A DNA stretch of 64,000 nucleotides, from the NCBI GenBank assembly GCA_001799575.1, contig MGTT01000021.1:1-64000 (forward strand), given 5' to 3'. A program made the translations under genes and the position numbers. The notes under the pieces were generated by a model, which saw nothing but the letters and a program-made list of their open reading frames with translations, did not search any database and was not told the origin of the DNA. The DNA comes from Elusimicrobia bacterium GWA2_56_46. GTDB taxonomy: Bacteria > Elusimicrobiota > Elusimicrobia > Elusimicrobiales > UBA9959. Positions 1 to 64,000 of this stretch are shown here, in pieces. Positions within the stretch are counted from its first letter, which is position 1. Each line of letters opens with the position of its first letter.

Positions 1-156
1 CCCGCCGGTCACACGTCACAGGTCACCAGCCAGTCACAGGTCACAAGTCACAAGTCACAAGTTGCGGAAACTGTAAGCCGGCCCGAACTGGCGCCAACGC
101 CGGTTTCCGCCCCTCAGCCCTCAGCCCCCATCCCTCATCCTTCAGCCTTAAACGAG
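1..156 (+). repeat. Left arm of a perfect 156-bp inverted repeat
   Basis: Bases 1-156 are the exact reverse complement of 419-574 (position i pairs with 575-i, checked base by base). The arm consists of low-complexity words (repeated GTCACAAGTCACAA and CCTCAGCC/CATCC units). It extends to the window edge, so its true outer limit is unknown. It encodes a Ser/Gln/Thr/Pro-rich linker in both orientations. Confidence 0.97.
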
Positions 157-534
157 GAATCGGTTAAGGCTGAGATCCTCGCCATGATCGCCGAGAAGAC
201 CGGCTACCCCACGGATATGCTGGAACTCGACCTCGACATGGAGGCCGATCTAGGTATCGACACCGTCAAACAGGCTGAGCTCTTCGCCGCCATTCGCGAG
301 CATTATGATATCCCGCGCAAGGAAAATCTCTCCCTAAAGGACTACCCTACCATCAGGCACTGCATTAAATTCGTCATGGACGAAAAAGGGGCCGCTGCGG
401 CCCCTGCCGTAAGCCGTACTCGTTTAAGGCTGAAGGATGAGGGATGGGGGCTGAGGGCTGAGGGGCGGAAACCGGCGTTGGCGCCAGTTCGGGCCGGCTT
501 ACAGTTTCCGCAACTTGTGACTTGTGACTTGTGA
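1..534 (+). CDS. Acyl-carrier-protein domain of a type I PKS/PUFA-type synthase, partial and reversed relative to its synthase
   Basis: The frame is open from base 1, so the start lies outside the window or has been lost. It reads a Ser/Thr/Gln/Pro linker (codons 1-52), then a carrier-protein domain (about bases 157-405) with the helix-II signature [11 protein letters not shown], and then an antisense reading of the linker up to a stop at 532-534. Carrier domains normally have Ser at the phosphopantetheine site (DS); here the codon at 262-264 is ACC, Thr. The same linker ends the synthase on the opposite strand. Flipping 157-418 would join this ACP in frame to that synthase. As it stands the segment is probably not a functional free-standing protein; the last ~40 residues are clearly antisense. 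Confidence 0.7.
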
Positions 535-3500
535 CCTGTGACTGGCTGGTGACCTGTGACGTGTGACCGGCGGGCGCGGCGCCCGCCATAGCCGGTTCCC
601 TTACCGGCGTATGGGGCGCCTTTCCGGCGGTTTTTTTATCCTTGATCCTCAGCGTATTTAAAGTTACTTCCAGTTCCGGATGTTCTTCTCCCGAGATCTC
701 CTTCAGCCAGTCCGTGTGCCTGGCCTGGTTGTCTATCCTGGGTTCTCCTTCTTTCCAGACCCGTTCGGTGAAAGACATCGCCATGTGCGAGCCGAAGCCG
801 GCCGCGAAACGCAGGACATACTGCAGGTCGTACTTCCCGCCCTGTGAGAGCGTGATGCCGGACAGTTCCGGATCCGGCTCTTTGTAGTTGGCTATAGGCG
901 GTATAATGCCCGTGTTCAGAGCGCGTATGGATACCACTTCTTCCAGCGAAGAGCCCATCGTGTGCCCGGTAAAACCTTTTACGTTGCTGATGATCACGTC
1001 CCGTGCATGGGTTCCGAAAGCCTTTTTCAGGGCCTTGACCTCGGCCGAGGCGCTGCCGCCCCTCGCGGGCGTATAAGTTTCGTGCGACATGAAGAAAGTC
1101 TTCGCGGCGAACCGGCTCTTGTCCAGGCCGTAGACATCCTCCACTCTCCTTATAAATCTCTCCATCACGGCCGCCACGTGGTCGGTGTCCAGTCTGCTTA
1201 CATGGTAGGCGCTGTTGGCGGATTCGGTCAGCAGCAGGCGTGCGAGCGGTTTCATGCCCCGGCCTTTGACCAGCGTCTCGTCCTCTAGTACCATGCCTAC
1301 CGCGGCGGCGCCTACTATCAGGCCGTCCCTCCTCCGGTCGAACGGCAGGGCGGCGTCCGAGACATTTTCTTTGGTCGAGGCCGTGCCGGAGGCCAGAAAT
1401 CCGGGCATGGTCCATTCCTGGACGACGCCGCTTGTGATATCGTCTGCGGCTATTATCACGACCCTCTTCGCCTTGCCCGCCCTTATCCAGCATTCGGCGG
1501 TATGCACGGCCTGGGTGGTGGAGGCGCAGGCCGCGCTTATATGCATCGCCGGGCCTTTTGCGCCGACCCACTGCGCGAACTGGCTGTCCGCTATGGGTAT
1601 CACTTTCATCAGGAAGTTCTGGCTGAAAGCATAAATGTCTTTCTCTTCCGCTGCGCGGGTCTTATCGAAGTTCTGCTCCATCCAGGCCCTGAGCGCGGCC
1701 CTGTTTTTTGGATTTTCCAGTTTGCCTATGATGTTGTCGTAGACTTCCCACATCTGGGCCGCCGTTTTGCCGCGGTATTTGTAATTGAAATAACCGGCGA
1801 CTTCGCTTATCAGGGATTCCAGGATTGGGAAAGCGGAAGCGAAGATTACGCCCGTTTCGTTCGCCAGCGCTTCCGGCAGCGCCCACTTTTCGGGCAGGTA
1901 GCCGCCGGTGGTGGTTTTTTTGTAGTAATGGATCAGCGGAATGCCCGCATCTTTGAGCGCCAGTATTCCCGCGGCCACGGCCATTTTGAAGGTAGAGTCC
2001 AGCGCTTTGGCGATGTTGTTGGGGACGCCGAATTCCTTCTCGATGTCGAACTGCCCCTTGCGCGCGGAGAGTTTTATGGCCTGATCCGCCGAATCTATTT
2101 TCGCGATGCTGTGGTTGCCGGTCGGCGATTTGATCACGCGGATGATGTTCTTGTCTATCTGCTTCTCGCGCCAGTCCATGGGGATGGGCTCGATCATGTT
2201 TTTCCCGGCCAGGATCTCGTCCAGATTATGCTCGCGGAAAAGTTTGTCCCAGGTGCCCGGGGCGCCTCCGGCTATCCCGGAGACGGCGATATTGTTGAAG
2301 TTAAACCCATAGCGGGCGGCGAACGCCGCGTTCGCAGTGGTCAGTGGTGAGTGGTCAGTGTTCAGTGCTGAGTTGGCGGATGAAACGTTTTCTCGTTCTT
2401 CCCCCGCTGTCCACTGGCCACTGTTCACCGACCACTGCAGATAGTACGGATTGAAGAACCCGCCGCCCTGCTCCGGGTGTTTCCCTTTCCAGTCCAGGTC
2501 GAAGCCCAGGGCCATGAGGTTCGCGAGCAGATCGTTGAATTCGGTTATGCCGCCGCGCTTGGGATGGTTCGAGGATAGTATGGTGATACCGGTCTTATCC
2601 TTAAAAGTGGAAGCCGCGAAAGCGCTCAGGACGCGCTTGGGGCCGCATTCTATAAAGGTGCGCACACCGTCCGCGTACATGCGTTCCAGCTGTTTTATGA
2701 ATTCCACGGGGCTTGTCATCTGTTTGAGCAGCAGGTCGTAGGTGCCCTGTTTGTCGGCCGGAAAATAATCCGCGGTTACGTTGGACAGGAGCGGAATGGT
2801 CCATGGCGAGGTCGGTATATTTTCCAGGAATTTCCTGTAAGGCCCGATGGCGGGTTCTATGATGGCGGAATGGAAAGCGTGGGAAACGGCTATCTCCTGG
2901 GCCTGCACGCCCAGCGACACGAACAGCTCAACGGCTTTTTCCACGGCGCTCCGCTCTCCGGCGATGACGGTCTGCAGCGGGCAGTTCTTGTTGGCGCAGA
3001 TCACGTAGCCGTCTATCTTTTTAAGTTCCCGATCCACTTTGTCCGCGGGCCAGCCGATGGAAGCCATTTTGCCCGGATCTTTCACTTTCACGCTGGACAT
3101 TTCCTTGGCCCGGCTGGTGACGGCGCGCAGGCCGTTCTCAAGCGTGAACACTCCGGCCGCCGCCGCGGCGGCGTATTCGCCCAGGCTGTGGCCGATGACC
3201 ATGTCAGGCTTTATGCCGAATGAGGTCAGCAGGCGGAACATGGCCATGTCGGCCGTCATCATGGCCGGCTGGGTCATCTGGGTCTGCTTGATGGCGTTTT
3301 CCCGTTTCTCAAGTTCCTCTTTGGATTCGCCGGGTTTGGACCAGAGCGTATCGGTGAGGTTAACGCCGATCATCTTTTCAAGTATGCGGTCGGCTTCATC
3401 AAAAGTGGCCTGCACCACCTCGTATTTGGCGGCCAGGTCGCGCATCATGTCCACGTACTGCGAGCCCTGCCCGGGAAACAGGAAGCCGATCTTCGCGTCG

Positions 3501-5320
3501 TGCTTCTTGCGCCTGAAGGTGTAGACGCCCTTGAGCCTGAAGTTCAGCGGAGGGTTGTCCCAGGTCTCCGGTTTTGCGTTGGCGTTCAGAAATTCTATCT
3601 TCTCCCGCAGGTCGGCCGGGGTTTTGGCGACTATGGAGACGCCCCATCCCTGCTGCGGCTTTGCGTTGGCAGATTGGGCGAAAAGAGCTATGGGGTAAGT
3701 CTCAGGCCAGCGGCTGAAAGTGGAGGCGGAGAGAGCTTTCGCTTCGGCCATGACGGCCTGGGGCGTGGCCGCGGTGAAAGTAATCGCCTCGCCCTGGAGG
3801 CCGGAGAACGGCGTCTTGGGGTTTTCCACAACTGAGGCGTGGCTAGTGGCTTGCGACTCGTGGCTCGTAACCGGCAACTGCCGGCTTCCGGCTTCTGACT
3901 TCCGGCTTCTGACTTCTGCCGGCTGCCCCGCGTACTCTTCCATGGTCACGTGGAAGTTGGTGCCTCCGAAACCGAAAGAAGACACATTGGCCCTTCTTAT
4001 GCCGTCGGTTTTCTCCCAGGGCTCGGCCTTGGTTATCACCCTGAACAGGTTCAGATCTATGCCGGGATTGGGTTTGGCATAATTGATGGAGGTAGGAAGG
4101 ATCTTATGGTGCAGGGCTAAAGCCGTTTTCACCAGGCTGACGGCGCCGGCCGCCGCCTTGGCGTGGCCTATCTGGGATTTGACCGAGGTGAGCCCCAGTT
4201 TTTTGCCCGGTTTTATGTGGGATCCGAAGATGTCCTTTAGCGCTTCCACTTCCGCGGCGTCGCCCACCCTGGTGGCCGTGCCGTGGGCTTCCACGAAATC
4301 CACTTCACCGGGGCCGTAATCCACCTGTGCGAAAGCGTTTTCGATGGCCATTTTCTGGCCCTTGGGGTTGGGGGCCGTGATGCCCTTTCCTTTTCCATCC
4401 GAAGAGGCGCCCACGGAATTTATCAGGGCGTAGATCTTGTCGCCGTCCCTCACCGCGTCGGAATACCTTTTCAGGATGTAGACCGCCACGGCTTCGGCCA
4501 TGACGAAACCGTTGGCCCGCTCGTCAAAGGAGTAGGAGCCGTCCGCGGACAGCGCGCCTATCTTGCAGAACTTGACGAAAGCGGGGGCGGACATCATCTC
4601 GTCCGCGCCGCCTGTAACCGCCATGTCGAACTTGCCCGAACGCAGGCCCATCACGGCGTAGTCCAGGGCAGCCAGGGAGGAGGCGCAGGCGGCGTCCATG
4701 GTCATATTGGGGCCGTTGAGATTGAAGACGTTGGCTATCCTGCCGGCGGTGACGTTCGAAAGCTCTCCGGGCATGGTGTCTTCGGTGATCTTAATTATGT
4801 TTTGGTCTATCTGGCCCTCGTATTCCTCCAGGAGGGCTTTCTGCTGGGAGGCCGTGAGTCCGGCGTAGGTGCCGGTTTTTTTAAGGAGATCTTCATTAAA
4901 GAACTTATAAACGCGAAAGTCGGTAAGCTCCTTGCGCATGGCGCCCATGGCGTTGCCTATAACGGCCGCGGTCATCCTGGGATCGAATGGTTTCTTGTCA
5001 TAGCCGGAATCTTCAAACGCCATGCGTACGGCCTCTATGGTCATCTGCTGGAGGCGCGAGATCTGCGCGGCAGTCTGGGGCGGGATCTTGTACCGTATCG
5101 GGTCGAACGTGAAGTCCTTGATGAAGCCGCCTATCTTGGAATAGGTCTTGTCGGCGGCCTTGTGGTCTTCGGAGTAGTAGAGCCGCCAGTCCCAGCGGTC
5201 TTTGGGAACCTCGCTGACGCAGTTCTTTCCGGAAGTGATATTCTTCCAAAATTGGTCTTTATTGGGGGCGTCCGGGGCTATTATTCCCAGGCCGACTATC
5301 GCTATTTTCTCAGAGTTCAT
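374..5320 (-). CDS. Type I polyketide/PUFA-synthase-like protein, KS-AT-KS, truncated before its ACP
   Basis: Iterative acyl-chain synthase. Domains in order: ketosynthase 1 (about residues 1-465; Cys212 in DACASSLAA, His346 in HGTAT, His386 in QIGHAKAA), acyltransferase (about 605-920; GQGSQ and Ser712 in GHSLGEY), and a second ketosynthase (about 1010-1540; Cys1265 in AACASTTQA, the HGT motif replaced by SHETYTPARGG, then GFTGHTMGS). The domains are separated by low-complexity linkers. The ATG has GAGG 10 bases upstream. The C-terminus runs through the inverted-repeat linker and then into antisense ACP sequence before a stop, so the carrier domain is missing from the reading frame. KS-AT plus ACP is the layout of PfaA/HglE-type secondary-lipid synthases; the product is unknown. 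No KR or DH is visible in the window. Confidence 0.85.
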   Translation of the reverse strand: MNSEKIAIVGLGIIAPDAPNKDQFWKNITSGKNCVSEVPKDRWDWRLYYSEDHKAADKTYSKIGGFIKDFTFDPIRYKIPPQTAAQISRLQQMTIEAVRMAFEDSGYDKKPFDPRMTAAVIGNAMGAMRKELTDFRVYKFFNEDLLKKTGTYAGLTASQQKALLEEYEGQIDQNIIKITEDTMPGELSNVTAGRIANVFNLNGPNMTMDAACASSLAALDYAVMGLRSGKFDMAVTGGADEMMSAPAFVKFCKIGALSADGSYSFDERANGFVMAEAVAVYILKRYSDAVRDGDKIYALINSVGASSDGKGKGITAPNPKGQKMAIENAFAQVDYGPGEVDFVEAHGTATRVGDAAEVEALKDIFGSHIKPGKKLGLTSVKSQIGHAKAAAGAVSLVKTALALHHKILPTSINYAKPNPGIDLNLFRVITKAEPWEKTDGIRRANVSSFGFGGTNFHVTMEEYAGQPAEVRSRKSEAGSRQLPVTSHESQATSHASVVENPKTPFSGLQGEAITFTAATPQAVMAEAKALSASTFSRWPETYPIALFAQSANAKPQQGWGVSIVAKTPADLREKIEFLNANAKPETWDNPPLNFRLKGVYTFRRKKHDAKIGFLFPGQGSQYVDMMRDLAAKYEVVQATFDEADRILEKMIGVNLTDTLWSKPGESKEELEKRENAIKQTQMTQPAMMTADMAMFRLLTSFGIKPDMVIGHSLGEYAAAAAAGVFTLENGLRAVTSRAKEMSSVKVKDPGKMASIGWPADKVDRELKKIDGYVICANKNCPLQTVIAGERSAVEKAVELFVSLGVQAQEIAVSHAFHSAIIEPAIGPYRKFLENIPTSPWTIPLLSNVTADYFPADKQGTYDLLLKQMTSPVEFIKQLERMYADGVRTFIECGPKRVLSAFAASTFKDKTGITILSSNHPKRGGITEFNDLLANLMALGFDLDWKGKHPEQGGGFFNPYYLQWSVNSGQWTAGEERENVSSANSALNTDHSPLTTANAAFAARYGFNFNNIAVSGIAGGAPGTWDKLFREHNLDEILAGKNMIEPIPMDWREKQIDKNIIRVIKSPTGNHSIAKIDSADQAIKLSARKGQFDIEKEFGVPNNIAKALDSTFKMAVAAGILALKDAGIPLIHYYKKTTTGGYLPEKWALPEALANETGVIFASAFPILESLISEVAGYFNYKYRGKTAAQMWEVYDNIIGKLENPKNRAALRAWMEQNFDKTRAAEEKDIYAFSQNFLMKVIPIADSQFAQWVGAKGPAMHISAACASTTQAVHTAECWIRAGKAKRVVIIAADDITSGVVQEWTMPGFLASGTASTKENVSDAALPFDRRRDGLIVGAAAVGMVLEDETLVKGRGMKPLARLLLTESANSAYHVSRLDTDHVAAVMERFIRRVEDVYGLDKSRFAAKTFFMSHETYTPARGGSASAEVKALKKAFGTHARDVIISNVKGFTGHTMGSSLEEVVSIRALNTGIIPPIANYKEPDPELSGITLSQGGKYDLQYVLRFAAGFGSHMAMSFTERVWKEGEPRIDNQARHTDWLKEISGEEHPELEVTLNTLRIKDKKTAGKAPHTPVREPAMAGAAPAGHTSQVTSQSQVTSHKSQVAETVSRPELAPTPVSAPQPSAPIPHPSALNEYGLRQGPQRPLFRP
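419..574 (-). repeat. Right arm of the 156-bp inverted repeat
   Basis: This is the exact reverse complement of 1-156, with a 262-bp spacer (157-418) carrying the ACP domain. On the minus strand it encodes the last in-frame linker of the KS-AT-KS synthase. The next base pair outward (157/418) no longer matches. Confidence 0.97.
2337..2440. repeat. Word-like low-complexity repeat in a PKS linker
   Basis: Permuted copies of GTGGTCAGTG/TTCAGTGCTGAG and, in opposite sense, CCACTGTTCACC/CCACTGGCC words. It lies in frame in the linker between the AT and the second KS, translated as a Ser/Asn/Thr/Gln-rich stretch. Confidence 0.75.
3836..3935. repeat. Word-like low-complexity repeat in the KS1-AT linker
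   Basis: Tandem imperfect words GGCTTCTGACTTCC, CGTGGCTCGTAAC and CGGCTTCC. They are in frame in the linker between KS1 and AT of the synthase and encode a Ser/Arg/His-rich stretch unlike the surrounding domains. Confidence 0.75.
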
Positions 5321-5444
5321 TGCGGATAACCTCGCTCATGGAGTATTTTGCCGAAAAAGTGAGGAAAAACGATCCTAGGGATCCCAGGTAAAGGAGAGTA
5401 GGCTGTCATTGTATATGTCAATTATATTAAAAAAAGAGGTTTTT

Positions 5445-5453
5445 TGCTAGAAT
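5445..5453 (+). promoter_or_regulatory. Extended -10 promoter element of cydA
   Basis: The sequence is TGCTAGAAT, an extended -10 (TGnTANNNT). It ends 8 bases before the cydA ATG at 5462, so transcription would start at or next to the start codon. No -35 match at normal spacing is evident, as expected for extended -10 promoters. Position is seen; activity is inferred. Confidence 0.45.
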
Positions 5454-5461
5454 TTGCGGGT

Positions 5462-6775
5462 ATGATGGATGTTCTCGCTTTAAGCAGGCTGCAATTCGCG
5501 GTCACGGCCATGTTCCACTTCCTCTTCGTTCCTCTGACGCTGGGCCTGTGCCTGCTGGTCGCCTGGATGGAGACCGTATATGTCCGGACCGGGGACGCGG
5601 ATCATCTGCGGATGGCCCGGTTCTGGGGCAAACTGTTCCTGATAAATTTCGCCCTGGGCGTGGTTACCGGTCTCACGCTGGAGTTCCAGTTCGGGACTAA
5701 CTGGGCCCGCTACGCCGCTTATGTAGGGGACGTTTTCGGGGCGCCGCTGGCCATAGAGGCCCTGGCGGCTTTTTTCCTGGAATCCACTTTCCTGGCGGTC
5801 TGGATCTTCGGCTGGAACCGGATCTCACCGAGAGCGCACGCCGCGGCCATGTGGCTTGTGTCTCTCGGAGTTAATATGTCGGCCCTTTGGATCATCCTCG
5901 CCAACGGCTGGATGCAGCATCCTGTAGGCCACATAATCTCCGGCGGCCGCGCCGAGATGACGGATTTCGCGGCCCTCGCTTTCAATTATCACGCCTGGCT
6001 GCAATTCTTTCACACCATTTTCGCCGGCTATGTTGTCGCCGGCTTCTTCGTTATGGGGATTTCGGCCTGGCATCTGCTGAAAAAGAACGAGACCGTCTTC
6101 TTCAAAAAATCTTTCAGGGCCGCCGCCGTTTTCAGTTTCGCTTCTTCCCTGGCGCTTTTCGGCGCCGGAGACTTCAGCGGCGTTTCGGTGGCGGAGCTTC
6201 AGCCGGCTAAATTCGCGGCGATGGAGTCCGTCTGGGAGACCCGGAGCTCCGCTCCTTATATCCTGCTGACCGTGCCGGATCCCGCGAATGAAAAGAATTC
6301 CGTTGAGGCGCTCAAAATCCCGTATCTGCTGAGCCTTATGGCTTTTCACCGGCCGGATTCGGAAGTAAAGGGACTTAAGGATTTTCCCGCCGCCGACAGG
6401 CCGCCGGTTCTGCCTGTTTTTTTAAGTTTCAGGACTATGATCGCCCTGGGGATGCTCTTTATATTCCTTTCCGGTCTGGCGGTCTGGTTCTCCAAAAAGG
6501 ATCTGTTGGAAGCCCGCCCCCGGTTCCTTAAAATAATGCTTTACGCTATCCCCCTCCCGTATATAGCGATCCAGCTCGGCTGGCTGGTAACCGAAGTCGG
6601 CCGCCAGCCCTGGCTGGTCTATGGGCTGATGCGTACTTCAGAAGGAGTTTCCGCGTCGCTTTCCGCCGGCCAGGTCCGGGTTTCATTGGCCGGCCTTGTC
6701 GCTCTGTATACCGCCCTCGGCGCGCTGGACGTCTATCTGCTGGCCGGAACCGCGCGCAAGGGACCGGAGGCGTAG
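5462..6775 (+). CDS. cydA: Cytochrome bd ubiquinol oxidase subunit I
   Basis: Quinol-oxidising, heme-bearing subunit of the high-affinity terminal oxidase in the inner membrane. The N-terminus SRLQFAVTAMFHFLFVPLTL matches the family, and with this ATG the heme-ligand His falls at residue 19 exactly as in E. coli CydA, which supports the start at 5462 over an upstream TTG. GRQPW is present near residue 385. At 437 aa it is a short-Q-loop form (E. coli is about 520). It is followed 4 bases later by cydB. An extended -10 element ends 8 bases before the ATG and no Shine-Dalgarno is obvious, so the message may be leaderless. Confidence 0.95.
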   Translation: MMDVLALSRLQFAVTAMFHFLFVPLTLGLCLLVAWMETVYVRTGDADHLRMARFWGKLFLINFALGVVTGLTLEFQFGTNWARYAAYVGDVFGAPLAIEALAAFFLESTFLAVWIFGWNRISPRAHAAAMWLVSLGVNMSALWIILANGWMQHPVGHIISGGRAEMTDFAALAFNYHAWLQFFHTIFAGYVVAGFFVMGISAWHLLKKNETVFFKKSFRAAAVFSFASSLALFGAGDFSGVSVAELQPAKFAAMESVWETRSSAPYILLTVPDPANEKNSVEALKIPYLLSLMAFHRPDSEVKGLKDFPAADRPPVLPVFLSFRTMIALGMLFIFLSGLAVWFSKKDLLEARPRFLKIMLYAIPLPYIAIQLGWLVTEVGRQPWLVYGLMRTSEGVSASLSAGQVRVSLAGLVALYTALGALDVYLLAGTARKGPEA

Positions 6776-6779
6776 GGCT

Positions 6780-7802
6780 ATGGATTACGCTAAATTGTGG
6801 TTTGCCCTTTGGGGAATCTTGTGGGCGGTATATTTCGCGCTGGACGGCTTTGACCTTGGGGTGGGGATGGTTTGGCGCGCCGTGGCGCGTACCGAAGAAG
6901 AAAAAAGCGGCGCGGCCGCCTCCATTTTCCCTTTCTGGGACGGCAACGAGGTCTGGCTGGTGGCCGCGGGCGGCATCACTTTCGCCGCGTTCCCCGGCGC
7001 CTACGCGGCCATGTTCAGTTGGTTTTATTCCGCCATGTTCCTGGCTCTTTTCGGCCTCATTCTTCGCGGGGTCTCGCTTGAATTTATGCGTAAGGCGCCC
7101 GGCACCCGTCTCAAAGCCCTCCTGGAGGCCGGTTTTACGGCCGGCAGTTTTCTGCCCGCCCTTGTCTTCGGTATCGCGTTCGGCAATATTTTCAGAGGGC
7201 TGCCGTCGGGGCCCTCCGGGTATGAGGGAAATTTACCGGGTCTTATAAATTCCTACAGTCTGTTGTTCGCGGCCCTGTTTGCCTCGCTGTTCGCGTTCCA
7301 CGGATCTCTTTGGCTCTCTTTCAAAACCAGCGGCCCCCCCTCCGCGCGCGCATCGGCGCTCGCGAAAAAACTTTGGAACGCGGCGGCTGTTCTGGTCGCG
7401 GCGGTTTTTATATACAGCGCTTTTGACACGGCCCTTTATAATAATTATTTTAACAGGAAACACCTGTTTGTGATACCGTTGCTCTGCGTCATTTCTCTGG
7501 CCGCCGCGCGGTTCCTGGCGGCCAGGCGTCCGGCCGCGGCTTTTGCCTGTTCCATGGCCGCCATCGCGTCGCTTCTGGTTTCCGGTTTTATCGGTATTTA
7601 TCCCGAGCTCCTGCCGTCGCGGCTGGACCCGGTTTACAGCGTGACTATTTTTAATTCCGCTTCCGGCCCCTATACCCTGAAGATCATGGCCCGGGCGGCG
7701 GCGTTATTCCTCCCCCTTATCATGGCCTACCAGTTCTGGGTCTACCGCCTTTTCCACTCCCCCCTGAACCCGGAAGAACTAAAAAAAAGCGGCATCTATT
7801 AA
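6780..7802 (+). CDS. cydB: Cytochrome bd ubiquinol oxidase subunit II
   Basis: Second core subunit of the bd oxidase. The N-terminus WFALWGILWAVYFALDGFDL is diagnostic for CydB, and the 340-aa protein has about eight to nine hydrophobic segments, the usual size. The ATG at 6780 follows the cydA stop by 4 bases, so the two are translated as a coupled pair. No CydX-like small subunit is visible downstream; the transcript appears to end at the terminator just after the stop. With the FNR-like regulator elsewhere in the window, the oxidase suggests microaerobic respiration or oxygen scavenging. Confidence 0.95.
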   Translation: MDYAKLWFALWGILWAVYFALDGFDLGVGMVWRAVARTEEEKSGAAASIFPFWDGNEVWLVAAGGITFAAFPGAYAAMFSWFYSAMFLALFGLILRGVSLEFMRKAPGTRLKALLEAGFTAGSFLPALVFGIAFGNIFRGLPSGPSGYEGNLPGLINSYSLLFAALFASLFAFHGSLWLSFKTSGPPSARASALAKKLWNAAAVLVAAVFIYSAFDTALYNNYFNRKHLFVIPLLCVISLAAARFLAARRPAAAFACSMAAIASLLVSGFIGIYPELLPSRLDPVYSVTIFNSASGPYTLKIMARAAALFLPLIMAYQFWVYRLFHSPLNPEELKKSGIY

Positions 7803-7826
7803 AAAAAGGTGCCTGGCACCTTTTTT
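7802..7826 (+). terminator. Rho-independent terminator after cydAB
   Basis: AAAAAAGGTG, a 5-base loop, then CACCTTTTTT: a 10-bp perfect stem ending in a T-run, directly after the cydB stop. It is symmetrical, so it could work in both directions. The GGTGCC/GGCACC core resembles the hairpin repeat family at 10.8 and 11.8 kb. Confidence 0.8.
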
Positions 7827-7878
7827 GTTGTGCGGTTCTGCGGTTTTATATTAATATATATTTTCATATGGAGGGCGG

Positions 7879-8718
7879 ATGAAAATCAAGTTCTGGGGGG
7901 CCAGGGGGAGTATTCCTGTTTCGGGCAGGCAATATTTGAAGTACGGCGGCAGCACCACCTGCGTGGAGGTGCGCTCCAAAAAGGACGATCTCGTCATCGT
8001 GGATGCGGGCACGGGGATAAGGGCCCTGGGCAAAGAGCTTATCAAGAACCATCACAACGATTTCACGATGCTCTTCACGCATTCCCACTGGGATCACGTT
8101 ATCGGTTTCCCTTTCTTCGCCCCCATTTACAACAGTAGAACCAGGATCCGTATGCTGGGCTGCTCTTTTTCTTCCGACCCCGTCCGCGAGATAGTCGCCA
8201 AGACCATGCAGCCTCCCGGTTTTCCGGTGAAGTTCTCCGAGATCGCGGCCAGGTTCGAATTCAGCTCGGTCTGCGCCACCGGCTGGGAGATCGGCCCCAT
8301 GACCATCGTGCCTATCGAACTGAGCCACCCCAACTGCGGTCTGGGTTTCAAGTTCCAGGAAAAAGGGCGGACTTTCGTCTTTCTCACCGACAATGAACTG
8401 GATTTCAGGCATCCCGGCGGCAGAACCTTTGACGAGTACCTGGCCTTTTCCCGCGGGGCCGATCTGCTGGTGCACGACGCGGATTATACCGTGGAGGAAT
8501 ACTCCAGGCGTCTGGCCTGGGGCCACTCCACCTGGGAGCAGGCCCTTGACCTGGCGCTGAAAGCCGGGGTGCGCGGGTTCGGGCTGTTCCATCACAACCA
8601 GGATCGGAGCGACGCGGAAGTGGATAAACTGCTGGCCTTGTGCCGCAGGAAGATCAAAGCGGCCGGTTCCAGAATGACGTGTTTCGCTGTCAAAGAGGGC
8701 CAGCGCGTGGAAATTTAG
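7879..8718 (+). CDS. MBL-fold metal-dependent hydrolase
   Basis: Metallo-beta-lactamase-fold protein of 279 aa. The metal-binding motif THSHWDH is at residues 67-73 and further conserved positions are seen in FLTDNE and VHDADYT. The N-terminus KIKFWGARGSIPVSG followed by YGGSTTCVEV is typical of the RNase Z/PhnP/cyclic-nucleotide-phosphodiesterase branch, so a phosphodiester substrate is likely, but it cannot be named. A strong Shine-Dalgarno (GGAGGG) sits 5 bases before the ATG. It appears to be its own unit after the cydAB terminator. Confidence 0.85.
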   Translation: MKIKFWGARGSIPVSGRQYLKYGGSTTCVEVRSKKDDLVIVDAGTGIRALGKELIKNHHNDFTMLFTHSHWDHVIGFPFFAPIYNSRTRIRMLGCSFSSDPVREIVAKTMQPPGFPVKFSEIAARFEFSSVCATGWEIGPMTIVPIELSHPNCGLGFKFQEKGRTFVFLTDNELDFRHPGGRTFDEYLAFSRGADLLVHDADYTVEEYSRRLAWGHSTWEQALDLALKAGVRGFGLFHHNQDRSDAEVDKLLALCRRKIKAAGSRMTCFAVKEGQRVEI

Positions 8719-8795
8719 GCGGCGCAACTATTTATTGAAAAGGTTCGCGTAAACTAATAGAATAGTTCCACACTTGGGTACAGAGGCTTTATAAT

Positions 8796-9281
8796 ATGAA
8801 ATTCAATCTTTGCTCTTTCTGGCTGGATCCCGCGTTTTACCTCGCGGCCGGCGTATTCGCGCTGGCTTTGATCTTGCTGGTATTTTCGATACGGAAATAT
8901 CTTGAAATAAAAAATAAGTCGGATTTTGAGGAGCCGGCCGGGGAGGCCGCGGAAGTGCAGGACGAACTGCCGCTGGCCTCGGCCGAAGCGGTAAAACCCG
9001 CGCATGACGAGGCGCCGGCGCCCCTTCCGGCCGCGGCGGCGGCCGCGCTCCATCCCGACAGCCCCTCCAGGGCCGAGGAATTCGTTAAAGGGCTTTACCA
9101 GAATATGGCCAGCCTGGACGCCAGACTGAAGAACATAGAGGCGGTTTTTTCAAAAGCCAAAGTAAACAGGGATTTTACGGTAACTTTCCTTGAAGATATG
9201 GTCGCAGATTTTGACGCCCTCGATAAAGAGAAAATAAAAGCCCGCATAGAATACCTGGTGGAAGATCTGAAGAAAGGGTAG
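8796..9281 (+). CDS. Hypothetical single-pass membrane protein with coiled coil
   Basis: A 161-aa protein that I do not recognise. One hydrophobic segment (about residues 13-30) is followed by an acidic, Ala/Pro-rich linker (40-85). The C-terminal part (90-161) has helical, charged sequence likely to form a coiled coil. TATAAT overlaps the bases just before the ATG and there is no clear ribosome-binding site. A perfect hairpin follows the stop. It could be a cell-envelope or division-associated scaffold, but nothing in the sequence proves this. Confidence 0.65.
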   Translation: MKFNLCSFWLDPAFYLAAGVFALALILLVFSIRKYLEIKNKSDFEEPAGEAAEVQDELPLASAEAVKPAHDEAPAPLPAAAAAALHPDSPSRAEEFVKGLYQNMASLDARLKNIEAVFSKAKVNRDFTVTFLEDMVADFDALDKEKIKARIEYLVEDLKKG

Positions 9282-9282
9282 C

Positions 9283-9305
9283 CCGAATTCCTTAGTGGAA
9301 TTCGG
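9283..9305 (+). other. Perfect 9-bp hairpin between genes
   Basis: CCGAATTCC, loop TTAGT, GGAATTCGG, starting right after the stop at 9281. No T-run follows, so it is not a classical terminator; it may protect the 3' end of the transcript. It leads into GGGATGA/AGATGAGGG word repeats at 9306-9334. Confidence 0.6.
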
Positions 9306-9363
9306 AGGGATGAGGGATGAAAGATGAGGGATGAAAAGTAGTTTTTGTTTACATTGCCTTTCA

Positions 9364-10806
9364 ATGAAAACCGACGTTAATCGCAATTTTCAAAAAACCC
9401 CCCTGCTTTTTGTTTTGCTATCCGCGCTGTATAACATCGGCGTTTGCCGCGCCGGGATGCTGCCGGAACACGCCTTTAGCGACGACGCGCGGGGAACCAC
9501 CTCCGCTTCTTTCCTTAAATCCCCCGCTTCGGCGCGGCTTTCCGCCCTTGGTTCCGGCGCCGCCGCGCTCAAGGCGCCGGACTCTTTTTTCTTCAATCCC
9601 GGCGGGGCCGCCTATCTGCCCGAGGGAGAGTCTGCGCTGCTGCTCGGCTATGAAAGCCTGCTGGAGGGCGCGGGCCGCACGGCCGTCGCCGGGCTCAGGG
9701 GCCTGGAGCGCGGCGCGCTGGGGCTTGGGGCGCTGTACCGCTACGAAACCGGGCTGAAAAAATACGACGACAGGGGAAACGCCGCCGGCGGTTTCGAGGC
9801 CTATGACGCCGCCTTTGCAGCTTCTTACGGGGCGCGGTTCGGCTGGGGAGACGCGGGGCTGGCCCTTAAATACATCCGTTCCAGACTCTATGACCGTTCC
9901 GCGGATTCGGTGGCGCTGGATCTGGGCGTAGTAATCAAGGACAGGCGGCGCAGCAACGCGGAGTTCGCTTTTTTCGCCCGCAATTTCGGGACGCCCATGA
10001 AGCTCGGTTCGGAAAAGGCCCCGCTCCCTTTAGAACTGGGGGCGGGTTTGAGCTGGCCTTATACTCCCCGGTTTACCGCTTTTATCGACGGCCGTATGCC
10101 CGCCGACCATTCCCCCTACCTCATCCTGGCCGGTGAATATTCCATTCCGTTCGCGGGTTCGTCGGGCTTATTCCTGCGCGCCGGATTTAATTTTAAGAAC
10201 CAGGCGGACCTGGGGCTTATGGCGGCTTTTTCTTCCGGCTTCGGCGTGAAGCTGGGGGACGCTCTCTTCGACTATGCTTTCGTGCCTTTCGGCGATATCG
10301 GCGTCACGCACCGCTTCACCCTCGGCTGGGGCTTCGGGGCCAGCACGGGGGCTCGTGGCTCGGGACCGGGAGCTCCGAGCGTGGAACCGGGGGCTAGGGA
10401 GCGCGGCGAAAAAATATCGGTGACCGTGGCGACTTTTGAATCGGGTGCGGGGGCGACCGAGGGCCAGGCCCGGCAAATTTCCGATTTGCTGGAGAGCGAA
10501 CTTCTTAAAACGGGGGCGTTTAAGCTGGTGGAGCGGACGAAGATGGACTTTATACTGGCGGAGAAGAAGCTTGTCTACTCCGGCCTCGCTGAAAAAGAGC
10601 GTTCCGTGGAACTGGCGCGGCTGGTGGGCGCCAAGGCGGCGCTTTTCGGCAGCGTTTCGAGGAATGATAAAGGCTATATTATTTCTGTAAAGCTGGTGGA
10701 TACGGGGACCGGAGAGCTCCTGGTCGTGGATAACCGGAGCGAGGTCGAGGACTATCGCTTTAAGCAGGCCGCCAGGGAACTGGCCTCGGTGCTGGCCTCC
10801 CGCTAA
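9364..10806 (+). CDS. PorV/PorQ-like outer-membrane barrel fused to a CsgG/LpoB-like domain
   Basis: A 480-aa secreted protein. The signal peptide is MKTDVNRNFQ followed by a hydrophobic stretch ending near CRAG. Residues ~40-325 resemble the PorV/UPF0164 barrel family (ASFLKSPASARLSALGSGAAAL and FFNPGGAAYL near the start, then repeated amphipathic strands). After a Gly/Ser/Pro/Arg linker of word-like repeats, residues ~350-480 resemble a CsgG/LpoB-type domain (VTVATFES, LLESELLKTGAFKLVERTKM, AKAALFGSVSR). An ATG at 9331 in the same frame is possible, but it overlaps a GATGAGGG repeat and would lengthen the n-region; 9364 gives a cleaner signal peptide. Likely role: an outer-membrane platform or export accessory. 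The fusion is unusual. Confidence 0.7.
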   Translation: MKTDVNRNFQKTPLLFVLLSALYNIGVCRAGMLPEHAFSDDARGTTSASFLKSPASARLSALGSGAAALKAPDSFFFNPGGAAYLPEGESALLLGYESLLEGAGRTAVAGLRGLERGALGLGALYRYETGLKKYDDRGNAAGGFEAYDAAFAASYGARFGWGDAGLALKYIRSRLYDRSADSVALDLGVVIKDRRRSNAEFAFFARNFGTPMKLGSEKAPLPLELGAGLSWPYTPRFTAFIDGRMPADHSPYLILAGEYSIPFAGSSGLFLRAGFNFKNQADLGLMAAFSSGFGVKLGDALFDYAFVPFGDIGVTHRFTLGWGFGASTGARGSGPGAPSVEPGARERGEKISVTVATFESGAGATEGQARQISDLLESELLKTGAFKLVERTKMDFILAEKKLVYSGLAEKERSVELARLVGAKAALFGSVSRNDKGYIISVKLVDTGTGELLVVDNRSEVEDYRFKQAARELASVLASR

Positions 10807-10831
10807 CCCCCCCTAAAAAATGTAACGCCGG

Positions 10832-10885
10832 GGCAAAGGTGCCAGCCTTCTTTTTCAGCAGAAAAAGCAGGCTGGCACCTTTGCC
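10832..10885. repeat. Long hairpin of the GGCAAAGGTGCC repeat family
   Basis: 17-bp perfect arms (10832-10848 and 10869-10885; core GGCAAAGGTGCCAG), a one-base mismatch, then inner arms CTTTTT/AAAAAG around CAGCAG. Related half-copies lie at 10915-10936 and 11811-11857, on either side of the toxin-antitoxin pair. Confidence 0.9.
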
Positions 10886-10914
10886 GACAGGGGTAATTCA
10901 GTGGGAAAAGATGT

Positions 10915-10936
10915 CTGGCACCTTTGCCCGGCGTTA
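10915..10936. repeat. Half-copy of the GGCAAAGGTGCC repeat
   Basis: CTGGCACCTTTGCC followed by CGGCGTTA. It is the inverted counterpart of 10823-10845 and near-identical to 11838-11857. It ends 4 bases before the antitoxin stop codon. Confidence 0.8.
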
Positions 10937-10940
10937 TCTC

Positions 10941-11273
10941 TTAAACAACGGTAAAATGGATCAGACTTTTGGGGACGGATCTGGGGAAGGAGATACGGAC
11001 GTCATGGCCCAGGGTCGCGGCTATGTGCACAAGCGTGTCTATGGTCAGGTTCTTTTCCCGGCCGGTTTCCAGGCGGGAGACGTACTGCTGGGAAACATGC
11101 AGCTTCTCCGCAAACTCCGCCTGGTTCAGGCGACTTTCATGGCGCAGTTCGGCTATTTTTTGCGCCAACGCCACTTTCGCGCGCTCTTCCTCATAGGCCT
11201 TGCGGAAGGCGGGCCGCTTAAGCTTGCGTTTAAGCCAGACGTCGAAGTTTTCAAGGCTTGATCTTCTATTCAT
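10941..11273 (-). CDS. XRE-family antitoxin (HigA-like)
   Basis: A 110-aa DNA-binding protein with a helix-turn-helix of the Cro/cI type: LNQAEFAEKLHVSQQYVSRLE at about residues 48-68. The predicted job is to neutralise the toxin encoded just upstream and repress the shared promoter. I chose the ATG at 11273 because it overlaps the toxin stop by 4 bases (ATGA), as usual for translationally coupled pairs; a longer frame would overlap the toxin by 70 bases. Toxin-first order is the hallmark of HigBA modules. The pair is bracketed by copies of a hairpin repeat, consistent with acquisition as a cassette. Confidence 0.88.
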   Translation of the reverse strand: MNRRSSLENFDVWLKRKLKRPAFRKAYEEERAKVALAQKIAELRHESRLNQAEFAEKLHVSQQYVSRLETGREKNLTIDTLVHIAATLGHDVRISFPRSVPKSLIHFTVV

Positions 11274-11635
11274 AGTAATCCCCCGGGGAAAACGTTTCGG
11301 TGCTTCCCGGATTCTTCCGCCTGCCGCTTTCGTTTTACGCATAATTCCATATCCCTTTGTGGTAGTTTATCCGTTTTTTTTCTTATTGCGTGCAGTAAAA
11401 TCGCGGTGTTTCCCATGAAGAAAAAGTAAAAAACGCGGTTAGCTCCGGGCCGCAACTCATATATCCCGTGACCGATATAATCTGCCAGCGGCCTTCTGAG
11501 GTTATGCCCCTGGCGCTTTAGCTCACCTATGTAGGCGGAGGCTTTCGCCATTTCTTTTGCGGCCAAGGATTCCAGAAATTCCAAGACCGGACTGTGCCCC
11601 CGTTCATCTATAAAAACCCAGATATTTGCAAGCAT
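11270..11635 (-). CDS. RelE/HigB-family toxin (phage Gp49-like)
   Basis: A 121-aa protein of the HigB/Gp49-like ribonuclease fold. Family marks are SPVLEFLESL near residue 15, the basic stretch LKRQGHNLRRPLADYIGHGI, then ELRPGANRVFYFF and LLHAIRKKTDKLP at the end of the fold. Members cleave mRNA on the ribosome. The start at 11635 follows GGAGGCGGG and a near-consensus promoter; upstream in-frame ATGs would lie inside or before that promoter. The last ~20 residues form a basic tail whose codons overlap the antitoxin start. Confidence 0.88.
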   Translation of the reverse strand: MLANIWVFIDERGHSPVLEFLESLAAKEMAKASAYIGELKRQGHNLRRPLADYIGHGIYELRPGANRVFYFFFMGNTAILLHAIRKKTDKLPQRDMELCVKRKRQAEESGKHRNVFPGGLL

Positions 11636-11647
11636 CCCGCCTCCTAT

Positions 11648-11676
11648 ATTATACAAGCCATAACTTGTATTGTCAA
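11648..11676 (-). promoter_or_regulatory. Consensus sigma-70 promoter with overlapping dyad operator for the toxin-antitoxin pair
   Basis: On the minus strand, TTGACA (11671-11676), 17 bases, TATAAT (11648-11653): a perfect match at ideal spacing. The spacer holds a dyad with arms ATACAAG (11651-11657) and CTTGTAT (11664-11670), the expected place for an autorepressing HigA-type antitoxin. Promoter and dyad are seen; repressor binding is inferred. Confidence 0.85.
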
Positions 11677-11710
11677 GGCCCAATTTATATGATTTCCCCT
11701 CCAGCTCCAT

Positions 11711-11759
11711 AAATAGCATAGCAGATGACCCCGACACCGTCTTGTCGGGTTTAAATTGG
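11711..11759. repeat. CCCGACA hairpin repeat, copy 1
   Basis: Arms CCCGACA (11730-11736) and TGTCGGG (11743-11749), flanked by ATAGCAGATGA on the left and TTTAAATTGG on the right. Related copies are at 31138-31183 and 57246-57290. Each lies upstream of a minus-strand accessory gene; this one lies upstream of the HigBA promoter. Confidence 0.8.
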
Positions 11760-11810
11760 CGGGTTTGTAGCCGGAGAGAAACTTTATATGCGTTTGGCAA
11801 AGAGAGCCAG

Positions 11811-11857
11811 GCACATTTTTCTGCTGAAAAATAAGCCTGGCACCTTTGCCCGGCGTT
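11811..11857. repeat. GGCAAAGGTGCC-family hairpin repeat
   Basis: GCCAGGCAC, T-run, CTGCTG, A-run, GCCTGGCACCTTTGCC and CGGCGTTAAC. It shares the CTGGCACCTTTGCCCGGCGTTA half with 10915-10936. It overlaps the stop codon of the TPR gene ending at 11856. Confidence 0.8.
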
Positions 11858-12362
11858 AACTTTTTCTTTCTTCCAGTTCCTGTTTGAGGGTTTTTACTTT
11901 CCAGAGGTTCTTTTGGATGGGATCCATCCGGGCGGCTTCTTCGGCGTGGAGCAGGGCTTTTTCCAGGTCTCCGAGCGATTCGTATAGTTCGGCCAGGCGC
12001 TCCCTGCGGGCCGTGTTCGCCGGGTCCTTGATGAGCGCGGCTTCCAGCGCCGCCGCTTCCGAGAGTTGTTCCCGGCGCAGTTCTTCCACTTCTTCCCTGT
12101 AAGATCTTTCCTTGCCCCAGATAAAAGCGCCCAGCAGCGCCAGTATGGCCAGATCCAGCCAAAGACCCCGTCCGGCGCCCCAGGTGAAAAAAACGGCAAA
12201 ATTCCCGAGGTAGGTGAAGATGAAAATCCCGGCCGCCGTCAGGAGGCCGTCCCCGCGGTAGTTGCCCAGGCGGTAGCGGCGTTCCCGCCGCTCAAGGACC
12301 CAGACCGCGGCTCCGGCGCAGAAACAGGAAAAACACAGTAGATAAATTATTATTCCGGTCAT
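11856..12362 (-). CDS. Membrane-anchored TPR-like protein
   Basis: A 168-aa protein with two or three hydrophobic segments (about residues 3-22, 43-60 and 66-82). A charged helix (85-110) leads into a TPR-like repeat (about 113-150; TARRERLAELYESLGDLEKALLHAEEAARMDP). The TPR side should be cytoplasmic, serving as a docking surface. It overlaps the end of the inositol-phosphatase gene by 4 bases, so the two are probably co-translated. The partner is unknown. A dispersed repeat covers its stop codon. Confidence 0.7.
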   Translation of the reverse strand: MTGIIIYLLCFSCFCAGAAVWVLERRERRYRLGNYRGDGLLTAAGIFIFTYLGNFAVFFTWGAGRGLWLDLAILALLGAFIWGKERSYREEVEELRREQLSEAAALEAALIKDPANTARRERLAELYESLGDLEKALLHAEEAARMDPIQKNLWKVKTLKQELEERKS

Positions 12363-13144
12363 TTGCGCATCAGTTTTTTGATGATCTTCAGCATTTCAGG
12401 GTGTGTTTTTCCGTTAGTGGCCAGGGTCTGGGCGCCGTAGGCGCCTATGTCCTCCCACGGCAGTCCGGAAAAATCGCTTACTTTTCCCCCGGCCTCCTCC
12501 ACCAGCAGTCCGCCCGCGGCCACGTCCCACGGCTTGAGGCCGAATTCCCAATAACCGTCCGTGCGGCCGGCTGCCAGCCAGGCCAGATCCAGCGAGGCGG
12601 AGCCCATCCTTCTGACGTCATGCGAGATCCGCAGGAATTTTGAGAAGAAAGAGGAGTAGAAATCTATTTTTTCCGCGCGATCATAAGGAAAGCCCGTTAC
12701 CAGCAGCGCTTTGGAAAGTTCGGGCGTCGCGGAGACTTTTATGCGCCGTCCGTTCAGAAAAGCGCCGCGGCCCCGCCCGGCCAGAAAAAGCTCTTTCCTG
12801 AAAGGGTCGAAAACGCCGCCGGCCATCACGCGTCCGCCCGACAGGAAGCCTATCGAGACGGCCGCGACAGGGAAAGTATGGGCGTAGTTGGTGGTGCCGT
12901 CAAGCGGGTCTATAACCCAGAGCGGGCCTTTTCCGCGGCCGCGCACATCCTCCTCCTCCGCCAGGAAGCCGTGATCCGGGAAAGATTTTTTTATGATCGC
13001 GATGACTTCTTTCTGGGATCGCAGATCCGCCTCGGTCAGGAGGTTCGCCCGCCCTTTGAGTCTGTAACTTACCCGCCCGAAATAACGAGAGAGCACCGCG
13101 CCTCCGCCCAGCAGCGCTTTTTTAAGCGTTTTTATTTCTTGCAT
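12359..13144 (-). CDS. suhB: Inositol-monophosphatase-family phosphatase (SuhB-like)
   Basis: A 261-aa Mg-dependent sugar-phosphate phosphatase. Motifs are EEE near residue 62, WVIDPLDGTTNYAH at about 76-89 (metal and substrate binding), and WDVAAGGLLVEEAGG near 205-219. Substrates in this family include inositol-1-phosphate, histidinol phosphate, PAPS and fructose-1,6-bisphosphate, and the sequence alone does not choose between them. The gene overlaps the end of the upstream kinase by 23 bases and the start of the TPR gene by 4, forming a three-gene minus-strand unit. Confidence 0.88.
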   Translation of the reverse strand: MQEIKTLKKALLGGGAVLSRYFGRVSYRLKGRANLLTEADLRSQKEVIAIIKKSFPDHGFLAEEEDVRGRGKGPLWVIDPLDGTTNYAHTFPVAAVSIGFLSGGRVMAGGVFDPFRKELFLAGRGRGAFLNGRRIKVSATPELSKALLVTGFPYDRAEKIDFYSSFFSKFLRISHDVRRMGSASLDLAWLAAGRTDGYWEFGLKPWDVAAGGLLVEEAGGKVSDFSGLPWEDIGAYGAQTLATNGKTHPEMLKIIKKLMRK

Positions 13145-13976
13145 AGATTCCCATGGCCAACCCGGCGGCGGCCTGTTCGGCCGGGCGTCTTAGACCGATG
13201 AAAACGAGGCGGTATGGCGCGAACCGTCTGCGCGCCCGGGCGATGAAAGTTTTCCTGAAAAAGGCGTTCTGCATCAGGCCGCCGGTCAGCGCCACTCTGA
13301 GAGGTTTGCCTCCGTCCCGGCGCCCGGAGATTCTGACGGCTCCGGTCAGGAGGCCGGAAAGGCGGTCATGCGCTTCGCTGATGAGTTTAATAGCAGCGGG
13401 GTCTCCTTTCTCGGCTTTCCGTACGGCTTTCGCCGCGTAGGCCGCTATAGCGCGGCGATCCAGGCTTCGCCAGTGAGGCACGGCTGGCACGGCGCCTTTC
13501 AGGAACCGGGCGCCTATCCACAGCCCCGAGCCGGGGTCGCCCGCGCCGGAACCGTGGCCGCCCGTTTTTTTGAACCGTCCTCCCGGGTGTCTATGGAACA
13601 GCACAGAACCGGTGCCCGCGATGAGCAGCGCCCCGGTTCTGGAGCCATGGGCCGCCAGGTAAGCGGCCTGCGCGTCCGAGATTACGTCTACCAGGTTGAC
13701 TCTGCCTTTCAGTTTTTTAAGAAGGAATGTTTTCTTCCATTTCTTGGTCAGGGCGCCGCGCGTCGCTATTACTACCGGGATATGCGGTTTGAGCCCCCAC
13801 GCGGCGGCCGTTCTCTCGATGAGATCCGGCAGGCGGTCTATGCCGGAGCTGGGGCGCACGATCCTTTTCAATTCCGTTCCCAGGCCGTTTATCAGCACTA
13901 TCCTGGTGTGCGTTCCCCCCCTGTCCACCCCTACCGCAAGGCGGGTATCCGGAGTTTTGCGTGGTTTTGAGGTCAT
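13122..13976 (-). CDS. BadF/BadG/BcrA/BcrD-type ATPase, N-acetylglucosamine-kinase-like
   Basis: A 284-aa ASKHA-fold kinase. The phosphate-1 loop is seen in AVGVDRGGTHTRIVLING (about residues 15-32), the adenosine motif region in ALLIAGTGSVLFH, and GGHGSGAGDPGSGLWIGARFL is typical of the GlcNAc-kinase branch. Likely substrate: an amino sugar such as N-acetylglucosamine from wall recycling or chitin. It is the first gene of the minus-strand run kinase, phosphatase, TPR. No Cys cluster of the BcrA/HgdC activator type is seen, which argues against a dehydratase activator. Confidence 0.82.
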   Translation of the reverse strand: MTSKPRKTPDTRLAVGVDRGGTHTRIVLINGLGTELKRIVRPSSGIDRLPDLIERTAAAWGLKPHIPVVIATRGALTKKWKKTFLLKKLKGRVNLVDVISDAQAAYLAAHGSRTGALLIAGTGSVLFHRHPGGRFKKTGGHGSGAGDPGSGLWIGARFLKGAVPAVPHWRSLDRRAIAAYAAKAVRKAEKGDPAAIKLISEAHDRLSGLLTGAVRISGRRDGGKPLRVALTGGLMQNAFFRKTFIARARRRFAPYRLVFIGLRRPAEQAAAGLAMGIYARNKNA

Positions 13977-14066
13977 AGGGTATAGGGTAAGGGTGCCCCT
14001 CCGTATTGACGGGGATCGTTTCTAAATGATAGCATATGCCCGTAGAAGTTTTGAATTCGTCCCCTT

Positions 14067-14537
14067 ATGATACGACAGGAAGAAGTTCCCCTAGCCTCCA
14101 TACTTCGCGGCGATTCGGTGTTCTTCCTGAAAGGGAAGCCCTCCAAAGAAGAAGTGGTCAAGCTGCTTACCCACGGCCTTTATCCGCAGGTCAGGGATTT
14201 TGTCACCGCCAAAGACCTTTACGAAAAGGTTACGGAGGTGGAAAAGCTCAATAACGTTCTGGAAACAGGCTTCTATATCCCTCACGCCAAGCTGGCCGAG
14301 ATAGACCGGTTTTATGCGGCCCTGGCCGTCATTCCGGATGGTTCGTTTGACCCCAAATCGGGTATCACCGTCAAGGCCGCGCTCCTGCTTTTGACGCCCA
14401 ACCGGCCTATTTTCTTCCAGCAGCATCTCAATATGCTTTCCAAGCTCTCCCGCCTCTTCCAGGCAGCGTTCATAGACTCGCTGACCGCCATGAAAAACGG
14501 AGCGCAGGTCGCAGAAGCCGTCGGCAAGTCGGAGTAG
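14067..14537 (+). CDS. PTS EIIA type-2 (nitrogen/fructose-type) domain protein
   Basis: A 156-aa stand-alone EIIA-like protein. The phospho-acceptor His is His73 in ETGFYIPHAKLAEI, and FQQHLNMLSKLSRLF matches the later family motif. No EI, HPr, EIIB or EIIC is seen in the window, so a regulatory EIIA-Ntr-like role is more likely than sugar transport. Nine bases separate it from an APC permease carrying a C-terminal stress-protein domain, which suggests that the EIIA protein controls that transporter. The start has no convincing Shine-Dalgarno; an upstream ATG (14036) is in another frame. Confidence 0.83.
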   Translation: MIRQEEVPLASILRGDSVFFLKGKPSKEEVVKLLTHGLYPQVRDFVTAKDLYEKVTEVEKLNNVLETGFYIPHAKLAEIDRFYAALAVIPDGSFDPKSGITVKAALLLLTPNRPIFFQQHLNMLSKLSRLFQAAFIDSLTAMKNGAQVAEAVGKSE

Positions 14538-14546
14538 TCCGCCCTT

Positions 14547-16547
14547 ATGAACCCCCCGCCGCGCTTTAAACAGGTACTTGTGCTCAGCACCGCCATGCTG
14601 AGCTTTATCTCTTTCTGGAAGGCGGCGGCCGTGGTTCTCTGCGACATGGGTTCCAGCGCTTATTACGCCGGGAGCATCGCCATGAACGCTTTCGGGCCGG
14701 CGGCCCCCTGGTATGTCATGGCTGTCATGATCTTTTCCGGCCTGATGCTGATGGTCTATGTGGAATCCTGCGCCATGTTCGTGCGCGGCGGCGTTTATAA
14801 GGTGGTTAATGAGGCCATGGGCCATTCCATGGCCAAAGTTTCCGTGTCTGCTCTGATGTTCGATTATGTGCTGACCGGTCCGATAAGCGCCATAAGCGCG
14901 GGCCTTTATGTTTCCAGTCTGCTTTACAATATTCTGCCGCTGTTGCATATCAACTGGCACGTTCCGCACAAGCTTTTCGCGATCCTGTTCGCCGTAGCCG
15001 TGACGGCTTTTTTTTGGCGCGAGAACATAAAAGGCGTGGAGGAATCCAGCGATAAAAGTCTTAAGATCATGATCTTTGTAAGCGCGGTCGGAACGGTGTT
15101 GATTTTATGGGCGCTAGCCACTGTTTATATCAGGGGCTTTAAACTTCCGATTTTCGAGCTCAAGTTCACCAAAGAGTCGCTAGGCTGGATGACTAATTTT
15201 CCCTACCTTCAAACCATCGGCCTGGTGGGTATTTTTATGGCTTTCGGCCATTCCATCCTGGCGTTGAGCGGCCTTGAAACTCTGGCCCAGGTTTACAGGG
15301 AGGTAGGGGATCCCAAGATAAAAAATCTCAAGAAGGCCGCGTTCCTGATTTTTATGTTCAGTCTTGTTTTTACGGGCGGTCTTACTTTCCTTTCTTCCCT
15401 GATAATACCGGGCGATCTTATAGCCGGAAAGTACTCCGATAATCTCCTTAGCGGTCTGGCGCTGGAGCTCTCAGGCCCGTACTGGGCAAAACTTGTGTTG
15501 CAGTCTTTCGTCGTAGTTTCCGGCAGCCTGATGCTGGTCGGCGCCCTGAACACCTCCCTGGTCGGCTCCAACGGCGTGTTGAACCGCGTGGCTGAAGACG
15601 GTATCCTGCACGACTGGTTCCGCCATCTTCACAAAAAATACGGTACGACTTACCGGATGATCAACCTGGTGGCCATAACTCAGATAATCGTAATAATCCT
15701 GTCCCGCGGGGATATTTACCTGATCGGCGAAGCTTATGCCTTCGGCGTCCTATGGAGCCTGGTTTTTAAAACAATTTCCCTTATCATCCTGCGATTCAGG
15801 GAAGATCTGCCCAGGGACTGGATGTTCCCTCTCAATCTCAAGGTGGGGAAAATCTATTTCCCCGTGGGGATGTGCATGGTTTTTCTTGTCATGATCACGG
15901 CCGCCGTGGCTAACCTTATGACAAAACGGGTCGCCACCATTTCCGGCATTATTTTCACAGCCGTATTTTACGCTGTTTTCCAGATCTCCGAGAACATGAA
16001 CCGGAAGAAAGCGCGGCTCTACGCTCCCGACGAGGACTCAGAGAAGCTCAATATGCGCAAAGAGGCCGATATCGGCACTATCCTGCCGGAATTGGATAAG
16101 CAGCGGAAGATCCTTGTCCCGGTGCGTAATCCCAATAATCTGGTTCATCTTAAAAGCGTCCTTGAGACCGCCGACGACGAGACCACGGATATCATCGTGC
16201 TGGCGGTGAAGATCGCCAGGGGCATACAGCTGGAGGGCGAGACCGGCGACATTACACAGGAAGAGAAAGATCTCTTTACTTCGGTGGTTCTGCTGGCCGA
16301 GAAATACGGCAAGACCGTCAAGCCGATGCTGGTGTTTTCCAACGACCCGTTTTATTCCATCGTCCAGGTGGCGCAGGCCGCGGGCGTGGACGAAATTGTC
16401 ATGGGAGTTTCCGGCAGCACGGGCGCGGAAGTACAGCTGGAGAGCCTGGCCATGTCCTGGGGTATGCTGAAAAAAGCCGGCGTTTCCCGCCCCGTCACAG
16501 CCAAGGTAGTCTGGGAAGGACGGCAGTTGTCGTATAAGCTCTCGTGA
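14547..16547 (+). CDS. APC-superfamily permease with C-terminal UspA-like domain
   Basis: A 666-aa transporter. About twelve hydrophobic segments cover residues 15-475, beginning with STAMLSFISFWKAAAVVLCD as in amino-acid/polyamine antiporters. The soluble C-terminus (about 510-666) resembles a universal-stress-protein fold (RKILVPVRNPNNLVHL, IVLAVKIARG, AGVDEIVMGVSGSTGAEVQLESLAM). Such fusions occur in other bacteria and archaea, where the C-terminal domain is thought to regulate transport through nucleotide binding. The substrate is unknown. It follows the EIIA-like gene by 9 bases. Confidence 0.85.
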   Translation: MNPPPRFKQVLVLSTAMLSFISFWKAAAVVLCDMGSSAYYAGSIAMNAFGPAAPWYVMAVMIFSGLMLMVYVESCAMFVRGGVYKVVNEAMGHSMAKVSVSALMFDYVLTGPISAISAGLYVSSLLYNILPLLHINWHVPHKLFAILFAVAVTAFFWRENIKGVEESSDKSLKIMIFVSAVGTVLILWALATVYIRGFKLPIFELKFTKESLGWMTNFPYLQTIGLVGIFMAFGHSILALSGLETLAQVYREVGDPKIKNLKKAAFLIFMFSLVFTGGLTFLSSLIIPGDLIAGKYSDNLLSGLALELSGPYWAKLVLQSFVVVSGSLMLVGALNTSLVGSNGVLNRVAEDGILHDWFRHLHKKYGTTYRMINLVAITQIIVIILSRGDIYLIGEAYAFGVLWSLVFKTISLIILRFREDLPRDWMFPLNLKVGKIYFPVGMCMVFLVMITAAVANLMTKRVATISGIIFTAVFYAVFQISENMNRKKARLYAPDEDSEKLNMRKEADIGTILPELDKQRKILVPVRNPNNLVHLKSVLETADDETTDIIVLAVKIARGIQLEGETGDITQEEKDLFTSVVLLAEKYGKTVKPMLVFSNDPFYSIVQVAQAAGVDEIVMGVSGSTGAEVQLESLAMSWGMLKKAGVSRPVTAKVVWEGRQLSYKLS

Positions 16548-16552
16548 AACGA

Positions 16553-16585
16553 GGGCTTGCCTATGGCTTATGGCCTACGGCGAAA
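16553..16585. repeat. Word-like repeat (CTTATGGCCTA type) between genes
   Basis: GGCTTGCCTATGGCTTATGGCCTACGGC: permutations of CTTATGGC/CCTATGG. The same words appear in both orientations at 32961-32992 and 33028-33048. It lies between the permease stop and def. Confidence 0.6.
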
Positions 16586-16605
16586 AAATAATGGAGTGAC
16601 GACTT

Positions 16606-17166
16606 ATGGCCATAAAACGCATCTGTAAATACGGCGAAAAGATACTTGCGAAGAAAGCGCGCAAAGTGGAGGCGCAGGAACTCAAGCGGATCCTGCCCGG
16701 CATCATAAGCGACATGTTCGAGACCCTGGACGCGGTGGGCGGGGTGGGGCTGGCGGCCAATCAGATAGGCCTGGATCTTTGCCTGGCTGTCATAAAGATA
16801 AAGAAAGAGGAAGAAGAAGATTTGCGCATTGTCCTTATCAACCCGGAATTGACGGAAAAATCCGGCGTCATGACGGGAGAGGAGGGCTGCCTTTCCCTCC
16901 CGGGTCTGTTCGCCCGGATCAAACGTTTTTCCAAGGTCAAGGTGCGCGCACTTAATGAAAAGGGGCTGCCTATAGAGGTAAACGCCGAGGGTCTTTTTTC
17001 CAGGGCGCTCCAGCACGAGATAGACCACCTGGACGGGATTCTGTTCATAGACCGCCTGCCGTTCATGACCCGCCTTAAGCTTAAGCCCGCGCTCATGAAG
17101 CTCAAGCGGCGGTGGAAGAAGATGGATGAAAGCAAGTTGCCAAGAGGTAAGGAAGCAGGGATGTAA
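16606..17166 (+). CDS. def: Peptide deformylase
   Basis: Removes the formyl group from nascent N-terminal Met. All three motifs are intact: G46VGLAANQ53, EEGCLSL with the metal ligand Cys95, and QHEIDH with His137, catalytic Glu138 and His141. Length 186 aa, slightly long because of a basic C-terminal tail (KLKRRWKKMDESK). It sits directly upstream of fmt, the enzyme that adds the formyl group, as in many bacteria. GGAG lies 11 bases before the ATG. Confidence 0.96.
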   Translation: MAIKRICKYGEKILAKKARKVEAQELKRILPGIISDMFETLDAVGGVGLAANQIGLDLCLAVIKIKKEEEEDLRIVLINPELTEKSGVMTGEEGCLSLPGLFARIKRFSKVKVRALNEKGLPIEVNAEGLFSRALQHEIDHLDGILFIDRLPFMTRLKLKPALMKLKRRWKKMDESKLPRGKEAGM

Positions 17167-17190
17167 TGATGTAAGGTTTTCGAAAAAAAT

Positions 17191-18162
17191 ATGTCAAAGT
17201 TAAAGATCGTATTTCTCGGGACGCCGGAGCTGGCCTGCCCTTTTCTGAGCAGGATCGTTGCCGACGGCTACCGGGTGTCCGGCGTTATTTCCCAGCCGGA
17301 CCGGCTCCAGGGCCGCGGCATGAAGCTCTGCTGCCCCCCCGTAAAGAATAAAGCCGGACAACTGTCTTTGGAGGTATTCCAGCCCCGCACCGCCGAAGAT
17401 CTCATCTTCGCGTTATCGGAATTCAAGCCCGATCTGGGCGTGGCGGTCGCCTACGGGCGGCTTATAAAAAAAGAAGCCCTCGCCATCCCCAGGCTTGGTT
17501 TTCTCAACGTGCATTTTTCCCTCCTGCCGAAATATCGCGGCGCCGCCCCTGTGCAGCGGGCGCTGATGAACGGCGAGAGCATGACCGGCGTAACCGTGTT
17601 CTGGCTGGACGAGGGGCTGGACACCGGCCCGGTGTACGCTTCCCGGCCGGTTCCCGTTTCACCGGAGGACTATGCGCCGGAACTTTTTCAGAAGACGGCG
17701 GAGGCGGGCATGGAGCTCCTGAGCGAGTGTCTAGCCGGGATTGCGGCGGGACGGATAGTGAAAACTCCGCAGAGCGGCGGCGCGACGCTCGCGCCCAGGA
17801 TCTCTCCCGCGGATACCCGGCTTGATTTCAGCGATCCGGCCGCGTCCGTCCGCGATCTGGTTAGGGGACTGGCAGCCGGGCCCCGCGCGAGGTTCATGAT
17901 CCCGGTTGGCAGCCGGCCGGCGGAAGTGCAGGTCGTCAGGTGCTCGCTTCCCTCCGGCCGCCCCGGCTCCGCGGCCCGTCCCGGAACCATAACCGGGATT
18001 GAAAGGACGAAAGGCTTTTATATACAATGTAGCGACGGAGAACTGTTGATGGAAGAGGTGCAGCCGGAAGGCAAGAAGCCGATGAAGGCCCTGGATTTTC
18101 TGAACGGCTCCCGCCTTAAGCCGGGCGATACGGTCATTGGAGGTAACCACCAACTGTTATGA
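17191..18162 (+). CDS. fmt: Methionyl-tRNA formyltransferase
   Basis: Formylates initiator Met-tRNA using 10-formyl-tetrahydrofolate. The N-terminal Rossmann-like domain starts KIVFLGTPELACPFL. The catalytic Asn-His-Asp set is seen in FLNVHFSLLPKYRGAAPVQ and in VFWLDEGLDTGPV. The C-terminal tRNA-binding domain spans about residues 205-323. Length 323 aa, normal for the family. It overlaps htpX by 4 bases (ATGA). Confidence 0.96.
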   Translation: MSKLKIVFLGTPELACPFLSRIVADGYRVSGVISQPDRLQGRGMKLCCPPVKNKAGQLSLEVFQPRTAEDLIFALSEFKPDLGVAVAYGRLIKKEALAIPRLGFLNVHFSLLPKYRGAAPVQRALMNGESMTGVTVFWLDEGLDTGPVYASRPVPVSPEDYAPELFQKTAEAGMELLSECLAGIAAGRIVKTPQSGGATLAPRISPADTRLDFSDPAASVRDLVRGLAAGPRARFMIPVGSRPAEVQVVRCSLPSGRPGSAARPGTITGIERTKGFYIQCSDGELLMEEVQPEGKKPMKALDFLNGSRLKPGDTVIGGNHQLL

Positions 18163-19007
18163 ATATTTTAAAAACCGCCTTATTGATGTTGTTGATGATG
18201 GCTTTCGTTCTTTTTGTCGGCCAGTGGATAGGCGGCCGATCCGGCCTGATGATGGCTTTTCTTTTCGGCTCCATAGGCAACATAGCGGCCTATTGGTTTT
18301 CCGACAAAGTCGTGCTTATGACCTCCGGCGCCAGGCCGCTGGACGAGAAAGACGCTCCGCAGGTTTACCGCATAGTGGCGTCCATAGCCCAGGCCAGGGG
18401 TATTCCGATGCCGAAAGTTTACCTGATGGACACTCCCATGCTCAATGCTTTCGCCACCGGCAGGAGCCCTTCCCACGCCGCCGTAGCCGTGACTTCAGGC
18501 ATTCTGGACGCCCTGGACGAGCGGGAACTTGCCGGAGTGCTGGCTCATGAGATGAGCCATATCCTGCATCGCGACATACTTATTTCAACTATCGTGAGCG
18601 TAATGGCCGGCGCGATATACACGCTGATCCATATCGCGCAATTCTCCGCGCTCTTCGGAGGCTCTTCCCGCGACGATAACGGCCGGAGTTCTAATCCGAT
18701 AGTCCTTCTGGTCATGATGATCGTGGCGCCGCTGGCGGCGACGCTGATCCAGATGGCCATTTCCCGCAGCCGGGAATTTGACGCCGATAAGGGCGCGGCT
18801 TCCATAACCGGGGATCCGCTGGCGCTGGCTTCGGCCCTGAGGAAGATTTCCGTCCGCGATCGGGGGTACGAACTTCCTCCTTCTACGGCGCATATGTTTA
18901 TTTTTAATCCGTTGAGCGGGCGCAGCATGATGTCGCTTTTTTCCACCCATCCCCCCGTGGAGGCCCGCGTGGCAAAGCTTGAGGCGATGGTTGGGGGAAA
19001 AGGCTAA
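18159..19007 (+). CDS. htpX: HtpX-type membrane zinc protease
   Basis: Inner-membrane M48 metalloprotease for quality control of membrane proteins. Two N-terminal hydrophobic segments (about residues 5-45), the zinc site LAHEMSHILHRD near residues 128-139, two further TM segments (147-165, 184-203), and the third ligand region SREFDADKGAA. Length 282 aa against about 290 for E. coli. Its ATG overlaps the fmt stop. AAAGGAGA follows it for the next gene. Confidence 0.94.
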   Translation: MNILKTALLMLLMMAFVLFVGQWIGGRSGLMMAFLFGSIGNIAAYWFSDKVVLMTSGARPLDEKDAPQVYRIVASIAQARGIPMPKVYLMDTPMLNAFATGRSPSHAAVAVTSGILDALDERELAGVLAHEMSHILHRDILISTIVSVMAGAIYTLIHIAQFSALFGGSSRDDNGRSSNPIVLLVMMIVAPLAATLIQMAISRSREFDADKGAASITGDPLALASALRKISVRDRGYELPPSTAHMFIFNPLSGRSMMSLFSTHPPVEARVAKLEAMVGGKG

Positions 19008-19018
19008 AGGAGACATTT

Positions 19019-20026
19019 GTGGGCATAAAAGAATTTTTCAGCAGGCATTTTTCCAGCACGGAAGAATCTTTCCTTAATCCCGGCTTTCTCCTGAAGATAG
19101 CCGGCGTGGCCCTGGCGCTTTTTCTGCTGACCTATTTCCTCTTCTCCTGGACCATGGATACCGTCATCCACAGCCGCAAAGAGGTCATAGTGCCGGACAT
19201 CCAGGGGAAATCGGCCGCCAACGCCCTTCAGCTTATCAGCGAGAATGATCTGGCCATGAAAATAGCGGGGTATGAATTCAACGACTCCGTGCCCATAAGC
19301 ACCGTTCTCAGGCAGGTTCCGCCGGCCGGCGCCACCGTGCGCGAAGGCAAGATAGTAAAAGTCGTTTTCAGCCAGGGCGGAGAATTGGTCTTCACCCCCA
19401 GCCTTATCGGCCTGCCGCTCCGCAACGCCGAACTTCTCCTCCGGCAGCGTCAGCTTCTGCTTGGCGAGGTGAGCGAGTCTTATTCCCTGAAAGCCGAAAA
19501 GGGGACGGTTCTGTCGCAGGAGCCCAAAGCCGAGACGAGCGTTTCAAAGAATACCATGGTAGCCGTGGTTGTTTCGGCCGGGGAGCCTCCGGCCGGCATA
19601 GTGCTGATGCCGGATTTCAGGCAGCGAAAGCTGGCCGAAACCTACCAGTGGGCGTCGGACAATAAACTGAAAGTTGAAACCATCGAAGACCCCTCCTCTC
19701 TTTTCCCGGGCGGCACGATCATAGATCAGACCCCGGCGGCCGACACGGTCGTTTCCGCCGGCTCGGTCGTCACTCTCACGGCCAGTTCCCGCAAATCCGC
19801 GGCCGGCCAGGAAGAAAAAGAATTCCGCATCCCCTACGTAGTGCCGCAGAGCGGTTCCCAGCGACATATCCGCGTAGTTACCGTCGGCAAGCAGGGAGAC
19901 CGGGAGATCTTTAACGGCCTCAGGGAGCCGGGCTCCAAGATAGATCTTACGGTGCCGTACGGCGGCGCCGATAAGATCCGTATTTTCGTAAACGGCATAC
20001 TGGTGGAAGAACGCGAAGTGAAGTAG
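19019..20026 (+). CDS. Single-pass membrane protein with three PASTA domains
   Basis: A 335-aa protein. A short cytoplasmic N-terminus and one TM segment (about residues 26-46) are followed by three PASTA repeats (each starting VPDI, TPSLIGLPLRNAELLL and MPDFRQRKLAE), each ending in a V.V..S motif. A basic/charged C-terminus follows. PASTA domains bind muropeptides or act as spacers. There is no kinase or PBP domain, so this is a free-standing PASTA protein, perhaps a wall sensor or adaptor. The start is GTG at 19019, supported by AAAGGAGA 8 bases upstream. Confidence 0.85.
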   Translation: MGIKEFFSRHFSSTEESFLNPGFLLKIAGVALALFLLTYFLFSWTMDTVIHSRKEVIVPDIQGKSAANALQLISENDLAMKIAGYEFNDSVPISTVLRQVPPAGATVREGKIVKVVFSQGGELVFTPSLIGLPLRNAELLLRQRQLLLGEVSESYSLKAEKGTVLSQEPKAETSVSKNTMVAVVVSAGEPPAGIVLMPDFRQRKLAETYQWASDNKLKVETIEDPSSLFPGGTIIDQTPAADTVVSAGSVVTLTASSRKSAAGQEEKEFRIPYVVPQSGSQRHIRVVTVGKQGDREIFNGLREPGSKIDLTVPYGGADKIRIFVNGILVEEREVK

Positions 20027-20064
20027 GAGAAACGACGAGGGTTGGATGGTGAGGTTTTTCAGGG

Positions 20065-20757
20065 ATGACCAGAAACAAGGTAATACCGGTTCCCGACGGG
20101 CGTCCGCACATAGTGCCCTCGGTGCTTTCGGCGGATTTTGCGTGCCTTAAAAAAAGTCTGCGCGGGCTTGAGCGCTCGGCCGCCTGGGTGCAGCTGGATG
20201 TAATGGACGGGCATTTTGTGCCGAATCTCAGCTTTGGGCCCCATGTCGCGGAAAGTTTCAGGGCGGCCACCCCGCTGGCGCTGGACGCGCATCTTATGGT
20301 GGAGCGTCCGGATCTTTTTATAGGTTCTTTCGCCGCCGCCGGCGCGGGTCTTATTACCGTTCATGAAGAGGCGCATACGGATATTGGCGCGTGCCTTAAA
20401 AAAATAAGGGCGCTGGGCCTGAAAGCCGGTCTCGCGCTGCGGCCCAAAACGCCGCTTTCCCGCGCTTTAAAATATCTGAAGCGGCTGGACTTGCTTCTTC
20501 TTATGACCGTGGAACCGGGTTTCGGAGGCCAGGCCTTTATGCGCGGGCTTCTGCCCAAGATCGCCGCGGCCCGTCTGGCTATCGCCCGCGCCGGACGGCC
20601 CATATGGCTGCAGGTTGACGGCGGCATAAATGAAGTCACCGCGCCGCAGGCTGTCAGGGCCGGCGCCGACTCTCTGGTAATGGGCAGCGCGGTTTTCTCA
20701 AAGACGGATCCGGCCGGATTTATACGGCGGCTGACCAAAATCCTGCAAAGGGGCTGA
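20065..20757 (+). CDS. rpe: Ribulose-phosphate 3-epimerase
   Basis: Interconverts ribulose-5-phosphate and xylulose-5-phosphate in the pentose-phosphate pathway. TIM-barrel motifs: VPSVLSADFACL, WVQLDVMDGHFVPNLSFGP (metal-binding His/Asp), ALDAHLMVERPD, TVEPGFGGQAFM and LQVDGGINEVTAPQAVRAGAD (phosphate site). Length 230 aa, slightly longer at the N-terminus than usual. It is followed 5 bases later by a receiver-domain gene. Confidence 0.95.
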   Translation: MTRNKVIPVPDGRPHIVPSVLSADFACLKKSLRGLERSAAWVQLDVMDGHFVPNLSFGPHVAESFRAATPLALDAHLMVERPDLFIGSFAAAGAGLITVHEEAHTDIGACLKKIRALGLKAGLALRPKTPLSRALKYLKRLDLLLLMTVEPGFGGQAFMRGLLPKIAAARLAIARAGRPIWLQVDGGINEVTAPQAVRAGADSLVMGSAVFSKTDPAGFIRRLTKILQRG

Positions 20758-20762
20758 TTTTT

Positions 20763-21143
20763 ATGGATATGGAGAGGAAAATCCTTATAGTGGAAGACGA
20801 GGACGTCATCGCCAGAGTGCTCCGCATACGTCTGGAGGCGCTGGGTTACATAGTTGCGGTGGCCGGCGACGGAGAAGAGGGCCTTGAACTGGTCAAAAAG
20901 GAGAAGCCCGACCTGGCCATTATAGACATCGGTCTCCCCCGCATAGACGGCAACACACTGTGCGAGCTTATCAGGGCCGAAGCGGCCACTAAAGGCACAA
21001 AGATCATCATCCTCACCGGCAAGAGGCTGGTAGGGGATATGGAAACGGCTTTCCAGTCCGGCGCCGACATTTATATGAGCAAGCCGTACGAGTGGCAGCG
21101 TCTTCTGGATCACATAAAAAAGCTTTTGGGCGAAACCGACTGA
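20763..21143 (+). CDS. Stand-alone CheY-like response-regulator receiver (1)
   Basis: A 126-aa receiver domain with no output domain. Acidic pocket in ILIVEDEDVIARV, phospho-acceptor Asp in LAIIDIGLPRIDG (about residue 57), Thr in ILTGKRL and Lys in YMSKPYEW. It lies 5 bases after rpe. The next gene but one motif is a close paralogue (both share DIGLPR.DG.TLC.LI and LTGKR), so the pair arose by duplication. No cognate histidine kinase is adjacent. Confidence 0.88.
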   Translation: MDMERKILIVEDEDVIARVLRIRLEALGYIVAVAGDGEEGLELVKKEKPDLAIIDIGLPRIDGNTLCELIRAEAATKGTKIIILTGKRLVGDMETAFQSGADIYMSKPYEWQRLLDHIKKLLGETD

Positions 21144-21194
21144 CCCCGGCGAATTAAAATTTATTTTCCGGGGACATGCGGGGGGACGGACAAC

Positions 21195-21569
21195 GTGTCG
21201 AAGAAAATACTTGTCGTGGAAGACGACGTGCTGGTGGCGGAACTGCTGATCAATAATATTGAAAGCCTGGGTTGCAGGACGCTTATCGCGTATGACGGAG
21301 AAACAGGCTGGGAACTCGCCAAAAAGGAGAAACCGGATCTGATCATACAGGATATAGGTCTCCCCCGGATGGACGGGATTACTCTCTGTAAACTTATAAA
21401 AAGCAAGGACGGCACCAAGCAGATCCCCGTTATCATGCTTACCGGCAAAAGAATGGTTGCCGATATGGAAGACGCCTTTAAGGCCGGCGCCGACGCCTAC
21501 GTGAACAAGCCTTTTGATTGGGATCGTATGCTGTCGCATATTCGTAAAATATTGGGCCCGGACGTATAA
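21195..21569 (+). CDS. Stand-alone CheY-like response-regulator receiver (2)
   Basis: A 124-aa receiver, paralogue of the gene at 20763-21143. Acidic pocket ILVVEDDVLVAEL, phospho-acceptor Asp in LIIQDIGLPRMDG, Thr in LTGKRMV, Lys in YVNKPFDW. The start is GTG at 21195 after a GGGGGAC stretch. A CCCCGG/CCGGGG hairpin-like pair lies in the 51-bp gap before it. The rpsP promoter -10 lies just after its stop. The duplicated pair could form a phosphorelay branch or interact with different kinases. Confidence 0.88.
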   Translation: MSKKILVVEDDVLVAELLINNIESLGCRTLIAYDGETGWELAKKEKPDLIIQDIGLPRMDGITLCKLIKSKDGTKQIPVIMLTGKRMVADMEDAFKAGADAYVNKPFDWDRMLSHIRKILGPDV

Positions 21570-21585
21570 ACCCCCGAAAATATCG

Positions 21586-21591
21586 TATAAT
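21586..21591 (+). promoter_or_regulatory. -10 element of the rpsP operon
   Basis: TATAAT within an AT-rich patch, 35 bases before the rpsP ATG, followed by a strong Shine-Dalgarno AGGAGGA. No good -35 hexamer at 16-18 bp spacing was found. Confidence 0.5.
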
Positions 21592-21625
21592 ATAGGGATT
21601 AGTCAAGACCGGCAGGAGGAAGAGT

Positions 21626-21886
21626 ATGGCAGTAGTTTTAAGGCTTCAAAGGATCGGTAAAAGGACGCAGCCGCATTACAGGGTCGTGGCTATCGAAAAA
21701 GCCCGCGGTCCGCACGGCGCCCCGCTTGAGATCGTCGGGCATTATAATCCGAAAGCGGAAAAGGACAAAGAGAAAGTTTCTTTCAACATGGCCAAACTGG
21801 ATCGCTGGATTAAAACCGGCGCGAAAGCGTCCGCAACCCTCGGAACCCTCATTACAAGGGCCAGGAAAGCCGAAAAGGCGGGATAA
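21626..21886 (+). CDS. rpsP: Small-subunit ribosomal protein bS16
   Basis: An 86-aa ribosomal protein. The N-terminus VVLRLQRIGKRTQPHYRVVAIE is diagnostic, and the middle carries GHYNPKAEKDKEKVSFN. AGGAGGA lies 7 bases before the ATG, and an upstream TATAAT suggests this is the first gene of an operon running rpsP-khpA-trmD-rplS. Confidence 0.97.
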   Translation: MAVVLRLQRIGKRTQPHYRVVAIEKARGPHGAPLEIVGHYNPKAEKDKEKVSFNMAKLDRWIKTGAKASATLGTLITRARKAEKAG

Positions 21887-21901
21887 ACGGCGGGAAAAAT
21901 T

Positions 21902-22129
21902 ATGAAAGACGTCCTTGTTTATCTGATAAATTCCCTGGTGGACGAACCCGCCGCGGCCAAGTTGTCTACTTCCGAAGACGGCAATGTTGTGCGGTTTAAA
22001 CTTTCGGTGGCGCCTTCGGATCGGGGCAAAATAATCGGCAAGGAAGGCCGGGTGGTTAAATCCATCAGAACCCTTCTGCAGGTAGAGGCCGCCAAAACCA
22101 ATAAGAAAGTGTTCCTTGACATAATCTAG
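21902..22129 (+). CDS. khpA: KH-domain RNA-binding protein KhpA
   Basis: A 75-aa single KH domain protein. The GxxG loop is in RGKIIGKEGRVVKSIRTLLQ (about residues 40-59). In Firmicutes and others KhpA pairs with KhpB/EloR and binds many RNAs; its place between rpsP and trmD is typical. It ends 3 bases before trmD. rimM, commonly located here, is absent. Confidence 0.94.
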   Translation: MKDVLVYLINSLVDEPAAAKLSTSEDGNVVRFKLSVAPSDRGKIIGKEGRVVKSIRTLLQVEAAKTNKKVFLDII

Positions 22130-22132
22130 CCT

Positions 22133-22858
22133 ATGCGCATCGATGTCGTGACGCTGTTCCCCTCCATGGTGGACGCGCCGCTCTCGGAGAGTATCGTGGG
22201 CCGGGCCCGGGAGGCGGGCCGCCTGAAGCTTGGCTTTTCAAACCCCAGGGATTTCGCCGAAGACCGGCACAGAACCGTGGACGACAAGCCCTACGGCGGC
22301 GGCACGGGCATGCTGATGATGGCGGAGCCGGTTTACAGGGCACTTAAAAAGGTCAAAAAAAGAGATTCGTATGTGATACTGCTGACGCCTAAAGGCAGGC
22401 GTTTCGATCAGCGGATGGCTCTTGAGCTGGCGGCAAAAAAAAATATTGTGCTGATCTGCGGCCACTACGAAGGGATAGACGAACGCGTAAACAATTTCGC
22501 CGATCTTGAGTTGTCCATCGGGGATTATGTGCTGACCGGCGGCGAACCGGCGGCCGTGGCGATCATAGATGCCGTTACCAGGCTCCTGCCGGGAGTGCTG
22601 AAACAGGCTGACGCCGTGATAAACGAGACTTTTACGGAGGGGCTGCTGGAAGCCCCGCATTACACCAGGCCCGGGGTCTGGCGCAGGATGAAAGTGCCGG
22701 AAGCGCTCCTGAGCGGCGATCATAAACGCATCTCAGGATGGCGCAGATCCGCCGCGATGGAGTTGACCGGCAAGAACAGGCCCGATCTTATAAACCGCGA
22801 AGCTTATAATGGAGGAAGTTATGAAGACGATCGAAACGCAGCTCGGGATGAAGAATGA
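22133..22858 (+). CDS. trmD: tRNA (guanine-N1)-methyltransferase
   Basis: Methylates G37 of tRNAs with a 3' neighbouring G, preventing frameshifting. SPOUT knot motifs: [39 protein letters not shown] and [13 protein letters not shown]. Length 241 aa, normal. Its 3' end overlaps the start of rplS by 38 bases, with the rplS ribosome-binding site inside trmD. Confidence 0.97.
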
Positions 22859-23228
22859 AAAATTCGATTTCAAAACCGGCGATACCGTAAAGGTGTTTAC
22901 CAAGGTTGTGGAAGGCGACAGTGAGCGCGTCCAGGTTTTTGACGGCGTGCTCATAGGCCGGAGAGGCTCCGGCATCTCCGAATCTTTCACCGTGAGGAAA
23001 GTTTCCTACGGCGTGGGCGTGGAAAGGGTGTTCCCCGTTCATTCCCCCCGCATCGACAAGATAGAACTGGTAAAAACCGGAAAAGTGCGCCGGGCAAAGA
23101 TCTATTATCTGCGCGAACTCTCAGGCAAGTCCGCCAGACTTGAAGAAAAGGTAGAGGCCGGCGAAACCGCCGCCGCGGCTCCCGCCGCTCCGGCGCCGAT
23201 CCAGCCCCCGGCAGCTCCCTCAATTTAA
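22821..23228 (+). CDS. rplS: Large-subunit ribosomal protein bL19
   Basis: A 135-aa protein. Core motifs: [52 protein letters not shown] and [16 protein letters not shown]. The ATG at 22821 is chosen because GGAGG sits 5-9 bases upstream; an in-frame ATG at 22809 lies before that site. The C-terminus carries an added Ala/Pro-rich tail (about 25 residues), longer than in E. coli. Confidence 0.96.
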
Positions 23229-23302
23229 AGGGTAACGCCGGCGGGTGTGTGCAAAAAGGGTGAAAATTTAACTGAATTTTCCGGATTAGCGAGGTTCGAC
23301 AT

Positions 23303-23947
23303 TTGCCACTCCTGAAGTTCGACCTTTCGGTGATCGCGCGGAACTCCCCGGCTTATCTTGTGGGCGTGGATGAGGCCGGCAGGGGCCCTCTGGCGGGTCC
23401 GGTCACCGCGGCCGCGGCGTATATCCCCGCCTCGGCGTATTCATCACTTTCGGAAGTGAACGACAGTAAAAAACTGAGCGAAAAAAAGCGCGAGATTCTG
23501 CTGGCGCGGATGCTGGCTTGCGGCGTCCGGTTCGGTTTCGGTTTCGCTTCGTCACGCGAAATAGACGAGGTGAATATTCTCAACGCCTCTTTCAGGGCCA
23601 TGCAAAAGGCCGCGGGCCGGCTTGCCGCCGGCCTTGCCGCCGCCCCCTCTGACGTTCTGATCCTCGTGGACGGTCCGCACAAAATAAAAGAACTCCCATT
23701 CCGCCAGGAAGCCGTGGTGGAGGGCGACGGAAAGTCGCTTTCCATAGCCGCGGCGAGTATTTTCGCCAAAGTTATCAGGGATCGCTGGATGTTTTACCTG
23801 GATCGGCGCTGGCCGGGCTACGGTTTTGCCGGGCACAAGGGTTACGGTACCACAACCCACGTTTCCTCTCTTAACCGTCTGGGCCCGTGTCCGGAGCATC
23901 GCCGGAGTTTCGCCCCGGTACGGGCGGTCATGGGGACGCCCGCGTGA
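23303..23947 (+). CDS. rnhB: Ribonuclease HII
   Basis: Removes RNA from RNA-DNA hybrids and misincorporated ribonucleotides. Catalytic signature YLVGVDEAGRGPLAGPVTAAA near residues 17-37, then VNDSKKLSEKKRE and the later acidic site in ILVDGPHKI. Length 214 aa. The best start is TTG at 23303, with GAGG 8 bases upstream; there is no in-frame ATG before the catalytic motif. It overlaps yraN by 4 bases. Confidence 0.94.
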   Translation: MPLLKFDLSVIARNSPAYLVGVDEAGRGPLAGPVTAAAAYIPASAYSSLSEVNDSKKLSEKKREILLARMLACGVRFGFGFASSREIDEVNILNASFRAMQKAAGRLAAGLAAAPSDVLILVDGPHKIKELPFRQEAVVEGDGKSLSIAAASIFAKVIRDRWMFYLDRRWPGYGFAGHKGYGTTTHVSSLNRLGPCPEHRRSFAPVRAVMGTPA

Positions 23948-24303
23948 ATTCCGACCCCGGCAGGCTGGCGGAGGACAGGGCGGCTGAATATCTGAAAAAC
24001 CTCGGTTACAGGGTGCTGGAGCGCCGCTGGGCCTGCCCGCTGGGAGAACTGGATATTATAGCCTCAGAGGGAGAAACCCTTGTGTTTGTGGAAGTGCGCG
24101 CGCGCTCCTCTTCCGCCTATGGCTTCCCCTGCGAGACCGTGACGCGGGCCAAACAGGCTAAAGTCATAAAGACCGCGCTGACTTATCTCAAAGCGAAGGC
24201 GCTCCGTCCGGAAACGGTGCGGTTTGATATTGTGGGGTTGAGTCCCGGGCGGGAACCTGAACATATAATCGGCGCTTTTGAAGCGGACGGATACACCTTT
24301 TAG
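23944..24303 (+). CDS. yraN: UPF0102 (YraN) endonuclease-like protein
   Basis: A 119-aa protein of the UPF0102 family. Motifs: GRLAEDRAAEYLKNLGY, ERRWACPLGELDIIASEG and LVFVEVRARSS, which carry the PD-(D/E)XK-like active-site residues. The start is GTG at 23944, overlapping the rnhB stop (GTGA). The function is not firmly known; neighbours are usually rnhB and recombination genes. Confidence 0.9.
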   Translation: MNSDPGRLAEDRAAEYLKNLGYRVLERRWACPLGELDIIASEGETLVFVEVRARSSSAYGFPCETVTRAKQAKVIKTALTYLKAKALRPETVRFDIVGLSPGREPEHIIGAFEADGYTF

Positions 24304-24315
24304 AGGAGACACATC

Positions 24316-25152
24316 ATGCGTTCAGACAATCCGGCTTTAAAGGTTTTAAAAACCGCGGCCTGGCTTAAGGCCCGGACCAGAAAGTTTAAACCGGCGGCCG
24401 CCATAATCGCCGGCAGCGGCCTCTCCGATTCCCTGCCCGAATTGACGGACAAAACGGTAATTCCATATTCCAGCATTCCCAATTTTCCCCGAACCACCGT
24501 CAAGGGCCACAAAGGAGAACTTGTTTTCGGACGTCTGCGCGGAAAAGACGTGGTCATCATGAGGGGCCGATTCCATTACTACGAAGGGCACAGGCTTAAT
24601 TTTATCGCTTTACCGGTGCGCGTTCTCGCGCTTCTGGGCGTTAAGACGCTCATCGTAACCGCCGCCGTCGGCTCGCTCAAATTCTCCCTCCGGCCCGGGG
24701 ATCTGGTGATCCTTAGAGATCATATTAATTTCATGGGCGCCAATCCGCTCATGGGCAATTACGACCGGATTTTCGGCGAAATGTTCCCCGACATGAACGA
24801 GCCTTATGACGCCGTCCTGCGGCGCGAAGCTCTCACGGCCGCCCGTAAACTGAAGGCGCGGGCGGGCGAGGGAGTATATGTGGCGGTGACCGGCCCCTCG
24901 TACGAGACGCCCGCCGAGGTTAAAATGTACGGAATGCTGGGCGGTTCCGTGGCCGGAATGTCCGTCGTGCCCGAGGTAATAGCGGCCCGCCAGCTCAAGA
25001 TGAAAGTGCTGGGCGTGTGCTGGATCTCCAATTATACCAGCGGTATTTCCAGCGGGAAGTTTGAGCATTCCGATGTGCTCAGGCTCGGTAAGAAAGTTTC
25101 CCTGAAGATGAAAGCCCTCCTGGAAGCGGTTTTAAAGTCCGGGAGTATTTAA
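24316..25152 (+). CDS. punA: Purine-nucleoside phosphorylase (trimeric PNP family)
   Basis: Cleaves inosine/guanosine with phosphate to base plus ribose-1-phosphate. Motifs: AAIIAGSGLSD (phosphate site), TVKGHKGELVFGRL, MRGRFHYYEGH, VTGPSYETPAEVKMYGMLG and MSVVPEVIAAR. CWISNYTSGIS follows near the base-binding site; the Asn suggests an oxopurine preference. Length 278 aa. GAGGAG precedes the ATG. It is the first of three salvage genes, with pdp starting 1 base after its stop. Confidence 0.94.
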   Translation: MRSDNPALKVLKTAAWLKARTRKFKPAAAIIAGSGLSDSLPELTDKTVIPYSSIPNFPRTTVKGHKGELVFGRLRGKDVVIMRGRFHYYEGHRLNFIALPVRVLALLGVKTLIVTAAVGSLKFSLRPGDLVILRDHINFMGANPLMGNYDRIFGEMFPDMNEPYDAVLRREALTAARKLKARAGEGVYVAVTGPSYETPAEVKMYGMLGGSVAGMSVVPEVIAARQLKMKVLGVCWISNYTSGISSGKFEHSDVLRLGKKVSLKMKALLEAVLKSGSI

Positions 25153-25153
25153 T

Positions 25154-26464
25154 ATGAGAATGCTTGACCTGATCCTGAAGAAACGCTCCGGCGCCGGACA
25201 TGATTTAAAGGAGCTTAAATTCATCGCCGCCGGCGCGGCCTCCGGTTCCATCCCGGACTATCAGCTTTCCGCCTGGCTTATGGCCGCTTTTTTTAACCCC
25301 CTTTCCAGGAAAGAGACCGTAGATTTTACCAAAGCCATGGCGCTGTCCGGAAAAAAGCTGAATCTTAAAGGCCTGAAAGGCGGGCGGGTGGATAAACATT
25401 CCACCGGCGGAGTGGGCGACGGCGTTTCGCTGGCCCTGGCTCCCGTGGCCGCGGCCGCGGGCGTTATCGTTCCCATGATGAGCGGCAGGGGTCTCGGGCA
25501 TACCGGGGGCACGCTGGATAAGCTTGAGTCCGTGAAAGGTCTCAAAGTGCGCCTCAGCGCGGACCGGATCTATAAACAGCTTAAGGCCGTCGGATTCTCC
25601 ATGTTCGGCCAGACAGCGCAACTCGCGCCCAGCGACAGGAAACTTTACGCTCTCAGGGACGCCAGCTGCACGGTGGAGTCGCTGCCGCTGATCGTGGCCA
25701 GCATTCTCTCCAAGAAATATGCCGAGGACCTTACGGGCCTGGTTATGGACGTAAAGTACGGTTCAGGCGCTTTCCTCAAGGATTTCGGCAAGAGCCGCGA
25801 GCTGGCGGCCGCTCTTGTCGACACCGCCAAGCTTCTCGGTATCCGCTGCGTGGCCGTCCTTACCGCCATGGAAGAGCCTCTCGGCCTGGCGGTCGGCAAC
25901 GCCCTTGAGATGGAACAGGCCATAAAGATACTTCGCGGCGAAAAAGGCCCGGCCGATTTTATGGAAGTCCTGGAGACCCTGTCCGGCTGGATGATCTACC
26001 TTGGTTCCAGGGCCCGGACTCCGGAAGAGGGCGCGGCCAGGGCCAGGGCGGTCATTGCCGACGGTTCGGCCCTGGAAAAAATGAGGCGGATGATCCGCTG
26101 GCAGGGCGGCGACACGCGCGTACTGGATGAGCCGGAAAAATTCCTGCCCAGGGCCCGGCTCTCCGCGGAGGTGAAAGCTTCCGGCCCCGGTTATCTGACC
26201 GGGATGGACGCGCTTACCGTGGGCCGCGCCAGCGTGGTGCTGGGCGCCGGCCGCGCGCGGGCGGAGGACGCGGTCGATTTCGGCGCCGGCCTTATGCTTC
26301 TCAAAAAAACCGGCGACAGGCTGGCTTCCGGGGACGTTATAGCCGCGCTTTACGCTTCCGATGCCGCCAGGCTCCGGGAGGGCGTGACAATGTTCAGATC
26401 CTCGCTTAAGACCGCTTCCCGGCCGCCCAAAAAAGTTCCGCTGATCAGGGAGATCATATCGTGA
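25154..26464 (+). CDS. pdp: Pyrimidine-nucleoside phosphorylase
   Basis: Phosphorolysis of uridine/thymidine. Signature VDKHSTGGVGDGVSLALAP and MSGRGLGHTGGTLDKLES, with phosphate/substrate residues in KLYALRDASCTVES and VMDVKYGSGAF. Length 436 aa, the size of the dimeric PyNP/DeoA family. With the neighbouring PNP it covers purine and pyrimidine nucleosides, and upp then re-uses uracil. The genes abut or overlap. Confidence 0.95.
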   Translation: MRMLDLILKKRSGAGHDLKELKFIAAGAASGSIPDYQLSAWLMAAFFNPLSRKETVDFTKAMALSGKKLNLKGLKGGRVDKHSTGGVGDGVSLALAPVAAAAGVIVPMMSGRGLGHTGGTLDKLESVKGLKVRLSADRIYKQLKAVGFSMFGQTAQLAPSDRKLYALRDASCTVESLPLIVASILSKKYAEDLTGLVMDVKYGSGAFLKDFGKSRELAAALVDTAKLLGIRCVAVLTAMEEPLGLAVGNALEMEQAIKILRGEKGPADFMEVLETLSGWMIYLGSRARTPEEGAARARAVIADGSALEKMRRMIRWQGGDTRVLDEPEKFLPRARLSAEVKASGPGYLTGMDALTVGRASVVLGAGRARAEDAVDFGAGLMLLKKTGDRLASGDVIAALYASDAARLREGVTMFRSSLKTASRPPKKVPLIREIIS

Positions 26465-27090
26465 TGAACAAAAATGTCTTTATCTCAAAGCACCCTCTTG
26501 TGCTGGCGAAGATCGCCGGGCTGCGGGACAAGAATACTTCCGTGGCGGATTTCAGGCGCGGCATGAGCGAGGTCGGCATGCTTCTGGCCCATGACGCGCT
26601 GGCAAATGCCGGAACCAAAAGCGCCATGGTTCATACGCCGCTGGGCCCCTGCAAGGCGAGGGTTCTCTCCCAGGACATCGTTTTCGCGGCCATTCTGCGC
26701 GCGGGCCTGGGTATGCTGGATGGCCTTATCAAAGTGCATCCCCAGGCCCGGATCGCGCATATCGGCATCTACCGGGACGAAAGTACGCTCAAGCCGGTGA
26801 AATATTACGTGCGGCTGCCGGACACCATCGAAAACAGCCTCGTGATCCTGGCGGATCCGATGCTGGCCACAGGCGGCTCCGCCGCGGAGGCCGTGGAGAT
26901 CCTGAAGTCGCGCGGCGCCGGAAGGATCTGCTTCATGGGCGTTATAGGCGCCAGAGACGGAGTAAAACATCTGGCTTCGGCGCATCCCGACGTTCCCATC
27001 TATATCGGCGCCGTGGACGAAAAGCTTAACGACGACGGTTACATCTTGCCGGGTCTCGGCGACGCCGGCGACAGAATGTTCGGCTGTTAA
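26461..27090 (+). CDS. upp: Uracil phosphoribosyltransferase
   Basis: Converts uracil plus PRPP to UMP. Motifs: VVFAAILRAGLGMLDGL-type substrate loop, RIAHIGIYRDESTLKPVKYY, the PRPP-binding LADPMLATGGSAAEAV, and YILPGLGDAGDRMFG at the C-terminus. Length 209 aa. It can start at GTG 26461 (overlapping the pdp stop by 4 bases) or at ATG 26464. Last gene of the plus-strand run. Confidence 0.96.
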   Translation: MMNKNVFISKHPLVLAKIAGLRDKNTSVADFRRGMSEVGMLLAHDALANAGTKSAMVHTPLGPCKARVLSQDIVFAAILRAGLGMLDGLIKVHPQARIAHIGIYRDESTLKPVKYYVRLPDTIENSLVILADPMLATGGSAAEAVEILKSRGAGRICFMGVIGARDGVKHLASAHPDVPIYIGAVDEKLNDDGYILPGLGDAGDRMFGC

Positions 27091-27111
27091 GCGCCCCCGT
27101 TACCCTGGGTG

Positions 27112-27816
27112 TCAGCTGGCGAGCTTCAGGAGGGTGGGATAATTCGTGATCTTTATAGCTTTGGTCTCGCGCTTTATGACTTTCTTCTTTTCAAGTTCGG
27201 CCAGGGCGCGAACCACCGTTTCAAGGGCCAGGCCGGTTATCTCCGCTATTTCGGTGCGCTTCAGTCCGTGGATGGCCGGCGCGGCCGTGTTTTTGGATCT
27301 GTAAGAAATAGCGTTTATCAGCACCAGCGCTATCCTGGATTTGGCCGGCTTATAGGCCGTGTCCTTTAGTTTCAGGTGCGCGCACCGCACTTCATTAGCG
27401 ATGCTGTTCAATAGCAATGGATAGGTTTTGGGGAAAGAGTTGAGGAATTCTTTTATGGTTTTTGAATCCACGCAGGAAAGAACGGTTGCCCCCATGGTCC
27501 GGCTGCCGCACAGGTAATCGGTTCCCGCGAAAAGCGCGATGTGGCCGAACATCTCTCCGGGATGGCGTATCCAGATGATCATCTGCTGGCCTTGAGGGTC
27601 GGTGGTAAAGATCTTTACGCGGCCTTTGCAGACCACGAAAACACCTTCCGGTCTCTGGTGTTCGGAGTAGATCTCCTGGCCGTCAGGAAGACTGGCGGAC
27701 ATACGGATACCATTCCAGGCTTTCTGAGCGGACGGTTCCAGACGATTAAAAAAACAGGAGGTTTTGAAAGTACAGGAAAAGCAATTAGGCACTGCGGTTT
27801 TTGTAAAACGCCTCAT
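27112..27816 (-). CDS. FNR-like Crp-family transcriptional regulator
   Basis: A 234-aa regulator. The N-terminus has Cys12-x2-Cys15-x5-Cys21, the same spacing as the Fe-S ligands of E. coli FNR, and further cysteines in the sensor domain (DYLCGSRTM, VLSCVDS) near the place of the fourth ligand. Cyclic-nucleotide-like fold about residues 28-150, winged helix with GLKRTEIAEITGLALETVVR (about 184-203) as recognition motif. It is therefore predicted to sense oxygen via a [4Fe-4S] cluster. On the minus strand a TATAAT lies about 50 bases upstream. A partial dyad (CTGA...TCAG, 27831-27850) just before the start is a possible autoregulation site. Confidence 0.88.
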   Translation of the reverse strand: MRRFTKTAVPNCFSCTFKTSCFFNRLEPSAQKAWNGIRMSASLPDGQEIYSEHQRPEGVFVVCKGRVKIFTTDPQGQQMIIWIRHPGEMFGHIALFAGTDYLCGSRTMGATVLSCVDSKTIKEFLNSFPKTYPLLLNSIANEVRCAHLKLKDTAYKPAKSRIALVLINAISYRSKNTAAPAIHGLKRTEIAEITGLALETVVRALAELEKKKVIKRETKAIKITNYPTLLKLAS

Positions 27817-27902
27817 ATCCCCCTAACACCCTGAATATCACAAATATCAGTTTGCCACCTTCCGTCATTATACATTTTCATAGGCGGACAGCGCAATAAA
27901 AT

Positions 27903-27911
27903 TGATAAAAT
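27903..27911 (+). promoter_or_regulatory. Extended -10 element of the flippase gene
   Basis: TGATAAAAT ends 7 bases before the ATG at 27919, which predicts a transcript starting at the start codon. No Shine-Dalgarno fits between the two. Confidence 0.45.
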
Positions 27912-27918
27912 AGCCCCC

Positions 27919-29358
27919 ATGCTGAAAGACCTCCGTTCCCTTGGACAAGAGTCGGTCATCTACGGACTTTCCACCGTGGGCGCCAGGCTGCTCAATTTCC
28001 TGTTGATGCCGTTCTATACTCATTACCTGCTGCCGGCCGAGTACGGCGTGGTAGCCACGGTTTTCTCTTATATAGCGTTCCTGAATATTTTTTACCAGTA
28101 CGGCATGGATCAGGCCTATATGCGCCATTACGCCGACAGGGAAAAGGCCTTTTCCACGGCCTATTCCTCCGTCCTGGTCACCTGCGGGCTTTTCTCGCTT
28201 ATCCTGGCCGCCGCCCCCGGTTTCTGGGCCGGGCTGGGCGGCATAGGCGCGGCCCGCTCCAACCTGGTGCTCTATTCGGCGGTCATACTTTTCCTGGACG
28301 GAGTGAACGTCCTGCCGTTCGCGGATTTACGCATGGGCCACCGGCCGTTCTATTTCGCCGGCGTCAGGCTATTCTCCATTACGCTCAATGTTCTGCTGAA
28401 TATAATCCTCATCACCCGCTTTCACATGGGAATAGAGGGCATCTTCATCGCTAATGTGGTTTCGTCGCTGTTTTCCGTTGCCGCCGTGCCCAAGCGTTTT
28501 AAATTCACGCTGGATCGGGAGATGCTGGCAAAACTTCTGCATTACGCGCTGCCGCTGCTGCCGGCGGGCCTGGGGGCCATGGCTGTGCAGGTCATAGACC
28601 GCCCCATATTGCTGCGGCTCTCCGGCGAGGCCGCCGTCGGAGTTTACCAGGCCAATTACCGTCTGGGCATTTTTATGGTGCTGCTGGTCAGTATGTTCGA
28701 CCAGGCCTGGCGTCCTTTCTTTCTTGAAAGGGCCGATAAGCCGGAAAGCGTTAAAGTGTTCGCCCGCGTACTGACTTATTTCGTCTTCGCGCTGACCTGG
28801 CTTGGCCTCGCTCTTTCGTTCTTTATTCCGGATCTCGCCCGGTTCCAGATCTTCGGCAAACCACTTATCCACCCCAGCTACTGGCCCGGACTGAAGATCG
28901 TGCCGGTAGTGCTGTTCGCCTACCTGGTGAATGGCATCTACGTTAATCTGCTGGCTCCCATTATCATTGCCAAAAAGACGAAAGTCATTATGTTCGCCGC
29001 GCTGTCCGGGGCGGCGGTAAGCGTGGCCGCGAACTTCGCGCTGATCCCCGTCTGGGGGATTTCAGGTCCGCCCTGGGCCGCTTTCTCGGCCTACTGCGTG
29101 ATGGCGCTTGTCGTTTATTTCGCCGGCCGCCGCTATTTCCCAGTGCCTTACGAACTGGGGCGCCTGGGGTTGATCGCCGCCACGGCGCTGGTGCTCTCGG
29201 CCCCAGCTTTGGCCGGGTGGCTGGAGTGCGGGACTGCGGGGTGGCTCGTATATCGGTTGTCCGTTCTCGCCGCTTTCCCCTTATGCCTTCTGGCTCTCGG
29301 TTTTTTCCTCCCCGAAGAAAAAGAAAAAGTGCGTTCTCTTGCCGCCCGCTGCCTGTAA
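27919..29358 (+). CDS. Wzx-like polysaccharide/lipid-linked oligosaccharide flippase
   Basis: A 479-aa membrane protein of the MOP/Wzx superfamily with 12-14 hydrophobic segments. The N-terminus GLSTVGARLLNFLLMPFYTHYLLPAEYG is the typical polysaccharide-biosynthesis (RfbX) motif, and PSYWPGLKIVPVVLFAYLVNGIY matches the late segments. The role is to flip an undecaprenyl-linked glycan across the inner membrane. No glycosyltransferase genes are adjacent, so the glycan is unknown. Leaderless-type promoter upstream. A hairpin GCGGCT...AGCCGC follows the stop (29361-29377) without a T-run. Confidence 0.88.
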   Translation: MLKDLRSLGQESVIYGLSTVGARLLNFLLMPFYTHYLLPAEYGVVATVFSYIAFLNIFYQYGMDQAYMRHYADREKAFSTAYSSVLVTCGLFSLILAAAPGFWAGLGGIGAARSNLVLYSAVILFLDGVNVLPFADLRMGHRPFYFAGVRLFSITLNVLLNIILITRFHMGIEGIFIANVVSSLFSVAAVPKRFKFTLDREMLAKLLHYALPLLPAGLGAMAVQVIDRPILLRLSGEAAVGVYQANYRLGIFMVLLVSMFDQAWRPFFLERADKPESVKVFARVLTYFVFALTWLGLALSFFIPDLARFQIFGKPLIHPSYWPGLKIVPVVLFAYLVNGIYVNLLAPIIIAKKTKVIMFAALSGAAVSVAANFALIPVWGISGPPWAAFSAYCVMALVVYFAGRRYFPVPYELGRLGLIAATALVLSAPALAGWLECGTAGWLVYRLSVLAAFPLCLLALGFFLPEEKEKVRSLAARCL

Positions 29359-29447
29359 AAGCGGCTGAAGCAGCCGCGGCAGCGGATTCCTTCGGGCCTA
29401 TAATTCACATTCCCTTAATATGCACCCGGCCTGGGTCTTTCGCCCCA

Positions 29448-29475
29448 TTACACAAAGCGGTTTAAGCCGTATACT
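29448..29475 (+). promoter_or_regulatory. Sigma-70-type promoter for the secreted protein gene
   Basis: TTACAC (29448-29453), 16 bases, TATACT (29470-29475), about 73 bases upstream of the ATG. Plausible but not consensus. The rest of the 190-bp gap 29359-29548 holds only a hairpin and a Shine-Dalgarno (GGAGG). Confidence 0.45.
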
Positions 29476-29548
29476 ATACATACAAGCAGCAGAGAGAACT
29501 GTCCATGTCTGATAGCAAAAACAGGGCAGGGACACAGGAGGCAAAATT

Positions 29549-30208
29549 ATGAAGAATGTAAAAGAGACGGCGGCTATGCTGGTGTTTACGATGGTTCTTG
29601 CGGGAAATGTCTACGCGGCCGGGGCCGCGGTGGATGACCTGAAAGCCGGGGCCATGGGATCTGAGGGTGAAATATCGGCGGCGAATGTGCCGCAGCCTCA
29701 GGCCGTGAGCGCGCGTCTGGACGCGAAAGAATTCGCGGTCTGGCAGATGCAGCAAAAAGAGGTACCCTCAGCCGTGGGTTACGCCAAGGTCAATTCCTAT
29801 TCCGGCGACGGCCTTCCGACCGTAAAGGTCATAAAACATTATGACACTTCCGGAACTTTCCTTGAGCATCTTGCCGGTAAGGACGAAGTGTATGTCGGCA
29901 GCGACAAAGTCCAGATCAGTATGTCCCCGGACTTCAAGTTCCGCTCCGCCAAAAGCGCGCGTGTGGATCTGCGGGTGACCAGGAGCGGCGATAACCTGTT
30001 TGCCGTGATGAACGGGAATGAAGCAACGCTTACCTATAAGGAAAAAGACCTTATTGTGGAAAGCGCGGCCGGAACCACTGTCGTTACCGACAAGTCCACA
30101 GGAATGGGCGGTTCACTCGGCCCGATGGCGCTTAGCGGCTCCAACGCGGAGATGAATATAACGATCGTCGCCTATATGCTGACATTCGAACTGAATTTCC
30201 TGCAATAG
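29549..30208 (+). CDS. Hypothetical secreted protein
   Basis: A 219-aa protein with a clear signal peptide (MKNVKETAAMLVFTMVLAGN, cleavage near VYAAG). The mature part is rich in short beta-strand-like sequence (VDLRVTRSGDNLFAVMN, LTYKEKDLIVES) and ends in two hydrophobic, Phe-containing strands (ITIVAYMLTFELNFLQ). I recognise no family. ACAGGAGG lies before the ATG. A probable terminator follows the stop, so it is monocistronic. It may be periplasmic or outer-membrane associated. Confidence 0.65.
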   Translation: MKNVKETAAMLVFTMVLAGNVYAAGAAVDDLKAGAMGSEGEISAANVPQPQAVSARLDAKEFAVWQMQQKEVPSAVGYAKVNSYSGDGLPTVKVIKHYDTSGTFLEHLAGKDEVYVGSDKVQISMSPDFKFRSAKSARVDLRVTRSGDNLFAVMNGNEATLTYKEKDLIVESAAGTTVVTDKSTGMGGSLGPMALSGSNAEMNITIVAYMLTFELNFLQ

Positions 30209-30235
30209 TCAAAAGTCAGCAAAAGTACGAGATTC

Positions 30236-30268
30236 CTGCCGCGTCTTTGACACAAAAGCGCGGCAGGC
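30236..30268 (+). terminator. Terminator after the secreted protein gene
   Basis: CCTGCCGCG, 15-base loop, CGCGGCAGG, then CTTATTT. The 9-bp GC-rich stem ends next to the convergent Bro-N gene, so it may serve both directions. Confidence 0.65.
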
Positions 30269-31108
30269 TTATTTACCGAAGTGCCGTTCCACCACATTTT
30301 TGCTTTCCGGTGTTTGTAAATAGTTTTTACGCGAAACCACGCTTCTGCCGATTTCTTTTTCTGTTTGTTCTCTGGCATTTCCGGCAACACGTCCGCCCCG
30401 CGCCGCCACCTTTTTATTCTTTATGAACGTATCCGGCTTTTCCTGCTGGGAAATTTCGGTCGTCACCCGCTCGCCAAGCATATTAAAGATCAGTTCCAGG
30501 TCGTCCATGTGGTCGCGCAAATTTTGCCGCTTCAATCCTTTCAGCTTTTTGTATTCACCCGGCGTCACGCCAAAAGTGGCTTTGGAGATTTCGGCGGTCA
30601 GAATTTCATATTCTTTTTGTTCTTTTACGCCCCGCTTTTGCCATTCATCCGTCAGTTCTTCGCGAATGGCAATTCCGCGCATCCGTTTTTCTATCCAGTT
30701 TTCAGAATATCCCTTAAGTTTATAGAGCAGCCGGGTTCTTTTAGCTGCCAATTCAGGATCTTCAATTTCCTGCACCCGCTCATAGCCTACTTTTGCCAGC
30801 CAGCGCTTGAAAGGCTCGGCTTTGGGGGAAGGAATGGACTGTATAATTCGGAATATCCCCTCTGTATTGGCGCAGTCGGTTTCGTATTTTTTGCCGTCAG
30901 AAGCCTCTAATTTCAGTCCGTGACAAAATGTCACGACCTCGCTTCCTTCTTCCGTTAATCTTTGTTTCAGTTTACGCCAATACGCTCCGGCATCAACGCT
31001 GTCGGTTAAGGCCGTTACGGCATCTGCAATTGAAAACCACCACTCATTATCATGCAGGATTCTCCTTATTCTTTTTCCTTTAAAAACAGCCATTTTGGTA
31101 TCCGTCAT
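30269..31108 (-). CDS. Bro-N domain antirepressor-like protein
   Basis: A 279-aa protein. The N-terminal Bro-N domain (about residues 5-115; IRRILHDNEWWFSIADAVTALT, then GLKLEASDGKKYETDCANTEGIFRIIQSIPS) is typical of phage antirepressors and of chromosomal homologues that stand alone. The helical C-terminus contains KRMRGIAIREELTDEWQKRG and a basic, Arg-rich end. No other phage gene is nearby, so this looks like a stand-alone accessory gene. Its upstream region carries copy 2 of the CCCGACA hairpin repeat with an extended -10 at its end, and AAGGAG before the ATG. Confidence 0.83.
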   Translation of the reverse strand: MTDTKMAVFKGKRIRRILHDNEWWFSIADAVTALTDSVDAGAYWRKLKQRLTEEGSEVVTFCHGLKLEASDGKKYETDCANTEGIFRIIQSIPSPKAEPFKRWLAKVGYERVQEIEDPELAAKRTRLLYKLKGYSENWIEKRMRGIAIREELTDEWQKRGVKEQKEYEILTAEISKATFGVTPGEYKKLKGLKRQNLRDHMDDLELIFNMLGERVTTEISQQEKPDTFIKNKKVAARGGRVAGNAREQTEKEIGRSVVSRKNYLQTPESKNVVERHFGK

Positions 31109-31137
31109 ACAATCTCCTTACGCCCAGTTATATAAAT

Positions 31138-31183
31138 ATCTTAGCAGACGACCCCGACAGCGTGCTGTCGGGTTGATTTCGGT
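31138..31183. repeat. CCCGACA hairpin repeat, copy 2
   Basis: Perfect 9-bp arms CCCGACAGC (31153-31161) and GCTGTCGGG (31164-31172), flanked by TTAGCAGACGA and TTGATTTCGG. On the minus strand it ends TCTGCTAAGAT, which can serve as an extended -10 for the Bro-N gene. Confidence 0.85.
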
Positions 31184-31201
31184 TTAATGCCGGTTCCTGG
31201 G

Positions 31202-31957
31202 TCATTTTTCCTGCTGGAGTCTGCCGAAGGCGGTTACGCCTAGGAGGGTGGTGACGAGGCAGAAAACTGCTATCGCGGCGAGGTCGGCCCAGGCGGGGAA
31301 AGCGCCTTTGCCCAGCATGATGATGCGCATGATGTCCACGGCGTAGGTCACCGGGTCAAGCAGGCTGACGGCCCTTATGTACGGTTCCGCGGCGGCCAGG
31401 TCGAACAGCGCCCCGCTGAAAAAGAAAAGCGGCCAGGTCAGGAAGCTCATCACAAGGCCGAAGCCTTCCATCGATTTCATCTTCGCCCCTATCGTCAGGC
31501 CGATGTTGGTTATCATATAGGCGACGGGGAACGAGATCGCCAGGCACAGCGCTATCTTTACGGCGCTCAGCGGGATTATGAAAAGGGCGCCTATCAGCAG
31601 AAGCAGCAAAGTCTCTATGATGGCGCCCAGCATCCCGCCCAGGGATTTGCCTATGAACAGCGTGGCGCGCGAGATGGGCGCCGCCAGCACCTCTTTCAGA
31701 AAATCAAGCCGTTTGTCCCAGATTATATACAGCCCGTAGGTAATGGAAGTGAAAAGTATGACCATCGCCAGGATGCCGGGGAAAATGAACTGCTGATAGG
31801 TGTAGCCAGGCACGGGGCTGGTACCCGAGGCCATGCCTTTGCCCATCACGAAAAGGAATAAAAGCGGAGAGATGAGGATGGAGATTATCCGCTCTTTTTC
31901 CCGGAAAAATATTTTGGCCTCTCTAAGGAGCAGGGCGTAGATGGCGTTAAAATTCAC
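31202..31957 (-). CDS. ABC-2 type exporter permease
   Basis: A 251-aa integral membrane protein with six hydrophobic segments, of the DrrB/ABC-2 family. The N-terminus YALLLREAKIFFREKERIIS is the usual cytoplasmic elbow helix; RLDFLKEVLAAPISRATLFIGKSLGG and the late PLFFFSGALFDL match the family. It starts 2 bases after the ATPase stop and should form a two-gene exporter with it. The substrate (drug, lipid or glycan) is not evident. Confidence 0.9.
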   Translation of the reverse strand: MNFNAIYALLLREAKIFFREKERIISILISPLLFLFVMGKGMASGTSPVPGYTYQQFIFPGILAMVILFTSITYGLYIIWDKRLDFLKEVLAAPISRATLFIGKSLGGMLGAIIETLLLLLIGALFIIPLSAVKIALCLAISFPVAYMITNIGLTIGAKMKSMEGFGLVMSFLTWPLFFFSGALFDLAAAEPYIRAVSLLDPVTYAVDIMRIIMLGKGAFPAWADLAAIAVFCLVTTLLGVTAFGRLQQEK

Positions 31958-31959
31958 AA

Positions 31960-32934
31960 CTATTTCCTCACCGTCTTGCTTACGGCGACGCGCTCGAAGA
32001 TCCCTTCGGCGCGTTCTTCGGCGTCTTCGCTTATAGCCTTGCCGGCGAACTTCAGGAAAACGTCGTCCAGCGTCACGCGCCTTACCTCCACTTCCTCGAT
32101 CTTCCCCCCGCCGTTCAAAAGCGCCTGCAAATTTTTGCCGGAATCTATTATACCTATCTTATAACGGCCGTTTTCGCGTTCCACGCTGTTGACGAACGGG
32201 AGCTTTCGCAGGGCTTCCTCGTCTACCGCGCCTTTGAGGAAGACCAGATCCCGGCCGACTTTTTTCTTTAACGCGGCGGGCGTATCCAGTTCTATTATTT
32301 TGCCGTTGTAAATGATGCCTATGCGGTCGGCCAGGCTGTCGGCCTCTTCCATGTAGTGGGTGGTGAGGATAATAGTGGTCCGGTGCGCTTCTTTCAGTTC
32401 GCGGATATGAGTCCAGACGGCCTTGCGGCTGGCCGGATCCAGGCCCAGTGTGGGTTCGTCCAGAAAAAGTATTTTCGGATCGTGTATGAGGCCGCGTGCG
32501 ATCTCCAGGCGTCTGCGCATTCCGCCCGAGTAGGTCTTCACCAGGCTGTTCCCCCGGTCGGTCAGACCGACCAGGGCCAGCATTTTGTCTATCTTTAGGT
32601 TTATCTCGCGGCGCGGCATTCCGTACAGCATGGAGTGGAGATAAAGGTTCTCCCGGGCGGTCAGGAGGTCGTCCACGCTCGGTTCCTGGAAGACTATTCC
32701 TATGTTGCGGCGCACTTCCAGCGGCTGGGTGTTTATGTCCTTGCCGGCCACGAGGGCCGTGCCTGAGGTGGGTTTAACCAGTGTCGCCAGCATGCTTATG
32801 AGCGTTGTTTTACCGGCGCCGTTGGGCCCCAGCAGGCCGAAAACCTCCCCCTCCGGTATTTCCAGCGAGACGCCGTTCACCGCCGTGACTTCGGTGTAGC
32901 GCTTGACCAGGTTGTCGGTCTTGATGGCGGGCAT
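31960..32934 (-). CDS. ABC exporter ATPase (DrrA/daunorubicin-resistance type)
   Basis: A 324-aa ATPase. Walker A GPNGAGKTTLIS (about residues 36-47), signature YSGGMRRRLEIARGL, Walker B ILFLDEPTLGLDPASRK, switch His in LTTHYMEEADSLADR. The C-terminal ~80 residues form the DrrA extension (VEVRRVTLDDVFLKFAG). Partner of the downstream permease. The ATG is preceded, 6 bases away, by TAGAAT on the minus strand, giving a leaderless-type start. Confidence 0.93.
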   Translation of the reverse strand: MPAIKTDNLVKRYTEVTAVNGVSLEIPEGEVFGLLGPNGAGKTTLISMLATLVKPTSGTALVAGKDINTQPLEVRRNIGIVFQEPSVDDLLTARENLYLHSMLYGMPRREINLKIDKMLALVGLTDRGNSLVKTYSGGMRRRLEIARGLIHDPKILFLDEPTLGLDPASRKAVWTHIRELKEAHRTTIILTTHYMEEADSLADRIGIIYNGKIIELDTPAALKKKVGRDLVFLKGAVDEEALRKLPFVNSVERENGRYKIGIIDSGKNLQALLNGGGKIEEVEVRRVTLDDVFLKFAGKAISEDAEERAEGIFERVAVSKTVRK

Positions 32935-32940
32935 AGCTAG

Positions 32941-32946
32941 ATTCTA
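32941..32946 (-). promoter_or_regulatory. -10 element of the ABC exporter operon
   Basis: TAGAAT preceded by TTTTG on the minus strand; 6 bases separate it from the ATG at 32934. No Shine-Dalgarno is present. Confidence 0.4.
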
Positions 32947-32960
32947 CAAAATTGATAGTT

Positions 32961-33048
32961 GCCATAAGCTATACGCCATAAGCCGTACGCAGAAAGTTAA
33001 TAATGATGGATATTTTTGAAAGCCTCTGGCTTATGGCCTATGGCAGGC
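32961..33048. repeat. Inverted word-like repeats (GGCTTATGGC type)
   Basis: GCCATAAGCTATACGCCATA and AGCCGTACGC at 32961-32992 face GGCTTATGGCCTATGGCAGGC at 33028-33048 in the opposite sense. The same words occur at 16556-16583. They fill most of the 179-bp gap between the exporter operon and the next terminator. Confidence 0.65.
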
Positions 33049-33059
33049 AATTAATCGCG

Positions 33060-33093
33060 CAAAAAAATCCCCGTCCTTTCGGACGGGGATTCT
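33060..33093 (-). terminator. Strong rho-independent terminator for the outer-membrane protein gene
   Basis: On the minus strand AATCCCCGTCC, loop GAAA, GGACGGGGATT and a run of T. An 11-bp perfect stem 20 bases after the stop of the gene ending at 33114. Confidence 0.93.
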
Positions 33094-33113
33094 TCGTGTG
33101 ATAGCCTTTAATT

Positions 33114-34655
33114 TTAGAACAGCAGGCCGAAACTGGCTGAGACTTCGGCTTTGGTCGGATATTTCTTGTCCTCGATCTCGATCTTGTTGGAACTGACCAC
33201 TCCGGCCACGTCGAAGTGCATATAGAGCAGGTTGATCCCGAAGCCCGCGGTGTAGGCCGCGTGCGAGTCGCTGTTGCCGATGTTCTTCATTATGCCGGCG
33301 CGCAGGGGTATGTTGAACGCCTTGCGGTTGATAATGTTGAACTCCGTGCCCAGCGCCAGCTGGCGGGACTTGAAACCGTTTACCGGTGTCAGGTTTTTGG
33401 TGAGATCCAGGTCGGCGGCGATGTGCCAGAAGTTGGCGGGGCTGATCGCCAGGCCCATGCGTGCCTGGGTGTCCAGGTGCGTCTTGCCGCCCTGCGCGTC
33501 CGGGTTCGTGAAAGAAGGGCGGTTGAGATTCCTGAGCACCAGCCCGGCGCGCGGTTTCATCGGCAGTTTGGCCGAGAGTTTGGTGAGGTCGTACATCGCG
33601 CCCAGGTCTATGGCGGGCGCCCAGGAGGTTTTCATCCCGTCGGTGAAGTCTTTGAACGGATCGGTCATGCCGGTCTCATTCTGCAGAACTTTGAACTTGG
33701 TGTATCCTATGCGGCCGTTCACAAGTTTAAGATTTCCGCCGACGGTGAGGCCGCTGACGGGCTTGATGGGCCGCGCCAGGCCGAAAGCCAGCTCGGTAAA
33801 AGAACCGCCCTTAATGGTCAGATCGGTCTGGTTGTTGGAATAGGGGTTACCCGAAGCGCCGGCCGCGATGATGGGTTGAGCGGCTTCGGCGTTGGCTACA
33901 AGGATGTTGGCGGCGTCGGTTATCTCCTGGTTGGTCATGGAGGCGGCCGCCTGGTTGACCAGGGCATTGGCCAGTTCGGCGGCGTTGGCCGGGGTGAGAC
34001 AGGTCGGAGAACCACAGATAAGATTCGCGATATTCCCGTAACCGATGGTGGTGATCGCGCCGGCGATGGCGGTGGCCGCCGCGGCTTGTGTCGGGTCTAC
34101 AGGAGCCGTGACGGTGGCGTTCAAGGTTACGCCGCTGACGAGCCCGCCGTCGGTTCCAAGTCCTATGTTCGTGGTGTCCACGAAAGGGCTGGCGCCCAGG
34201 GAGGTGTAATTATTCACGGAAACGGTCACCTTGGCGAATTTCAGATTGAGTCCGCCGGCCGCCTCCACTAAAGCGCCGGTGCCTTTCTCGTTCATGTTCT
34301 GTATCAGAGGAAGGCTCTTGACGAATACGGCCATCTGCTGGGCGTTCATGGCCGTGCCGTCGTTTTGCGCCGTCTGCAGGGCCGTATAATCCTTTGCCAC
34401 CTGGCCGAGCTGGCTGGCGTTCTCCATGGTCTTGCCGGTGAATTCGATGCCGGCCGACACGGGTATCTCCATGCCGGAGACATTTTTCTCCTGGTAAAGT
34501 CCGGCGGGATTCCAGTACTGGGCTATGGGGCCCTGTGCCATGCCGACGAAAGCGCCGCCCATGCCCATAGGCCGCGTGCCGAGTATCTGCCACTGCTCGG
34601 CGTATGAAACCGAACTCACAGTCAGCAGGATCGCGAACGTAAATATTTTTTTCAT
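33114..34655 (-). CDS. Outer-membrane protein of the TraF/PorV-like family
   Basis: A 513-aa secreted protein. Signal peptide MKKIFTFAILLTVSSVSYA; the mature N-terminus QILGTRPMGMGGAFVGMAQG and QYWNPAGLYQEKN match the family often labelled conjugal-transfer TraF, related to FadL/PorV barrels. A long Ala/Asn-rich insert (about residues 160-270) precedes barrel strands that end in ASFGLLF with the terminal Phe expected of outer-membrane proteins. The start at 34655 follows GGGAG and a TATAAT; the upstream in-frame ATG would lack a signal peptide. No other conjugation genes are present. A pole-to-pole strong terminator follows. Confidence 0.8.
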   Translation of the reverse strand: MKKIFTFAILLTVSSVSYAEQWQILGTRPMGMGGAFVGMAQGPIAQYWNPAGLYQEKNVSGMEIPVSAGIEFTGKTMENASQLGQVAKDYTALQTAQNDGTAMNAQQMAVFVKSLPLIQNMNEKGTGALVEAAGGLNLKFAKVTVSVNNYTSLGASPFVDTTNIGLGTDGGLVSGVTLNATVTAPVDPTQAAAATAIAGAITTIGYGNIANLICGSPTCLTPANAAELANALVNQAAASMTNQEITDAANILVANAEAAQPIIAAGASGNPYSNNQTDLTIKGGSFTELAFGLARPIKPVSGLTVGGNLKLVNGRIGYTKFKVLQNETGMTDPFKDFTDGMKTSWAPAIDLGAMYDLTKLSAKLPMKPRAGLVLRNLNRPSFTNPDAQGGKTHLDTQARMGLAISPANFWHIAADLDLTKNLTPVNGFKSRQLALGTEFNIINRKAFNIPLRAGIMKNIGNSDSHAAYTAGFGINLLYMHFDVAGVVSSNKIEIEDKKYPTKAEVSASFGLLF

Positions 34656-34737
34656 TGTCAGGTTCTCCCAGGTTTTATTATACCAAGCCCTCGCTTGTTC
34701 CAGATACCGCGCCGCAGGAGATAGTATAGTACTTTTT

Positions 34738-35403
34738 TCAGATTTTTGTGTGTAACATTGGCACAAAACGGACTTCGGTGATAAAGGTTTCCTTTATTTC
34801 GGCCCCGTTCTTTGTGTAGAGCATCAGGCGCTGGGCGCCTTCTTCGCCCACGGGCGCGGCCAGGCGGCCCTTGTCTGCCAATTGGTCGAATAGCGCCCGG
34901 GGGATCCGGGGCGCCGCGCAGGCCGCTATTATGGCGTCGTAAGGCGCGTGCTCCGGCCAGCCGTCCGCGCCGTCGCCCGTCCTGAATTTTATTTTTGAGT
35001 AGCCTTCGGCGGCCAGAACCGCTTTGGCTTTTTCGGCCAGGGCGGGGAATAATTCCACGGTATATATCTGCCCGGCCAGTTCGGCCAGGATCGCCGTCTG
35101 GTAGCCGGAGCCGGTGCCTATCTCCAGAACTTTTTCCCCGCCCCTGAGCCCCAGCAGTTCCGTCATCAGGGCCACGATATAAGGCTGGGAGATGGTCTGG
35201 TTTTCGGCTATGGGCAGGGGGTGATCCTCGTAGGCGCGCGTTCTGAGATAATCATCCACGAAAATATGGCGGCGCACTTTCCCCATCGCCTCCAGAACCC
35301 TGCCGTTTTTCACTCCGCGCGGGATAAGCTGATCCTCCACCATCTTGCGGCGTATAAAGGCCTGGTATTCCGCGAACTTTGAATTCAGGAGATCTTTGAA
35401 CAT
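34738..35403 (-). CDS. pcm: Protein-L-isoaspartate O-methyltransferase
   Basis: Repairs isoaspartyl damage in proteins. Motifs: the N-terminal VEDQLIPRGVKNGRVLEAM and DHPLPIAENQTISQPYIVALM, then the SAM-binding GEKVLEIGTGSGYQTAILAEL. Length 221 aa from the ATG at 35403, which overlaps the preceding stop by one base (TAATG); this start also gives the family's usual N-terminus. An upstream extension in the same frame is out-of-frame coding sequence of the CoA-binding gene. Confidence 0.94.
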   Translation of the reverse strand: MFKDLLNSKFAEYQAFIRRKMVEDQLIPRGVKNGRVLEAMGKVRRHIFVDDYLRTRAYEDHPLPIAENQTISQPYIVALMTELLGLRGGEKVLEIGTGSGYQTAILAELAGQIYTVELFPALAEKAKAVLAAEGYSKIKFRTGDGADGWPEHAPYDAIIAACAAPRIPRALFDQLADKGRLAAPVGEEGAQRLMLYTKNGAEIKETFITEVRFVPMLHTKI

Positions 35404-35780
35404 TACCAGAGGCCTTCTTTTACCATGAAGCAGGCGGTGACGGCCCTGATGCCGTATTCCAGCGCTTTCTTCTCGGCTTTCGGGGATTCGGAGCCGGGCT
35501 GCATCCAAATGGTTTTTATGCCGAGTTTATTGCACTGTTCGACGATCTTTTCCGTGGCTTCTGGAGGTATCACTGTGATGACGAGATCCGGCCTGGGCTC
35601 CAGGTCTTCCAGGTTCTTGTAAATATGCCGGCCCAGGACAAAGCCGCCTTTGGGGTTCACGCCGTTTACCGGATAGCCCGCGTTCAGCAGTTCCCGGAAG
35701 ATCCGGTGGCCGTATTTGGAGGCGTCGCCGGAGACGCCGATAACCGCGATCTTGCCGTAAGCTTCGGGGTTCATTTTCAT
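35403..35780 (-). CDS. CoA-binding domain protein (YccU-like)
   Basis: A 125-aa Rossmann-fold protein: KIAVIGVSGDASKYGHRIFREL, then GGFVLGRHIYKNLEDL and VITVIPPEATEKIVEQCNKLGIKTIWMQPGSES. Members bind CoA and resemble the N-terminal part of succinyl-CoA synthetase alpha; the physiological role is unclear. It overlaps the upstream secreted-protein gene by 4 bases and pcm by 1. Confidence 0.9.
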   Translation of the reverse strand: MKMNPEAYGKIAVIGVSGDASKYGHRIFRELLNAGYPVNGVNPKGGFVLGRHIYKNLEDLEPRPDLVITVIPPEATEKIVEQCNKLGIKTIWMQPGSESPKAEKKALEYGIRAVTACFMVKEGLW

Positions 35781-36769
35781 TTTTTCTCCCCTATCCTGTA
35801 GAATTCCAGGCCCTGCGCGTCCTTGTGCGAGCAGTCCACGAACACCCTGCCGTGGTAGCGGGATTTCTTATGGGAAAAATACAGCCACTTGCCCGTGTCG
35901 CGGAAAGCTTTGGTGTAATCCAGGTCGTAATCCGTAGAGTCTATCTCTACGACTTCGGCGGTTTTGGGGTGGTCGGCTATTTCCACCGCGGGCAGGGCCG
36001 GGAGATATTTGGGAGACAGATTTTCAAGATGCGCCGGGAATTTCCCCTCTTCCCTGCGGTAGGCCGAGAGTGCGAAAGTGACTTCCGAAACGGCCACCAG
36101 CGTTTCGGTTTCGTTGGCCAGGTCTTCCCCGGTGGAAGAGGAGGCGGTTGCGCCTGATCCGGCCGCGGGGCCGGTTTTACCGGCCCTGGGTCTGGGTTCT
36201 ATGACCACGGACGTAAGTTTTGGGCCCGCAAGTTCCGTGTCCATGGCCTGGTAAAGATCCCTGGCCGCCAGTATGGCTGATTCCGTCGCGGCCGGCTTAA
36301 GGCGGCCTTTTATTTCTTTCAGGATCCTTACGCTGCGCAGAACGCTTTCAAGCAGGCCGCGGTAATTTTTCAGGCCTTCGCGTTCCGCTCCGGGTTCCGC
36401 GATCCTGAAATAAGGGGCCGCGGCTTTGTTCACGGCCTTGTCCAGTTCATAGGCTTTTTTAAGTGTGCCCGTTGAAACGCGCAGGCCCAGATTCTCGTAA
36501 AGGGCGGAGAGTGTTTCAAGCCGCTCCATGGTTCCGTAAAGGAGGCTGTTGACTTTTTTCGGATCCACGCCCGCCGGCCTGGCGGCTGCGGGTTTGCGGC
36601 GGGCTCTTCCCGGCTTTTTGGCGGGTTTCACCGGGGCCGCGGCGGCCGGCGCCGAGATTTGCCCCGCAGCGGGCCGCTTAGCCGCCTGGACCGGCGCGGG
36701 AGTCTGCGCCCGGGTGTTAACCGCGGCGAAGATGACGATCGCTGCGAAGACCACGCTTGGTAATTTCAT
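35777..36769 (-). CDS. Secreted protein with pilin-like C-terminal module (1)
   Basis: A 330-aa protein with a signal peptide (to about TRAQ, residue 22), a basic Ala/Pro-rich linker (25-65), a helical region (70-190), a flexible Gly/Ser/Thr linker, and a C-terminal module (about 225-330). That module resembles the soluble part of major pseudopilins: ALSAYRREEGKFPAHLENL, then KYLPALP, and CSHKDAQGLEFYRI. It is shared with the downstream neighbour at 36779-37423, so the two are paralogues. No prepilin peptidase site or N-terminal pilin helix is present. Confidence 0.7.
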   Translation of the reverse strand: MKLPSVVFAAIVIFAAVNTRAQTPAPVQAAKRPAAGQISAPAAAAPVKPAKKPGRARRKPAAARPAGVDPKKVNSLLYGTMERLETLSALYENLGLRVSTGTLKKAYELDKAVNKAAAPYFRIAEPGAEREGLKNYRGLLESVLRSVRILKEIKGRLKPAATESAILAARDLYQAMDTELAGPKLTSVVIEPRPRAGKTGPAAGSGATASSSTGEDLANETETLVAVSEVTFALSAYRREEGKFPAHLENLSPKYLPALPAVEIADHPKTAEVVEIDSTDYDLDYTKAFRDTGKWLYFSHKKSRYHGRVFVDCSHKDAQGLEFYRIGEKK

Positions 36770-36778
36770 GGGTTATTC

Positions 36779-37423
36779 CTAGTACTTATAAAGTTCTATT
36801 CCCTGGTCGTCTTTGTGGGAACAATTCAGGACTATCATGCCGAAGCCGGCGGATTTCGGATCGTTGATATAGAGCCAGCCGCCGGTGTCCGAGATCCTTT
36901 CCCCGGTGACGGGCCCGCTGCTCAGTTCTATGGCGGCGGTTTTGGCGTGCTGGGGCAGTTCCAATTCCGGCATAGCGGGAAGATATTCCGGGACAAGTTC
37001 GGCCGGGGTCGCCGGGTAATTGCCTTCGGTATTCCCGTAGTAGGTTATCAGGGCCGTGCGGACGTTGAGGAGTTCCGCTTTGGCCGCGGCCATCCGCGCT
37101 TTGACCAGCAGCTCATTTTCCTGTTCTTCCATTTCCCTGAGAATAGCCGGGCCGAGGAGATCCTTCACGCGGGCGTCAAGCTTGTCTATTTCCCCCGCCA
37201 CTTTGCCCAGCTCTTTCTGATCCACGAGCGAGGCTTTATTGAGGAGGATCGAAAGGTGTTTCAGGGCGCTGAGTATTCCCGCCGCGTGTCCGGGCTGTTG
37301 TCCGGGAATGAGTTCGGCGGTTACGGCGGGTTGTGTTGAGAGGGCCGGGGCCTCTTCGCCCGCGGCGTCCGCCCGGCAAACGGCCAGCGTCAGTAGGAGC
37401 GGCAAGATCACTGTTCTGTTCAT
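36779..37423 (-). CDS. Secreted protein with pilin-like C-terminal module (2)
   Basis: A 214-aa protein with a signal peptide (MNRTVILPLLLTLAVCRADA). A helical region (50-125) precedes a C-terminal module with ALITYYGNTEGNYPATPAEL, YLPAMPELEL, DTGGWLYI and NCSHKDDQGIELYKY. These features line up with the gene at 35777-36769, indicating duplication. The layout is like the globular half of a GspG pseudopilin exported by Sec rather than by the type II/IV pilin route. It starts 2 bases before the surE gene's stop region. Confidence 0.7.
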   Translation of the reverse strand: MNRTVILPLLLTLAVCRADAAGEEAPALSTQPAVTAELIPGQQPGHAAGILSALKHLSILLNKASLVDQKELGKVAGEIDKLDARVKDLLGPAILREMEEQENELLVKARMAAAKAELLNVRTALITYYGNTEGNYPATPAELVPEYLPAMPELELPQHAKTAAIELSSGPVTGERISDTGGWLYINDPKSAGFGMIVLNCSHKDDQGIELYKY

Positions 37424-37424
37424 T

Positions 37425-38177
37425 TCAGAATTTCCAGTTTTCCAGTTCGGTCACGAATTTGTAATCGGTGAGATCGAACTGCAGGGGCGTTACCGAGATC
37501 CGGTTCCGGCTTACGGCGGTAAGGTCGCTGTCGGGTGAAGCGTCTTTCTGGTTCAGCGAGCCGGTAAGCCAGTAATAGGTCTGGCCGTGCGGATCCGTGC
37601 GCTTGTCGAAGCGGTCGCTGAAAAGAGTGCGGCTCTGGCGGGTGACGCTGACGCCCTTTATCCGGCCGGCGGGGACGGCGGGGATATTGACGTTCAGCAG
37701 CGTCCCGGCCGGCAGGCGGTTCCTGGCGGCGGAGGAGGCCAGTTTCACGGCGAAAGCGGCGGCGCAGCGGAAGTCGGGTTTTATAAAAGTGTCCAGGGAA
37801 ACGGCGATGGACGGTATGCCGAACAGGGCGCCCTCGGTCGCCCCGGAGACGGTGCCGGAATAGAGAACGTTATAACCCATGTTCGCCCCCAGGTTGATCC
37901 CCGAAAAGACGAGATCCGGCTTCTTCTTCATGAGGGCGCGGATGGCCAGTTTGACGCAGTCGGCCGGAGTGCCGCTCGTGGCGTAGCCGAAGAATTTCCC
38001 GCGCCGCCTGGCCTCGGTCACCCGCAGGGGATCGGTCAGGGTTATCGCGTGCCCCACGGCGCTGCGCTGGGTGTCCGGCGCCACCACGGTCACATTGCCG
38101 GCTTTCCGCAGGGAATCGTAAAGCGCAAAGATGCCTTCCGAATAGATCCCGTCGTCGTTGGTTATGAGTATTTCCAT
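37425..38177 (-). CDS. surE: 5'-nucleotidase SurE
   Basis: Nucleoside-monophosphate phosphatase linked to stress survival. The N-terminal MEILITNDDGIYSEGIFAL holds the metal-binding Asp pair, then GTPADCVKLAI, LVFSGINLGANMGYNVLYSGTV and SIAVSL. Length 250 aa. I prefer the ATG at 38177 because the family begins MxILxTNDDG; a GTG three codons upstream overlaps the previous stop. surE and pcm are often neighbours, here separated by the pilin-like pair. Confidence 0.93.
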   Translation of the reverse strand: MEILITNDDGIYSEGIFALYDSLRKAGNVTVVAPDTQRSAVGHAITLTDPLRVTEARRRGKFFGYATSGTPADCVKLAIRALMKKKPDLVFSGINLGANMGYNVLYSGTVSGATEGALFGIPSIAVSLDTFIKPDFRCAAAFAVKLASSAARNRLPAGTLLNVNIPAVPAGRIKGVSVTRQSRTLFSDRFDKRTDPHGQTYYWLTGSLNQKDASPDSDLTAVSRNRISVTPLQFDLTDYKFVTELENWKF

Positions 38178-38182
38178 GTAAT

Positions 38183-39376
38183 TCACATCTCCGATTGTTT
38201 TATGAGCTGATTGTAAAGAAATTCCCCGGCCGTCCCCGCGCCCAGGTCGCGGGCCGTGGAATTGACGGTCGCGCAGAGATCATGCTGGTAGGCGAAAGGC
38301 CGCTGTTCCCCGGCGGAGCTTTCCCGCCTGCGTCCGGCGATATTGACGATATGCAGCATCATCATCACTCTCCCGGAGTAATCCAGGCAGTCCCCGTAAT
38401 AAGCCGCGGCGAAGTTCAGCGCTGATTTTATGAAGCCGGCCGCGTCTTCGGGCCGGAAGATGTCCCTCCCCCCGTATCGCTCGCGCCAGGAGCGGTCCGC
38501 CAGCGCGAAAACCCCGTTTTTGTAAAAACAGGCCGCCTGGATCTCTTCCTCGCCCTCGGCCTGGGCGTGATAAACGGTGAATTTGTCCGGGGCGGGGCCT
38601 TCTTTGGAATAAACGGGGGCGGCCAGGGGCATTTCACCGCGGCGGGCCTCCAGCCATCCCTTATGCCGCGAGACCGAAAAATTATTCCGCATACCCTCCA
38701 CCGGATGGATGGTCAGCGCCGTATAAAGTTCGGTGGAGCCCCTGAACACCCATTCCGGGTCAAAAAGATCGAAAAAAAGAATGTTGGACTTGGCGCGGGC
38801 GGCGGGGGCGGCCGCGCGGCTCCTGCGGAGTTCTCCCGCTCCGTACGGGATGTAGGCGTAAGCCTCCACGCTGCCCAGCAGGATGCCGGCCGGAACGTAA
38901 AGTTCCTTTACGGAATCGTCCAGCACGTCGTAAACTTCGGCCGGGATGACCAGCACCGAGCCGCTGGCCACGTTGCGGGCTTCATTTTCCAGCCTGGCCG
39001 CGAGTATCACCCCCGAACTTTTGATAAGCCTGCCCACGTCCGTCCAGAAGCGCGCGGGAGAGGAGGCGGCCCCCATCCTGAAGCGCCGTTCCGGCAGCGC
39101 GGCGCGCAGCCGGTCCAGGATGGTGCGGGACATCGCCTCTCCGGAACGCATAAGGTCGTCCTCGTCCCCCGTGGTGCCCAGGAAAGCCACTGCGCCGTCC
39201 CCCTGCCAGGAGCCCGTGATCCCGCCCCATTGCTTCACCTCTTCCACCACGGTGTTGGTATAGATGCCGTTGAGCTTGCGGTACTGTTCGGGGCTTATGG
39301 CGGCCATGACCTGTTCGCTGTTTATCATGTCCACGCGCATGAAAAATAATTGTCCGTATTCCCCGTTTTTAAGCAT
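38183..39376 (-). CDS. Degenerate class III nucleotide-cyclase-like domain protein
   Basis: A 397-aa protein. Residues ~8-175 follow the class III adenylate/guanylate cyclase homology domain: FFMRVDM with Asp16, GGITGSWQGDGAVAFLG with Asp60, and VILAARLENEA with Arg128, ending GSVEAYAYIP. The Lys that selects ATP is missing in the GSWQGDG strand, and the Asn of the VNxAAR motif is Ile124, so catalysis is doubtful. The C-terminal ~200 residues (VFRGSTELYTALTIHPVEGM, FYKNGVFALADRSWRERYGG) are not recognised. It overlaps the surE start region. The gene above it encodes a membrane protein of unknown function. Confidence 0.6.
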   Translation of the reverse strand: MLKNGEYGQLFFMRVDMINSEQVMAAISPEQYRKLNGIYTNTVVEEVKQWGGITGSWQGDGAVAFLGTTGDEDDLMRSGEAMSRTILDRLRAALPERRFRMGAASSPARFWTDVGRLIKSSGVILAARLENEARNVASGSVLVIPAEVYDVLDDSVKELYVPAGILLGSVEAYAYIPYGAGELRRSRAAAPAARAKSNILFFDLFDPEWVFRGSTELYTALTIHPVEGMRNNFSVSRHKGWLEARRGEMPLAAPVYSKEGPAPDKFTVYHAQAEGEEEIQAACFYKNGVFALADRSWRERYGGRDIFRPEDAAGFIKSALNFAAAYYGDCLDYSGRVMMMLHIVNIAGRRRESSAGEQRPFAYQHDLCATVNSTARDLGAGTAGEFLYNQLIKQSEM

Positions 39377-39382
39377 GGTTCC

Positions 39383-40081
39383 TCAAATTTTTTCTAAACC
39401 GGCACGCTCCGGCCCGGTGTCGGGAGGAGCTTCGAAGAGGGCGGCGGCTTTTGCGCCGCGCGCCAGCAGCGGTTTGGCCTCGGCTATTTCATAGGTCTCG
39501 CCGCGGATAACGCTGAAAAAGAATTTGTCTCCCGCGAGCCTGGCCTCATACAATCCCGCGTCGCAGAAAGGAGCCATGGCCTCGTCCAGTTTGTTGAGGG
39601 CGTCGTCGGTCAGCGCGTCCCGGGGCTCCAGCCGCAAAACGAAGCCGCGCGAGTCCATGAGGGGCGGGGCGGTTATTTCCGGCGGCAAAGACGCCAGCGG
39701 CCTGCTGAAAGATCCCTCCTTGTGGACGTACAGGCGCGCGTTGCGCGGGTTCGCGACCGTAAATTCAATATCCAAAGAAGCCGGATGCTTCCGCCTCGCC
39801 TCGGGTATCCATTTATATTTTACCGGCATCCCCGACAGCCGGCCGTCCGTAATGCCGAGCTCCGAAGAGAAGTCCCTGTCCAGGGCGCCGTTCCCCGAGC
39901 CGATCTCCGGAAGTATCTTTTTCGCCAGCCACCGCGAGCCGAAAGCGAATAATAATCCGAAAAGCAGGGCCGGAATAATGAACATCTCCTCCGGAATCTC
40001 GGACAAAAAACGGGAGAAAGGCCGGTGAGAGCCGCCGCCCGCCGCCTCACTTCCTTCGTAGTGCGTAACATTCTTTCCCAT
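39383..40081 (-). CDS. Hypothetical membrane-anchored protein
   Basis: A 232-aa protein. One hydrophobic segment (about residues 33-50, MFIIPALLFGLLFAFGSRW) is followed by a soluble domain of mixed charge (SLDIEFTVANPRNARLYVH, PRDALTDDALNKLDEAM, DKFFFSVIRGETYEI). It ends 6 bases before the cyclase-like gene, so the two are probably co-transcribed. A Shine-Dalgarno (GGGAG) precedes the ATG. I do not recognise the family. Confidence 0.6.
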   Translation of the reverse strand: MGKNVTHYEGSEAAGGGSHRPFSRFLSEIPEEMFIIPALLFGLLFAFGSRWLAKKILPEIGSGNGALDRDFSSELGITDGRLSGMPVKYKWIPEARRKHPASLDIEFTVANPRNARLYVHKEGSFSRPLASLPPEITAPPLMDSRGFVLRLEPRDALTDDALNKLDEAMAPFCDAGLYEARLAGDKFFFSVIRGETYEIAEAKPLLARGAKAAALFEAPPDTGPERAGLEKI

Positions 40082-40109
40082 ATGGGATCTCCCTGATGCC
40101 CGCCGGCGG

Positions 40110-40334
40110 TTATCTGGAGTTAATAAATTCCTTTATAATTTGTCCGGCTCTGGCGGCTTGCTCGGATGGGACTACGATTTGGATTCCAAGGGACATTCCC
40201 AAGGCGATCATCTTGTTGGCGTTGGTATGCAGTAACCGGCAGAATATGTCTTCGGATTCCAATGCCTGCCGGACGCACTCGGCTTCCGTGGGATCCGGGG
40301 TTTCATACACGACTATCGGTCCGGAATCGGTCAT
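40110..40334 (-). CDS. DUF2007-like small signal-transducing protein
   Basis: A 74-aa protein of the DUF2007 (putative signal-transducing) type: GPIVVYETPDPTEAECVRQALES, then a short strand IQIVVPSEQAARAGQIIKEF. The start at 40334 is fixed by AAAGGAG 6 bases upstream; an earlier in-frame ATG lies before that site. Function unknown. It precedes the membrane protein and cyclase-like gene on the same strand. Confidence 0.75.
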   Translation of the reverse strand: MTDSGPIVVYETPDPTEAECVRQALESEDIFCRLLHTNANKMIALGMSLGIQIVVPSEQAARAGQIIKEFINSR

Positions 40335-40461
40335 ACATACTCCTTTAACCATAAACCAGGTTTCAAGCTGTTGAAGAAATGCCCGCGGAAAATATTCTCC
40401 TGCATCTATTATATAAAAAGTAGTACGTGGGGGATGTCCAAGGCGGGACGCCAGCCTCGGC

Positions 40462-40959
40462 CTACCAGGCCACCTCCATGGCGGAGATTCTGGATAACCG
40501 GCATTCCGGAGGAGTATTACGACAACCTATGCTGACCGCCTTGATAACACAGGAATCCGCGGAGCAGTCTGCCGGGGCGCCGGCATCGGCAAGGGCTTCA
40601 TATATCGCCCCGGATTTACCGGCCATATCCTGAATCTCGACCACTGGAGAAAGCCCGCTGCCGTCGGCCTTGTGGTATCTCATCGAACATGTATACCCGG
40701 CGCTTGTTTTCGAGCATGTGGTTCCCAAGAGCGAAAATGTCCGTATCTCCTTATATACGTCGGTTTCTACTCCGGCGGCGGCAACCGCGGCGAAGAGGTT
40801 CTGAGCTTTTGAGCCGGCCACCACGGCGTGGTAACAGGGATGGCCGACTTCTCCGCTGCAGTCCTTCCAGAACTTCGGCGACGAGCGCATAAAGCTGGCG
40901 CAGGCTTGCAAGGTTATCACAGACGTCAAAAGGCAAATGCTCTTTATGCGAATGTTCAT
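40462..40959 (-). CDS. Hypothetical lipoprotein
   Basis: A 165-aa protein with a lipoprotein signal: MNIRIKSICLLTSVITLQAC with the lipidated Cys at residue 20. The mature part has nine further Cys residues (for example KDCSGEVGHPC, TTCSKTSAGYTCSM, ADCSADSCVIKAVSIGC), likely forming disulfides in the periplasm or outside. No family recognised. A TATAAT about 90 bases upstream could be its promoter. Confidence 0.65.
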   Translation of the reverse strand: MNIRIKSICLLTSVITLQACASFMRSSPKFWKDCSGEVGHPCYHAVVAGSKAQNLFAAVAAAGVETDVYKEIRTFSLLGTTCSKTSAGYTCSMRYHKADGSGLSPVVEIQDMAGKSGAIYEALADAGAPADCSADSCVIKAVSIGCRNTPPECRLSRISAMEVAW

Positions 40960-41116
40960 ACATGCCGGGACTGTGTGCCCTCAGAGTACTCATACTGATA
41001 AGCAAAAACGGCATCGTCATATCTATCGAGGCTATTACTATGCATTGGCTTTCATTTGAATATTATACACTTTCAATTGGCGGGTGCCGCTGTATAACTG
41101 CCGGTGGGATTTAAGT

Positions 41117-41150
41117 GTTTAAGCAACGTCCCCTCAATCCGGAGGGCGTT
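41117..41150. repeat. REP-like palindrome (GGGGACGTTGCTT)
   Basis: On the minus strand AACGCCCTCC, short loop, AGGGGACGTTGCTT. It shares GGGGACGYTGCTT with the palindrome at 58836-58907 and GGGGACG with the transposase ends at 56.2 and 57.3 kb. It lies right after the ArsC-like gene's stop. Confidence 0.65.
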
Positions 41151-41575
41151 TATGGTTTCTTAATGTTGAGAAGCGCCGGCAAAGTCCCTGTAAAATCGCG
41201 TATCTGGTCGCGTACCCGCCGGAAAGCTGAAATCACTTCGGAATCGCTTCCATGCGCCGCGGCGGGGTCTTCAAAGTCGTAGTGCAGTATCCTGATCTTT
41301 CCCGGGAAAAGCGGGCAGCTCTCGCGCGCGCTGTCGCAAAGAGTAATGACATAATCAAAATCGATGTCCTTCACCACCCGGATATGTTTTGAACTTTGAG
41401 CTGAGATATCGACGCCGGCTTCTTTCATAACCTGCAAAGTGAGCGGATGGATGCCGTGCGGGTTGATTCCGGCCGAATACGCTTCCAGCTTATCTCCGTG
41501 CAAATGCCGGGCCCAGCCTTCCGCCATCTGGCTTCGGCAGGAGTTGCCGGTACAGAGGAAAAGTATTTTTTTCAT
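41150..41575 (-). CDS. ArsC-type arsenate reductase / low-molecular-weight protein tyrosine phosphatase
   Basis: A 141-aa protein with the P-loop CTGNSCRSQMAEGWA at the N-terminus (nucleophile Cys near residue 8), the second Cys motif CDSARESCPLFPG (two Cys near 81 and 87) and the general-acid Asp in HYDFEDP. The two later cysteines match thioredoxin-coupled arsenate reductases rather than plain phosphatases. It is the last gene of the phosphate operon, which makes sense because Pst also imports arsenate. The start at 41575 has GAGG 6 bases upstream. Confidence 0.87.
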   Translation of the reverse strand: MKKILFLCTGNSCRSQMAEGWARHLHGDKLEAYSAGINPHGIHPLTLQVMKEAGVDISAQSSKHIRVVKDIDFDYVITLCDSARESCPLFPGKIRILHYDFEDPAAAHGSDSEVISAFRRVRDQIRDFTGTLPALLNIKKP

Positions 41576-41610
41576 TATATCCTCAGCGCGCATTGGCGCT
41601 TGCCATGAAC

Positions 41611-42279
41611 TTATTTCAGTTCTTCGGGATGATGGCGCACCACTACGGCTGAAACCATGTAAATTATGTCTTCGGCCATGCTGACAGCGTGGTCACAAAC
41701 GCGCTCAAGATGCCTTGCGGCCAGCAACAACGGCACGGCCCTGTCGGATGTGGAGCCGTCTTTCATCATATAGTCGTGGATCAGCTCTTTTTCAACGCCG
41801 CGTTTCAGCGTGTCGGCTTCGGAATCGGAAAGCACCACTTTTTTAGCGAGTTCGGTGTCGCTTTTTATGAACGATTCTATCGCGTCGGCCGTCATGCGCT
41901 TGGCTATTTCAGCCAGGCGCGGAATGTCCACAAGAGGCTTCAGGAGCGGCTTGTCCGAAATATCCAGGGCGCGCTGCGCCACGTCAACGGCCAGATCGCC
42001 GATGCGTTCAAGTTCCGCGTTCAGTTTTATGGCGGTGGTGATGAAGCGCAGATCCCTTGCCATCGGCTGATGCAGCGCTATCAGCTCCAGGCACTTATCG
42101 TCAATGACCAGCTCCAGCCTGTCCATTTCCACATCCGAGTCTATGACTTTCCGGGCCGCGGCCTTGTCACGGTTCTTCAGGGCATCGACGGAGTTTACGA
42201 TAGACTCCTGCGCCAGCGCCCCCATCCTGAGGATGTCGTCCTTTAACTGTCGCAGTTCTTCGTCAAAGTGCCTTTGCAT
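41611..42279 (-). CDS. phoU: Phosphate signalling protein PhoU
   Basis: A 222-aa helical protein: FDEELRQLKDDILRMGALAQESI at the start, and the repeated metal-binding motif ELERIGDLAVDVAQRA and HLERVCDHAVSMAEDI. It links Pst transport to the histidine kinase, keeping it inactive when phosphate is plentiful. It follows pstB by 16 bases. Confidence 0.95.
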   Translation of the reverse strand: MQRHFDEELRQLKDDILRMGALAQESIVNSVDALKNRDKAAARKVIDSDVEMDRLELVIDDKCLELIALHQPMARDLRFITTAIKLNAELERIGDLAVDVAQRALDISDKPLLKPLVDIPRLAEIAKRMTADAIESFIKSDTELAKKVVLSDSEADTLKRGVEKELIHDYMMKDGSTSDRAVPLLLAARHLERVCDHAVSMAEDIIYMVSAVVVRHHPEELK

Positions 42280-42295
42280 GGTTCCTCCGCTTGGT

Positions 42296-43132
42296 TTAGC
42301 CGAATCGGCCTGTGATGTAGTCTTCCGTGCGTTTGTCGCGAGGGGCCTTGAAGATCCGGTCCGTCCTGCCTGTCTCTATAAGGTCTCCCATCAGAAAAAA
42401 AGCGGTCTGGTCGGAAACGCGCGCGGCCTGCTGCATATTGTGCGTCACTATAACGATAGTATATTCCTTTTTCAGCGCGAGTATCAGTTCTTCTATCTTG
42501 GCCGTGGAGATCGGGTCGAGGCTGGCGCATGGTTCGTCAAAAAGTATCACTTCCGGCGAAACCGCCAGGCACCTGGCTATGCAGAGGCGCTGCTGCTGCC
42601 CCCCCGAAAGACCCAGAGCGCTGTCCTTAAGCCGGTCTTTTATTTCTTCCCAAAGGGCCGCTTTTTTAAGGGAATCCACGACTTTCTCTTCTATAAGATT
42701 CCTGTCCGTGACGCCGTTCACTTCCAAACCGTAGGCGACATTCTCAAAAACGCTCTTGGGGAACGGATTCGGTTTCTGAAAAACCATGCCCACGCGCTTG
42801 CGCAGTTCCGCCGCGTCGCAGGCCTGAGCAAGAATATCCAGCCCATCCAGCAGGATCTCCCCCTCAAGGCGGCTGCCGGGCACAAGCTCGTGCATACGGT
42901 TAAGCAGGCGTATGAAAGTGGACTTGCCGCAGCCGGACGGGCCGATAATGGCCGTAACGCGGCGCGGAGTAAAATCTATGTTTATATTATTCAGCGCGCG
43001 CTTTGAACCGTAATAGAAGTTCACGCCGCGGGCGCTTATCTTGGGCTTTCCGTCGGACGAGTCCGCCTCACCCATCGGATTAATATTAAGACCTATCTGG
43101 CCTTGCGCCGGCGAAGGATGGAGGTTATGCAT
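42296..43132 (-). CDS. pstB: Phosphate ABC transporter ATPase
   Basis: A 278-aa ATPase. Walker [18 protein letters not shown], signature [18 protein letters not shown], Walker [17 protein letters not shown] and switch His in [12 protein letters not shown]. These are PstB-type variants. It carries an N-terminal extension of ~30 residues before [12 protein letters not shown]. It overlaps pstA by 8 bases. Confidence 0.96.
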
Positions 43133-43979
43133 GATATGTTTTCCTTTGGCGGGCCCTGATGAATATGGCCAGCATCGATACCGACAGGACCAGCGCGAGC
43201 AGCAACAGGCTTGAGCCGTAAGCGATGCGCGTCTGGATCTCAGGGTGTGTTCCCTCCGTCATAAGCGCGTATATGTGGTAAGGCAGCGCCATCACTTCGG
43301 AGAATACGGAATGCGGGTAACCTTTAAGATAAAAAGCGGCCGCCGTGAAAAGTATGGGCGCTGTTTCTCCGGCCACCCTGCCCACGCTCAGGATCACGCC
43401 GGTCAGTATGCCCGGCAGCGCGGCCGGCAGCACCACCCTGCGTATAGTTTCCCATTGAGTGGCGCCGAGGGCCAGAGACGCTTCCCTGGTGGATTGCGGC
43501 ACCGCCGTCAAGGCTTCCTGCGAAGCGGAAATTATCACCGGCAGCGCCAGTATCCCCAGTGTGAGCGAGCCGGACAGTATCGAAACTCCGAAGCCCGCGT
43601 ATTTCACGAACACCGTCAGGCCGAATAGCCCGAACACCACGGAAGGAACCCCCGCCAGGTTGTTGATACTGATGCGCAGAAGGTTCACTATCCAGCCCTT
43701 CGGGGAATACTCGGTGAGATATACAGCGCAGGCTACGCCCAGCGGCAGCGCGAAGAGCACCGCCCCCGAGGTGAGATAAAACGTGCCGACGATGGCCGGC
43801 GCCACTCCGCCGGCCGTCATGGAATCGCGCGGGGCCTGGGTAAGGAATTCCCAGTTTATGGCGCCGAGCCCGCGCGCGGCTATGAAGAATATTATGGTTC
43901 CCAAAAACAGGATATTCGCCGCCATGCAGGCGAACAAAGCCGAAAAACCCAGCTTTTGGATTATATTCCGTTTTTTCAT
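43125..43979 (-). CDS. pstA: Phosphate ABC transporter permease PstA
   Basis: A 284-aa permease with six hydrophobic segments. Family motifs: [30 protein letters not shown], the EAA loop [24 protein letters not shown], and [21 protein letters not shown]. It works with PstC to form the channel. Its ATG overlaps the pstC stop by one base. Confidence 0.95.
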
Positions 43980-44863
43980 TACCTTGAAAGCCCCAATTTC
44001 AATCTGAACCTGCGGCTTATAAATTCAGCCGCTATGTTAAAAACAAAAGTTATAAGAAAAAGTATAAGCGCTATGGCGAACAGCGCGTGGTAATGGTCGC
44101 TGCCAACGGGCGCTTCCCCCATTTCGGCGGCTATGGCGGCGGTCATCGGGCGCACGGGGTCGAATATCGAGCGCGGGATCACGGCGGAACCGCCCGCCAC
44201 CATCAGCACGGTCATGGTCTCGCCTATGGCCCGGCTCATGCCGAGTATTATAGCGGTGGAAATTCCGGACCCCGCCGCCGGAATTATCACCTTTGTCAGG
44301 GTTTGCCAGCGGTCGGCTCCTACGGCGAAAGACGCCTCTCTGAAAGATCTGGGCACGTAGCTCAGCGCGTCTTCAGAGATGCTTGCCACGGTCGGCGCAG
44401 CCATAACCCCGAGTATGATGCCGGTCGTAAGCACGCAAAGGCCGATGGGCAGATCGAAGGAATTCTGCAACAATGGCGCCAGTATGACCATGCCGAAAAA
44501 ACCGTAGATTATCGACGGCACCGAAGCCAGGATCTCTATCACCGGCTTAAGCACGGCGCGCTGGCGCGGTCCGGCCAGTTCGTGCAGATAAAGGGCGCTG
44601 CCCACCCCGAGCGGCACACAGATCACCAGCGCCCCCGCCGTAACCCACAGCGAAGCCAGGATAAGCGGCAGGATGCCGAATTCCGGCGGCTCCGCGGTGG
44701 GATACCAGCTTTCTCCGAACAGGAAAGCGCCCGGGCTCACCTTGGTGAATATCGGCAGGGCTTCTTTAAAAAGCACCAGCACGATACCGATAAGGAATAC
44801 CAGCGACGCGAAAGCCAGCGCCGTGAACAGATATTTTATCGCCAGTTCTTTTTTCTTATTCAT
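43979..44863 (-). CDS. pstC: Phosphate ABC transporter permease PstC
   Basis: A 294-aa permease. Motifs: the N-terminal PGAFLFGESWYPTAEPPEFG, LKPVIEILASVPSIIYGFFG, the EAA loop RSFREASFAVGADRWQTLTKVIIP, and GMSRAIGETMTVLMVAGG. The start at 44863 (MNKKKELAIKYLF) is preferred; an earlier in-frame start would overlap pstS and add residues encoded by a TTCACTCTTTACAC word repeat. Confidence 0.94.
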   Translation of the reverse strand: MNKKKELAIKYLFTALAFASLVFLIGIVLVLFKEALPIFTKVSPGAFLFGESWYPTAEPPEFGILPLILASLWVTAGALVICVPLGVGSALYLHELAGPRQRAVLKPVIEILASVPSIIYGFFGMVILAPLLQNSFDLPIGLCVLTTGIILGVMAAPTVASISEDALSYVPRSFREASFAVGADRWQTLTKVIIPAAGSGISTAIILGMSRAIGETMTVLMVAGGSAVIPRSIFDPVRPMTAAIAAEMGEAPVGSDHYHALFAIALILFLITFVFNIAAEFISRRFRLKLGLSR

Positions 44864-44865
44864 CG

Positions 44866-44905
44866 CCCGGTACTCTTCACTCTTTACACTTTCCTCTTTA
44901 CTGCT
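44866..44905. repeat. Word-like repeat between pstS and pstC
   Basis: CTCTTCACTCTTTACACTTT and CCTCTTTACT: permuted ACTCTTCAC/CTTTACAC words. They fill the 34-bp gap between the two genes and touch the pstS stop. Confidence 0.55.
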
Positions 44906-45707
44906 TAGGATTAAGGCCGATGAAACCTTCTTCACTCACTATCTTCTGTCCCTCGGGACTCTTTACGAAATCTATGAACTTTTTTATCGTTCCTCCGGGC
45001 GTGCCGTTGGTATACATAAACAGCGGCCTGCTTATGGGATACTTATTTTTAAGCACGGCTTCCTTGTCAGGCATGACGCCGTCCACTGATAAAATTTTTA
45101 CCGACGGGCTTATATAGCCCAGGCCGACGTATCCGATAGCGCCCGGCGTGCGCGACACTATGGAAGCTATACCCTGGTTGGAGGCCTGCATTATAGCGTC
45201 AGGACGCACTTTTTTCTTATCCAGCACTATTTCACTGAAAGCCTCGAAAGTGCCGCTGGCGCTGTCGCGCGAGATCACTACTATTTTAAGATCCGGTCCG
45301 CCGAACTTCTTCCAGTTGGCGGCGCGGCTGGTATAGATCTCCTTTATCTGCGCGCGGCTGAGGTTTGTTATGGTGTTGGACGGATGGACTATGTGCGTTA
45401 TGCCGTCCATGGCGATCACGTGCGCTTTAAGATCACGGCCGCGCTTGGCGGCTTTTTCAAGCTCTGCCGGCTTTATGGCGCGGGACGCGTCGGCTATGTC
45501 GCAGGTTCCGTCTATGATGGAGGCAATGCCTACTCCGGAACCGCCGCCGCGTACCGAGAGATCCGCGGACGGATTGTTCTTCATAAAGACCTCGGCCGCT
45601 TTCTGGGCTATGGGCAGCACGGTAGTGGAGCCCTCCAGCACCACCTTCTCCGCGAAGAGCGGGGCGGACAGATTTAAAACCAAAACAGCGATCAGCAGTT
45701 TTTTCAT
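44898..45707 (-). CDS. pstS: Periplasmic phosphate-binding protein
   Basis: A 269-aa secreted protein with signal peptide MKKLLIAVLVLNLSAPLFA. Phosphate-site motifs: LEGSTTVLPIAQKAAEVF, RGGGSGVGIASIIDGTCDIADASR and VISRDSASGTFEAFSEIVL. It is of the short PstS type rather than the E. coli one. GGAGA lies 6 bases before the ATG. The gap to the kinase gene (45708-45815) contains TTTAACC...TTTAAAC direct repeats 11 bases apart (minus strand), a possible response-regulator site. Confidence 0.94.
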   Translation of the reverse strand: MKKLLIAVLVLNLSAPLFAEKVVLEGSTTVLPIAQKAAEVFMKNNPSADLSVRGGGSGVGIASIIDGTCDIADASRAIKPAELEKAAKRGRDLKAHVIAMDGITHIVHPSNTITNLSRAQIKEIYTSRAANWKKFGGPDLKIVVISRDSASGTFEAFSEIVLDKKKVRPDAIMQASNQGIASIVSRTPGAIGYVGLGYISPSVKILSVDGVMPDKEAVLKNKYPISRPLFMYTNGTPGGTIKKFIDFVKSPEGQKIVSEEGFIGLNPKQ

Positions 45708-45815
45708 TGTTTTCTCCTTTTTGGAACGGCCTGGGCGGCTTCCCTGGCTTTCATAGCTAAAGTTTAAAAAAAGCGGTTAAAGCCGGCGTGAAGGAGGTGT
45801 AAAATGCCGGTAAAA

Positions 45816-47588
45816 TTATTTTGGTATCGTGAACCAGAAAGTGGAGCCCCGGCCTTCCGCGCTTTCCGCCCCGACGGAACCGCCGTGTAATTCCACCACG
45901 TGTTTCACTATAGAAAGACCGAGGCCCGTTCCGCCCATTTCGCGTGAACGGGCTTTGTCTACGCGGTAGAAACGCTCAAAAATACGGCCAAGCTGGTTTT
46001 GAGGTATGCCTATGCCGTTGTCCTTTATCAGAACTTTTACGTTCCCGCGCGGTTCCTGCGCGGAAAGTTCCACTTGCGCGTTCCCCGGAGAAAATTTAAC
46101 GGCATTGTCCAGCAGATTTATGAAAACCTGTCCCAGCTTCTCCGGATCAGCCCTGACGATAAGGCCGGGCGGTATCATATTTGAGATGACGGCATTTTTA
46201 GACTTAAAGACGGAGGCCAGGCCGGCTATAAGGGAATCGGCCAGATCTTTCAGCTCTATGTTTCCCTTTCTTATCTCTACCGCGGAAGATTCCAGTGAGG
46301 AAAGTTTCAGCAGATCGCTGACTATATTATCCAGCCGTTCCGCCTGGGCATGAATTACGCCGAGAAACTCTATCGTATGTTTCCTGTCGTCCACCGCTCC
46401 CCCCAGCAGCGTTTCCACGTAGCCGCGGATGGCGGTGAGCGGGGTTTTTAGTTCATGGGAAACGTTAGCCACAAAATCTCTGCGCTTGGCCTCCAGGCGC
46501 CGCACTTCGGTGATATCGTGTACGACCATAAGACAGCCGGACACTCCGCCGTTTTCAAATACCGGCGAAGCGGTCACGCTGAAAATTCCGCGGACGGGAG
46601 TGGAGAGTTCCATCTCCTCGGAAACCGGCTTTCCTTCTGAAAGGACGCGGGCGCATATTTTACTCAGCCTTGCGTTAGGGATGACTTCCAGCAGCGGCCT
46701 CGATACGGAGGCCTCGGTTTTGACGCTGAATATACGCTCCATGGCCGGATTAAGCGCGGTCACCCTGGCGTCAGGCCCCGTTACAAGAACCCCTTCGGCC
46801 ATGTTGCCGAAAGCCGCGGACAACTGTTGTGATTGGGTTTCAACCCGCCGCAGATACTCCTGTATGGCGGCGGACATTGAATTCAGTGTTTCGGCCAGTC
46901 TGCCCATCTCTCCGTGAAAGTCTTTCTGTATCCGGTACGAAAAATCCCCCGCGGCGAATTTCTTCGAACCATACACGATCTTCTCAAAGGGCCGTGAAAA
47001 GCCGGCCGAAACCGCCATGCTCAAAAAAAGAGAGAGCAGCAGCGCCAGAGCCAGCGCGGCCAACAACGTTTTTTTAAGCAGAGTCCGCAAGGACTCAAGC
47101 TGGGAGGCTGGTACAGCCAGGCGCACGACAGCCCCGGTACGGCCGGCGAAGCGCACCGGGTAGGCGGCGTAAAGCATTACCGTGCCAAGCGTGGCCGAGC
47201 GGCGCAGCTCGTAAGCGGCCTCTCCCTCCAGGGCCGCAGCCACCTCGGGACGATCCGCGTGGTTTTCCATTCCTTTGACGGAGGCGGAGTCCAATTCCGA
47301 ATCCGCCAGCACACGGCCGTCCGCGCCTATTATTGTCAGCCTGGAACGCACTTTTAAACCCAGGGAATGCGCCAGCGTGTTGATCTCCGGGGAAGCGATG
47401 TCCGAGGAACGGAGCTGCGCCGAAACCAGGGCCGCCTCGTCCGAGAGCTTGGATCTTAAGGCTGAAACCTCGGTCCTTTCCAGGCGTTGGTATACCAGGA
47501 AGAAAGCCGCGCCAAGCACGCCCGCGGAAAGCGCCAGATATGAAAGGAAAAGGCGGAATTTGAAAGTTTTAAAGATACCGGGCATCAT
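45816..47588 (-). CDS. phoR: Phosphate-sensing histidine kinase (PhoR-like)
   Basis: A 590-aa kinase. TM1 (about residues 8-28), periplasmic sensor (30-170), TM2 (173-196), HAMP (about 197-250), PAS (about 262-365; AFGNMAEGVLVTGPDARVTAL), HisKA with His378 in NVSHELKTPLTAIRGY, and ATPase motifs DNAVKFSPGNAQ, DNGIGIPQNQLGRIFERFYR and GGTGLGLSIVKH. Layout and place directly between the response regulator and pst genes identify it as PhoR. It overlaps the regulator stop by one base. Confidence 0.93.
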   Translation of the reverse strand: MMPGIFKTFKFRLFLSYLALSAGVLGAAFFLVYQRLERTEVSALRSKLSDEAALVSAQLRSSDIASPEINTLAHSLGLKVRSRLTIIGADGRVLADSELDSASVKGMENHADRPEVAAALEGEAAYELRRSATLGTVMLYAAYPVRFAGRTGAVVRLAVPASQLESLRTLLKKTLLAALALALLLSLFLSMAVSAGFSRPFEKIVYGSKKFAAGDFSYRIQKDFHGEMGRLAETLNSMSAAIQEYLRRVETQSQQLSAAFGNMAEGVLVTGPDARVTALNPAMERIFSVKTEASVSRPLLEVIPNARLSKICARVLSEGKPVSEEMELSTPVRGIFSVTASPVFENGGVSGCLMVVHDITEVRRLEAKRRDFVANVSHELKTPLTAIRGYVETLLGGAVDDRKHTIEFLGVIHAQAERLDNIVSDLLKLSSLESSAVEIRKGNIELKDLADSLIAGLASVFKSKNAVISNMIPPGLIVRADPEKLGQVFINLLDNAVKFSPGNAQVELSAQEPRGNVKVLIKDNGIGIPQNQLGRIFERFYRVDKARSREMGGTGLGLSIVKHVVELHGGSVGAESAEGRGSTFWFTIPK

Positions 47589-48274
47589 TATTTCTCGAAA
47601 CGGTAGCCATAGTTTTTAACGGTTACGATGCGCTTGCCCTCAGCTTTCAACTTTTTGCGCAGCGTTCCGATATGCACGTCCACCGTACGGGTCTCCACTT
47701 CCAGTGCGGCGTCCATGCCCCAGACTTTGTCAAGAATGGTTTCGCGCGAAAGCATTTTCCCCCCGGCCGCCATTAAGGCTTTCAGCAACTCGAATTCTCG
47801 GGCGGTTAGCTCCAGCGGTTTGCCCCTGACCAGCGCCAGTACCCGTGAGCAGTCCAGTTCCAGATCCCCGGCCCGGTAGATTTCCGGAGTTTCGGCCGCG
47901 GCGGCTGCGCGGCGCAGCACGGCTTTTACGCGGGCGAGCAGTTCCTTCACGCTGAAAGGCTTGGTCACGTAGTCGTCGGCGCCCAGCTCAAGGCCCACCA
48001 GCTTGTCCGACTCTTCGCTTCTGGCGGTAAGCATTATTATGGGTATTGAAGCGGTTTTAGCGTCGAACTTGATCCGGCGGCAAACTTCCAAACCGTCCAA
48101 ACCGGGCAGCATCAGATCCAGGATTATAAGGCGCGGACGCTCTTTCGCCGCCAACAGGGGGGCTGACGCGCCCTCGTACGCAAGCACGGTGCGGTAACCT
48201 TCTTTCTTAAGGTTATAGTCCAGCATTCTGGCTATATCTTTTTCGTCTTCGACCACCAATATTTTTTCATCCAT
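47588..48274 (-). CDS. phoB: PhoB/OmpR-family response regulator
   Basis: A 228-aa regulator. The receiver has acidic residues in ILVVEDEKDIARML, phospho-acceptor Asp53 in LIILDLMLPGLDG, Thr in LTARSEE and Lys in DYVTKPFSV. The winged helix (about 130-228) includes LTAREFELLKALMAAGGKM, LDKVWGMDAALEVETRTVDV and RIVTVKNYGYRF. First gene of the phosphate operon, it would activate pst under phosphate starvation. An extended -10 lies 7 bases before the ATG and no Shine-Dalgarno is seen. Confidence 0.93.
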   Translation of the reverse strand: MDEKILVVEDEKDIARMLDYNLKKEGYRTVLAYEGASAPLLAAKERPRLIILDLMLPGLDGLEVCRRIKFDAKTASIPIIMLTARSEESDKLVGLELGADDYVTKPFSVKELLARVKAVLRRAAAAAETPEIYRAGDLELDCSRVLALVRGKPLELTAREFELLKALMAAGGKMLSRETILDKVWGMDAALEVETRTVDVHIGTLRKKLKAEGKRIVTVKNYGYRFEK

Positions 48275-48281
48275 CGCAAAT

Positions 48282-48290
48282 ATAATAGCA
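48282..48290 (-). promoter_or_regulatory. Extended -10 element of the phosphate operon
   Basis: TGCTATTAT on the minus strand, 7 bases from the phoB ATG at 48274. This is the clearest leaderless-type start in the window. Confidence 0.5.
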
Positions 48291-48340
48291 AAACGGAAAA
48301 GGCCCGGAAGAATTTATAACCGCCAGCCAAGTCGATGAGA

Positions 48341-49561
48341 TCACAAATGGATGAAGTCCCGGCCGCCGCTTTCCAGGTATAGCGCCAGCAGCAGATAGTC
48401 CCGCAGGTGGCGGGTCAGCAGGAAGTTCTGTCGCACGTGTTCTCGGCCGTTCTCTCCCAGTTTCCTGGCGTAAGCGGGTTCGTGCAGCAGCCGCTTCATC
48501 CAGTAGGCCGTGCCCTCTATGGTGCGGGTAAGGATGCCGGAGTATTTATGGGTTATTTGCAGCGGTATGCCGCCGACCGCGCCCGCTATTACCGGCTTGG
48601 CTTTCCACAATGCCTCGGAAACGGTTAACCCGAAGCCTTCCTTGAGGGATTTCTGCAGGATTATGGAGGAGGCTCGCTGTATGGCGTTTATCTCAACGTT
48701 GCTGGTCGGGGGCAGACAGAGGACTATTATATCCGGGGTGCCTTCGGCCGCCGCTCGGGCTTCCGCCAATACCTGGGCGCCTTCCGGGTCGTCATCGGCG
48801 CTGCCGCCTACCAACAGCAGCCGCGCTGTAACATAAGGCTGTATTTTTTTGAAGGCTTCTATCACGCCCAGCGGATCCTTAAGCCGGTCAAAGCGCGAGA
48901 CCTGGGTTATAAGCGGCTTATCTGCGGGGATTTCCAGCCGCTTCATTATATCCGAGATCTCGGTATCCGTTAATTCCCTGTTCTTATCGGCCAGCGGGTC
49001 TATGGACGGCGGCACCTGAAACTGTTTAACAGGCAGCTCCTGCGAGAAGGACGGCGCGGAGATCACGGCGGCGTCATAGCGCGAGACGTATCCGCGCAGG
49101 AAATCCCAGACATCCCGCTGGCGGTTGGACAGGTCTATATGGCAGCGCCATATCCATTTGGCTCCCGCTGGTTTTTTCTCGATAAGCCCGGCGGGCTGCG
49201 GATCATGTATCAGGGCAATGTCGGCGTCCAGATTCACGGACTCCATATTCGTCTTGAGCGTGTCACGGTAGAGCTGGAAGTCGGCGGCGGTAAGTTTCTG
49301 CGGCGTTCCGTGCAGGGCGTTGTGGAATTTCTTGGTTACCGCGTAAAAATCCTCCCCGCCTTTGATAAGTTCCCAGCGGGGTTTTATCCCTAATTCAGTC
49401 ATCATGGGAAGCATACGGCTGAGGATCTCGGCTACGCCTCCGCCGACGGCGGTGGAATTTACGTTCAGGATAGTTTTATTTCTCAGTTTGGCGGAGATGG
49501 TTTTCAACTCTTCTATAGCGGTGTCGCCGGCAGCCGCAGCGTATTCGTCTATTTTAGGCAC
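48341..49561 (-). CDS. treT: Trehalose synthase TreT-like GT4 glycosyltransferase
   Basis: A 406-aa GT4-fold enzyme. TreT makes trehalose from NDP-glucose plus glucose, reversibly. Motifs: ILNVNSTAVGGGVAEILSRMLP, ALIHDPQPAGLI, KWIWRCHIDLSNRQRDVW, the nucleotide-sugar loop SRFDRLKDPLGVIEAFKKI, and LQKSLKEGFGLTVSEALWKAKP. It overlaps the DUF5752 gene by 8 bases and is last in a cluster with OtsA and OtsB, so two routes to trehalose are encoded together. Identity as TreT rather than another GT4 rests on these motifs and on context. Confidence 0.85.
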   Translation of the reverse strand: MPKIDEYAAAAGDTAIEELKTISAKLRNKTILNVNSTAVGGGVAEILSRMLPMMTELGIKPRWELIKGGEDFYAVTKKFHNALHGTPQKLTAADFQLYRDTLKTNMESVNLDADIALIHDPQPAGLIEKKPAGAKWIWRCHIDLSNRQRDVWDFLRGYVSRYDAAVISAPSFSQELPVKQFQVPPSIDPLADKNRELTDTEISDIMKRLEIPADKPLITQVSRFDRLKDPLGVIEAFKKIQPYVTARLLLVGGSADDDPEGAQVLAEARAAAEGTPDIIVLCLPPTSNVEINAIQRASSIILQKSLKEGFGLTVSEALWKAKPVIAGAVGGIPLQITHKYSGILTRTIEGTAYWMKRLLHEPAYARKLGENGREHVRQNFLLTRHLRDYLLLALYLESGGRDFIHL

Positions 49562-50213
49562 GGGACACCTCCGCGAGGCGATGCTCCATTATGCGGATTA
49601 TTCTTTGCCTCAGGCCTTCAAGAGTATATGAGTATGGATCAAGGCGGGAGATTTCCTTGCCTATAATGTCATCGTTAAAGTTAGTCTTAAACCAGTGTGA
49701 AAAGTCGTCCACGCCGTAAGGCGGGCGCAGACGGGCCTCAAAGACATGCAGATACAGGCTGGAAACGCTGACCTTGCGCAGGCATTGTATAAAACTTGCA
49801 TAATCCGTGGCGGCGCAGTCGGTTGGCAGCGAGAACCGTATCGCGCGCATAAAATGGAATTCACGGCCGGGGGTTACTGTGCGCATCGGTTCGGGATTCT
49901 CCGCGATATGCTTCTCCAGCATTTTTACGAACGCGTCCCGGATATTCGCCAGAGAATGATATTGCACGATATCAATGGATGTCAGTTCTTCGCCAAGCCG
50001 ATCCGCCTGCACAGTGTTAGCGACCCAGTACGCGAAATCGTTCGCGCCTTCCGGCACCAGGTGGTGGGACTGCTTTATGAAACGGTGCGTGTGATGGTAG
50101 ATAACGGCGTCGTCTGCCGCTTTGATTCCCTCAAGCAGTTCCGTTATGTTAAAAGCCTTGCGCCCGGTGACTTCGGTAAGCGTCAGCCGCGTGCAGAATT
50201 TGAATGGCTCCAT
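49554..50213 (-). CDS. DUF5752-family protein in the trehalose cluster
   Basis: A 219-aa protein of the DUF5752 type. HTHRF, VPEGANDFAYWVANTVQAD, EFHFMRAIRFSLPTDC and PYGVDDFSHWFKTNFND show two related halves, each with a D-F-x-Y/H-W motif. No catalytic role is known. Its position between otsB and treT points to trehalose metabolism. I chose 50213 because GTGGAG precedes it by 9 bases; an upstream ATG would overlap the otsB stop. Confidence 0.78.
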   Translation of the reverse strand: MEPFKFCTRLTLTEVTGRKAFNITELLEGIKAADDAVIYHHTHRFIKQSHHLVPEGANDFAYWVANTVQADRLGEELTSIDIVQYHSLANIRDAFVKMLEKHIAENPEPMRTVTPGREFHFMRAIRFSLPTDCAATDYASFIQCLRKVSVSSLYLHVFEARLRPPYGVDDFSHWFKTNFNDDIIGKEISRLDPYSYTLEGLRQRIIRIMEHRLAEVSRA

Positions 50214-50215
50214 AA

Positions 50216-51010
50216 TTATTTTCTCCACTTGATGTCCCAGCGCCTGGCGGAAATTATAAAGCGCAGCAGGCGCAGCACTTCCGCCTGGCCCGACAGAAAA
50301 TATCCGGCCCGGGATCCCGCCTTGCGGCCGACCCGTATTGTTATTCCCCTCTTCGCGAGCGTGTTAAACATGTCCTCGTCCGTAAGGTCGTCGCCCACGG
50401 CCACGCCTAACGGGTTCCCCAGCTTCTTCGCCAGCCTGTTCAATGCGCTGCCTTTGTGGGTTGCTCCCTTAGGAAGGAGTTCGAACACTTTATGGCCGTT
50501 GCGCCAATACAACGATCCGTTCTGTGCCGCTGCCAGGGCTTTCATTCCGCTGAAGAACCCGCGTTTATATGCCGCCTTGAGATTGCGATAATGAACGCTG
50601 GCCGAGAACATTTTGTTCTCCACCAGCACGCCCGTACCGGGCGGGAACCGTTCCTGAATCTCGGCGGCTGTTTTGGCTATCAGATCCCGTAGTTTAGCCG
50701 CTCTTGTATCGCGCCAGGCAAATCCGGGGCCTTTTATTTCTATGCCATGATTGCCGCCATAGTAAAGATTTTTCAAACCGACCAGTTTGCGCACGCTTTT
50801 AAGGGCTCTGCCGCTCAGTATGAACACGGAAACACCATGCAATGCCGACAATGCCGTCAGAGCGGTCTTGAACTCGGGTCTCAGCCGGGCCTGGCCGGGG
50901 GTCTCCGCCAGCGCGGCCAATGTACCGTCGAAATCCAGCGTCACCAGCAGTCCAGGCGCGGACGCAAGACGGTTTGAAACCTCGTCGGTGTTCTTCCAGA
51001 AAAGCTTCAT
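50216..51010 (-). CDS. otsB: Trehalose-6-phosphate phosphatase
   Basis: A 264-aa HAD-family phosphatase. The catalytic Asp26 and Asp28 lie in LVTLDFDGTLA; further HAD motifs are VFILSGRAL, GGNHGIEIKGPGF, and GVAVGDDLTDEDMF. It takes the product of the upstream OtsA and releases trehalose. It starts 1 base after the otsA stop and ends 3 bases before the DUF5752 start. Confidence 0.95.
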   Translation of the reverse strand: MKLFWKNTDEVSNRLASAPGLLVTLDFDGTLAALAETPGQARLRPEFKTALTALSALHGVSVFILSGRALKSVRKLVGLKNLYYGGNHGIEIKGPGFAWRDTRAAKLRDLIAKTAAEIQERFPPGTGVLVENKMFSASVHYRNLKAAYKRGFFSGMKALAAAQNGSLYWRNGHKVFELLPKGATHKGSALNRLAKKLGNPLGVAVGDDLTDEDMFNTLAKRGITIRVGRKAGSRAGYFLSGQAEVLRLLRFIISARRWDIKWRK

Positions 51011-51011
51011 T

Positions 51012-53267
51012 CTATACGCTCGTCAGCTTAAAATCGTCCATCCGCAATTTCATCAGCTCCTCGGTCAGGTTAGCCGCCCATTTGTAGATGTTGTTCTCGT
51101 GAATGTCCTGCCGCATGCGGGTCATCCGGTCCTCGACCTCCGTTTTAGGCATGGTGAGCGAATAATAGATGGCGTCGGCCATCTGTTCTATATCGTATGG
51201 GTTGACTATCAGCGCGTCCTGCAGTTCTCGCGAGGCTCCGGCGAAGCGGCTGAGTATCAGCACGCCGCGGTGATCGTCGCTTGCGGCCACGAATTCCTTG
51301 GCCACCAGGTTCATTCCGTCATGCAGCGAGGTGACCATGCAGACGTCGGCTATCTTATAGAACTTTGTTATCTCTTTGTGGTCGTGGTGTTTTTCCAGGA
51401 ATACTATCGCCTTCCAGTCCTTGGCCTTGAATTTCCAGTTTATCCTGTCCACCTCGGCGTGCAATTCGGCCAGGAATTTATGGTACTGCGGAATGTGTGT
51501 GCGGCTGGGCGCGCCCAACTGGATGAAGGAGAATTTTTTCACGTACCCCGGGTATTTCTCCAGGAACCGCTCCACGGCTTTCACCCTTTCCAGCATACCC
51601 TTGGTATAGTCTATACGATCCACGCCTACCCCTATCTTTTCCGCTTTTATACCGAGTTCTTTCAGCACCGTGGCAGGATCCGGCTTCTGCGACAGCGCCT
51701 TCGCGTCCCTCTCCGGCTGCTGAAAATCCACGCTTATAGGGAAAGGCTTTACCATGGTTATATGGCCTTCTTTCTGTACCGAGAAATGTTCCCAGTTTAT
51801 GCGGGACTCCATGGTGCGATCCACGGTATCCAGGAAATTATTGCAGTAGAACTGTGTCTGGAAGCCGATAAGATCCGCGCCCAGCAGCCCCATGATCAAT
51901 TCCTTCTGCCACGGGCAGATGCCGAAGGTTTCCGGGTTCGGCCAGGGGATATGCCAGAACACGGCCACGCGCGCGTCGGGCCGCGCCGCCTTTATCATAC
52001 CGGGCAGCAATGTAAAGTGATAATCCTGTATCAGGACGCAGGGTTCTTTTACAGCTTCTATTTCCTCAAGCACGGTTTGAGCGAATTTTTGATTCACCTC
52101 GTAATAATATTTCCAGTCTTCTTTTCTGAAGATGGGCCGGATATGCGCTATATGGCAGAGCGGCCAGATCCCTTCGTTGGCGAAGCCGTAGTAGTAGCCG
52201 TCTTCTTCCTCTTTACTGAGCGGAACACGGCGCAGGGTGTAGGCCGGCTCTTCCGGCGGCACCTTTATACGGTTTTTATCGTCCGTGACCTCAAAATCGG
52301 CCTCGCCGCTGCCATGAGCCACCCAGGTGCCGCCCGCGGCTTTCAGTATGGGGTCAAGCGCGGTCACAAGACCGCCGGCCGGGATAATAGTGCGAATTTC
52401 TTTGCCTTCTTTTATATGCATATACGGCTCGCGGTTGGAAACCACGAACAGCTGCCGCCCGTCCATTTTCGCTTTTATATGCTCTTTAAGCCGTTCCGGG
52501 GTCCAGAGGGATTCACCTTTCTGGCGCAGCCTGGCCTCGTTCTGGGCCGCCCGCCTGGCCGCCTGCAGGTTCGTGGCCAGAGTTGTGGCTTCATGCGCTA
52601 TAGGCGCGAAAATATCCCCCTTGATCGGCGGAACGTGTCCATGGGCGTCGCCTATGCGCAGATTCTTCATCCATTCGGCCATCTGGATAATGGGATCGAC
52701 CAGGTTCCACCTTATTATAAGCAGGGTCACCAGGGAGATGAGGATCATCTGCGCCAGCAGCCTTATTAATGTGCGTTTCCAGATCTTAAAAAGGTCGTAG
52801 TCTATGTATGACACGTTGGTGAATAGGATGATGCGCGCCCTCTCCCCGCCTTCAAGCGCGACAGAAAGCGGGTAGAGAAACATCTTTTTATCCGCCATGG
52901 GATATGTAACGGGTTCATCCTGCCCGTTTTTCAGCAGGGTTTCCACGGCTTCCTTGTTCACGGCCAGAACCGGGGTCAGAGCCGATGAGCTTACAATGCG
53001 GATTCCGGCAGAGTCGTAGACGGCGACGCCTTCCAATTGCTTCTGGGACTGGAACTTATCGGCAAGCCTTTGCATGCTGGTGTAGTTCTTTGCCGTCAGA
53101 TTGTTTCGGATGCTTTCCTTGAAAGTTTCAGCCAGCAGGGCGGAGCGGGACAGGACGTCTTCATAAAGCTTAACCTCTTCCTGCCTCACATTGAACCAGG
53201 CCGATACGATGGCCACGAACACCACCACCATTATGAGTGAAACGATCAACTTGAATGTTATGCGCAT
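51012..53267 (-). CDS. otsA: Membrane sensor-HAMP-trehalose-6-phosphate synthase fusion
   Basis: A 751-aa protein. TM1 (about residues 5-24), extracytoplasmic domain (25-165; SIRNNLTAKNYTSMQRLADK, VAVYDSAGIRIVSSSA), TM2 (168-188), HAMP (189-245; NLVDPIIQMAEWMKNLRIGD), then GT20 trehalose-6-phosphate synthase (about 270-745): LFVVSNREPYMHIK, GGLVTALDPIL, IQDYHFTLLPGMI, WHIPWPNPE, GVDRIDYTKGMLERV, and LHDGMNLVAKEFVA. Catalytic motifs look complete. The N-terminus resembles that of a chemoreceptor or histidine kinase, so enzyme activity is probably controlled by an external signal, perhaps osmotic. Start supported by AAGGGGG before the ATG. First gene of the cluster otsA-otsB-DUF5752-treT. Confidence 0.92.
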   Translation of the reverse strand: MRITFKLIVSLIMVVVFVAIVSAWFNVRQEEVKLYEDVLSRSALLAETFKESIRNNLTAKNYTSMQRLADKFQSQKQLEGVAVYDSAGIRIVSSSALTPVLAVNKEAVETLLKNGQDEPVTYPMADKKMFLYPLSVALEGGERARIILFTNVSYIDYDLFKIWKRTLIRLLAQMILISLVTLLIIRWNLVDPIIQMAEWMKNLRIGDAHGHVPPIKGDIFAPIAHEATTLATNLQAARRAAQNEARLRQKGESLWTPERLKEHIKAKMDGRQLFVVSNREPYMHIKEGKEIRTIIPAGGLVTALDPILKAAGGTWVAHGSGEADFEVTDDKNRIKVPPEEPAYTLRRVPLSKEEEDGYYYGFANEGIWPLCHIAHIRPIFRKEDWKYYYEVNQKFAQTVLEEIEAVKEPCVLIQDYHFTLLPGMIKAARPDARVAVFWHIPWPNPETFGICPWQKELIMGLLGADLIGFQTQFYCNNFLDTVDRTMESRINWEHFSVQKEGHITMVKPFPISVDFQQPERDAKALSQKPDPATVLKELGIKAEKIGVGVDRIDYTKGMLERVKAVERFLEKYPGYVKKFSFIQLGAPSRTHIPQYHKFLAELHAEVDRINWKFKAKDWKAIVFLEKHHDHKEITKFYKIADVCMVTSLHDGMNLVAKEFVAASDDHRGVLILSRFAGASRELQDALIVNPYDIEQMADAIYYSLTMPKTEVEDRMTRMRQDIHENNIYKWAANLTEELMKLRMDDFKLTSV

Positions 53268-53552
53268 AGCGGTTCCCCCTTGTTGAGCCCTGCGTAATTA
53301 ATGTCCGCGCCGGCCGGGCGCTTTGGAGCGAAGGTAAATAATCCAAGCGCTGGCAGACGGCAATGGGTTAAACGTGCAAAATGAAACAGCCGCCACCCGG
53401 TGGTTTAACCGGTGATGGCGGCCCGACCATCCCTCTCCTCCGGAGCGCAGCAGCATGCTCCGAACCCTTTGAATTATTCTATCCTATACGGATTTAATTG
53501 TCCAACATAAATCTCAGCAAGGGTAACGTCAAGACTTCTGCAGGCTCTTAAT
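53268..53552. other. 285-bp intergenic region with two hairpins, leader of the trehalose operon
   Basis: Contains GCCGCCACC (53389-53397) pairing with GGTnnnGGCGGC (53411-53422), and CGGAGC (53441-53446) pairing with GCTCCG (53457-53462). On the minus strand these lie 120-195 bases before otsA. No open reading frame, tRNA or recognised riboswitch motif was found. The first stem could also serve as terminator for the gene ending at 53553, but no T-run follows. Confidence 0.45.
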
Positions 53553-55184
53553 TTATAGAGAGTCGAGAATTTTTCTTAAATAGTTTTCGCGAGGATAAAC
53601 CGGGTTACCGGGCGTCGGTGGATTGCCCTCAAGAGGTTCGCCATTCGGCCTGTATGTGATGCCCGAGTTGAATGTTATGGAAAAATGATCGCCGTTTGCG
53701 AGAGTAAAATCATATGGCGTTCGGAAAGGAGCGGAAGCCCCCCGGGTGGGCAAGCCCAGTTGCGTTCCAATGCCGTTATCTGTGAATATTGCGGCAAATT
53801 GATCGCAGGAACTTACACAGCGCGGCCCCGTCAACAGATAATATTTGAAGTTTAACGCCGGGGACGCCGCTTTTTGGTGAATTTCCTCCACACATTCGCC
53901 GGATAAACAGGAAAAAGCGAAAGGCGAGGACTCTTTGGCGCCGCGTTTAAATTCTTCCGTTATCCGGTTCTCCATAGCGGGTGAAAGTCCGCGCATGATT
54001 TTTTTTCGAAAAGATGCATCCCTGCGGAACAGCGAGGTGAATACCATAGTCCTGTATGTGGTTTTGAAAGGTTTTCCCGCCATTAAAGACAGGAGATCCT
54101 CGTTTATGGCGCCACCGCGGTTTTCACGCAGATCGATCAGTATCCTGTCATAGCCGACAACGGATTTTAAAAATTCGGAAAGCTTGGCTGCGTCTTGTCT
54201 TTTTAGCCAGTAACTGAGCGGTAAACCGTCATCCGCGACCGGCTCCGGCTTATAAGAGAGACAGGCCGCATTATTCCATATCTCCCTGTCGTCAAAATCG
54301 TATAAAAATGAGAAATACCGAAGGATCAGCGTTTTGGAAGCCGTGTCGGCATACAGGTCGTAATTGAGTCCCGAAAAAACAGGTTTCGTGTCGGAATAAT
54401 CATCGTCCGTCGTAAAATGCATTTGCCGGCAGGATGTTCGTTCTGTGCGGATATTTAATTTGTTCTTTTTTTGAAACGAGGATTCAACTGAAATTTCCTT
54501 CCCGCTTACCGGATCCATGAAAATTAACGGAATCGTTCCCTTTGCCGGCAACGGGCGCCCGCTGGAATCGCTTCGGGTCAGCCATTCGGCGGCTTCGATC
54601 TCCAGAAGCTCAGGGGAAGAGCTGCGATGCCATTCCATGTAATCATTTATGAGTTCGCGGGCGCCTTTGCCCGCATACTTCTTCAGCACAAATCCTTTTT
54701 TAATTTCAGGATAGGCGCTTTCGGTTACAATAAAATCAATAGCATTTGTGGAATGAGATGACGTGAAGTTGAATGGGAGATAGAGGCTTATATTTGGAGG
54801 GTTCAGAGACTCCGGCACGCGCAGATCGCTATGTGCGTCATGAATAGTGTTTTTCAGCGAAAGCAAGGCGTAATATACGTCTTCTGTCGTTCTGGCCTCT
54901 AAAAAGCGGCGTCGTGCCCGGGCCAGTTCCTTCGCCCATGTTGTGCCCAGGCGCTCCATGCCTCGGTTCGACAAGATATGGCCCTCTGCCATGGACGAGA
55001 CATAAGTATCAAATAATTTTTCACGGTCACTGCCAAAATACAAATCAGCGGCGCTTTTATTTTCGGATGCGGTTAAATCAGCTGAACGAGAAACACCGGC
55101 CCCGGCAAAAAGAATAAAAACAAAAATCGCGCTTGCTATGGCGATAAAACGAGCGTTTTTATACGGTATCGATGAATACCGCAT
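53553..55184 (-). CDS. S41-family peptidase-like secreted protein
   Basis: A 543-aa protein with an N-terminal signal or anchor (about residues 11-35; FIAIASAIFVFILFAGAGV). The C-terminal part shows S41/tail-specific protease features: RILIDLRENRGGAINEDLLS, then LLTGPRCVSSCDQFAAIF carrying the likely nucleophile Ser, and GLPTRGASAPF. The region before it (about 60-330) is not recognised and no PDZ is evident. The start at 55184 is preferred over a TTG at 55256; a TATAAT lies about 30 bases upstream. The base composition here is lower in GC than the housekeeping region. Confidence 0.72.
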   Translation of the reverse strand: MRYSSIPYKNARFIAIASAIFVFILFAGAGVSRSADLTASENKSAADLYFGSDREKLFDTYVSSMAEGHILSNRGMERLGTTWAKELARARRRFLEARTTEDVYYALLSLKNTIHDAHSDLRVPESLNPPNISLYLPFNFTSSHSTNAIDFIVTESAYPEIKKGFVLKKYAGKGARELINDYMEWHRSSSPELLEIEAAEWLTRSDSSGRPLPAKGTIPLIFMDPVSGKEISVESSFQKKNKLNIRTERTSCRQMHFTTDDDYSDTKPVFSGLNYDLYADTASKTLILRYFSFLYDFDDREIWNNAACLSYKPEPVADDGLPLSYWLKRQDAAKLSEFLKSVVGYDRILIDLRENRGGAINEDLLSLMAGKPFKTTYRTMVFTSLFRRDASFRKKIMRGLSPAMENRITEEFKRGAKESSPFAFSCLSGECVEEIHQKAASPALNFKYYLLTGPRCVSSCDQFAAIFTDNGIGTQLGLPTRGASAPFRTPYDFTLANGDHFSITFNSGITYRPNGEPLEGNPPTPGNPVYPRENYLRKILDSL

Positions 55185-55320
55185 ATGGACGAGTCCACTT
55201 GATCCTCTCAATGGCGTCACTTCAACATTATATCTTTGGGAACTTTGTTTAAGCAAACGCTCGCAACTGTTTTGGGCCTATGTGTAACCGCCGCCGAGAA
55301 ATTTGCGCTTTCCTTGGGAA

Positions 55321-55359
55321 TAAGTTCAAAGGGATTTTGGCGAAATATGGACTACTTTA
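55321..55359 (-). pseudogene. 3'-end remnant of the small gene found at 62126-62275
   Basis: 37 of 39 bases match 62121-62159. On the minus strand both encode KVVHISPKSL and a stop; upstream of that the two diverge, so only the last ~12 codons survive here. It lies in the gap between the S41-like and TPR genes. Confidence 0.75.
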
Positions 55360-55365
55360 CGCGGT

Positions 55366-56139
55366 TTACGAGGTCAGGACAAATGCCGTGAGAGGGATTA
55401 TCGCAGAAAGAAAGAGCGCCGGGCCTATGTACGGAGACGAAAAGATTTGAACGGGATTAGTAAGGCATGCGGTGAGCAGTAAGAGTAATAAGCCCGTTAC
55501 TAGTGCGGGGAAATATCGTTGACCTATGTAAAAGGAAGTATCGGGAACGACGGCATTGGGGATCCTGGCGACAGTTTTTTCAGTGGGTGGAGATGTGTTA
55601 CGCGCCGGCTCACAACTGGAGCGCAAGAAATACTCAGTTCTGCGCGGCATTGCCGGCGTCGCCGTACCCTTTTCAACCTCTTTGATCAGGTAGACAGCCT
55701 CGGCGTTATCCGGGTCTATTTCAAGGACCTTGTCCCAAAGAAGGATCGCAGCACTGCAATCCCCCCTTCGCAGCGCCTCTTCGCCGGCCCGGATGAAAGC
55801 ATTGATCTTTTCAAGATCGGCCAGCACCTTTGCCGATCGCGCTTGTGCGCCGGTCAGAAAGGGGTTGATCCTCAGCAGCGCTTCATACAGCGCGGACGCG
55901 CGCAAGAGTTCTCCGCGTCGGGTGAAATCCGCCGCCCGTTTTTTCAGGCGATCAACCCAGTTGCGCGTGCATTCCGCCCGTTTGATCAGATCCATGGCGC
56001 GGCTGTTCTCAGGATCCAGAGAATAAGCCTTTTTCAGATCTTCTATCGCCGCGGCATAATTGGAGAGGCTGAAATTCTTTTCAGCCGAAACGATGAGCCT
56101 GGCCGCGGTTTTCTTTTTATCGGTGCTATGGCGTTTCAT
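55366..56139 (-). CDS. TPR-repeat protein with C-terminal membrane segments
   Basis: A 257-aa protein. TPR units: FSLSNYAAAIEDLKKAYSLDPEN (about residues 23-45), GELLRASALYEALLRINPF and GDCSAAILLWDKVLEIDPDNAEAV. After a Pro/Thr-rich linker, two hydrophobic segments (about 205-222 and 230-250) lie at the C-terminus. It may be a tail-anchored scaffold. I placed the start at MKRHSTDKKK; an upstream ATG would add 13 residues. No partner is evident. Confidence 0.68.
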   Translation of the reverse strand: MKRHSTDKKKTAARLIVSAEKNFSLSNYAAAIEDLKKAYSLDPENSRAMDLIKRAECTRNWVDRLKKRAADFTRRGELLRASALYEALLRINPFLTGAQARSAKVLADLEKINAFIRAGEEALRRGDCSAAILLWDKVLEIDPDNAEAVYLIKEVEKGTATPAMPRRTEYFLRSSCEPARNTSPPTEKTVARIPNAVVPDTSFYIGQRYFPALVTGLLLLLLTACLTNPVQIFSSPYIGPALFLSAIIPLTAFVLTS

Positions 56140-56241
56140 ATGATACGAGTCCGGCTCCACGTTGCGCAGGTCTCGCAATATTGTGCATCACCCGTATCGA
56201 ACGAACAAGGGCCTAAAGGCCTATGTAGGGGACGCTGATGA

Positions 56242-57219
56242 CTAAATGACTATCTTTTGGCTTTCGACTAATTTTCGTCCTTTCGCTATTGCTCTTGAAA
56301 CCCCGCTTTGACTTATCCCCAGCTCACGCATCAATTCTGTGCCGGTAACGCCGGCTTTCTCTTTACATAAGTAACAATAGAGCGCTCTCGCGCGCGCAGG
56401 CGCTCTATCGTGGCCCCGCCTGAAGATATCTTCCCGCAGGATACCGGTAAGCCCCTCGACTTCGGATAATAACTCGGCCCGGCTTTTTGGAGCGTTTTCG
56501 TCAGCTTCACCGGCGGCCCGCAGTACAGACTCGACAAAATCGCCTTCCCCAAGAATGCGTGGATCAGACAGAATCTTTTCTCCGGACCTTATCATAAGCG
56601 CCTTCGCGGCTCCACCCAGGCTTCGCAACAGGCCGCCGCCGTCAAGATTCACCCGCGCGCCTTTCCCGGCCTTCTCCGCCATTAGCGCCTGGTACTTCAC
56701 AACAGCCGTGTGTTCATCGCTACCGAAGTGCTCAAGAAAGGTATCCCTGTCTAACACCTCGTCCGGAACTCCTTTTACAGCGGCGGCATGGCCGCACCAC
56801 TTATACCCTTCAAGTTCCTCAAGGTTTTTGACCAAATTCGCGCGCAGGGGGTTGAGATGTATGTACGGGACGAGCTCCAACAGATATTCTTCTGCATCGC
56901 ATATTATCGCCTTATACCGGTTTTGGAACAGGTGACCGGCGCGCCGGTGCCTGCCGTTAAAATTGACCGCATAGCCGGTCAACACGTGGTGCATTATTTC
57001 AGAAAGAGGCCGGAGCCCCCGTAAGATCAAAAAATGGAAATGATTAGGGATCAGGCACCAGGCAAGGCATTTTCCGCCGCCTTTTTTCAGCCATCCCCCT
57101 ACACGTTCGACAAAATCGACATAATCGTCATCATCAATAAATATCTGGCCGCGTTCTATGCCTCGGGACATTACATGATACATCTGCCCGGGTATGTCTA
57201 TTCTCGCTTGTCTTGGCAT
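56242..57219 (-). CDS. REP-associated tyrosine (Y1/IS200-like) transposase
   Basis: A 325-aa protein. The Y1 transposase fold occupies residues 1-~135: MPRQARIDIPGQMYHVMSRG, HUH motif His60-Phe-His62 in IPNHFHFLI, catalytic Tyr119 in VPYIHLNPLRAN. The C-terminus (about 285-325) carries a helix-turn-helix, TGTELMRELGISQSGVSRAI, typical of the long RAYT/DnaA-like variants. It would cleave single-stranded REP hairpins. AGGAGGGG precedes the ATG, and copy 3 of the CCCGACA hairpin repeat supplies a promoter-like TGCTATTCT upstream. Confidence 0.92.
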   Translation of the reverse strand: MPRQARIDIPGQMYHVMSRGIERGQIFIDDDDYVDFVERVGGWLKKGGGKCLAWCLIPNHFHFLILRGLRPLSEIMHHVLTGYAVNFNGRHRRAGHLFQNRYKAIICDAEEYLLELVPYIHLNPLRANLVKNLEELEGYKWCGHAAAVKGVPDEVLDRDTFLEHFGSDEHTAVVKYQALMAEKAGKGARVNLDGGGLLRSLGGAAKALMIRSGEKILSDPRILGEGDFVESVLRAAGEADENAPKSRAELLSEVEGLTGILREDIFRRGHDRAPARARALYCYLCKEKAGVTGTELMRELGISQSGVSRAIAKGRKLVESQKIVI

Positions 57220-57245
57220 AATCCCCTCCTATTCCACAACAATAG

Positions 57246-57290
57246 AATAGCAGACCATCCCGACAGCGTAGTGTCGTGATGTTTTTATCG
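57246..57290. repeat. CCCGACA hairpin repeat, copy 3
   Basis: CCCGACA (57259-57265) and TGTCGTG (57272-57278), one base pair degenerate, flanked by ATAGCAGACCA and TTTTTATCG. It lies upstream of the transposase on the minus strand and inside the mobile element. Confidence 0.7.
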
Positions 57291-57360
57291 ATTTGCAGTA
57301 TTTTAGAAGGCTAAAAAACCGGAGGGTGTTGATAAATAGTCATTTAGTCATCAGCGTCCC

Positions 57361-57546
57361 ATAGCCCCCTGTTGGACGGGAAATATTCAGTTGAGTCGCA
57401 ATATCGTGATTGAAAATGCCCTGTGCGGATAATTGAATAATCTGTGCCCGCTGGATTAAGCGGAAAGGGAAACTTTTTCCCTGTGACCAGCGATTGATAG
57501 TAGTCTGTTCGCAAGGAGTCAGAATCAGTTGTTCTGAAACATTCAT
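57361..57546 (-). pseudogene. IS630-family transposase, N-terminal fragment
   Basis: About 60 codons from the ATG at 57546: LILTPCEQTTINRW, FRLIQRAQIIQLSAQGI, FNHDIATQLNISRPT. This is the helix-turn-helix start of IS630-type transposases. Homology stops at RPT, exactly where the inverted repeat of the REP-associated element begins; the reading then runs into the repeat and stops. The rest of the IS630 gene was not found on the other side. Confidence 0.75.
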
Positions 57547-57618
57547 TGTGTAAAGAACATATCATAAATGGCCAAATGTAAAGCTATTTATGCGCCAGCA
57601 CACTAGAAGTATTGTATT

Positions 57619-58725
57619 TTAACTTCGGAATTTTACTTTTATAAATTTAGGGCGGTAAATCCTGGTGTCTGCGGCCATTTTCCAGAAATCATCCGCATTG
57701 CAGACATAGGAAACTAAAAGCTCGTCTTTATGGAGCGAGAGTTCTGGGTGGCCCTTTGCTGCGTAGCAGAAATAGTGGCTGTTCCAGTCCATTTCCGGAC
57801 ACTTGTAAACTATACGTGGTTTGCTCCATGGTCCTTCCGGCGCGGCTGCGAATCGTGACATAATGTTTTTGGAGAGTCCGTTTTCAGTATAAATGGCCAC
57901 GTAGTTGTGGAGAGCCGGTTGATAGGATACGGAGAATTCGGCGCCGAAGTGATCCGCGAGGCGGGAAGCTTTCATAAAATCAGTCTGCCACTTTCCATCG
58001 GAATAAAATCTCCACGCATCAAAATCTTCGAGGCGGTCTTCTTGCACCCGCGCCAGTAATAGATAGCGGTTGTGCTCCTTCGCATTTGTTTCCAGGCCGT
58101 AAACATAGATCATGCCGCCAACTTTTAATAAAGGTTGTCCAAATACGATCTCGGTACCATCAGGTGAAAATTTTACCCATGGGACAACACGTTGGGTAAT
58201 TCGCCATCGTGACGGGGAGTCTTCCGGGTTTTGTATCCGGGCCATAGTCAATCCCATGGACTTGAAACCGAAGACAGAATCATCCCCGGGCAGTTTGATG
58301 ACTCGGCTCATAAAAAGAAATAAGCCCTTTCTCGTTAAAATCCCTCCGTGGGAGAGCCAGAAAAATCCTTTATCTCCCGACGGGGTTAGAAAGGAAGAAG
58401 GCTTTCCTTTATTCACAGGATAATAGAATTCCAATTCAGCCTTAGCGGGAACGTTCCCTTTCTGGATGGCTATGGTGTTGTTTACAATGGTGGCGTCAAC
58501 GCGCTTTCCCGCGCGTATCTTGCCAATCCATGTGTCGCCGAAAAGCCAAAGCGTCCTGTTCCCGTTTATGGGAATAGAGGAAGCAATATCAGAACCGATC
58601 CAGCCGTTTTCTCTGTTGAATAAGGAGTCGTATTCCGGCACAGTCTCCACCGAGAATTCCGATTGCCTAGTGCATCCGCCTAGAAACAGCAGGCAAACAA
58701 CCCACAAACTCTTGAAAATACTCAT
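57619..58725 (-). CDS. Lipoprotein of the DUF4185-like beta-propeller type
   Basis: A 368-aa protein with a lipoprotein signal (MSIFKSLWVVCLLFLGGC, lipidated Cys18). Features of five-bladed propeller, DUF4185-like proteins: GWIGSDIASSIPINGNRTLWLFGDTWIG near the start, FFWLSHGGILTRKGLFLFMSR, and SYQPALHNYVAIYTENGLSKNI late. Relatives are linked to glycan handling, but no substrate can be stated. Separate minus-strand gene. Confidence 0.75.
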   Translation of the reverse strand: MSIFKSLWVVCLLFLGGCTRQSEFSVETVPEYDSLFNRENGWIGSDIASSIPINGNRTLWLFGDTWIGKIRAGKRVDATIVNNTIAIQKGNVPAKAELEFYYPVNKGKPSSFLTPSGDKGFFWLSHGGILTRKGLFLFMSRVIKLPGDDSVFGFKSMGLTMARIQNPEDSPSRWRITQRVVPWVKFSPDGTEIVFGQPLLKVGGMIYVYGLETNAKEHNRYLLLARVQEDRLEDFDAWRFYSDGKWQTDFMKASRLADHFGAEFSVSYQPALHNYVAIYTENGLSKNIMSRFAAAPEGPWSKPRIVYKCPEMDWNSHYFCYAAKGHPELSLHKDELLVSYVCNADDFWKMAADTRIYRPKFIKVKFRS

Positions 58726-59002
58726 GCAATCCTCGTTTGTTCAGAAAACACACGAAAAAAATACTTTACGATTTAAGTATATTAAATTCTTGTTAGCGCC
58801 GGTTCAAAAGTGTACCGGTTTGGCCGTAAAGTATGTAGGGGACGCTGCTTCCTATCTTCCAAATTTACTGTTCGCCAGAAGTTCCGCGTTATTGTACAGC
58901 GTCCCCATCTGGCCCCAGTTGTTCAACCACTGGTCGTGGTTTTCCATAGCTAACGTTTAGTACAATTTTACTCAAACCGGAGAATTTTCAAGGGATGGTA
59001 AC
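58726..59002. other. 277-bp intergenic region with a REP palindrome
   Basis: Between divergent genes. It holds the REP palindrome 58836-58907 (see that entry) and a TACAAT-type patch near 58960 before the plus-strand gene. No open reading frame was seen. Confidence 0.5.
58831..58915. repeat. REP-like imperfect palindrome
   Basis: TATGTAGGGGACGCTGCTTCC on the left and CAGCGTCCCCATCTGG on the right, about 45 bases apart in inverted orientation. The TATGTAGGGGACGCTG stretch is identical to the left end of the transposase element (56222-56237), consistent with a substrate of that transposase. Confidence 0.8.
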
Positions 59003-60166
59003 ATGACTTTCTATGTTCTCGGAGGCGTGGCCGCAATTTTGATTTTTTTCTTAACTCAGCGCAGAAAGCTGATGATAACGGCTATCCCGCTCATCAAACA
59101 GGCTCTTCTCAGTCAGCCTGACATGATTATTCTGCAAAAGGCCGATAAACCTCAATGGAAAAGAGCGGGACTTGTCGATAAACTGACACAGGAGCTGCTG
59201 GCAGAGGGCTTTAGTGACGCCGGATCATTTGCCATAGACAGGATGCCCGGCGCGTTCGTGCGCATGATGACAGGCCCCGGATTTGATGCCACGGCGGCCG
59301 TCTGCGACCATCCTAGGATCGGGGCGTGGGTTGATATCACTGCCCTCTACGAGGATGGACGTGTTGTTACCGCGACCACGGTTCCTAAAACCGGCATGCC
59401 CAGCCCCGGTTGGAGCAGAACATTCCGCTTTCCCGGGGAGCCGGTGGCCAAACTTTACTCCGAACTGCTGGGAAGACGGCCAAAGGACGGAATCCGCACT
59501 GTCTCCGCCGAAGAGGCGCCGCGCGAGTTTGAGAAGGCCTACTTCAAGCATACTGTCTGGATTAAGCAGCGCGACATAAGCCTCGCAGATCTGCAGAAAA
59601 TGGTCGATGAGCGCATCAAGGACGGTAGCGAGCAAACGCCATATTTGACCGCCAAACGCGCGCAGAAGCGCCACGACAGTAGGGAAAGGTGGATTGCGGC
59701 TATCGGGTTGCCAATAGCGGCGGTTATGCTTACGTCGGCCTATTTTATCCTGACTTTAGGCTGGCAGGCGCATTGCCTGCGCACCAGGGGCAAAGTGATC
59801 AGCGCGGCCGTGACGGACATCAGGGTAAGGAAGATCAGGTCGCGTCGTGAGGTGTGTGAGGTGCGCTACAGTTTCCAGATTGAGAACGGGAGGCCGGGTT
59901 ATACTAACCGGGACTTGTGGCGCGAAGAAAATGCCTGGGCGAGCCTCAAGCGCTCCGTCTGCGAGGATGTCAGAAAGTCCGGAGTTGTGGCGGTTAAGTA
60001 CGACCCGAAAAATCCCTGGACCCATGAGCTTGTTGAGACTCCAGGCATTGGCGGGGTAACGGACAGTCCGTGGTTCTTTGTCCTGAGCTCGCTGCCGTTC
60101 ATTATTGTCGGTCTTTTCGTTTTTGTGTTAGGGTTTTCCGCGCTGATGCTGGTGCTTATTGGCTGA
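59003..60166 (+). CDS. DUF3592-domain membrane protein (1)
   Basis: A 387-aa protein with an N-terminal hydrophobic segment (about residues 3-20), a cytoplasmic domain (20-225; AGSFAIDRMPGAFVRMMTGPG), a TM (about 235-252), the DUF3592 core (TRGKVISAAVTDIRVRK, VRYSFQIENG, KYDPKNPWTHEL) and a final TM (about 362-385). Function unknown. It is in tandem with a second DUF3592-type gene 77 bases downstream. The ATG at 59003 has weak AAGGGAT upstream. Confidence 0.75.
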   Translation: MTFYVLGGVAAILIFFLTQRRKLMITAIPLIKQALLSQPDMIILQKADKPQWKRAGLVDKLTQELLAEGFSDAGSFAIDRMPGAFVRMMTGPGFDATAAVCDHPRIGAWVDITALYEDGRVVTATTVPKTGMPSPGWSRTFRFPGEPVAKLYSELLGRRPKDGIRTVSAEEAPREFEKAYFKHTVWIKQRDISLADLQKMVDERIKDGSEQTPYLTAKRAQKRHDSRERWIAAIGLPIAAVMLTSAYFILTLGWQAHCLRTRGKVISAAVTDIRVRKIRSRREVCEVRYSFQIENGRPGYTNRDLWREENAWASLKRSVCEDVRKSGVVAVKYDPKNPWTHELVETPGIGGVTDSPWFFVLSSLPFIIVGLFVFVLGFSALMLVLIG

Positions 60167-60243
60167 CGCGGCTGTGACATTGCCGCTTTCTCAAATGGAT
60201 ATCAGGTACGCAGGCTTTCCGGCGGATAGAGCGGAGAAAAACT

Positions 60244-61290
60244 ATGGAAACGAATATGCGGGAAGTCGATGCTGATCCGGTTTCTGAAATTGCGGCCCGG
60301 GCCGATAGTAAGTGGTATGCCGGGCTGTTGGTCATAGGGCTCTTCTTTTTATATCGCAGCCTTAAGCTGGGCTTCAGCCTGGTCAAGGCCTGGCATTTCC
60401 CCATTCTGCAGAGCATTCTCTGCATTAATTACCTGCTGCTGGGAGTCGGCCTGATAAAGCGGACGTATTGGGCCCGGACCCTGGCGTTTCTCTCCTCCCC
60501 GGTCATTTTTTTATTCACATTATTCCTTCTTCAGAAGTATCCCCGCGCCGCTCACCGTTCTTCCGCGTATGTGCTGGCGGTAATGGCTGTGGCGACTTTC
60601 ATTTACCTGCTTATCCCCCAGGTAGAGAAGGAATTCGCGCAAAGCCGGCCACCTACGAAAAGACGGGATAATCTTGCGCCCCCGCCGCGGCAGGTTCCGC
60701 TGACACTGAAGCTGGCCGCTGTTTGCGGTAATCCTTTTATGCTGATGTCGTGGGTGCTCACGGGATTTGTATGCTGCGGTATCGCGTATATGCTCCGGAA
60801 AGCCGGGATTTGCGTTGAAATGGGCATGCCTATGGGTTTTGCCGTCGTGTGGCTTTTGCTTTGGTTGTTCTTCCTCGGGGTTATCGGTTACACGGCAGGG
60901 CGGCTGGCGCATTGGATCCTTTCAAGCGATCTTCGTCTCCTTGAACAAGGCATATTGAGCCGGGCCACCTTAAGATCCCAAAAAAAAATAGACTTACGGC
61001 ATCGTGGCGGATCCGTGTACCACCTGGTCTTCGAATATGAGGTTAATGGCAGAAAATACCATACCTGGATGGATACTCCTTTTGTGGCCAGACTACTGGA
61101 CGAGGCCGAGGAACCAATCATCTACGATCCTCAAAAGCCGGGAAATTCCATATTGCTGGACGAGTTGCCGGCGCATGTTGAAATTGATGATACCGGCAAC
61201 CTGAAGCACCGTTATCCATTTATGGGTTTTGTTTATCTGATTGTCCCGCTCAGCACGCTGGCCGGCATGGCATACTTAACTCTGAAGTAG
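60244..61290 (+). CDS. DUF3592-like multi-pass membrane protein (2)
   Basis: A 348-aa protein with about seven hydrophobic segments. The C-terminal half carries a DUF3592-like domain: ILSRATLRSQKKIDLRH, VYHLVFEYEVNGRKYHTWMD and EPIIYDPQKPGNSILLDEL. The N-terminal half is a different membrane domain (FLFTLFLLQKYPRAAHRS). It follows gene (1) on the same strand; the shared domain suggests relatedness in function but they are not simple duplicates. Confidence 0.72.
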   Translation: METNMREVDADPVSEIAARADSKWYAGLLVIGLFFLYRSLKLGFSLVKAWHFPILQSILCINYLLLGVGLIKRTYWARTLAFLSSPVIFLFTLFLLQKYPRAAHRSSAYVLAVMAVATFIYLLIPQVEKEFAQSRPPTKRRDNLAPPPRQVPLTLKLAAVCGNPFMLMSWVLTGFVCCGIAYMLRKAGICVEMGMPMGFAVVWLLLWLFFLGVIGYTAGRLAHWILSSDLRLLEQGILSRATLRSQKKIDLRHRGGSVYHLVFEYEVNGRKYHTWMDTPFVARLLDEAEEPIIYDPQKPGNSILLDELPAHVEIDDTGNLKHRYPFMGFVYLIVPLSTLAGMAYLTLK

Positions 61291-61368
61291 CTCCAAGCGA
61301 ATTCTGCTGGTGCTATGCGCGGCCCACCTGGAAGGCCCGTTCGGTTACCGTCAAAATTGGGTGGCTCA

Positions 61369-62115
61369 TTACCGCCTCATCAGCGCGAACACACCCCAGC
61401 CTAAGTATTCACGCGTGTAAGCGGCGTGACGCTCTGGCTCCGAGGTCAGCTTGGCGCGCACCTCTTTCGCGAGCTCGTCGTTGGGATTTGCATCAAGCCA
61501 GCGGCGCATGGTGAGCCATTTAGCCGCCTCATACCTGTCCCAGCCGTTCTGGTCTGCCAAAACCATTTCCACAACGTCGCAGCCGAGGCGGCCGAAAGAC
61601 GCGAGAAGCTCCGGGAGCATGAGGAAGTCGGAGATGGATTTGGCAAGACATCCCTTGGCGACATCTTCCGTAGGCGGCAACCGCAGCCAGTAGGGCTCGC
61701 CGATGAGGATGATCCCTCCTTTGTTAAGACTCCGCGCCAGAAGCTCGATAGTGCCGCTGACGCCTCCGGCGATCCAGGTGGCGCCGACACAGGCTGCCAC
61801 CTCTACTTTCTCGTCAGCGACGTAGCCCGAAGCATCGTCATGGATGAACTTGACCTGACCGGCCACGCCGAGTTCTTCAGCTCGGAGTTTCGCTTGCTCG
61901 GTGAACAACTGGCTCATGTCTATCCCGGTGCCAATAATGCCGTAATCGCGAGCCCAGGTGCACAGCATCTCCCCCGAACCGCTGCCAAGGTCGAGCACCA
62001 GGGCTCCGGATTTCAGACGCAGAGCCGCGCCGAGCGTGGCGAGCTTTTCGGGTGTGAACGGGTTATGAATGCGGTGAGCGCTTTCGGAGATGTTGAAGAT
62101 CCGTGGAATGTCCAT
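61369..62115 (-). CDS. SAM-dependent methyltransferase
   Basis: A 248-aa class I methyltransferase. SAM motif VLDLGSGSGEMLCTWA (about residues 39-54), acidic TGIDMSQLF, post-I HDDASGY, and motif VAACVGATWIAGG followed by GGIILIGEPYWLRLP. The C-terminal SEPERHAAYTREYLGWGVFALMRR closes the fold. The substrate is unknown. It lies 10 bases from the small gene at 62126, same strand, so the two may be co-transcribed. Confidence 0.87.
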   Translation of the reverse strand: MDIPRIFNISESAHRIHNPFTPEKLATLGAALRLKSGALVLDLGSGSGEMLCTWARDYGIIGTGIDMSQLFTEQAKLRAEELGVAGQVKFIHDDASGYVADEKVEVAACVGATWIAGGVSGTIELLARSLNKGGIILIGEPYWLRLPPTEDVAKGCLAKSISDFLMLPELLASFGRLGCDVVEMVLADQNGWDRYEAAKWLTMRRWLDANPNDELAKEVRAKLTSEPERHAAYTREYLGWGVFALMRR

Positions 62116-62125
62116 TATGATAAGC

Positions 62126-62275
62126 TCAAAGGGATTTGGGCGAAATATGGACTACTTTGCCGTCTTTCCAGATGGAGAGCGGGCGCCCGGATTTTTTGTG
62201 TTCCTCGATAACCTTTTTTACCGCGCTTTTCATGGCCAGTTCCGCTTTGTCCTGCAGTGAAAGTCTTTTTTTCAT
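62126..62275 (-). CDS. Small conserved-type protein of unknown function
   Basis: A 49-aa protein: MKKRLSLQDKAELAMKSAVK, then VIEEHKKSGRPLSIWKDG and KVVHISPKSL. The start at 62275 has GAGGG 4 bases upstream; a longer frame to 62353 lacks one. The pattern EEH..SG.PL.IW.DGKV is one I have seen in short chromosomal proteins near toxin-antitoxin or mobile genes, but no function is established. Its last 12 codons recur at 55321-55359. Confidence 0.65.
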   Translation of the reverse strand: MKKRLSLQDKAELAMKSAVKKVIEEHKKSGRPLSIWKDGKVVHISPKSL

Positions 62276-62571
62276 TTTACCCTCGATATGGAAATTGACC
62301 TGAACAGGGCGACTACGTAGAGATTTTTGTGCGCCATATACAAAATATATCAAATTCCCCGACGCAAATGTTGGTTAAGTGCCGAGGCGCATGAGGATCC
62401 CGGAGATATTGTCGAAATGTAGTGGCGACTTTTGACCTTTTTAAAGACAAAACGCTGGAAACGGCAAAAAGATCATGCTTTCACCGGACGAGATCCAGGA
62501 GATCCGGACTCAACGGTACAAGTCCCCCCGCCCGTAATAATACTGAACAGGCCAAGCAGAATTCCTAATAG
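62276..62571. other. 296-bp region without an intact gene
   Basis: Contains short disrupted open stretches on the plus strand (62389-62436 and 62474-62538), AT-rich sequence near 62330-62360, and nothing resembling an RNA gene. It lies next to a barrel fragment, so decayed coding sequence is the likeliest content. Confidence 0.4.
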
Positions 62572-62895
62572 ATGCTTAATCGGTTAAGGGTTATACTTAC
62601 TCTCACGCTGGCATATATTATTCCTGGTGGCGTAGTGAGCCCGTTCTTGCTTGGAGGCGTAGGCTGGTATTATACCCAAGTGAACGGTCCGGCCAGTTTC
62701 AGCAATACCACTTCCCGTTTCGGTTTGCATGCAGGAGCTGGCCTTGAGGTTATGTTGAGCAAGTCGCTATCCCTGGATGGGACATATCGATACGTTTGGC
62801 TGGAAAGCATAGGATCCAAGGATGCAAACGCGCTGGACAAAACCTATAAAGACAGCGGCTCCATAATAACGATGGCGCTAAATTTTATGTTTTGA
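62572..62895 (+). pseudogene. Outer-membrane beta-barrel protein, C-terminal fragment
   Basis: A 107-codon frame. GVVSPFLLGGVGWYY, SRFGLHAGAGLEVML, SLSLDGTYRYVWL and SIITMALNFMF are alternating strands of an OmpA/OmpW-type barrel ending in the terminal Phe. Full-length relatives are about 180-220 aa with a signal peptide, so the N-terminal half is missing. The first 20 codons do not read as barrel. There is no good Shine-Dalgarno. Confidence 0.6.
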
Positions 62896-62985
62896 AAAAA
62901 GTGAATTAACGATTTACGGGGAACATAAGAACGATTGTTGTAAGCCGCCCCCGCGTAGAGAGTTGTCCGAGCGGGGAATAATGCG

Positions 62986-63747
62986 ATGAAAATTCGCGTC
63001 CTGACAATAAACCTGCACAAGGGCTTCTCTCCGTTGCACAGGCGCTTTGTGCTGCCGCAACTGAGCAGCTCCATACACTCTTATCACTCCGACATAGTTT
63101 TCATGCAGGAAGTGGTAGGGGAAAATACAAAAAAAGCGGCAAAGCACAAAAACTGGCCCGCCATGCAACAGGACGAATACATAGCCAGCGAAGCCGGCTT
63201 CGACTATGTCTACGGCAAGAACGCAGTTTACGCCTTCGGACACCATGGCAACGCCATCCTCTCCCGTTACCCCATATTATTCTTCGACCAGATAGACATC
63301 TCAACCAACCGGTTTGAGAAAAGAGGCATGCTTTACGCCAGACTCAAACTCCCGGAGCGCGGGGCGTGTTTGCATTGCATATGCATACACCTCGGGCTTC
63401 TCTACAGGTCCCGCAAAAAACAAATGCTAAAAATGAGAAAATACATAGAGAAAATAGTGCCCAAAAACGAGCCTCTTATCGTGGCGGGAGATTTCAATGA
63501 ATGGCGCCGCAAGAAGAAAAATGAATTGGAAACCAGCCTGCTGATGAAAGACGCGGGGCTCGAGCTTTATGGCCACAAACTGCGCACATTCCCCTCCGTC
63601 CTGCCCCTTTTTCCGCTGGATCGTATTTACCTCAGGGGTTTTAAAGTGATAGAGGCCCGTATTATGCAAAAAGACGCCTGCGGATGTCTCTCCGACCACG
63701 CAGGCTTCTTCGCAGAAGTTGAACAGACTCCATTATTAACTCCATGA
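62986..63747 (+). CDS. Endonuclease/exonuclease/phosphatase-family protein
   Basis: A 253-aa EEP-fold hydrolase. Motifs: KIRVLTINLHKGFS, DIVFMQEVVGE (metal-binding Glu), HHGNAILSRYPI, HLGLLYRSRKKQ, VAGDFNEWRRKK (Asp-Asn pair) and the final SDHAGFFAEV (Asp-His). Relatives in this size class cleave phosphodiesters or act on membrane lipids. No signal peptide, so cytoplasmic. It overlaps the next gene by 4 bases (ATGA), suggesting co-translation with the ATPase. Confidence 0.88.
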   Translation: MKIRVLTINLHKGFSPLHRRFVLPQLSSSIHSYHSDIVFMQEVVGENTKKAAKHKNWPAMQQDEYIASEAGFDYVYGKNAVYAFGHHGNAILSRYPILFFDQIDISTNRFEKRGMLYARLKLPERGACLHCICIHLGLLYRSRKKQMLKMRKYIEKIVPKNEPLIVAGDFNEWRRKKKNELETSLLMKDAGLELYGHKLRTFPSVLPLFPLDRIYLRGFKVIEARIMQKDACGCLSDHAGFFAEVEQTPLLTP

Positions 63748-64000
63748 CAACATCTGACAAATCCGCAGACATTAATGATTGGTATAAAAAAAGTATAGAA
63801 GAAGTTCTACACGAACTTGGTTCCAGCCAGGCCGGACTCAGCGCCGGCGAGATTACGCTCCGAGCAGATAAATACGGCCCAAACTCTCTAAAAGAAAAAT
63901 CACAACGCACCGCACTGGCCATGTTTTTTGACCAGTTTAAAGACTTCATGATAGTGGTGCTTATAGCCGCGGCCGCCGTTTCCGGAGCCATAGGGGAACT
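63744..64000 (+). CDS. P-type cation-transporting ATPase, N-terminus (cut by the window edge)
   Basis: The first 85 codons are visible. The cation-ATPase N-terminal domain is seen (WYKKSIEEVLHELGSSQAGL, YGPNSLKEKSQRTALAMFFDQFKDFM), then the start of TM1 (IVVLIAAAAVSGAIG). This is the P2/P3-type pattern (calcium, magnesium or proton pumps). The phosphorylation and ion sites lie beyond the window, so the ion is unknown. Confidence 0.85.
   Translation, partial: MTTSDKSADINDWYKKSIEEVLHELGSSQAGLSAGEITLRADKYGPNSLKEKSQRTALAMFFDQFKDFMIVVLIAAAAVSGAIGE

What the first reader, a model, noticed from the sequence alone, without database searches (positions are those of the whole stretch)
1..574. ACP cassette in the wrong orientation between perfect 156-bp inverted repeats at the end of a PKS
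The synthase's last linker runs into a 156-bp perfect inverted repeat. Between the arms lies a carrier-protein domain on the other strand. Flipping 157-418 would extend the synthase in frame (linker, then ESVKAEIL and the ACP). This could be a phase-variable on/off switch for a lipid/polyketide synthase, or a fold-back assembly artefact, since the arm reaches the window edge. Tandem ACPs with repetitive linkers favour both. No recombinase gene is adjacent in the window.
Basis: partly seen in the sequence, partly recalled or inferred. Interest (0 to 1): 0.65.

Follow-up and report, generated by a model that had tools for sequence, protein, structure and literature searches.

The report
Misjoined contig end, not a switch
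The apparent flipped carrier-protein cassette is most likely a short-read assembly error at the end of a contig: the other half of the same lipid synthase gene sits on another contig, and neither orientation of the supposed switch could encode a complete enzyme.

Summary
The sequence feature is there: a perfect 156-bp inverted repeat (1-156 / 419-574) around a 262-bp acyl-carrier-protein (ACP) segment on the strand opposite the synthase. Base 1 is the end of contig C21 of a 30-contig Elusimicrobiota genome. The missing half of the synthase (ACP-ACP-KR-DH, 1,097 aa, open at its 5' end) begins at the end of contig C23. Relatives encode KS-AT-KS-ACPs-KR-DH as one frame of about 2,700-3,200 aa. 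None of 42 relative loci has this repeat, and in 10 of 19 genomes the gene is split between contigs at the ACP array. A switch fails on its own terms: as deposited the frame stops 14 codons past the arm; flipped, it gains the ACP but stops inside the other arm, whose complement has stops in all three frames. Best explanation: two overlapping pieces, [synthase-linker] and [linker-ACP1], were joined tail-to-tail instead of overlapped. The enzyme is a known kind, a PfaA-like "Type R" secondary lipid synthase. Two side observations look more interesting: all 64 ACP copies sampled in these synthases have Thr at the phosphopantetheine-Ser position, and the genome is rich in unrelated 7-bp tandem arrays.

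The parts
1..156 (.). Left arm: second, inverted copy of the KS2-ACP1 linker; base 1 is the end of contig C21
   Evidence: 100% complementary to 419-574
157..418 (+). ACP1 segment (87 aa), on the strand opposite the synthase in this assembly; expected in the synthase's own direction after the linker
   Evidence: PF00550; 95% identical to C23:403-652, identity ending exactly at 418
419..574 (-). Right arm: the genuine linker between the second KS-like domain and ACP1, contiguous with the synthase
   Evidence: relatives have a linker here followed by a forward ACP
374..5320 (-). N-terminal part of a PfaA-like synthase: KS-AT-second KS-like domain; frame broken at the misjoin (1,648 aa)
142..173 (+). 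Hairpin across the linker/ACP1 boundary; the arm boundary 156/157 lies in its loop
   Evidence: z = -5.8 against shuffles
569..587 (-). GC-rich hairpin at the outer edge of the right arm (mirror of the contig end)
   Evidence: 8-bp stem, but not stronger than shuffled sequence (z = -0.8)

Best explanation
The inverted repeat is an assembly misjoin at a contig end, not a feature of the chromosome. The real gene runs KS-AT-KS2-linker-ACP1-ACP2-ACP3(or more)-KR-DH in one frame. Near-identical ACPs and repetitive linkers broke the short-read assembly. Piece A ([synthase-linker], now 419 onward) and piece B ([linker-ACP1], now 1-418) overlap by the 156-bp linker and should have been merged through it. 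Instead B was abutted in the wrong orientation, ACP end to linker end, so the shared linker appears twice as a perfect inverted repeat. Shown: contig end, location of the other half of the gene, continuity in relatives, stops in both orientations. Inferred: the exact step that made the misjoin (scaffolding or gap closing, or a chimeric fold-back read).
For: Base 1 is the end of contig C21. ACP-ACP-KR-DH with a 5'-open frame starts contig C23. A trial join gives one open frame of 2,845 aa, within the range of intact relatives, 2,684-3,211 aa. All 12 relatives read at this boundary go from linker to a forward ACP. No inverted repeat at the array in 42 relative loci, while contigs end or N gaps sit at exact direct repeats of 100-141 nt there. 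Gene split between contigs at the array in 10 of 19 genomes, own included. ACP identity with C23 ends exactly at 418, and the join has no microhomology. Flip test and three-frame stops exclude a complete product in either orientation.
Against: No reads were available, so the misjoin is not seen directly. The arm (156 nt) is longer than the roughly 80-96 nt by which many other contig ends of this genome run into shared repeats. No other contig end of the genome shows such a fold-back, so it is not a general habit of this assembly.
Confidence: 0.95

Rival explanations
1. Phase-variable switch: the ACP segment inverts between the 156-bp arms and turns the synthase on and off.
For: Perfect arms, and flipping does append the ACP in frame.
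Against: Flipped, the frame still stops in the other arm, and that arm has stops in all three frames, so ACP2, ACP3, KR and DH are never reached. No recombinase hit on C21 or C23. Repeat absent from relatives. Arm ends at the contig end.
Confidence: 0.01
2. Real but non-switching inverted duplication of the linker, for instance by template switching at the hairpins, that breaks the gene in this strain or in part of the population.
For: A strong hairpin lies at the inner breakpoint, and the array is repetitive.
Against: Simple snap-back at that hairpin would not include the ACP. The intact C-terminal half with open frame is kept on C23. The arm runs out exactly at a contig end.
Confidence: 0.03
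3. Chimeric library molecule: a fold-back made during amplification or library preparation, rather than an assembler's joining step, put the inverted linker into the contig. Still an artefact.
For: A direct junction without N is what one chimeric read would give.
Against: A rare chimera would have to outvote true reads, and no other of the 60 contig ends shows a comparable fold-back. Sub-case of the artefact verdict, so its confidence overlaps that of the best explanation.
Confidence: 0.15

Closest known systems
Type R secondary lipid synthase (pfaA homologue KS-MAT-CLF-ACP(3-6)-KR plus downstream PPTase; Shulse and Allen 2011, PMC3098273)
   Same: Domain order, tandem ACPs, downstream PPTase, and occurrence in Elusimicrobia (Elusimicrobium minutum)
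   Different: A dehydratase-like domain follows the KR here, which the published formula does not list; the gene is split by the assembly
PfaA of PUFA synthases (TIGR02813)
   Same: KS, AT, tandem ACPs and KR align along the model
   Different: Second KS-like domain before the ACPs; intact relatives score 935-945 bits against a cut-off of 1010
Phase-variable invertible elements (site-specific inversion between inverted repeats)
   Same: A coding segment between inverted repeats
   Different: No recombinase nearby, no productive orientation, not conserved, and lies at a contig end
Repeat-induced short-read misassembly at contig ends
   Same: Contig end, repetitive array, second half of the gene on another contig, same breakpoint in relatives
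   Different: The wrong join is inverted here; relatives show direct-repeat ends or N gaps instead

Membership tests
Phase-variable invertible element | One orientation gives a complete, functional product | tested here: not met
   Both orientations stop early, 1,648 and 1,759 aa; arm complement has stops in all frames
Phase-variable invertible element | Recombinase gene near the segment | tested here: not met
   PF00589 hits on C4, C9, C28 and PF00239 hits on C26, C28 only; an unrelated or distant recombinase is not excluded
Phase-variable invertible element | Both orientations present in the population | not testable with these tools
   No reads available
Assembly misjoin | Located at a contig end in a repetitive region | tested here: met
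Assembly misjoin | True continuation found elsewhere in the same assembly | tested here: met
   C23 starts with ACP-ACP-KR-DH, frame open at the contig end
Assembly misjoin | No reads support the junction | not testable with these tools
   No reads available
Type R secondary lipid synthase | KS-MAT-CLF-ACP(3-6)-KR | tested here: met
   KS-AT-second KS-like domain on C21 and ACP-ACP-KR on C23, plus ACP1: at least 3 ACPs. That the second KS-like domain acts as CLF was not tested
Type R secondary lipid synthase | Downstream PPTase gene | tested here: met
   L008 4641-5441: PF01648 and PF17837 above cut-off
Type R secondary lipid synthase | Groups with Type R in the KS tree | not tested
   No tree was built
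PfaA equivalog (TIGR02813) | Score above the curated cut-off of 1010 bits | tested here: not met
   Intact relatives L054 935 bits and L018 945 bits

The most novel reading that the evidence does not exclude
The inverted duplication is real in part of the population: hairpin-primed template switching in the ACP array repeatedly makes inverted, truncated synthase alleles, so the lipid synthase is heritably switched off in some cells.
Probability: 0.03. Interest if true: 0.5.

Novelty: not a real feature. Interest (0 to 1): 0.08.

Why it matters
It prevents a false claim of a phase-variable lipid synthase. It also shows that tandem ACP arrays split PfaA-like synthase genes in many Elusimicrobiota assemblies, so synthase counts and ACP numbers taken from such assemblies need checking.

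Tried and rejected
Phase switch: rejected by the flip test and the three-frame stops. Inversion between the flanking GC hairpins: would give synthase-(ACP reversed)-(linker reversed), not the deposited order. Snap-back at the linker/ACP hairpin: would not include the ACP. Recombinase near the array: none found. Fold-back repeats as a general habit of this assembly: of 60 contig ends only C21's left end shows one; C8's terminal repeat is shared with C4, and the 122-bp repeat on C26 belongs to a serine-recombinase element. The first inverted-repeat scan counted runs of N as palindromes and was repeated without them. One search failed on a wrong reading frame and was repeated. Literature searches on this artefact type, on Thr-type ACPs and on Elusimicrobia repeats gave nothing directly relevant. 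PADLOC gave no hit. Plasmid records gave only distant ACPs.

Full report
WHAT IS THERE. The window begins with a perfect 156-bp inverted repeat, 1-156 and 419-574, with 262 bp between the arms. It is the only perfect inverted repeat of 30 nt or more in the window, and chance is excluded (about 1e-85). The segment between the arms encodes an acyl carrier protein domain on the + strand (PF00550), while the synthase runs on the - strand from 5320.

WHERE IT IS. The window is bases 1-64000 of contig C21 (77,507 bp) of a 2.66-Mb, 30-contig genome that is 98.8% complete. Base 1 is therefore a contig end. The closest named records are Elusimicrobia metagenome-assembled genomes.

THE REST OF THE GENE IS ON ANOTHER CONTIG. 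The ACP segment matches two other places in the genome, both at the start of contig C23: 403-652 (95%) and 59-277 (91%). C23 opens in mid-linker and encodes ACP-ACP-KR-DH in one 1,097-aa frame that is open at the contig end, followed by a phosphopantetheinyl transferase and a carboxyltransferase gene. The first 70 nt of C23 recur exactly at 733-802 of the same contig, another sign of a repeat-driven break. A trial join of [synthase-linker] + [157-418] + the 80-nt linker seen after the last ACP of C23 + C23 gives one open frame of 2,845 aa. The 80-nt filler is an assumption; the true gap could hold more ACPs.

RELATIVES. In the 12 relative loci in which the boundary after the second KS-like domain was read, the linker leads into a forward ACP, including the 87%-identical congener G001. 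Intact genes are single frames of 2,684-3,211 aa with 2-5 recognised ACPs; a frame open at its 5' end (L027/L068) shows one. Among 42 relative loci (a few are the same genome fetched twice) none has an inverted repeat at the array; the only perfect hit of 25 nt or more is a short self-palindrome in L065, away from it. In 10 of 19 genomes where both halves were located, own genome included, they are on different contigs. With about 110 contigs per 2.4 Mb the rough expectation is 5% per genome. One more, G015, is bridged by an N gap. Several relatives' contigs end, or meet an N gap, at exact direct repeats of 100, 127 or 141 nt in the array, as expected of k-mer assemblers. G013 shows a different misassembly at the same place: its frame breaks after a collapsed ACP.

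THE SWITCH FAILS ITS OWN TEST. As deposited, the synthase frame runs 14 codons past the arm and stops (1,648 aa). With 157-418 flipped it reads through the ACP, enters the other arm and stops at 1,759 aa. The complement of the linker has stops in all three frames. Neither orientation can reach the second ACP, the KR or the DH. Pfam integrase (PF00589) and resolvase (PF00239) hits in the genome lie on C4, C9, C26 and C28, none on C21 or C23.

HOW THE ARTEFACT PROBABLY AROSE. Many contig ends in this genome stop about 80-96 nt into sequence shared with other ends, which fits a short-read assembly. The simplest account is two pieces that overlap by the linker: A = synthase-linker, ending at 419, and B = linker-ACP1, bases 1-418. 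B ends exactly where its identity with the C23 ACP ends, at 418. The pieces were abutted ACP-end to linker-end with no microhomology instead of merged through the shared 156 bp. The arm boundary 156/157 falls in the loop of a strong hairpin (z = -5.8), and the outer arm edge falls in a GC hairpin that is no stronger than shuffles. These may be why the pieces broke there. This step is inference; a chimeric fold-back molecule would leave the same trace.

WHAT THE GENE IS. The enzyme matches the published Type R secondary lipid synthase, KS-MAT-CLF-ACP(3-6)-KR with a downstream PPTase, which was listed for Elusimicrobium minutum (PMC3098273). PfaA (TIGR02813) is the best or second-best NCBIfam family for each sequence scanned, but intact relatives score just under its cut-off. 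ACP number in PfaA varies between 2 and 9 (PMC3585217).

SIDE OBSERVATIONS. (a) All 64 ACP copies caught by a motif that allowed any residue at the attachment position, in 24 Elusimicrobiota loci, read [11 protein letters not shown], with Thr where solved ACPs and related synthases of Streptomyces and Methylosinus have Ser. (b) Period-7 tandem arrays stand out in this genome: in 1.10 Mb, TRF finds 50 of period 7 against 2 of period 8 and none of periods 4-6, with about 25 different units. A lag-match scan agrees (27 at lag 7 against 0-3 at lags 4-6 and 8-13), and a Markov-shuffled control has none. Of 84 merged period-7/14/21 arrays 49 are intergenic although 88% of this DNA is in frames of at least 120 codons. 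CCCTCAT triplets are patchy among relatives (G000, G005, G007, G008, G016); in G005 they lie inside the same synthase gene, beside the KR. A heptamer repeat of another sequence, TAACTGA, is known from Beggiatoaceae (PMC4679880).

VERDICT. The decisive test is read mapping, which could not be run here.

Noticed in passing
window 157-418 (ACP motif [11 protein letters not shown]); L008-L030, L054-L058: All 64 ACP copies matched in 24 Elusimicrobiota loci have Thr where the phosphopantetheine-bearing Ser normally is; related synthases of Streptomyces and Methylosinus have Ser. Whether Thr is modified is unknown here.
   Followed up: partly
window 8-62, 111-147, 2335-2367, 2407-2437, 3877-3918, 9305-9336; L072 5498-5579; many others: Period-7 tandem arrays of about 25 different units are strongly enriched in this genome, mostly intergenic but also in the linkers of this synthase; patchy among relatives.
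   Followed up: partly
L059 (G013:C7) 7221-7690: A second apparent misassembly at the same ACP array in a relative: ACP1 runs out of frame into a linker, and the contig ends with a 141-nt exact direct repeat of that ACP.
   Followed up: partly
L096 (G000:C26) 1702-1823 and 3401-3522: A 122-bp perfect inverted repeat around a large serine recombinase gene (PF00239) whose 3' end forms one arm, next to a tRNA-Ser at 3517-3603; looks like an integrated element.
   Followed up: partly
L078 (G000:C8) 2-97 and 8631-8726: 8.7-kb contig with 96-nt inverted copies of one sequence at its two ends, shared with an end of C4: probably a dispersed repeat at which contigs break.
   Followed up: partly
G030:C5 around 111999-112481: A relative has a synthase-like match inside an open frame of 24,284 codons, a giant gene.
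   Followed up: no

Follow-up and report, generated by a model that had tools for sequence, protein, structure and literature searches.

A putative receptor-type trehalose-6-phosphate synthase in Elusimicrobiota, encoded in a conserved operon behind an nhaA-I-class riboswitch

Receptors with a HAMP domain drive kinases, chemotaxis proteins and nucleotide cyclases, the WalK-type histidine kinases among them having the layout TM-Cache/PAS-TM-HAMP-kinase. Among trehalose operons, the crenarchaeal one of Thermoproteus includes OrfY; a search of the open-access literature returned no paper on this operon. On the RNA side, nhaA-I RNAs belong to the Li+-I riboswitch class, and those members that have been tested are responsive to Li+ (PMC9646797; cf. 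PMC9337991). Rare terminator-bearing nhaA-I variants, reported from Deltaproteobacteria only, respond instead to Na+ and make up the Na+-II riboswitches, marked by a C at position 54 in the D. propionicus construct (PMC9646797). Trehalose-6-phosphate synthase (TPS) genes are described as "occasionally associated" with nhaA-I RNAs, the choice between Li+ and Na+ at these genes being left open by the authors, and the main text makes no mention of Elusimicrobia (PMC9646797).

Here we describe a locus in which elements of these systems are found together. It lies in a 64-kb stretch of DNA, called the window below as a whole, which comes from a genome of 2.66 Mb (98.8% complete) and is assigned to Elusimicrobiota by its relatives; a search of this genome returned a single GT20 gene, which is the first of the following four:

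51012..53267, minus strand: receptor-type trehalose-6-phosphate synthase (TPS), 751 aa; ATG at 53267, stop ends at 51012
50216..51010, minus strand: otsB, trehalose-6-phosphate phosphatase; PF02358 and TIGR00685 above cut-off
49554..50228, minus strand: DUF5752 protein of the OrfY family; PF19027, 196.7 vs 23; PDB 4cso, E 2e-22
48341..49561, minus strand: TreT-type trehalose glycosyltransferase; PF21269; PDB 6zj4, E 3e-122, and 2x6q, E 1e-97

These genes succeed one another in the order TPS-OtsB-DUF5752-TreT with gaps or overlaps of only a few bases, and all four recur in this order on one strand in 21 of 30 relatives, several of the others ending at a contig edge; the same gene set even adjoins distant members of the TPS family (L143, L154 and L155). 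Hence, the sequence-only reading, which had grouped OtsB, a DUF5752 protein and TreT with the synthase in one operon, was correct on this point, and the four-gene operon is conserved. The structure matched by the DUF5752 protein bears the title "OrfY protein, transcription factor" (4cso), and the TreT protein scores under the Thermococcales equivalog cut-off NF041139. As in the crenarchaeal operon, which joins a DUF5752/OrfY homologue to TPS and glycosyltransferase genes, these functions are clustered; in contrast to it, TPS and OtsB are here separate proteins, the TPS is fused to a receptor module and a riboswitch is present.

The catalytic part of the TPS is readily recognized:

51048..52454, minus strand: GT20 catalytic domain, residues 272-740; PF00982; catalytic positions conserved

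The PF00982 match covers residues 273-738 (E 2.4e-119; 399.6 bits against a gathering score of 32.5), and the active-site positions, which we take to be R9, D130, H154, R262, K267, D361 and E369 by OtsA numbering, are conserved in 75/75 rows of a GT20 alignment, the TPS having also been aligned to solved TPS structures. On this ground the domain is a putative T6P synthase, for whose activity the adjoining OtsB gene is circumstantial evidence. Thus, catalytic domain and active-site positions are shared with the OtsA/GT20 synthases (PF00982); unlike them, the TPS carries a receptor module of about 270 residues in front, and it scores under the TIGR02400 OtsA equivalog cut-off (448 vs 564.85 bits). 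This module has the following parts:

53193..53255, minus strand: TM1, residues 5-25; hydropathy (hydrophobic segment near residues 3-30) and model
52812..53180, minus strand: extracytoplasmic Cache/PAS-type sensor, residues 30-152; model and fold match, with weak Pfam Cache matches
52707..52793, minus strand: TM2, residues 159-187; hydropathy (hydrophobic segment near residues 162-195) and model
52548..52706, minus strand: divergent HAMP, residues 188-240; hhalign with controls, helix-loop-helix in the model
52455..52547, minus strand: helical connector including the conserved EARLRQ..ESLWTPERLKE, residues 241-271; alignment and model

An AlphaFold model of residues 1-272 as a monomer, based on a 29-row alignment (mean pLDDT 75.6), has TM1 extended by a long helix and followed by a mixed sheet; TM2 is likewise continuous with a helix, beyond which a loop leads to a second helix and then a short one. 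A full-length model was poor (pLDDT 59.3) and was left out of consideration for the GT20 domain, so the structure search was made with the N-terminal model alone. Its top PDB match was WalK (9a5d_A, itself an integrative model; 263 residues, Z 14.5), and the sensor matched the crystal structure of the WalK extracellular domain (4ywz_B; Z 13.6, 2.6 Å, 131 residues), followed by CitA (Z 10.8), DctB (Z 10.8) and other Cache/PAS receptors. By Pfam, sCache_3_2 was weakly matched in 6/24 family members (best E 0.0027). In the connector, the WTxxxL part is common to soluble TPS relatives.

Pfam proved unsuited as a test for the HAMP domain, which it missed: the gathering score of PF00672 is not reached in the TPS, a single one of 24 relatives matches it at E 0.11, and the TPS is absent among the 19 PF00672 matches of its own genome at E<=10. 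We used hhalign with shuffles instead, aligning residues 158-262 (24-row alignment) to 16 HAMP segments taken from this genome, and obtained a probability of 91.6 and a score of 37.7 over 57 gap-free columns. The highest score among 200 column shuffles was 21.1, and when stretches were slid along the protein, 12 of 13 scored <=21.4, the thirteenth being the same region (157-261). The region also has a conserved proline and a helix-loop-helix immediately after the TM helix. Residues 188-240 are, by this profile alignment and the monomer model, a HAMP domain, which we label divergent because it falls below the PF00672 gathering score. Taken together, topology, sensor fold and HAMP position in the first 270 residues match those of the WalK-type histidine kinases, from which the TPS differs in having a GT20 domain in place of the kinase as output and no PAS domain after the HAMP.

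Is this architecture a peculiarity of one genome? The sequence-only reading had proposed a search for it across genomes, and in 340 Elusimicrobiota genomes, of which 112 had TPS matches at E<=1e-30, we found 74 full-length genes of the TM-sensor-HAMP-GT20 form in 70 genomes. The remainder of the 133 classed rows comprised 12 TM/HAMP-only forms (set by match position; on reading, that of G264 is full-length and that of G265 is truncated at a contig edge), 11 soluble forms, 10 TPS-TPP-like forms and 26 fragments. Among full-length relatives the receptor layout is retained down to 41-43% identity. Among the 359 records from a plasmid search, coverage of the TPS query never reached 80%, and the 21 pattern matches in viral contigs included no relative of the TPS. 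The nearest GT20 found outside the phylum, in these plasmid and viral searches, was that of an Aminobacter plasmid (NZ_CP015007; L062:4782-6599; 49%). It belongs to the same GT20 subfamily and is likewise membrane-anchored, by a single N-terminal TM and a short linker; in contrast to the TPS described here, it has neither sensor nor HAMP. Membrane anchoring of TPS may therefore extend beyond Elusimicrobiota. In a 75-row GT20 tree, built by a quick method and in which the branches leading to Aminobacter, Halobaculum and one TPS-TPP row are long, the fused and short rows group together with the single-TM Aminobacter rows (SH-aLRT 92) and the soluble forms lie outside, a grouping consistent with a single gain of the receptor-GT20 fusion. 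The short forms nest within the fused group and require 2 changes, although they may have a single origin. These comparisons show the receptor-type TPS to be genuine, conserved and of old standing in Elusimicrobiota.

The rates of evolution differ along the protein. Between the window gene and nine relatives, pN/pS is 0.15-0.55 in the sensor, 0.07-0.19 in the HAMP and connector, and 0.06-0.13 in the GT20 domain; at the codon level the N-terminal half is thus under purifying selection. In distant relatives the identity of the sensor falls to about 20%, with the GT20 domain still at least at 53%. Such a fast-evolving sensor in front of a slowly evolving TM2-HAMP-connector-GT20 unit is, as judged from sequence divergence, the pattern of a receptor. 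The central claims of the sequence-only reading, a fusion of an intact GT20 domain to a transmembrane sensor and HAMP domain, with the GT20 domain occupying the place of a kinase or methyl-accepting output, are upheld by the N-terminal topology (TM1, Cache/PAS-type sensor, TM2, divergent HAMP), the WalK-like fold and this rate pattern.

The main rival explanation, which we regard as less likely but not improbable, is that the N-terminal half serves merely as a membrane anchor or dimerisation module, with an inert or nearly inert sensor, leaving the riboswitch described below as the sole control. The low identity of the sensor in distant relatives would suit it, as would the alphaproteobacterial plasmid TPS with its one TM and short linker, and as would eight short TPS genes (L117-L124) that lack the sensor altogether, encoding just a TM or a pair of them and a stretch that is HAMP-like or coiled. 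Indeed, since the sensor is gone from several relatives that still have TM-HAMP-GT20, it is dispensable in some lineages. However, the sensor region is retained in all 74 full-length genes and is itself under purifying selection, and the conservation of TM2, HAMP and connector goes far beyond the needs of an anchor. Moreover, three genomes (G242, G252 and G260) hold full and short forms together, which suggests different roles for the two. Control of catalysis by the sensor is, to us, the best reading of the anatomy of the TPS.

The region ahead of the TPS holds a second set of features:

53476..53504, minus strand: promoter-like site TGGACA-17-TAGAAT; 10/12 consensus, by consensus match only; ends 9 nt before the aptamer
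53413..53467, minus strand: nhaA-I riboswitch aptamer (RF03057; Li+-I/Na+-II class); 42.2 bits, gathering 37
53389..53422, minus strand: terminator-like hairpin GCCGCCA...TGGCGGC; -21.9 kcal/mol, 6 T in the next 9 nt
53275..53280, minus strand: Shine-Dalgarno-like AGGGGG, from the sequence; 8 nt 5' of the TPS ATG

The aptamer is the sole Rfam match of the window and lies 146 nt before the TPS ATG; a scan of the window for its 18-nt core at <=3 mismatches gave one occurrence (0.06 expected), and its P2 loop is identical to the Rfam consensus. The 293-nt region has 2 promoter-like sites where shuffles give 0.3. The hairpin uses the 3' strand of the aptamer helix P2; its T tail is imperfect and a stricter terminator scan does not call it. 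The DUF1646-motif (Na+-I) RNA gave no match up to E 1 in the window leader or up to E 10 in that of one relative. The sequence-only reading had held that synthesis would respond to the outside signal without transcription; this part of it fails, since the start codon is preceded by an nhaA-I riboswitch, itself behind a promoter-like site, which had escaped that reading, and transcriptional control by an intracellular cation is therefore likely as well. The operon is, from its leader, very probably under an alkali-cation riboswitch.

This linkage holds across the phylum. Of 77 nhaA-I matches at E<=1e-4, in 64 of 334 genomes searched, 57 are followed within 5 kb by a TPS gene on the same strand, the distance being 8-432 nt for 35 of them and 1057-2393 nt for the other 22; conversely, 46/74 full TPS genes have an nhaA-I within 5 kb and 28/74 are without one under strict filters, by which weak matches may be lost. 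A separate Rfam scan of 10 loci gave no match in 4 (L011, L019, L024 and L025). At 12 long-gap loci a transporter-sized ORF of 309-354 aa stands between riboswitch and TPS, and the nine such ORFs scanned, from 8/12 of these loci, comprised 4 DUF1646 and 5 Na_Ca_ex proteins. The helices themselves vary in a compensated manner: in 22 aptamers, aligned from 50 distinct ones, 98.2% of P1/P2 cells are paired, 7/13 pairs have changes on both sides, and such both-side-changed cells number 35 against 10.3 in shuffles. These 22 thus display both the P1/P2 covariation and the invariant core of the nhaA-I class. A hairpin on the 3' strand of P2 with a T-rich tail accompanies 39/50 aptamers (4.05 expected with shuffled tails); the other 11 are without a terminator-like hairpin, and the aptamer of some relatives runs right up to the start codon.

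Twenty nhaA-I matches are not linked to TPS, one being a second copy in the source genome (L192:4942-4997; G000 contig 13, 19941-19996; 48.7 bits), where a clean terminator-like hairpin and then a DUF1646 gene follow. From 9 of the 19 other loci, which were fetched, we scanned ten proteins, some encoded by genes that are not the first after the riboswitch: 3 were MscS, one each was a P-type ATPase, Na/H exchanger, DUF1646, Band_7, CitMHS or solute-binding protein, and the tenth matched no family. In particular, the genes near nhaA-I at L195, L197, L198, L206 and L204, for MscS, a Na/H exchanger, a P-type ATPase, a Band_7 (HflK/C-like) protein and a sugar-binding protein, look like a salt-stress regulon.

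With the riboswitches of PMC9646797 the RNA shares its aptamer and loop, and in 39/50 cases a terminator-like stem overlaps the aptamer in the manner of Na+-II; it differs in having TPS as the main target, in the receptor form, in Elusimicrobiota, and in a lowest P1 pair off consensus. Could it be a canonical Li+-I switch, with trehalose made as a lithium response? We think this unlikely. In its favor, the best Rfam match is nhaA-I, the tested members of which are Li+-responsive (PMC9646797), and the P2 loop agrees fully with the consensus. Against it, the terminator-like platform resembles that of the Na+-II variants in the same account; the lowest P1 pair is C/U-G in 22/22 aptamers as opposed to G-C in the Rfam consensus; and the linked genes encode Na+ transporters, MscS channels and a sugar-binding protein, with no NhaA among those scanned. 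Because of the terminator-like overlap and the Na+-transporter neighbors, Na+ is favored over Li+, and the ligand of the TPS-linked nhaA-I RNAs would most likely be Na+.

Our main reading, to which we assign a probability of roughly 0.6, is a salt- or osmotic-stress operon with two layers of control on trehalose synthesis, riboswitch and membrane-receptor TPS. Briefly, we advance the following mechanism: (i) at the level of transcription, the nhaA-I-class riboswitch would sense an alkali cation, most likely Na+; the ligand would hold helix P2 and block the overlapping hairpin, making this an ON switch that allows TPS-OtsB-DUF5752-TreT to be transcribed, in some relatives with a Na+ transporter gene ahead of TPS in the same transcription unit; (ii) at the level of protein, the TPS would act as a dimeric membrane receptor, in which a signal at the sensor would pass via TM2, the divergent HAMP and the helical connector to the N-terminal lobe of the GT20 domain, raising or lowering T6P synthesis at the membrane, with OtsB turning the T6P into trehalose. 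More tentatively, at a little short of even odds, this could be a class of transmembrane receptor with a central osmolyte-producing enzyme as its output, expressed under a Na+-sensing nhaA-I variant, such that cytosolic Na+ and an extracytoplasmic signal are independent inputs. Among the titles and abstract openings returned by searches of the open-access literature, none reported a HAMP-GT20 fusion. If true, a biosynthetic glycosyltransferase as the output of a HAMP receptor would mean direct and fast control from sensor to metabolite, with trehalose possibly governed both by salt and by an outside signal. The two-input reading would likewise, if true, answer the published question of why the nhaA-I class precedes TPS genes, and the 57 TPS-linked cases in Elusimicrobiota, some of which share their unit with a Na+ transporter gene, bear on the Li+/Na+ question as posed in PMC9646797. 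The natural sensorless and soluble relatives of the TPS offer ready controls for the receptor form.

Two further alternatives are very improbable. The first is a soluble OtsA made from an internal start, with the upstream frame untranslated or cleaved, a start downstream of the HAMP being what the sequence-only reading had named as its own refutation. Internal Met codons do exist (e.g., residue 268), and the phylum also has soluble relatives, about 490-510 aa long. However, Met stands at the TPS start in 33/35 alignment rows as MRIT or a near variant (L036 and L037 have VIRIT), the M-R/K-I-T start and the subsequent hydrophobic helix are kept among relatives, the Shine-Dalgarno-like AGGGGG is well placed, the upstream frame is under purifying selection, and the TM and HAMP columns are conserved; we reject the soluble start because of the conserved start, the Shine-Dalgarno and the selection. 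The second, that membrane-made T6P is a messenger rather than a bulk osmolyte precursor, draws on the receptor architecture and on plants, where T6P is a signal, and we give it scant credence, as OtsB and TreT of the same operon would remove or bypass T6P and, to our knowledge, no bacterial T6P receptor is known.

Some minor observations concern the surroundings of the TPS genes. At L002 there are two receptor-TPS copies (8001-10253 and 15167-17419) separated by about 5 kb, both of them preceded by a riboswitch core of their own and followed by otsB. In 5/30 relatives, a TM-sensor-TM histidine kinase gene, with a sensor layout resembling that of the TPS, stands between otsB and the DUF5752 gene or after otsB (L012:11034-12422 and L027:5864-7288; also L014, L017 and L022). 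A PhoB/PhoR-like two-component pair lies 66 nt after treT in the window (45816-48274, minus strand); we dropped it as a part of the system, there being no such pair after TreT in relatives, and at L016 kinase and regulator matches (35-41%) follow TreT on the opposite strand. Farther upstream of the TPS, the window has an ORF at 56242-57219 (minus strand), which presumably resembles a REP-associated tyrosine transposase.
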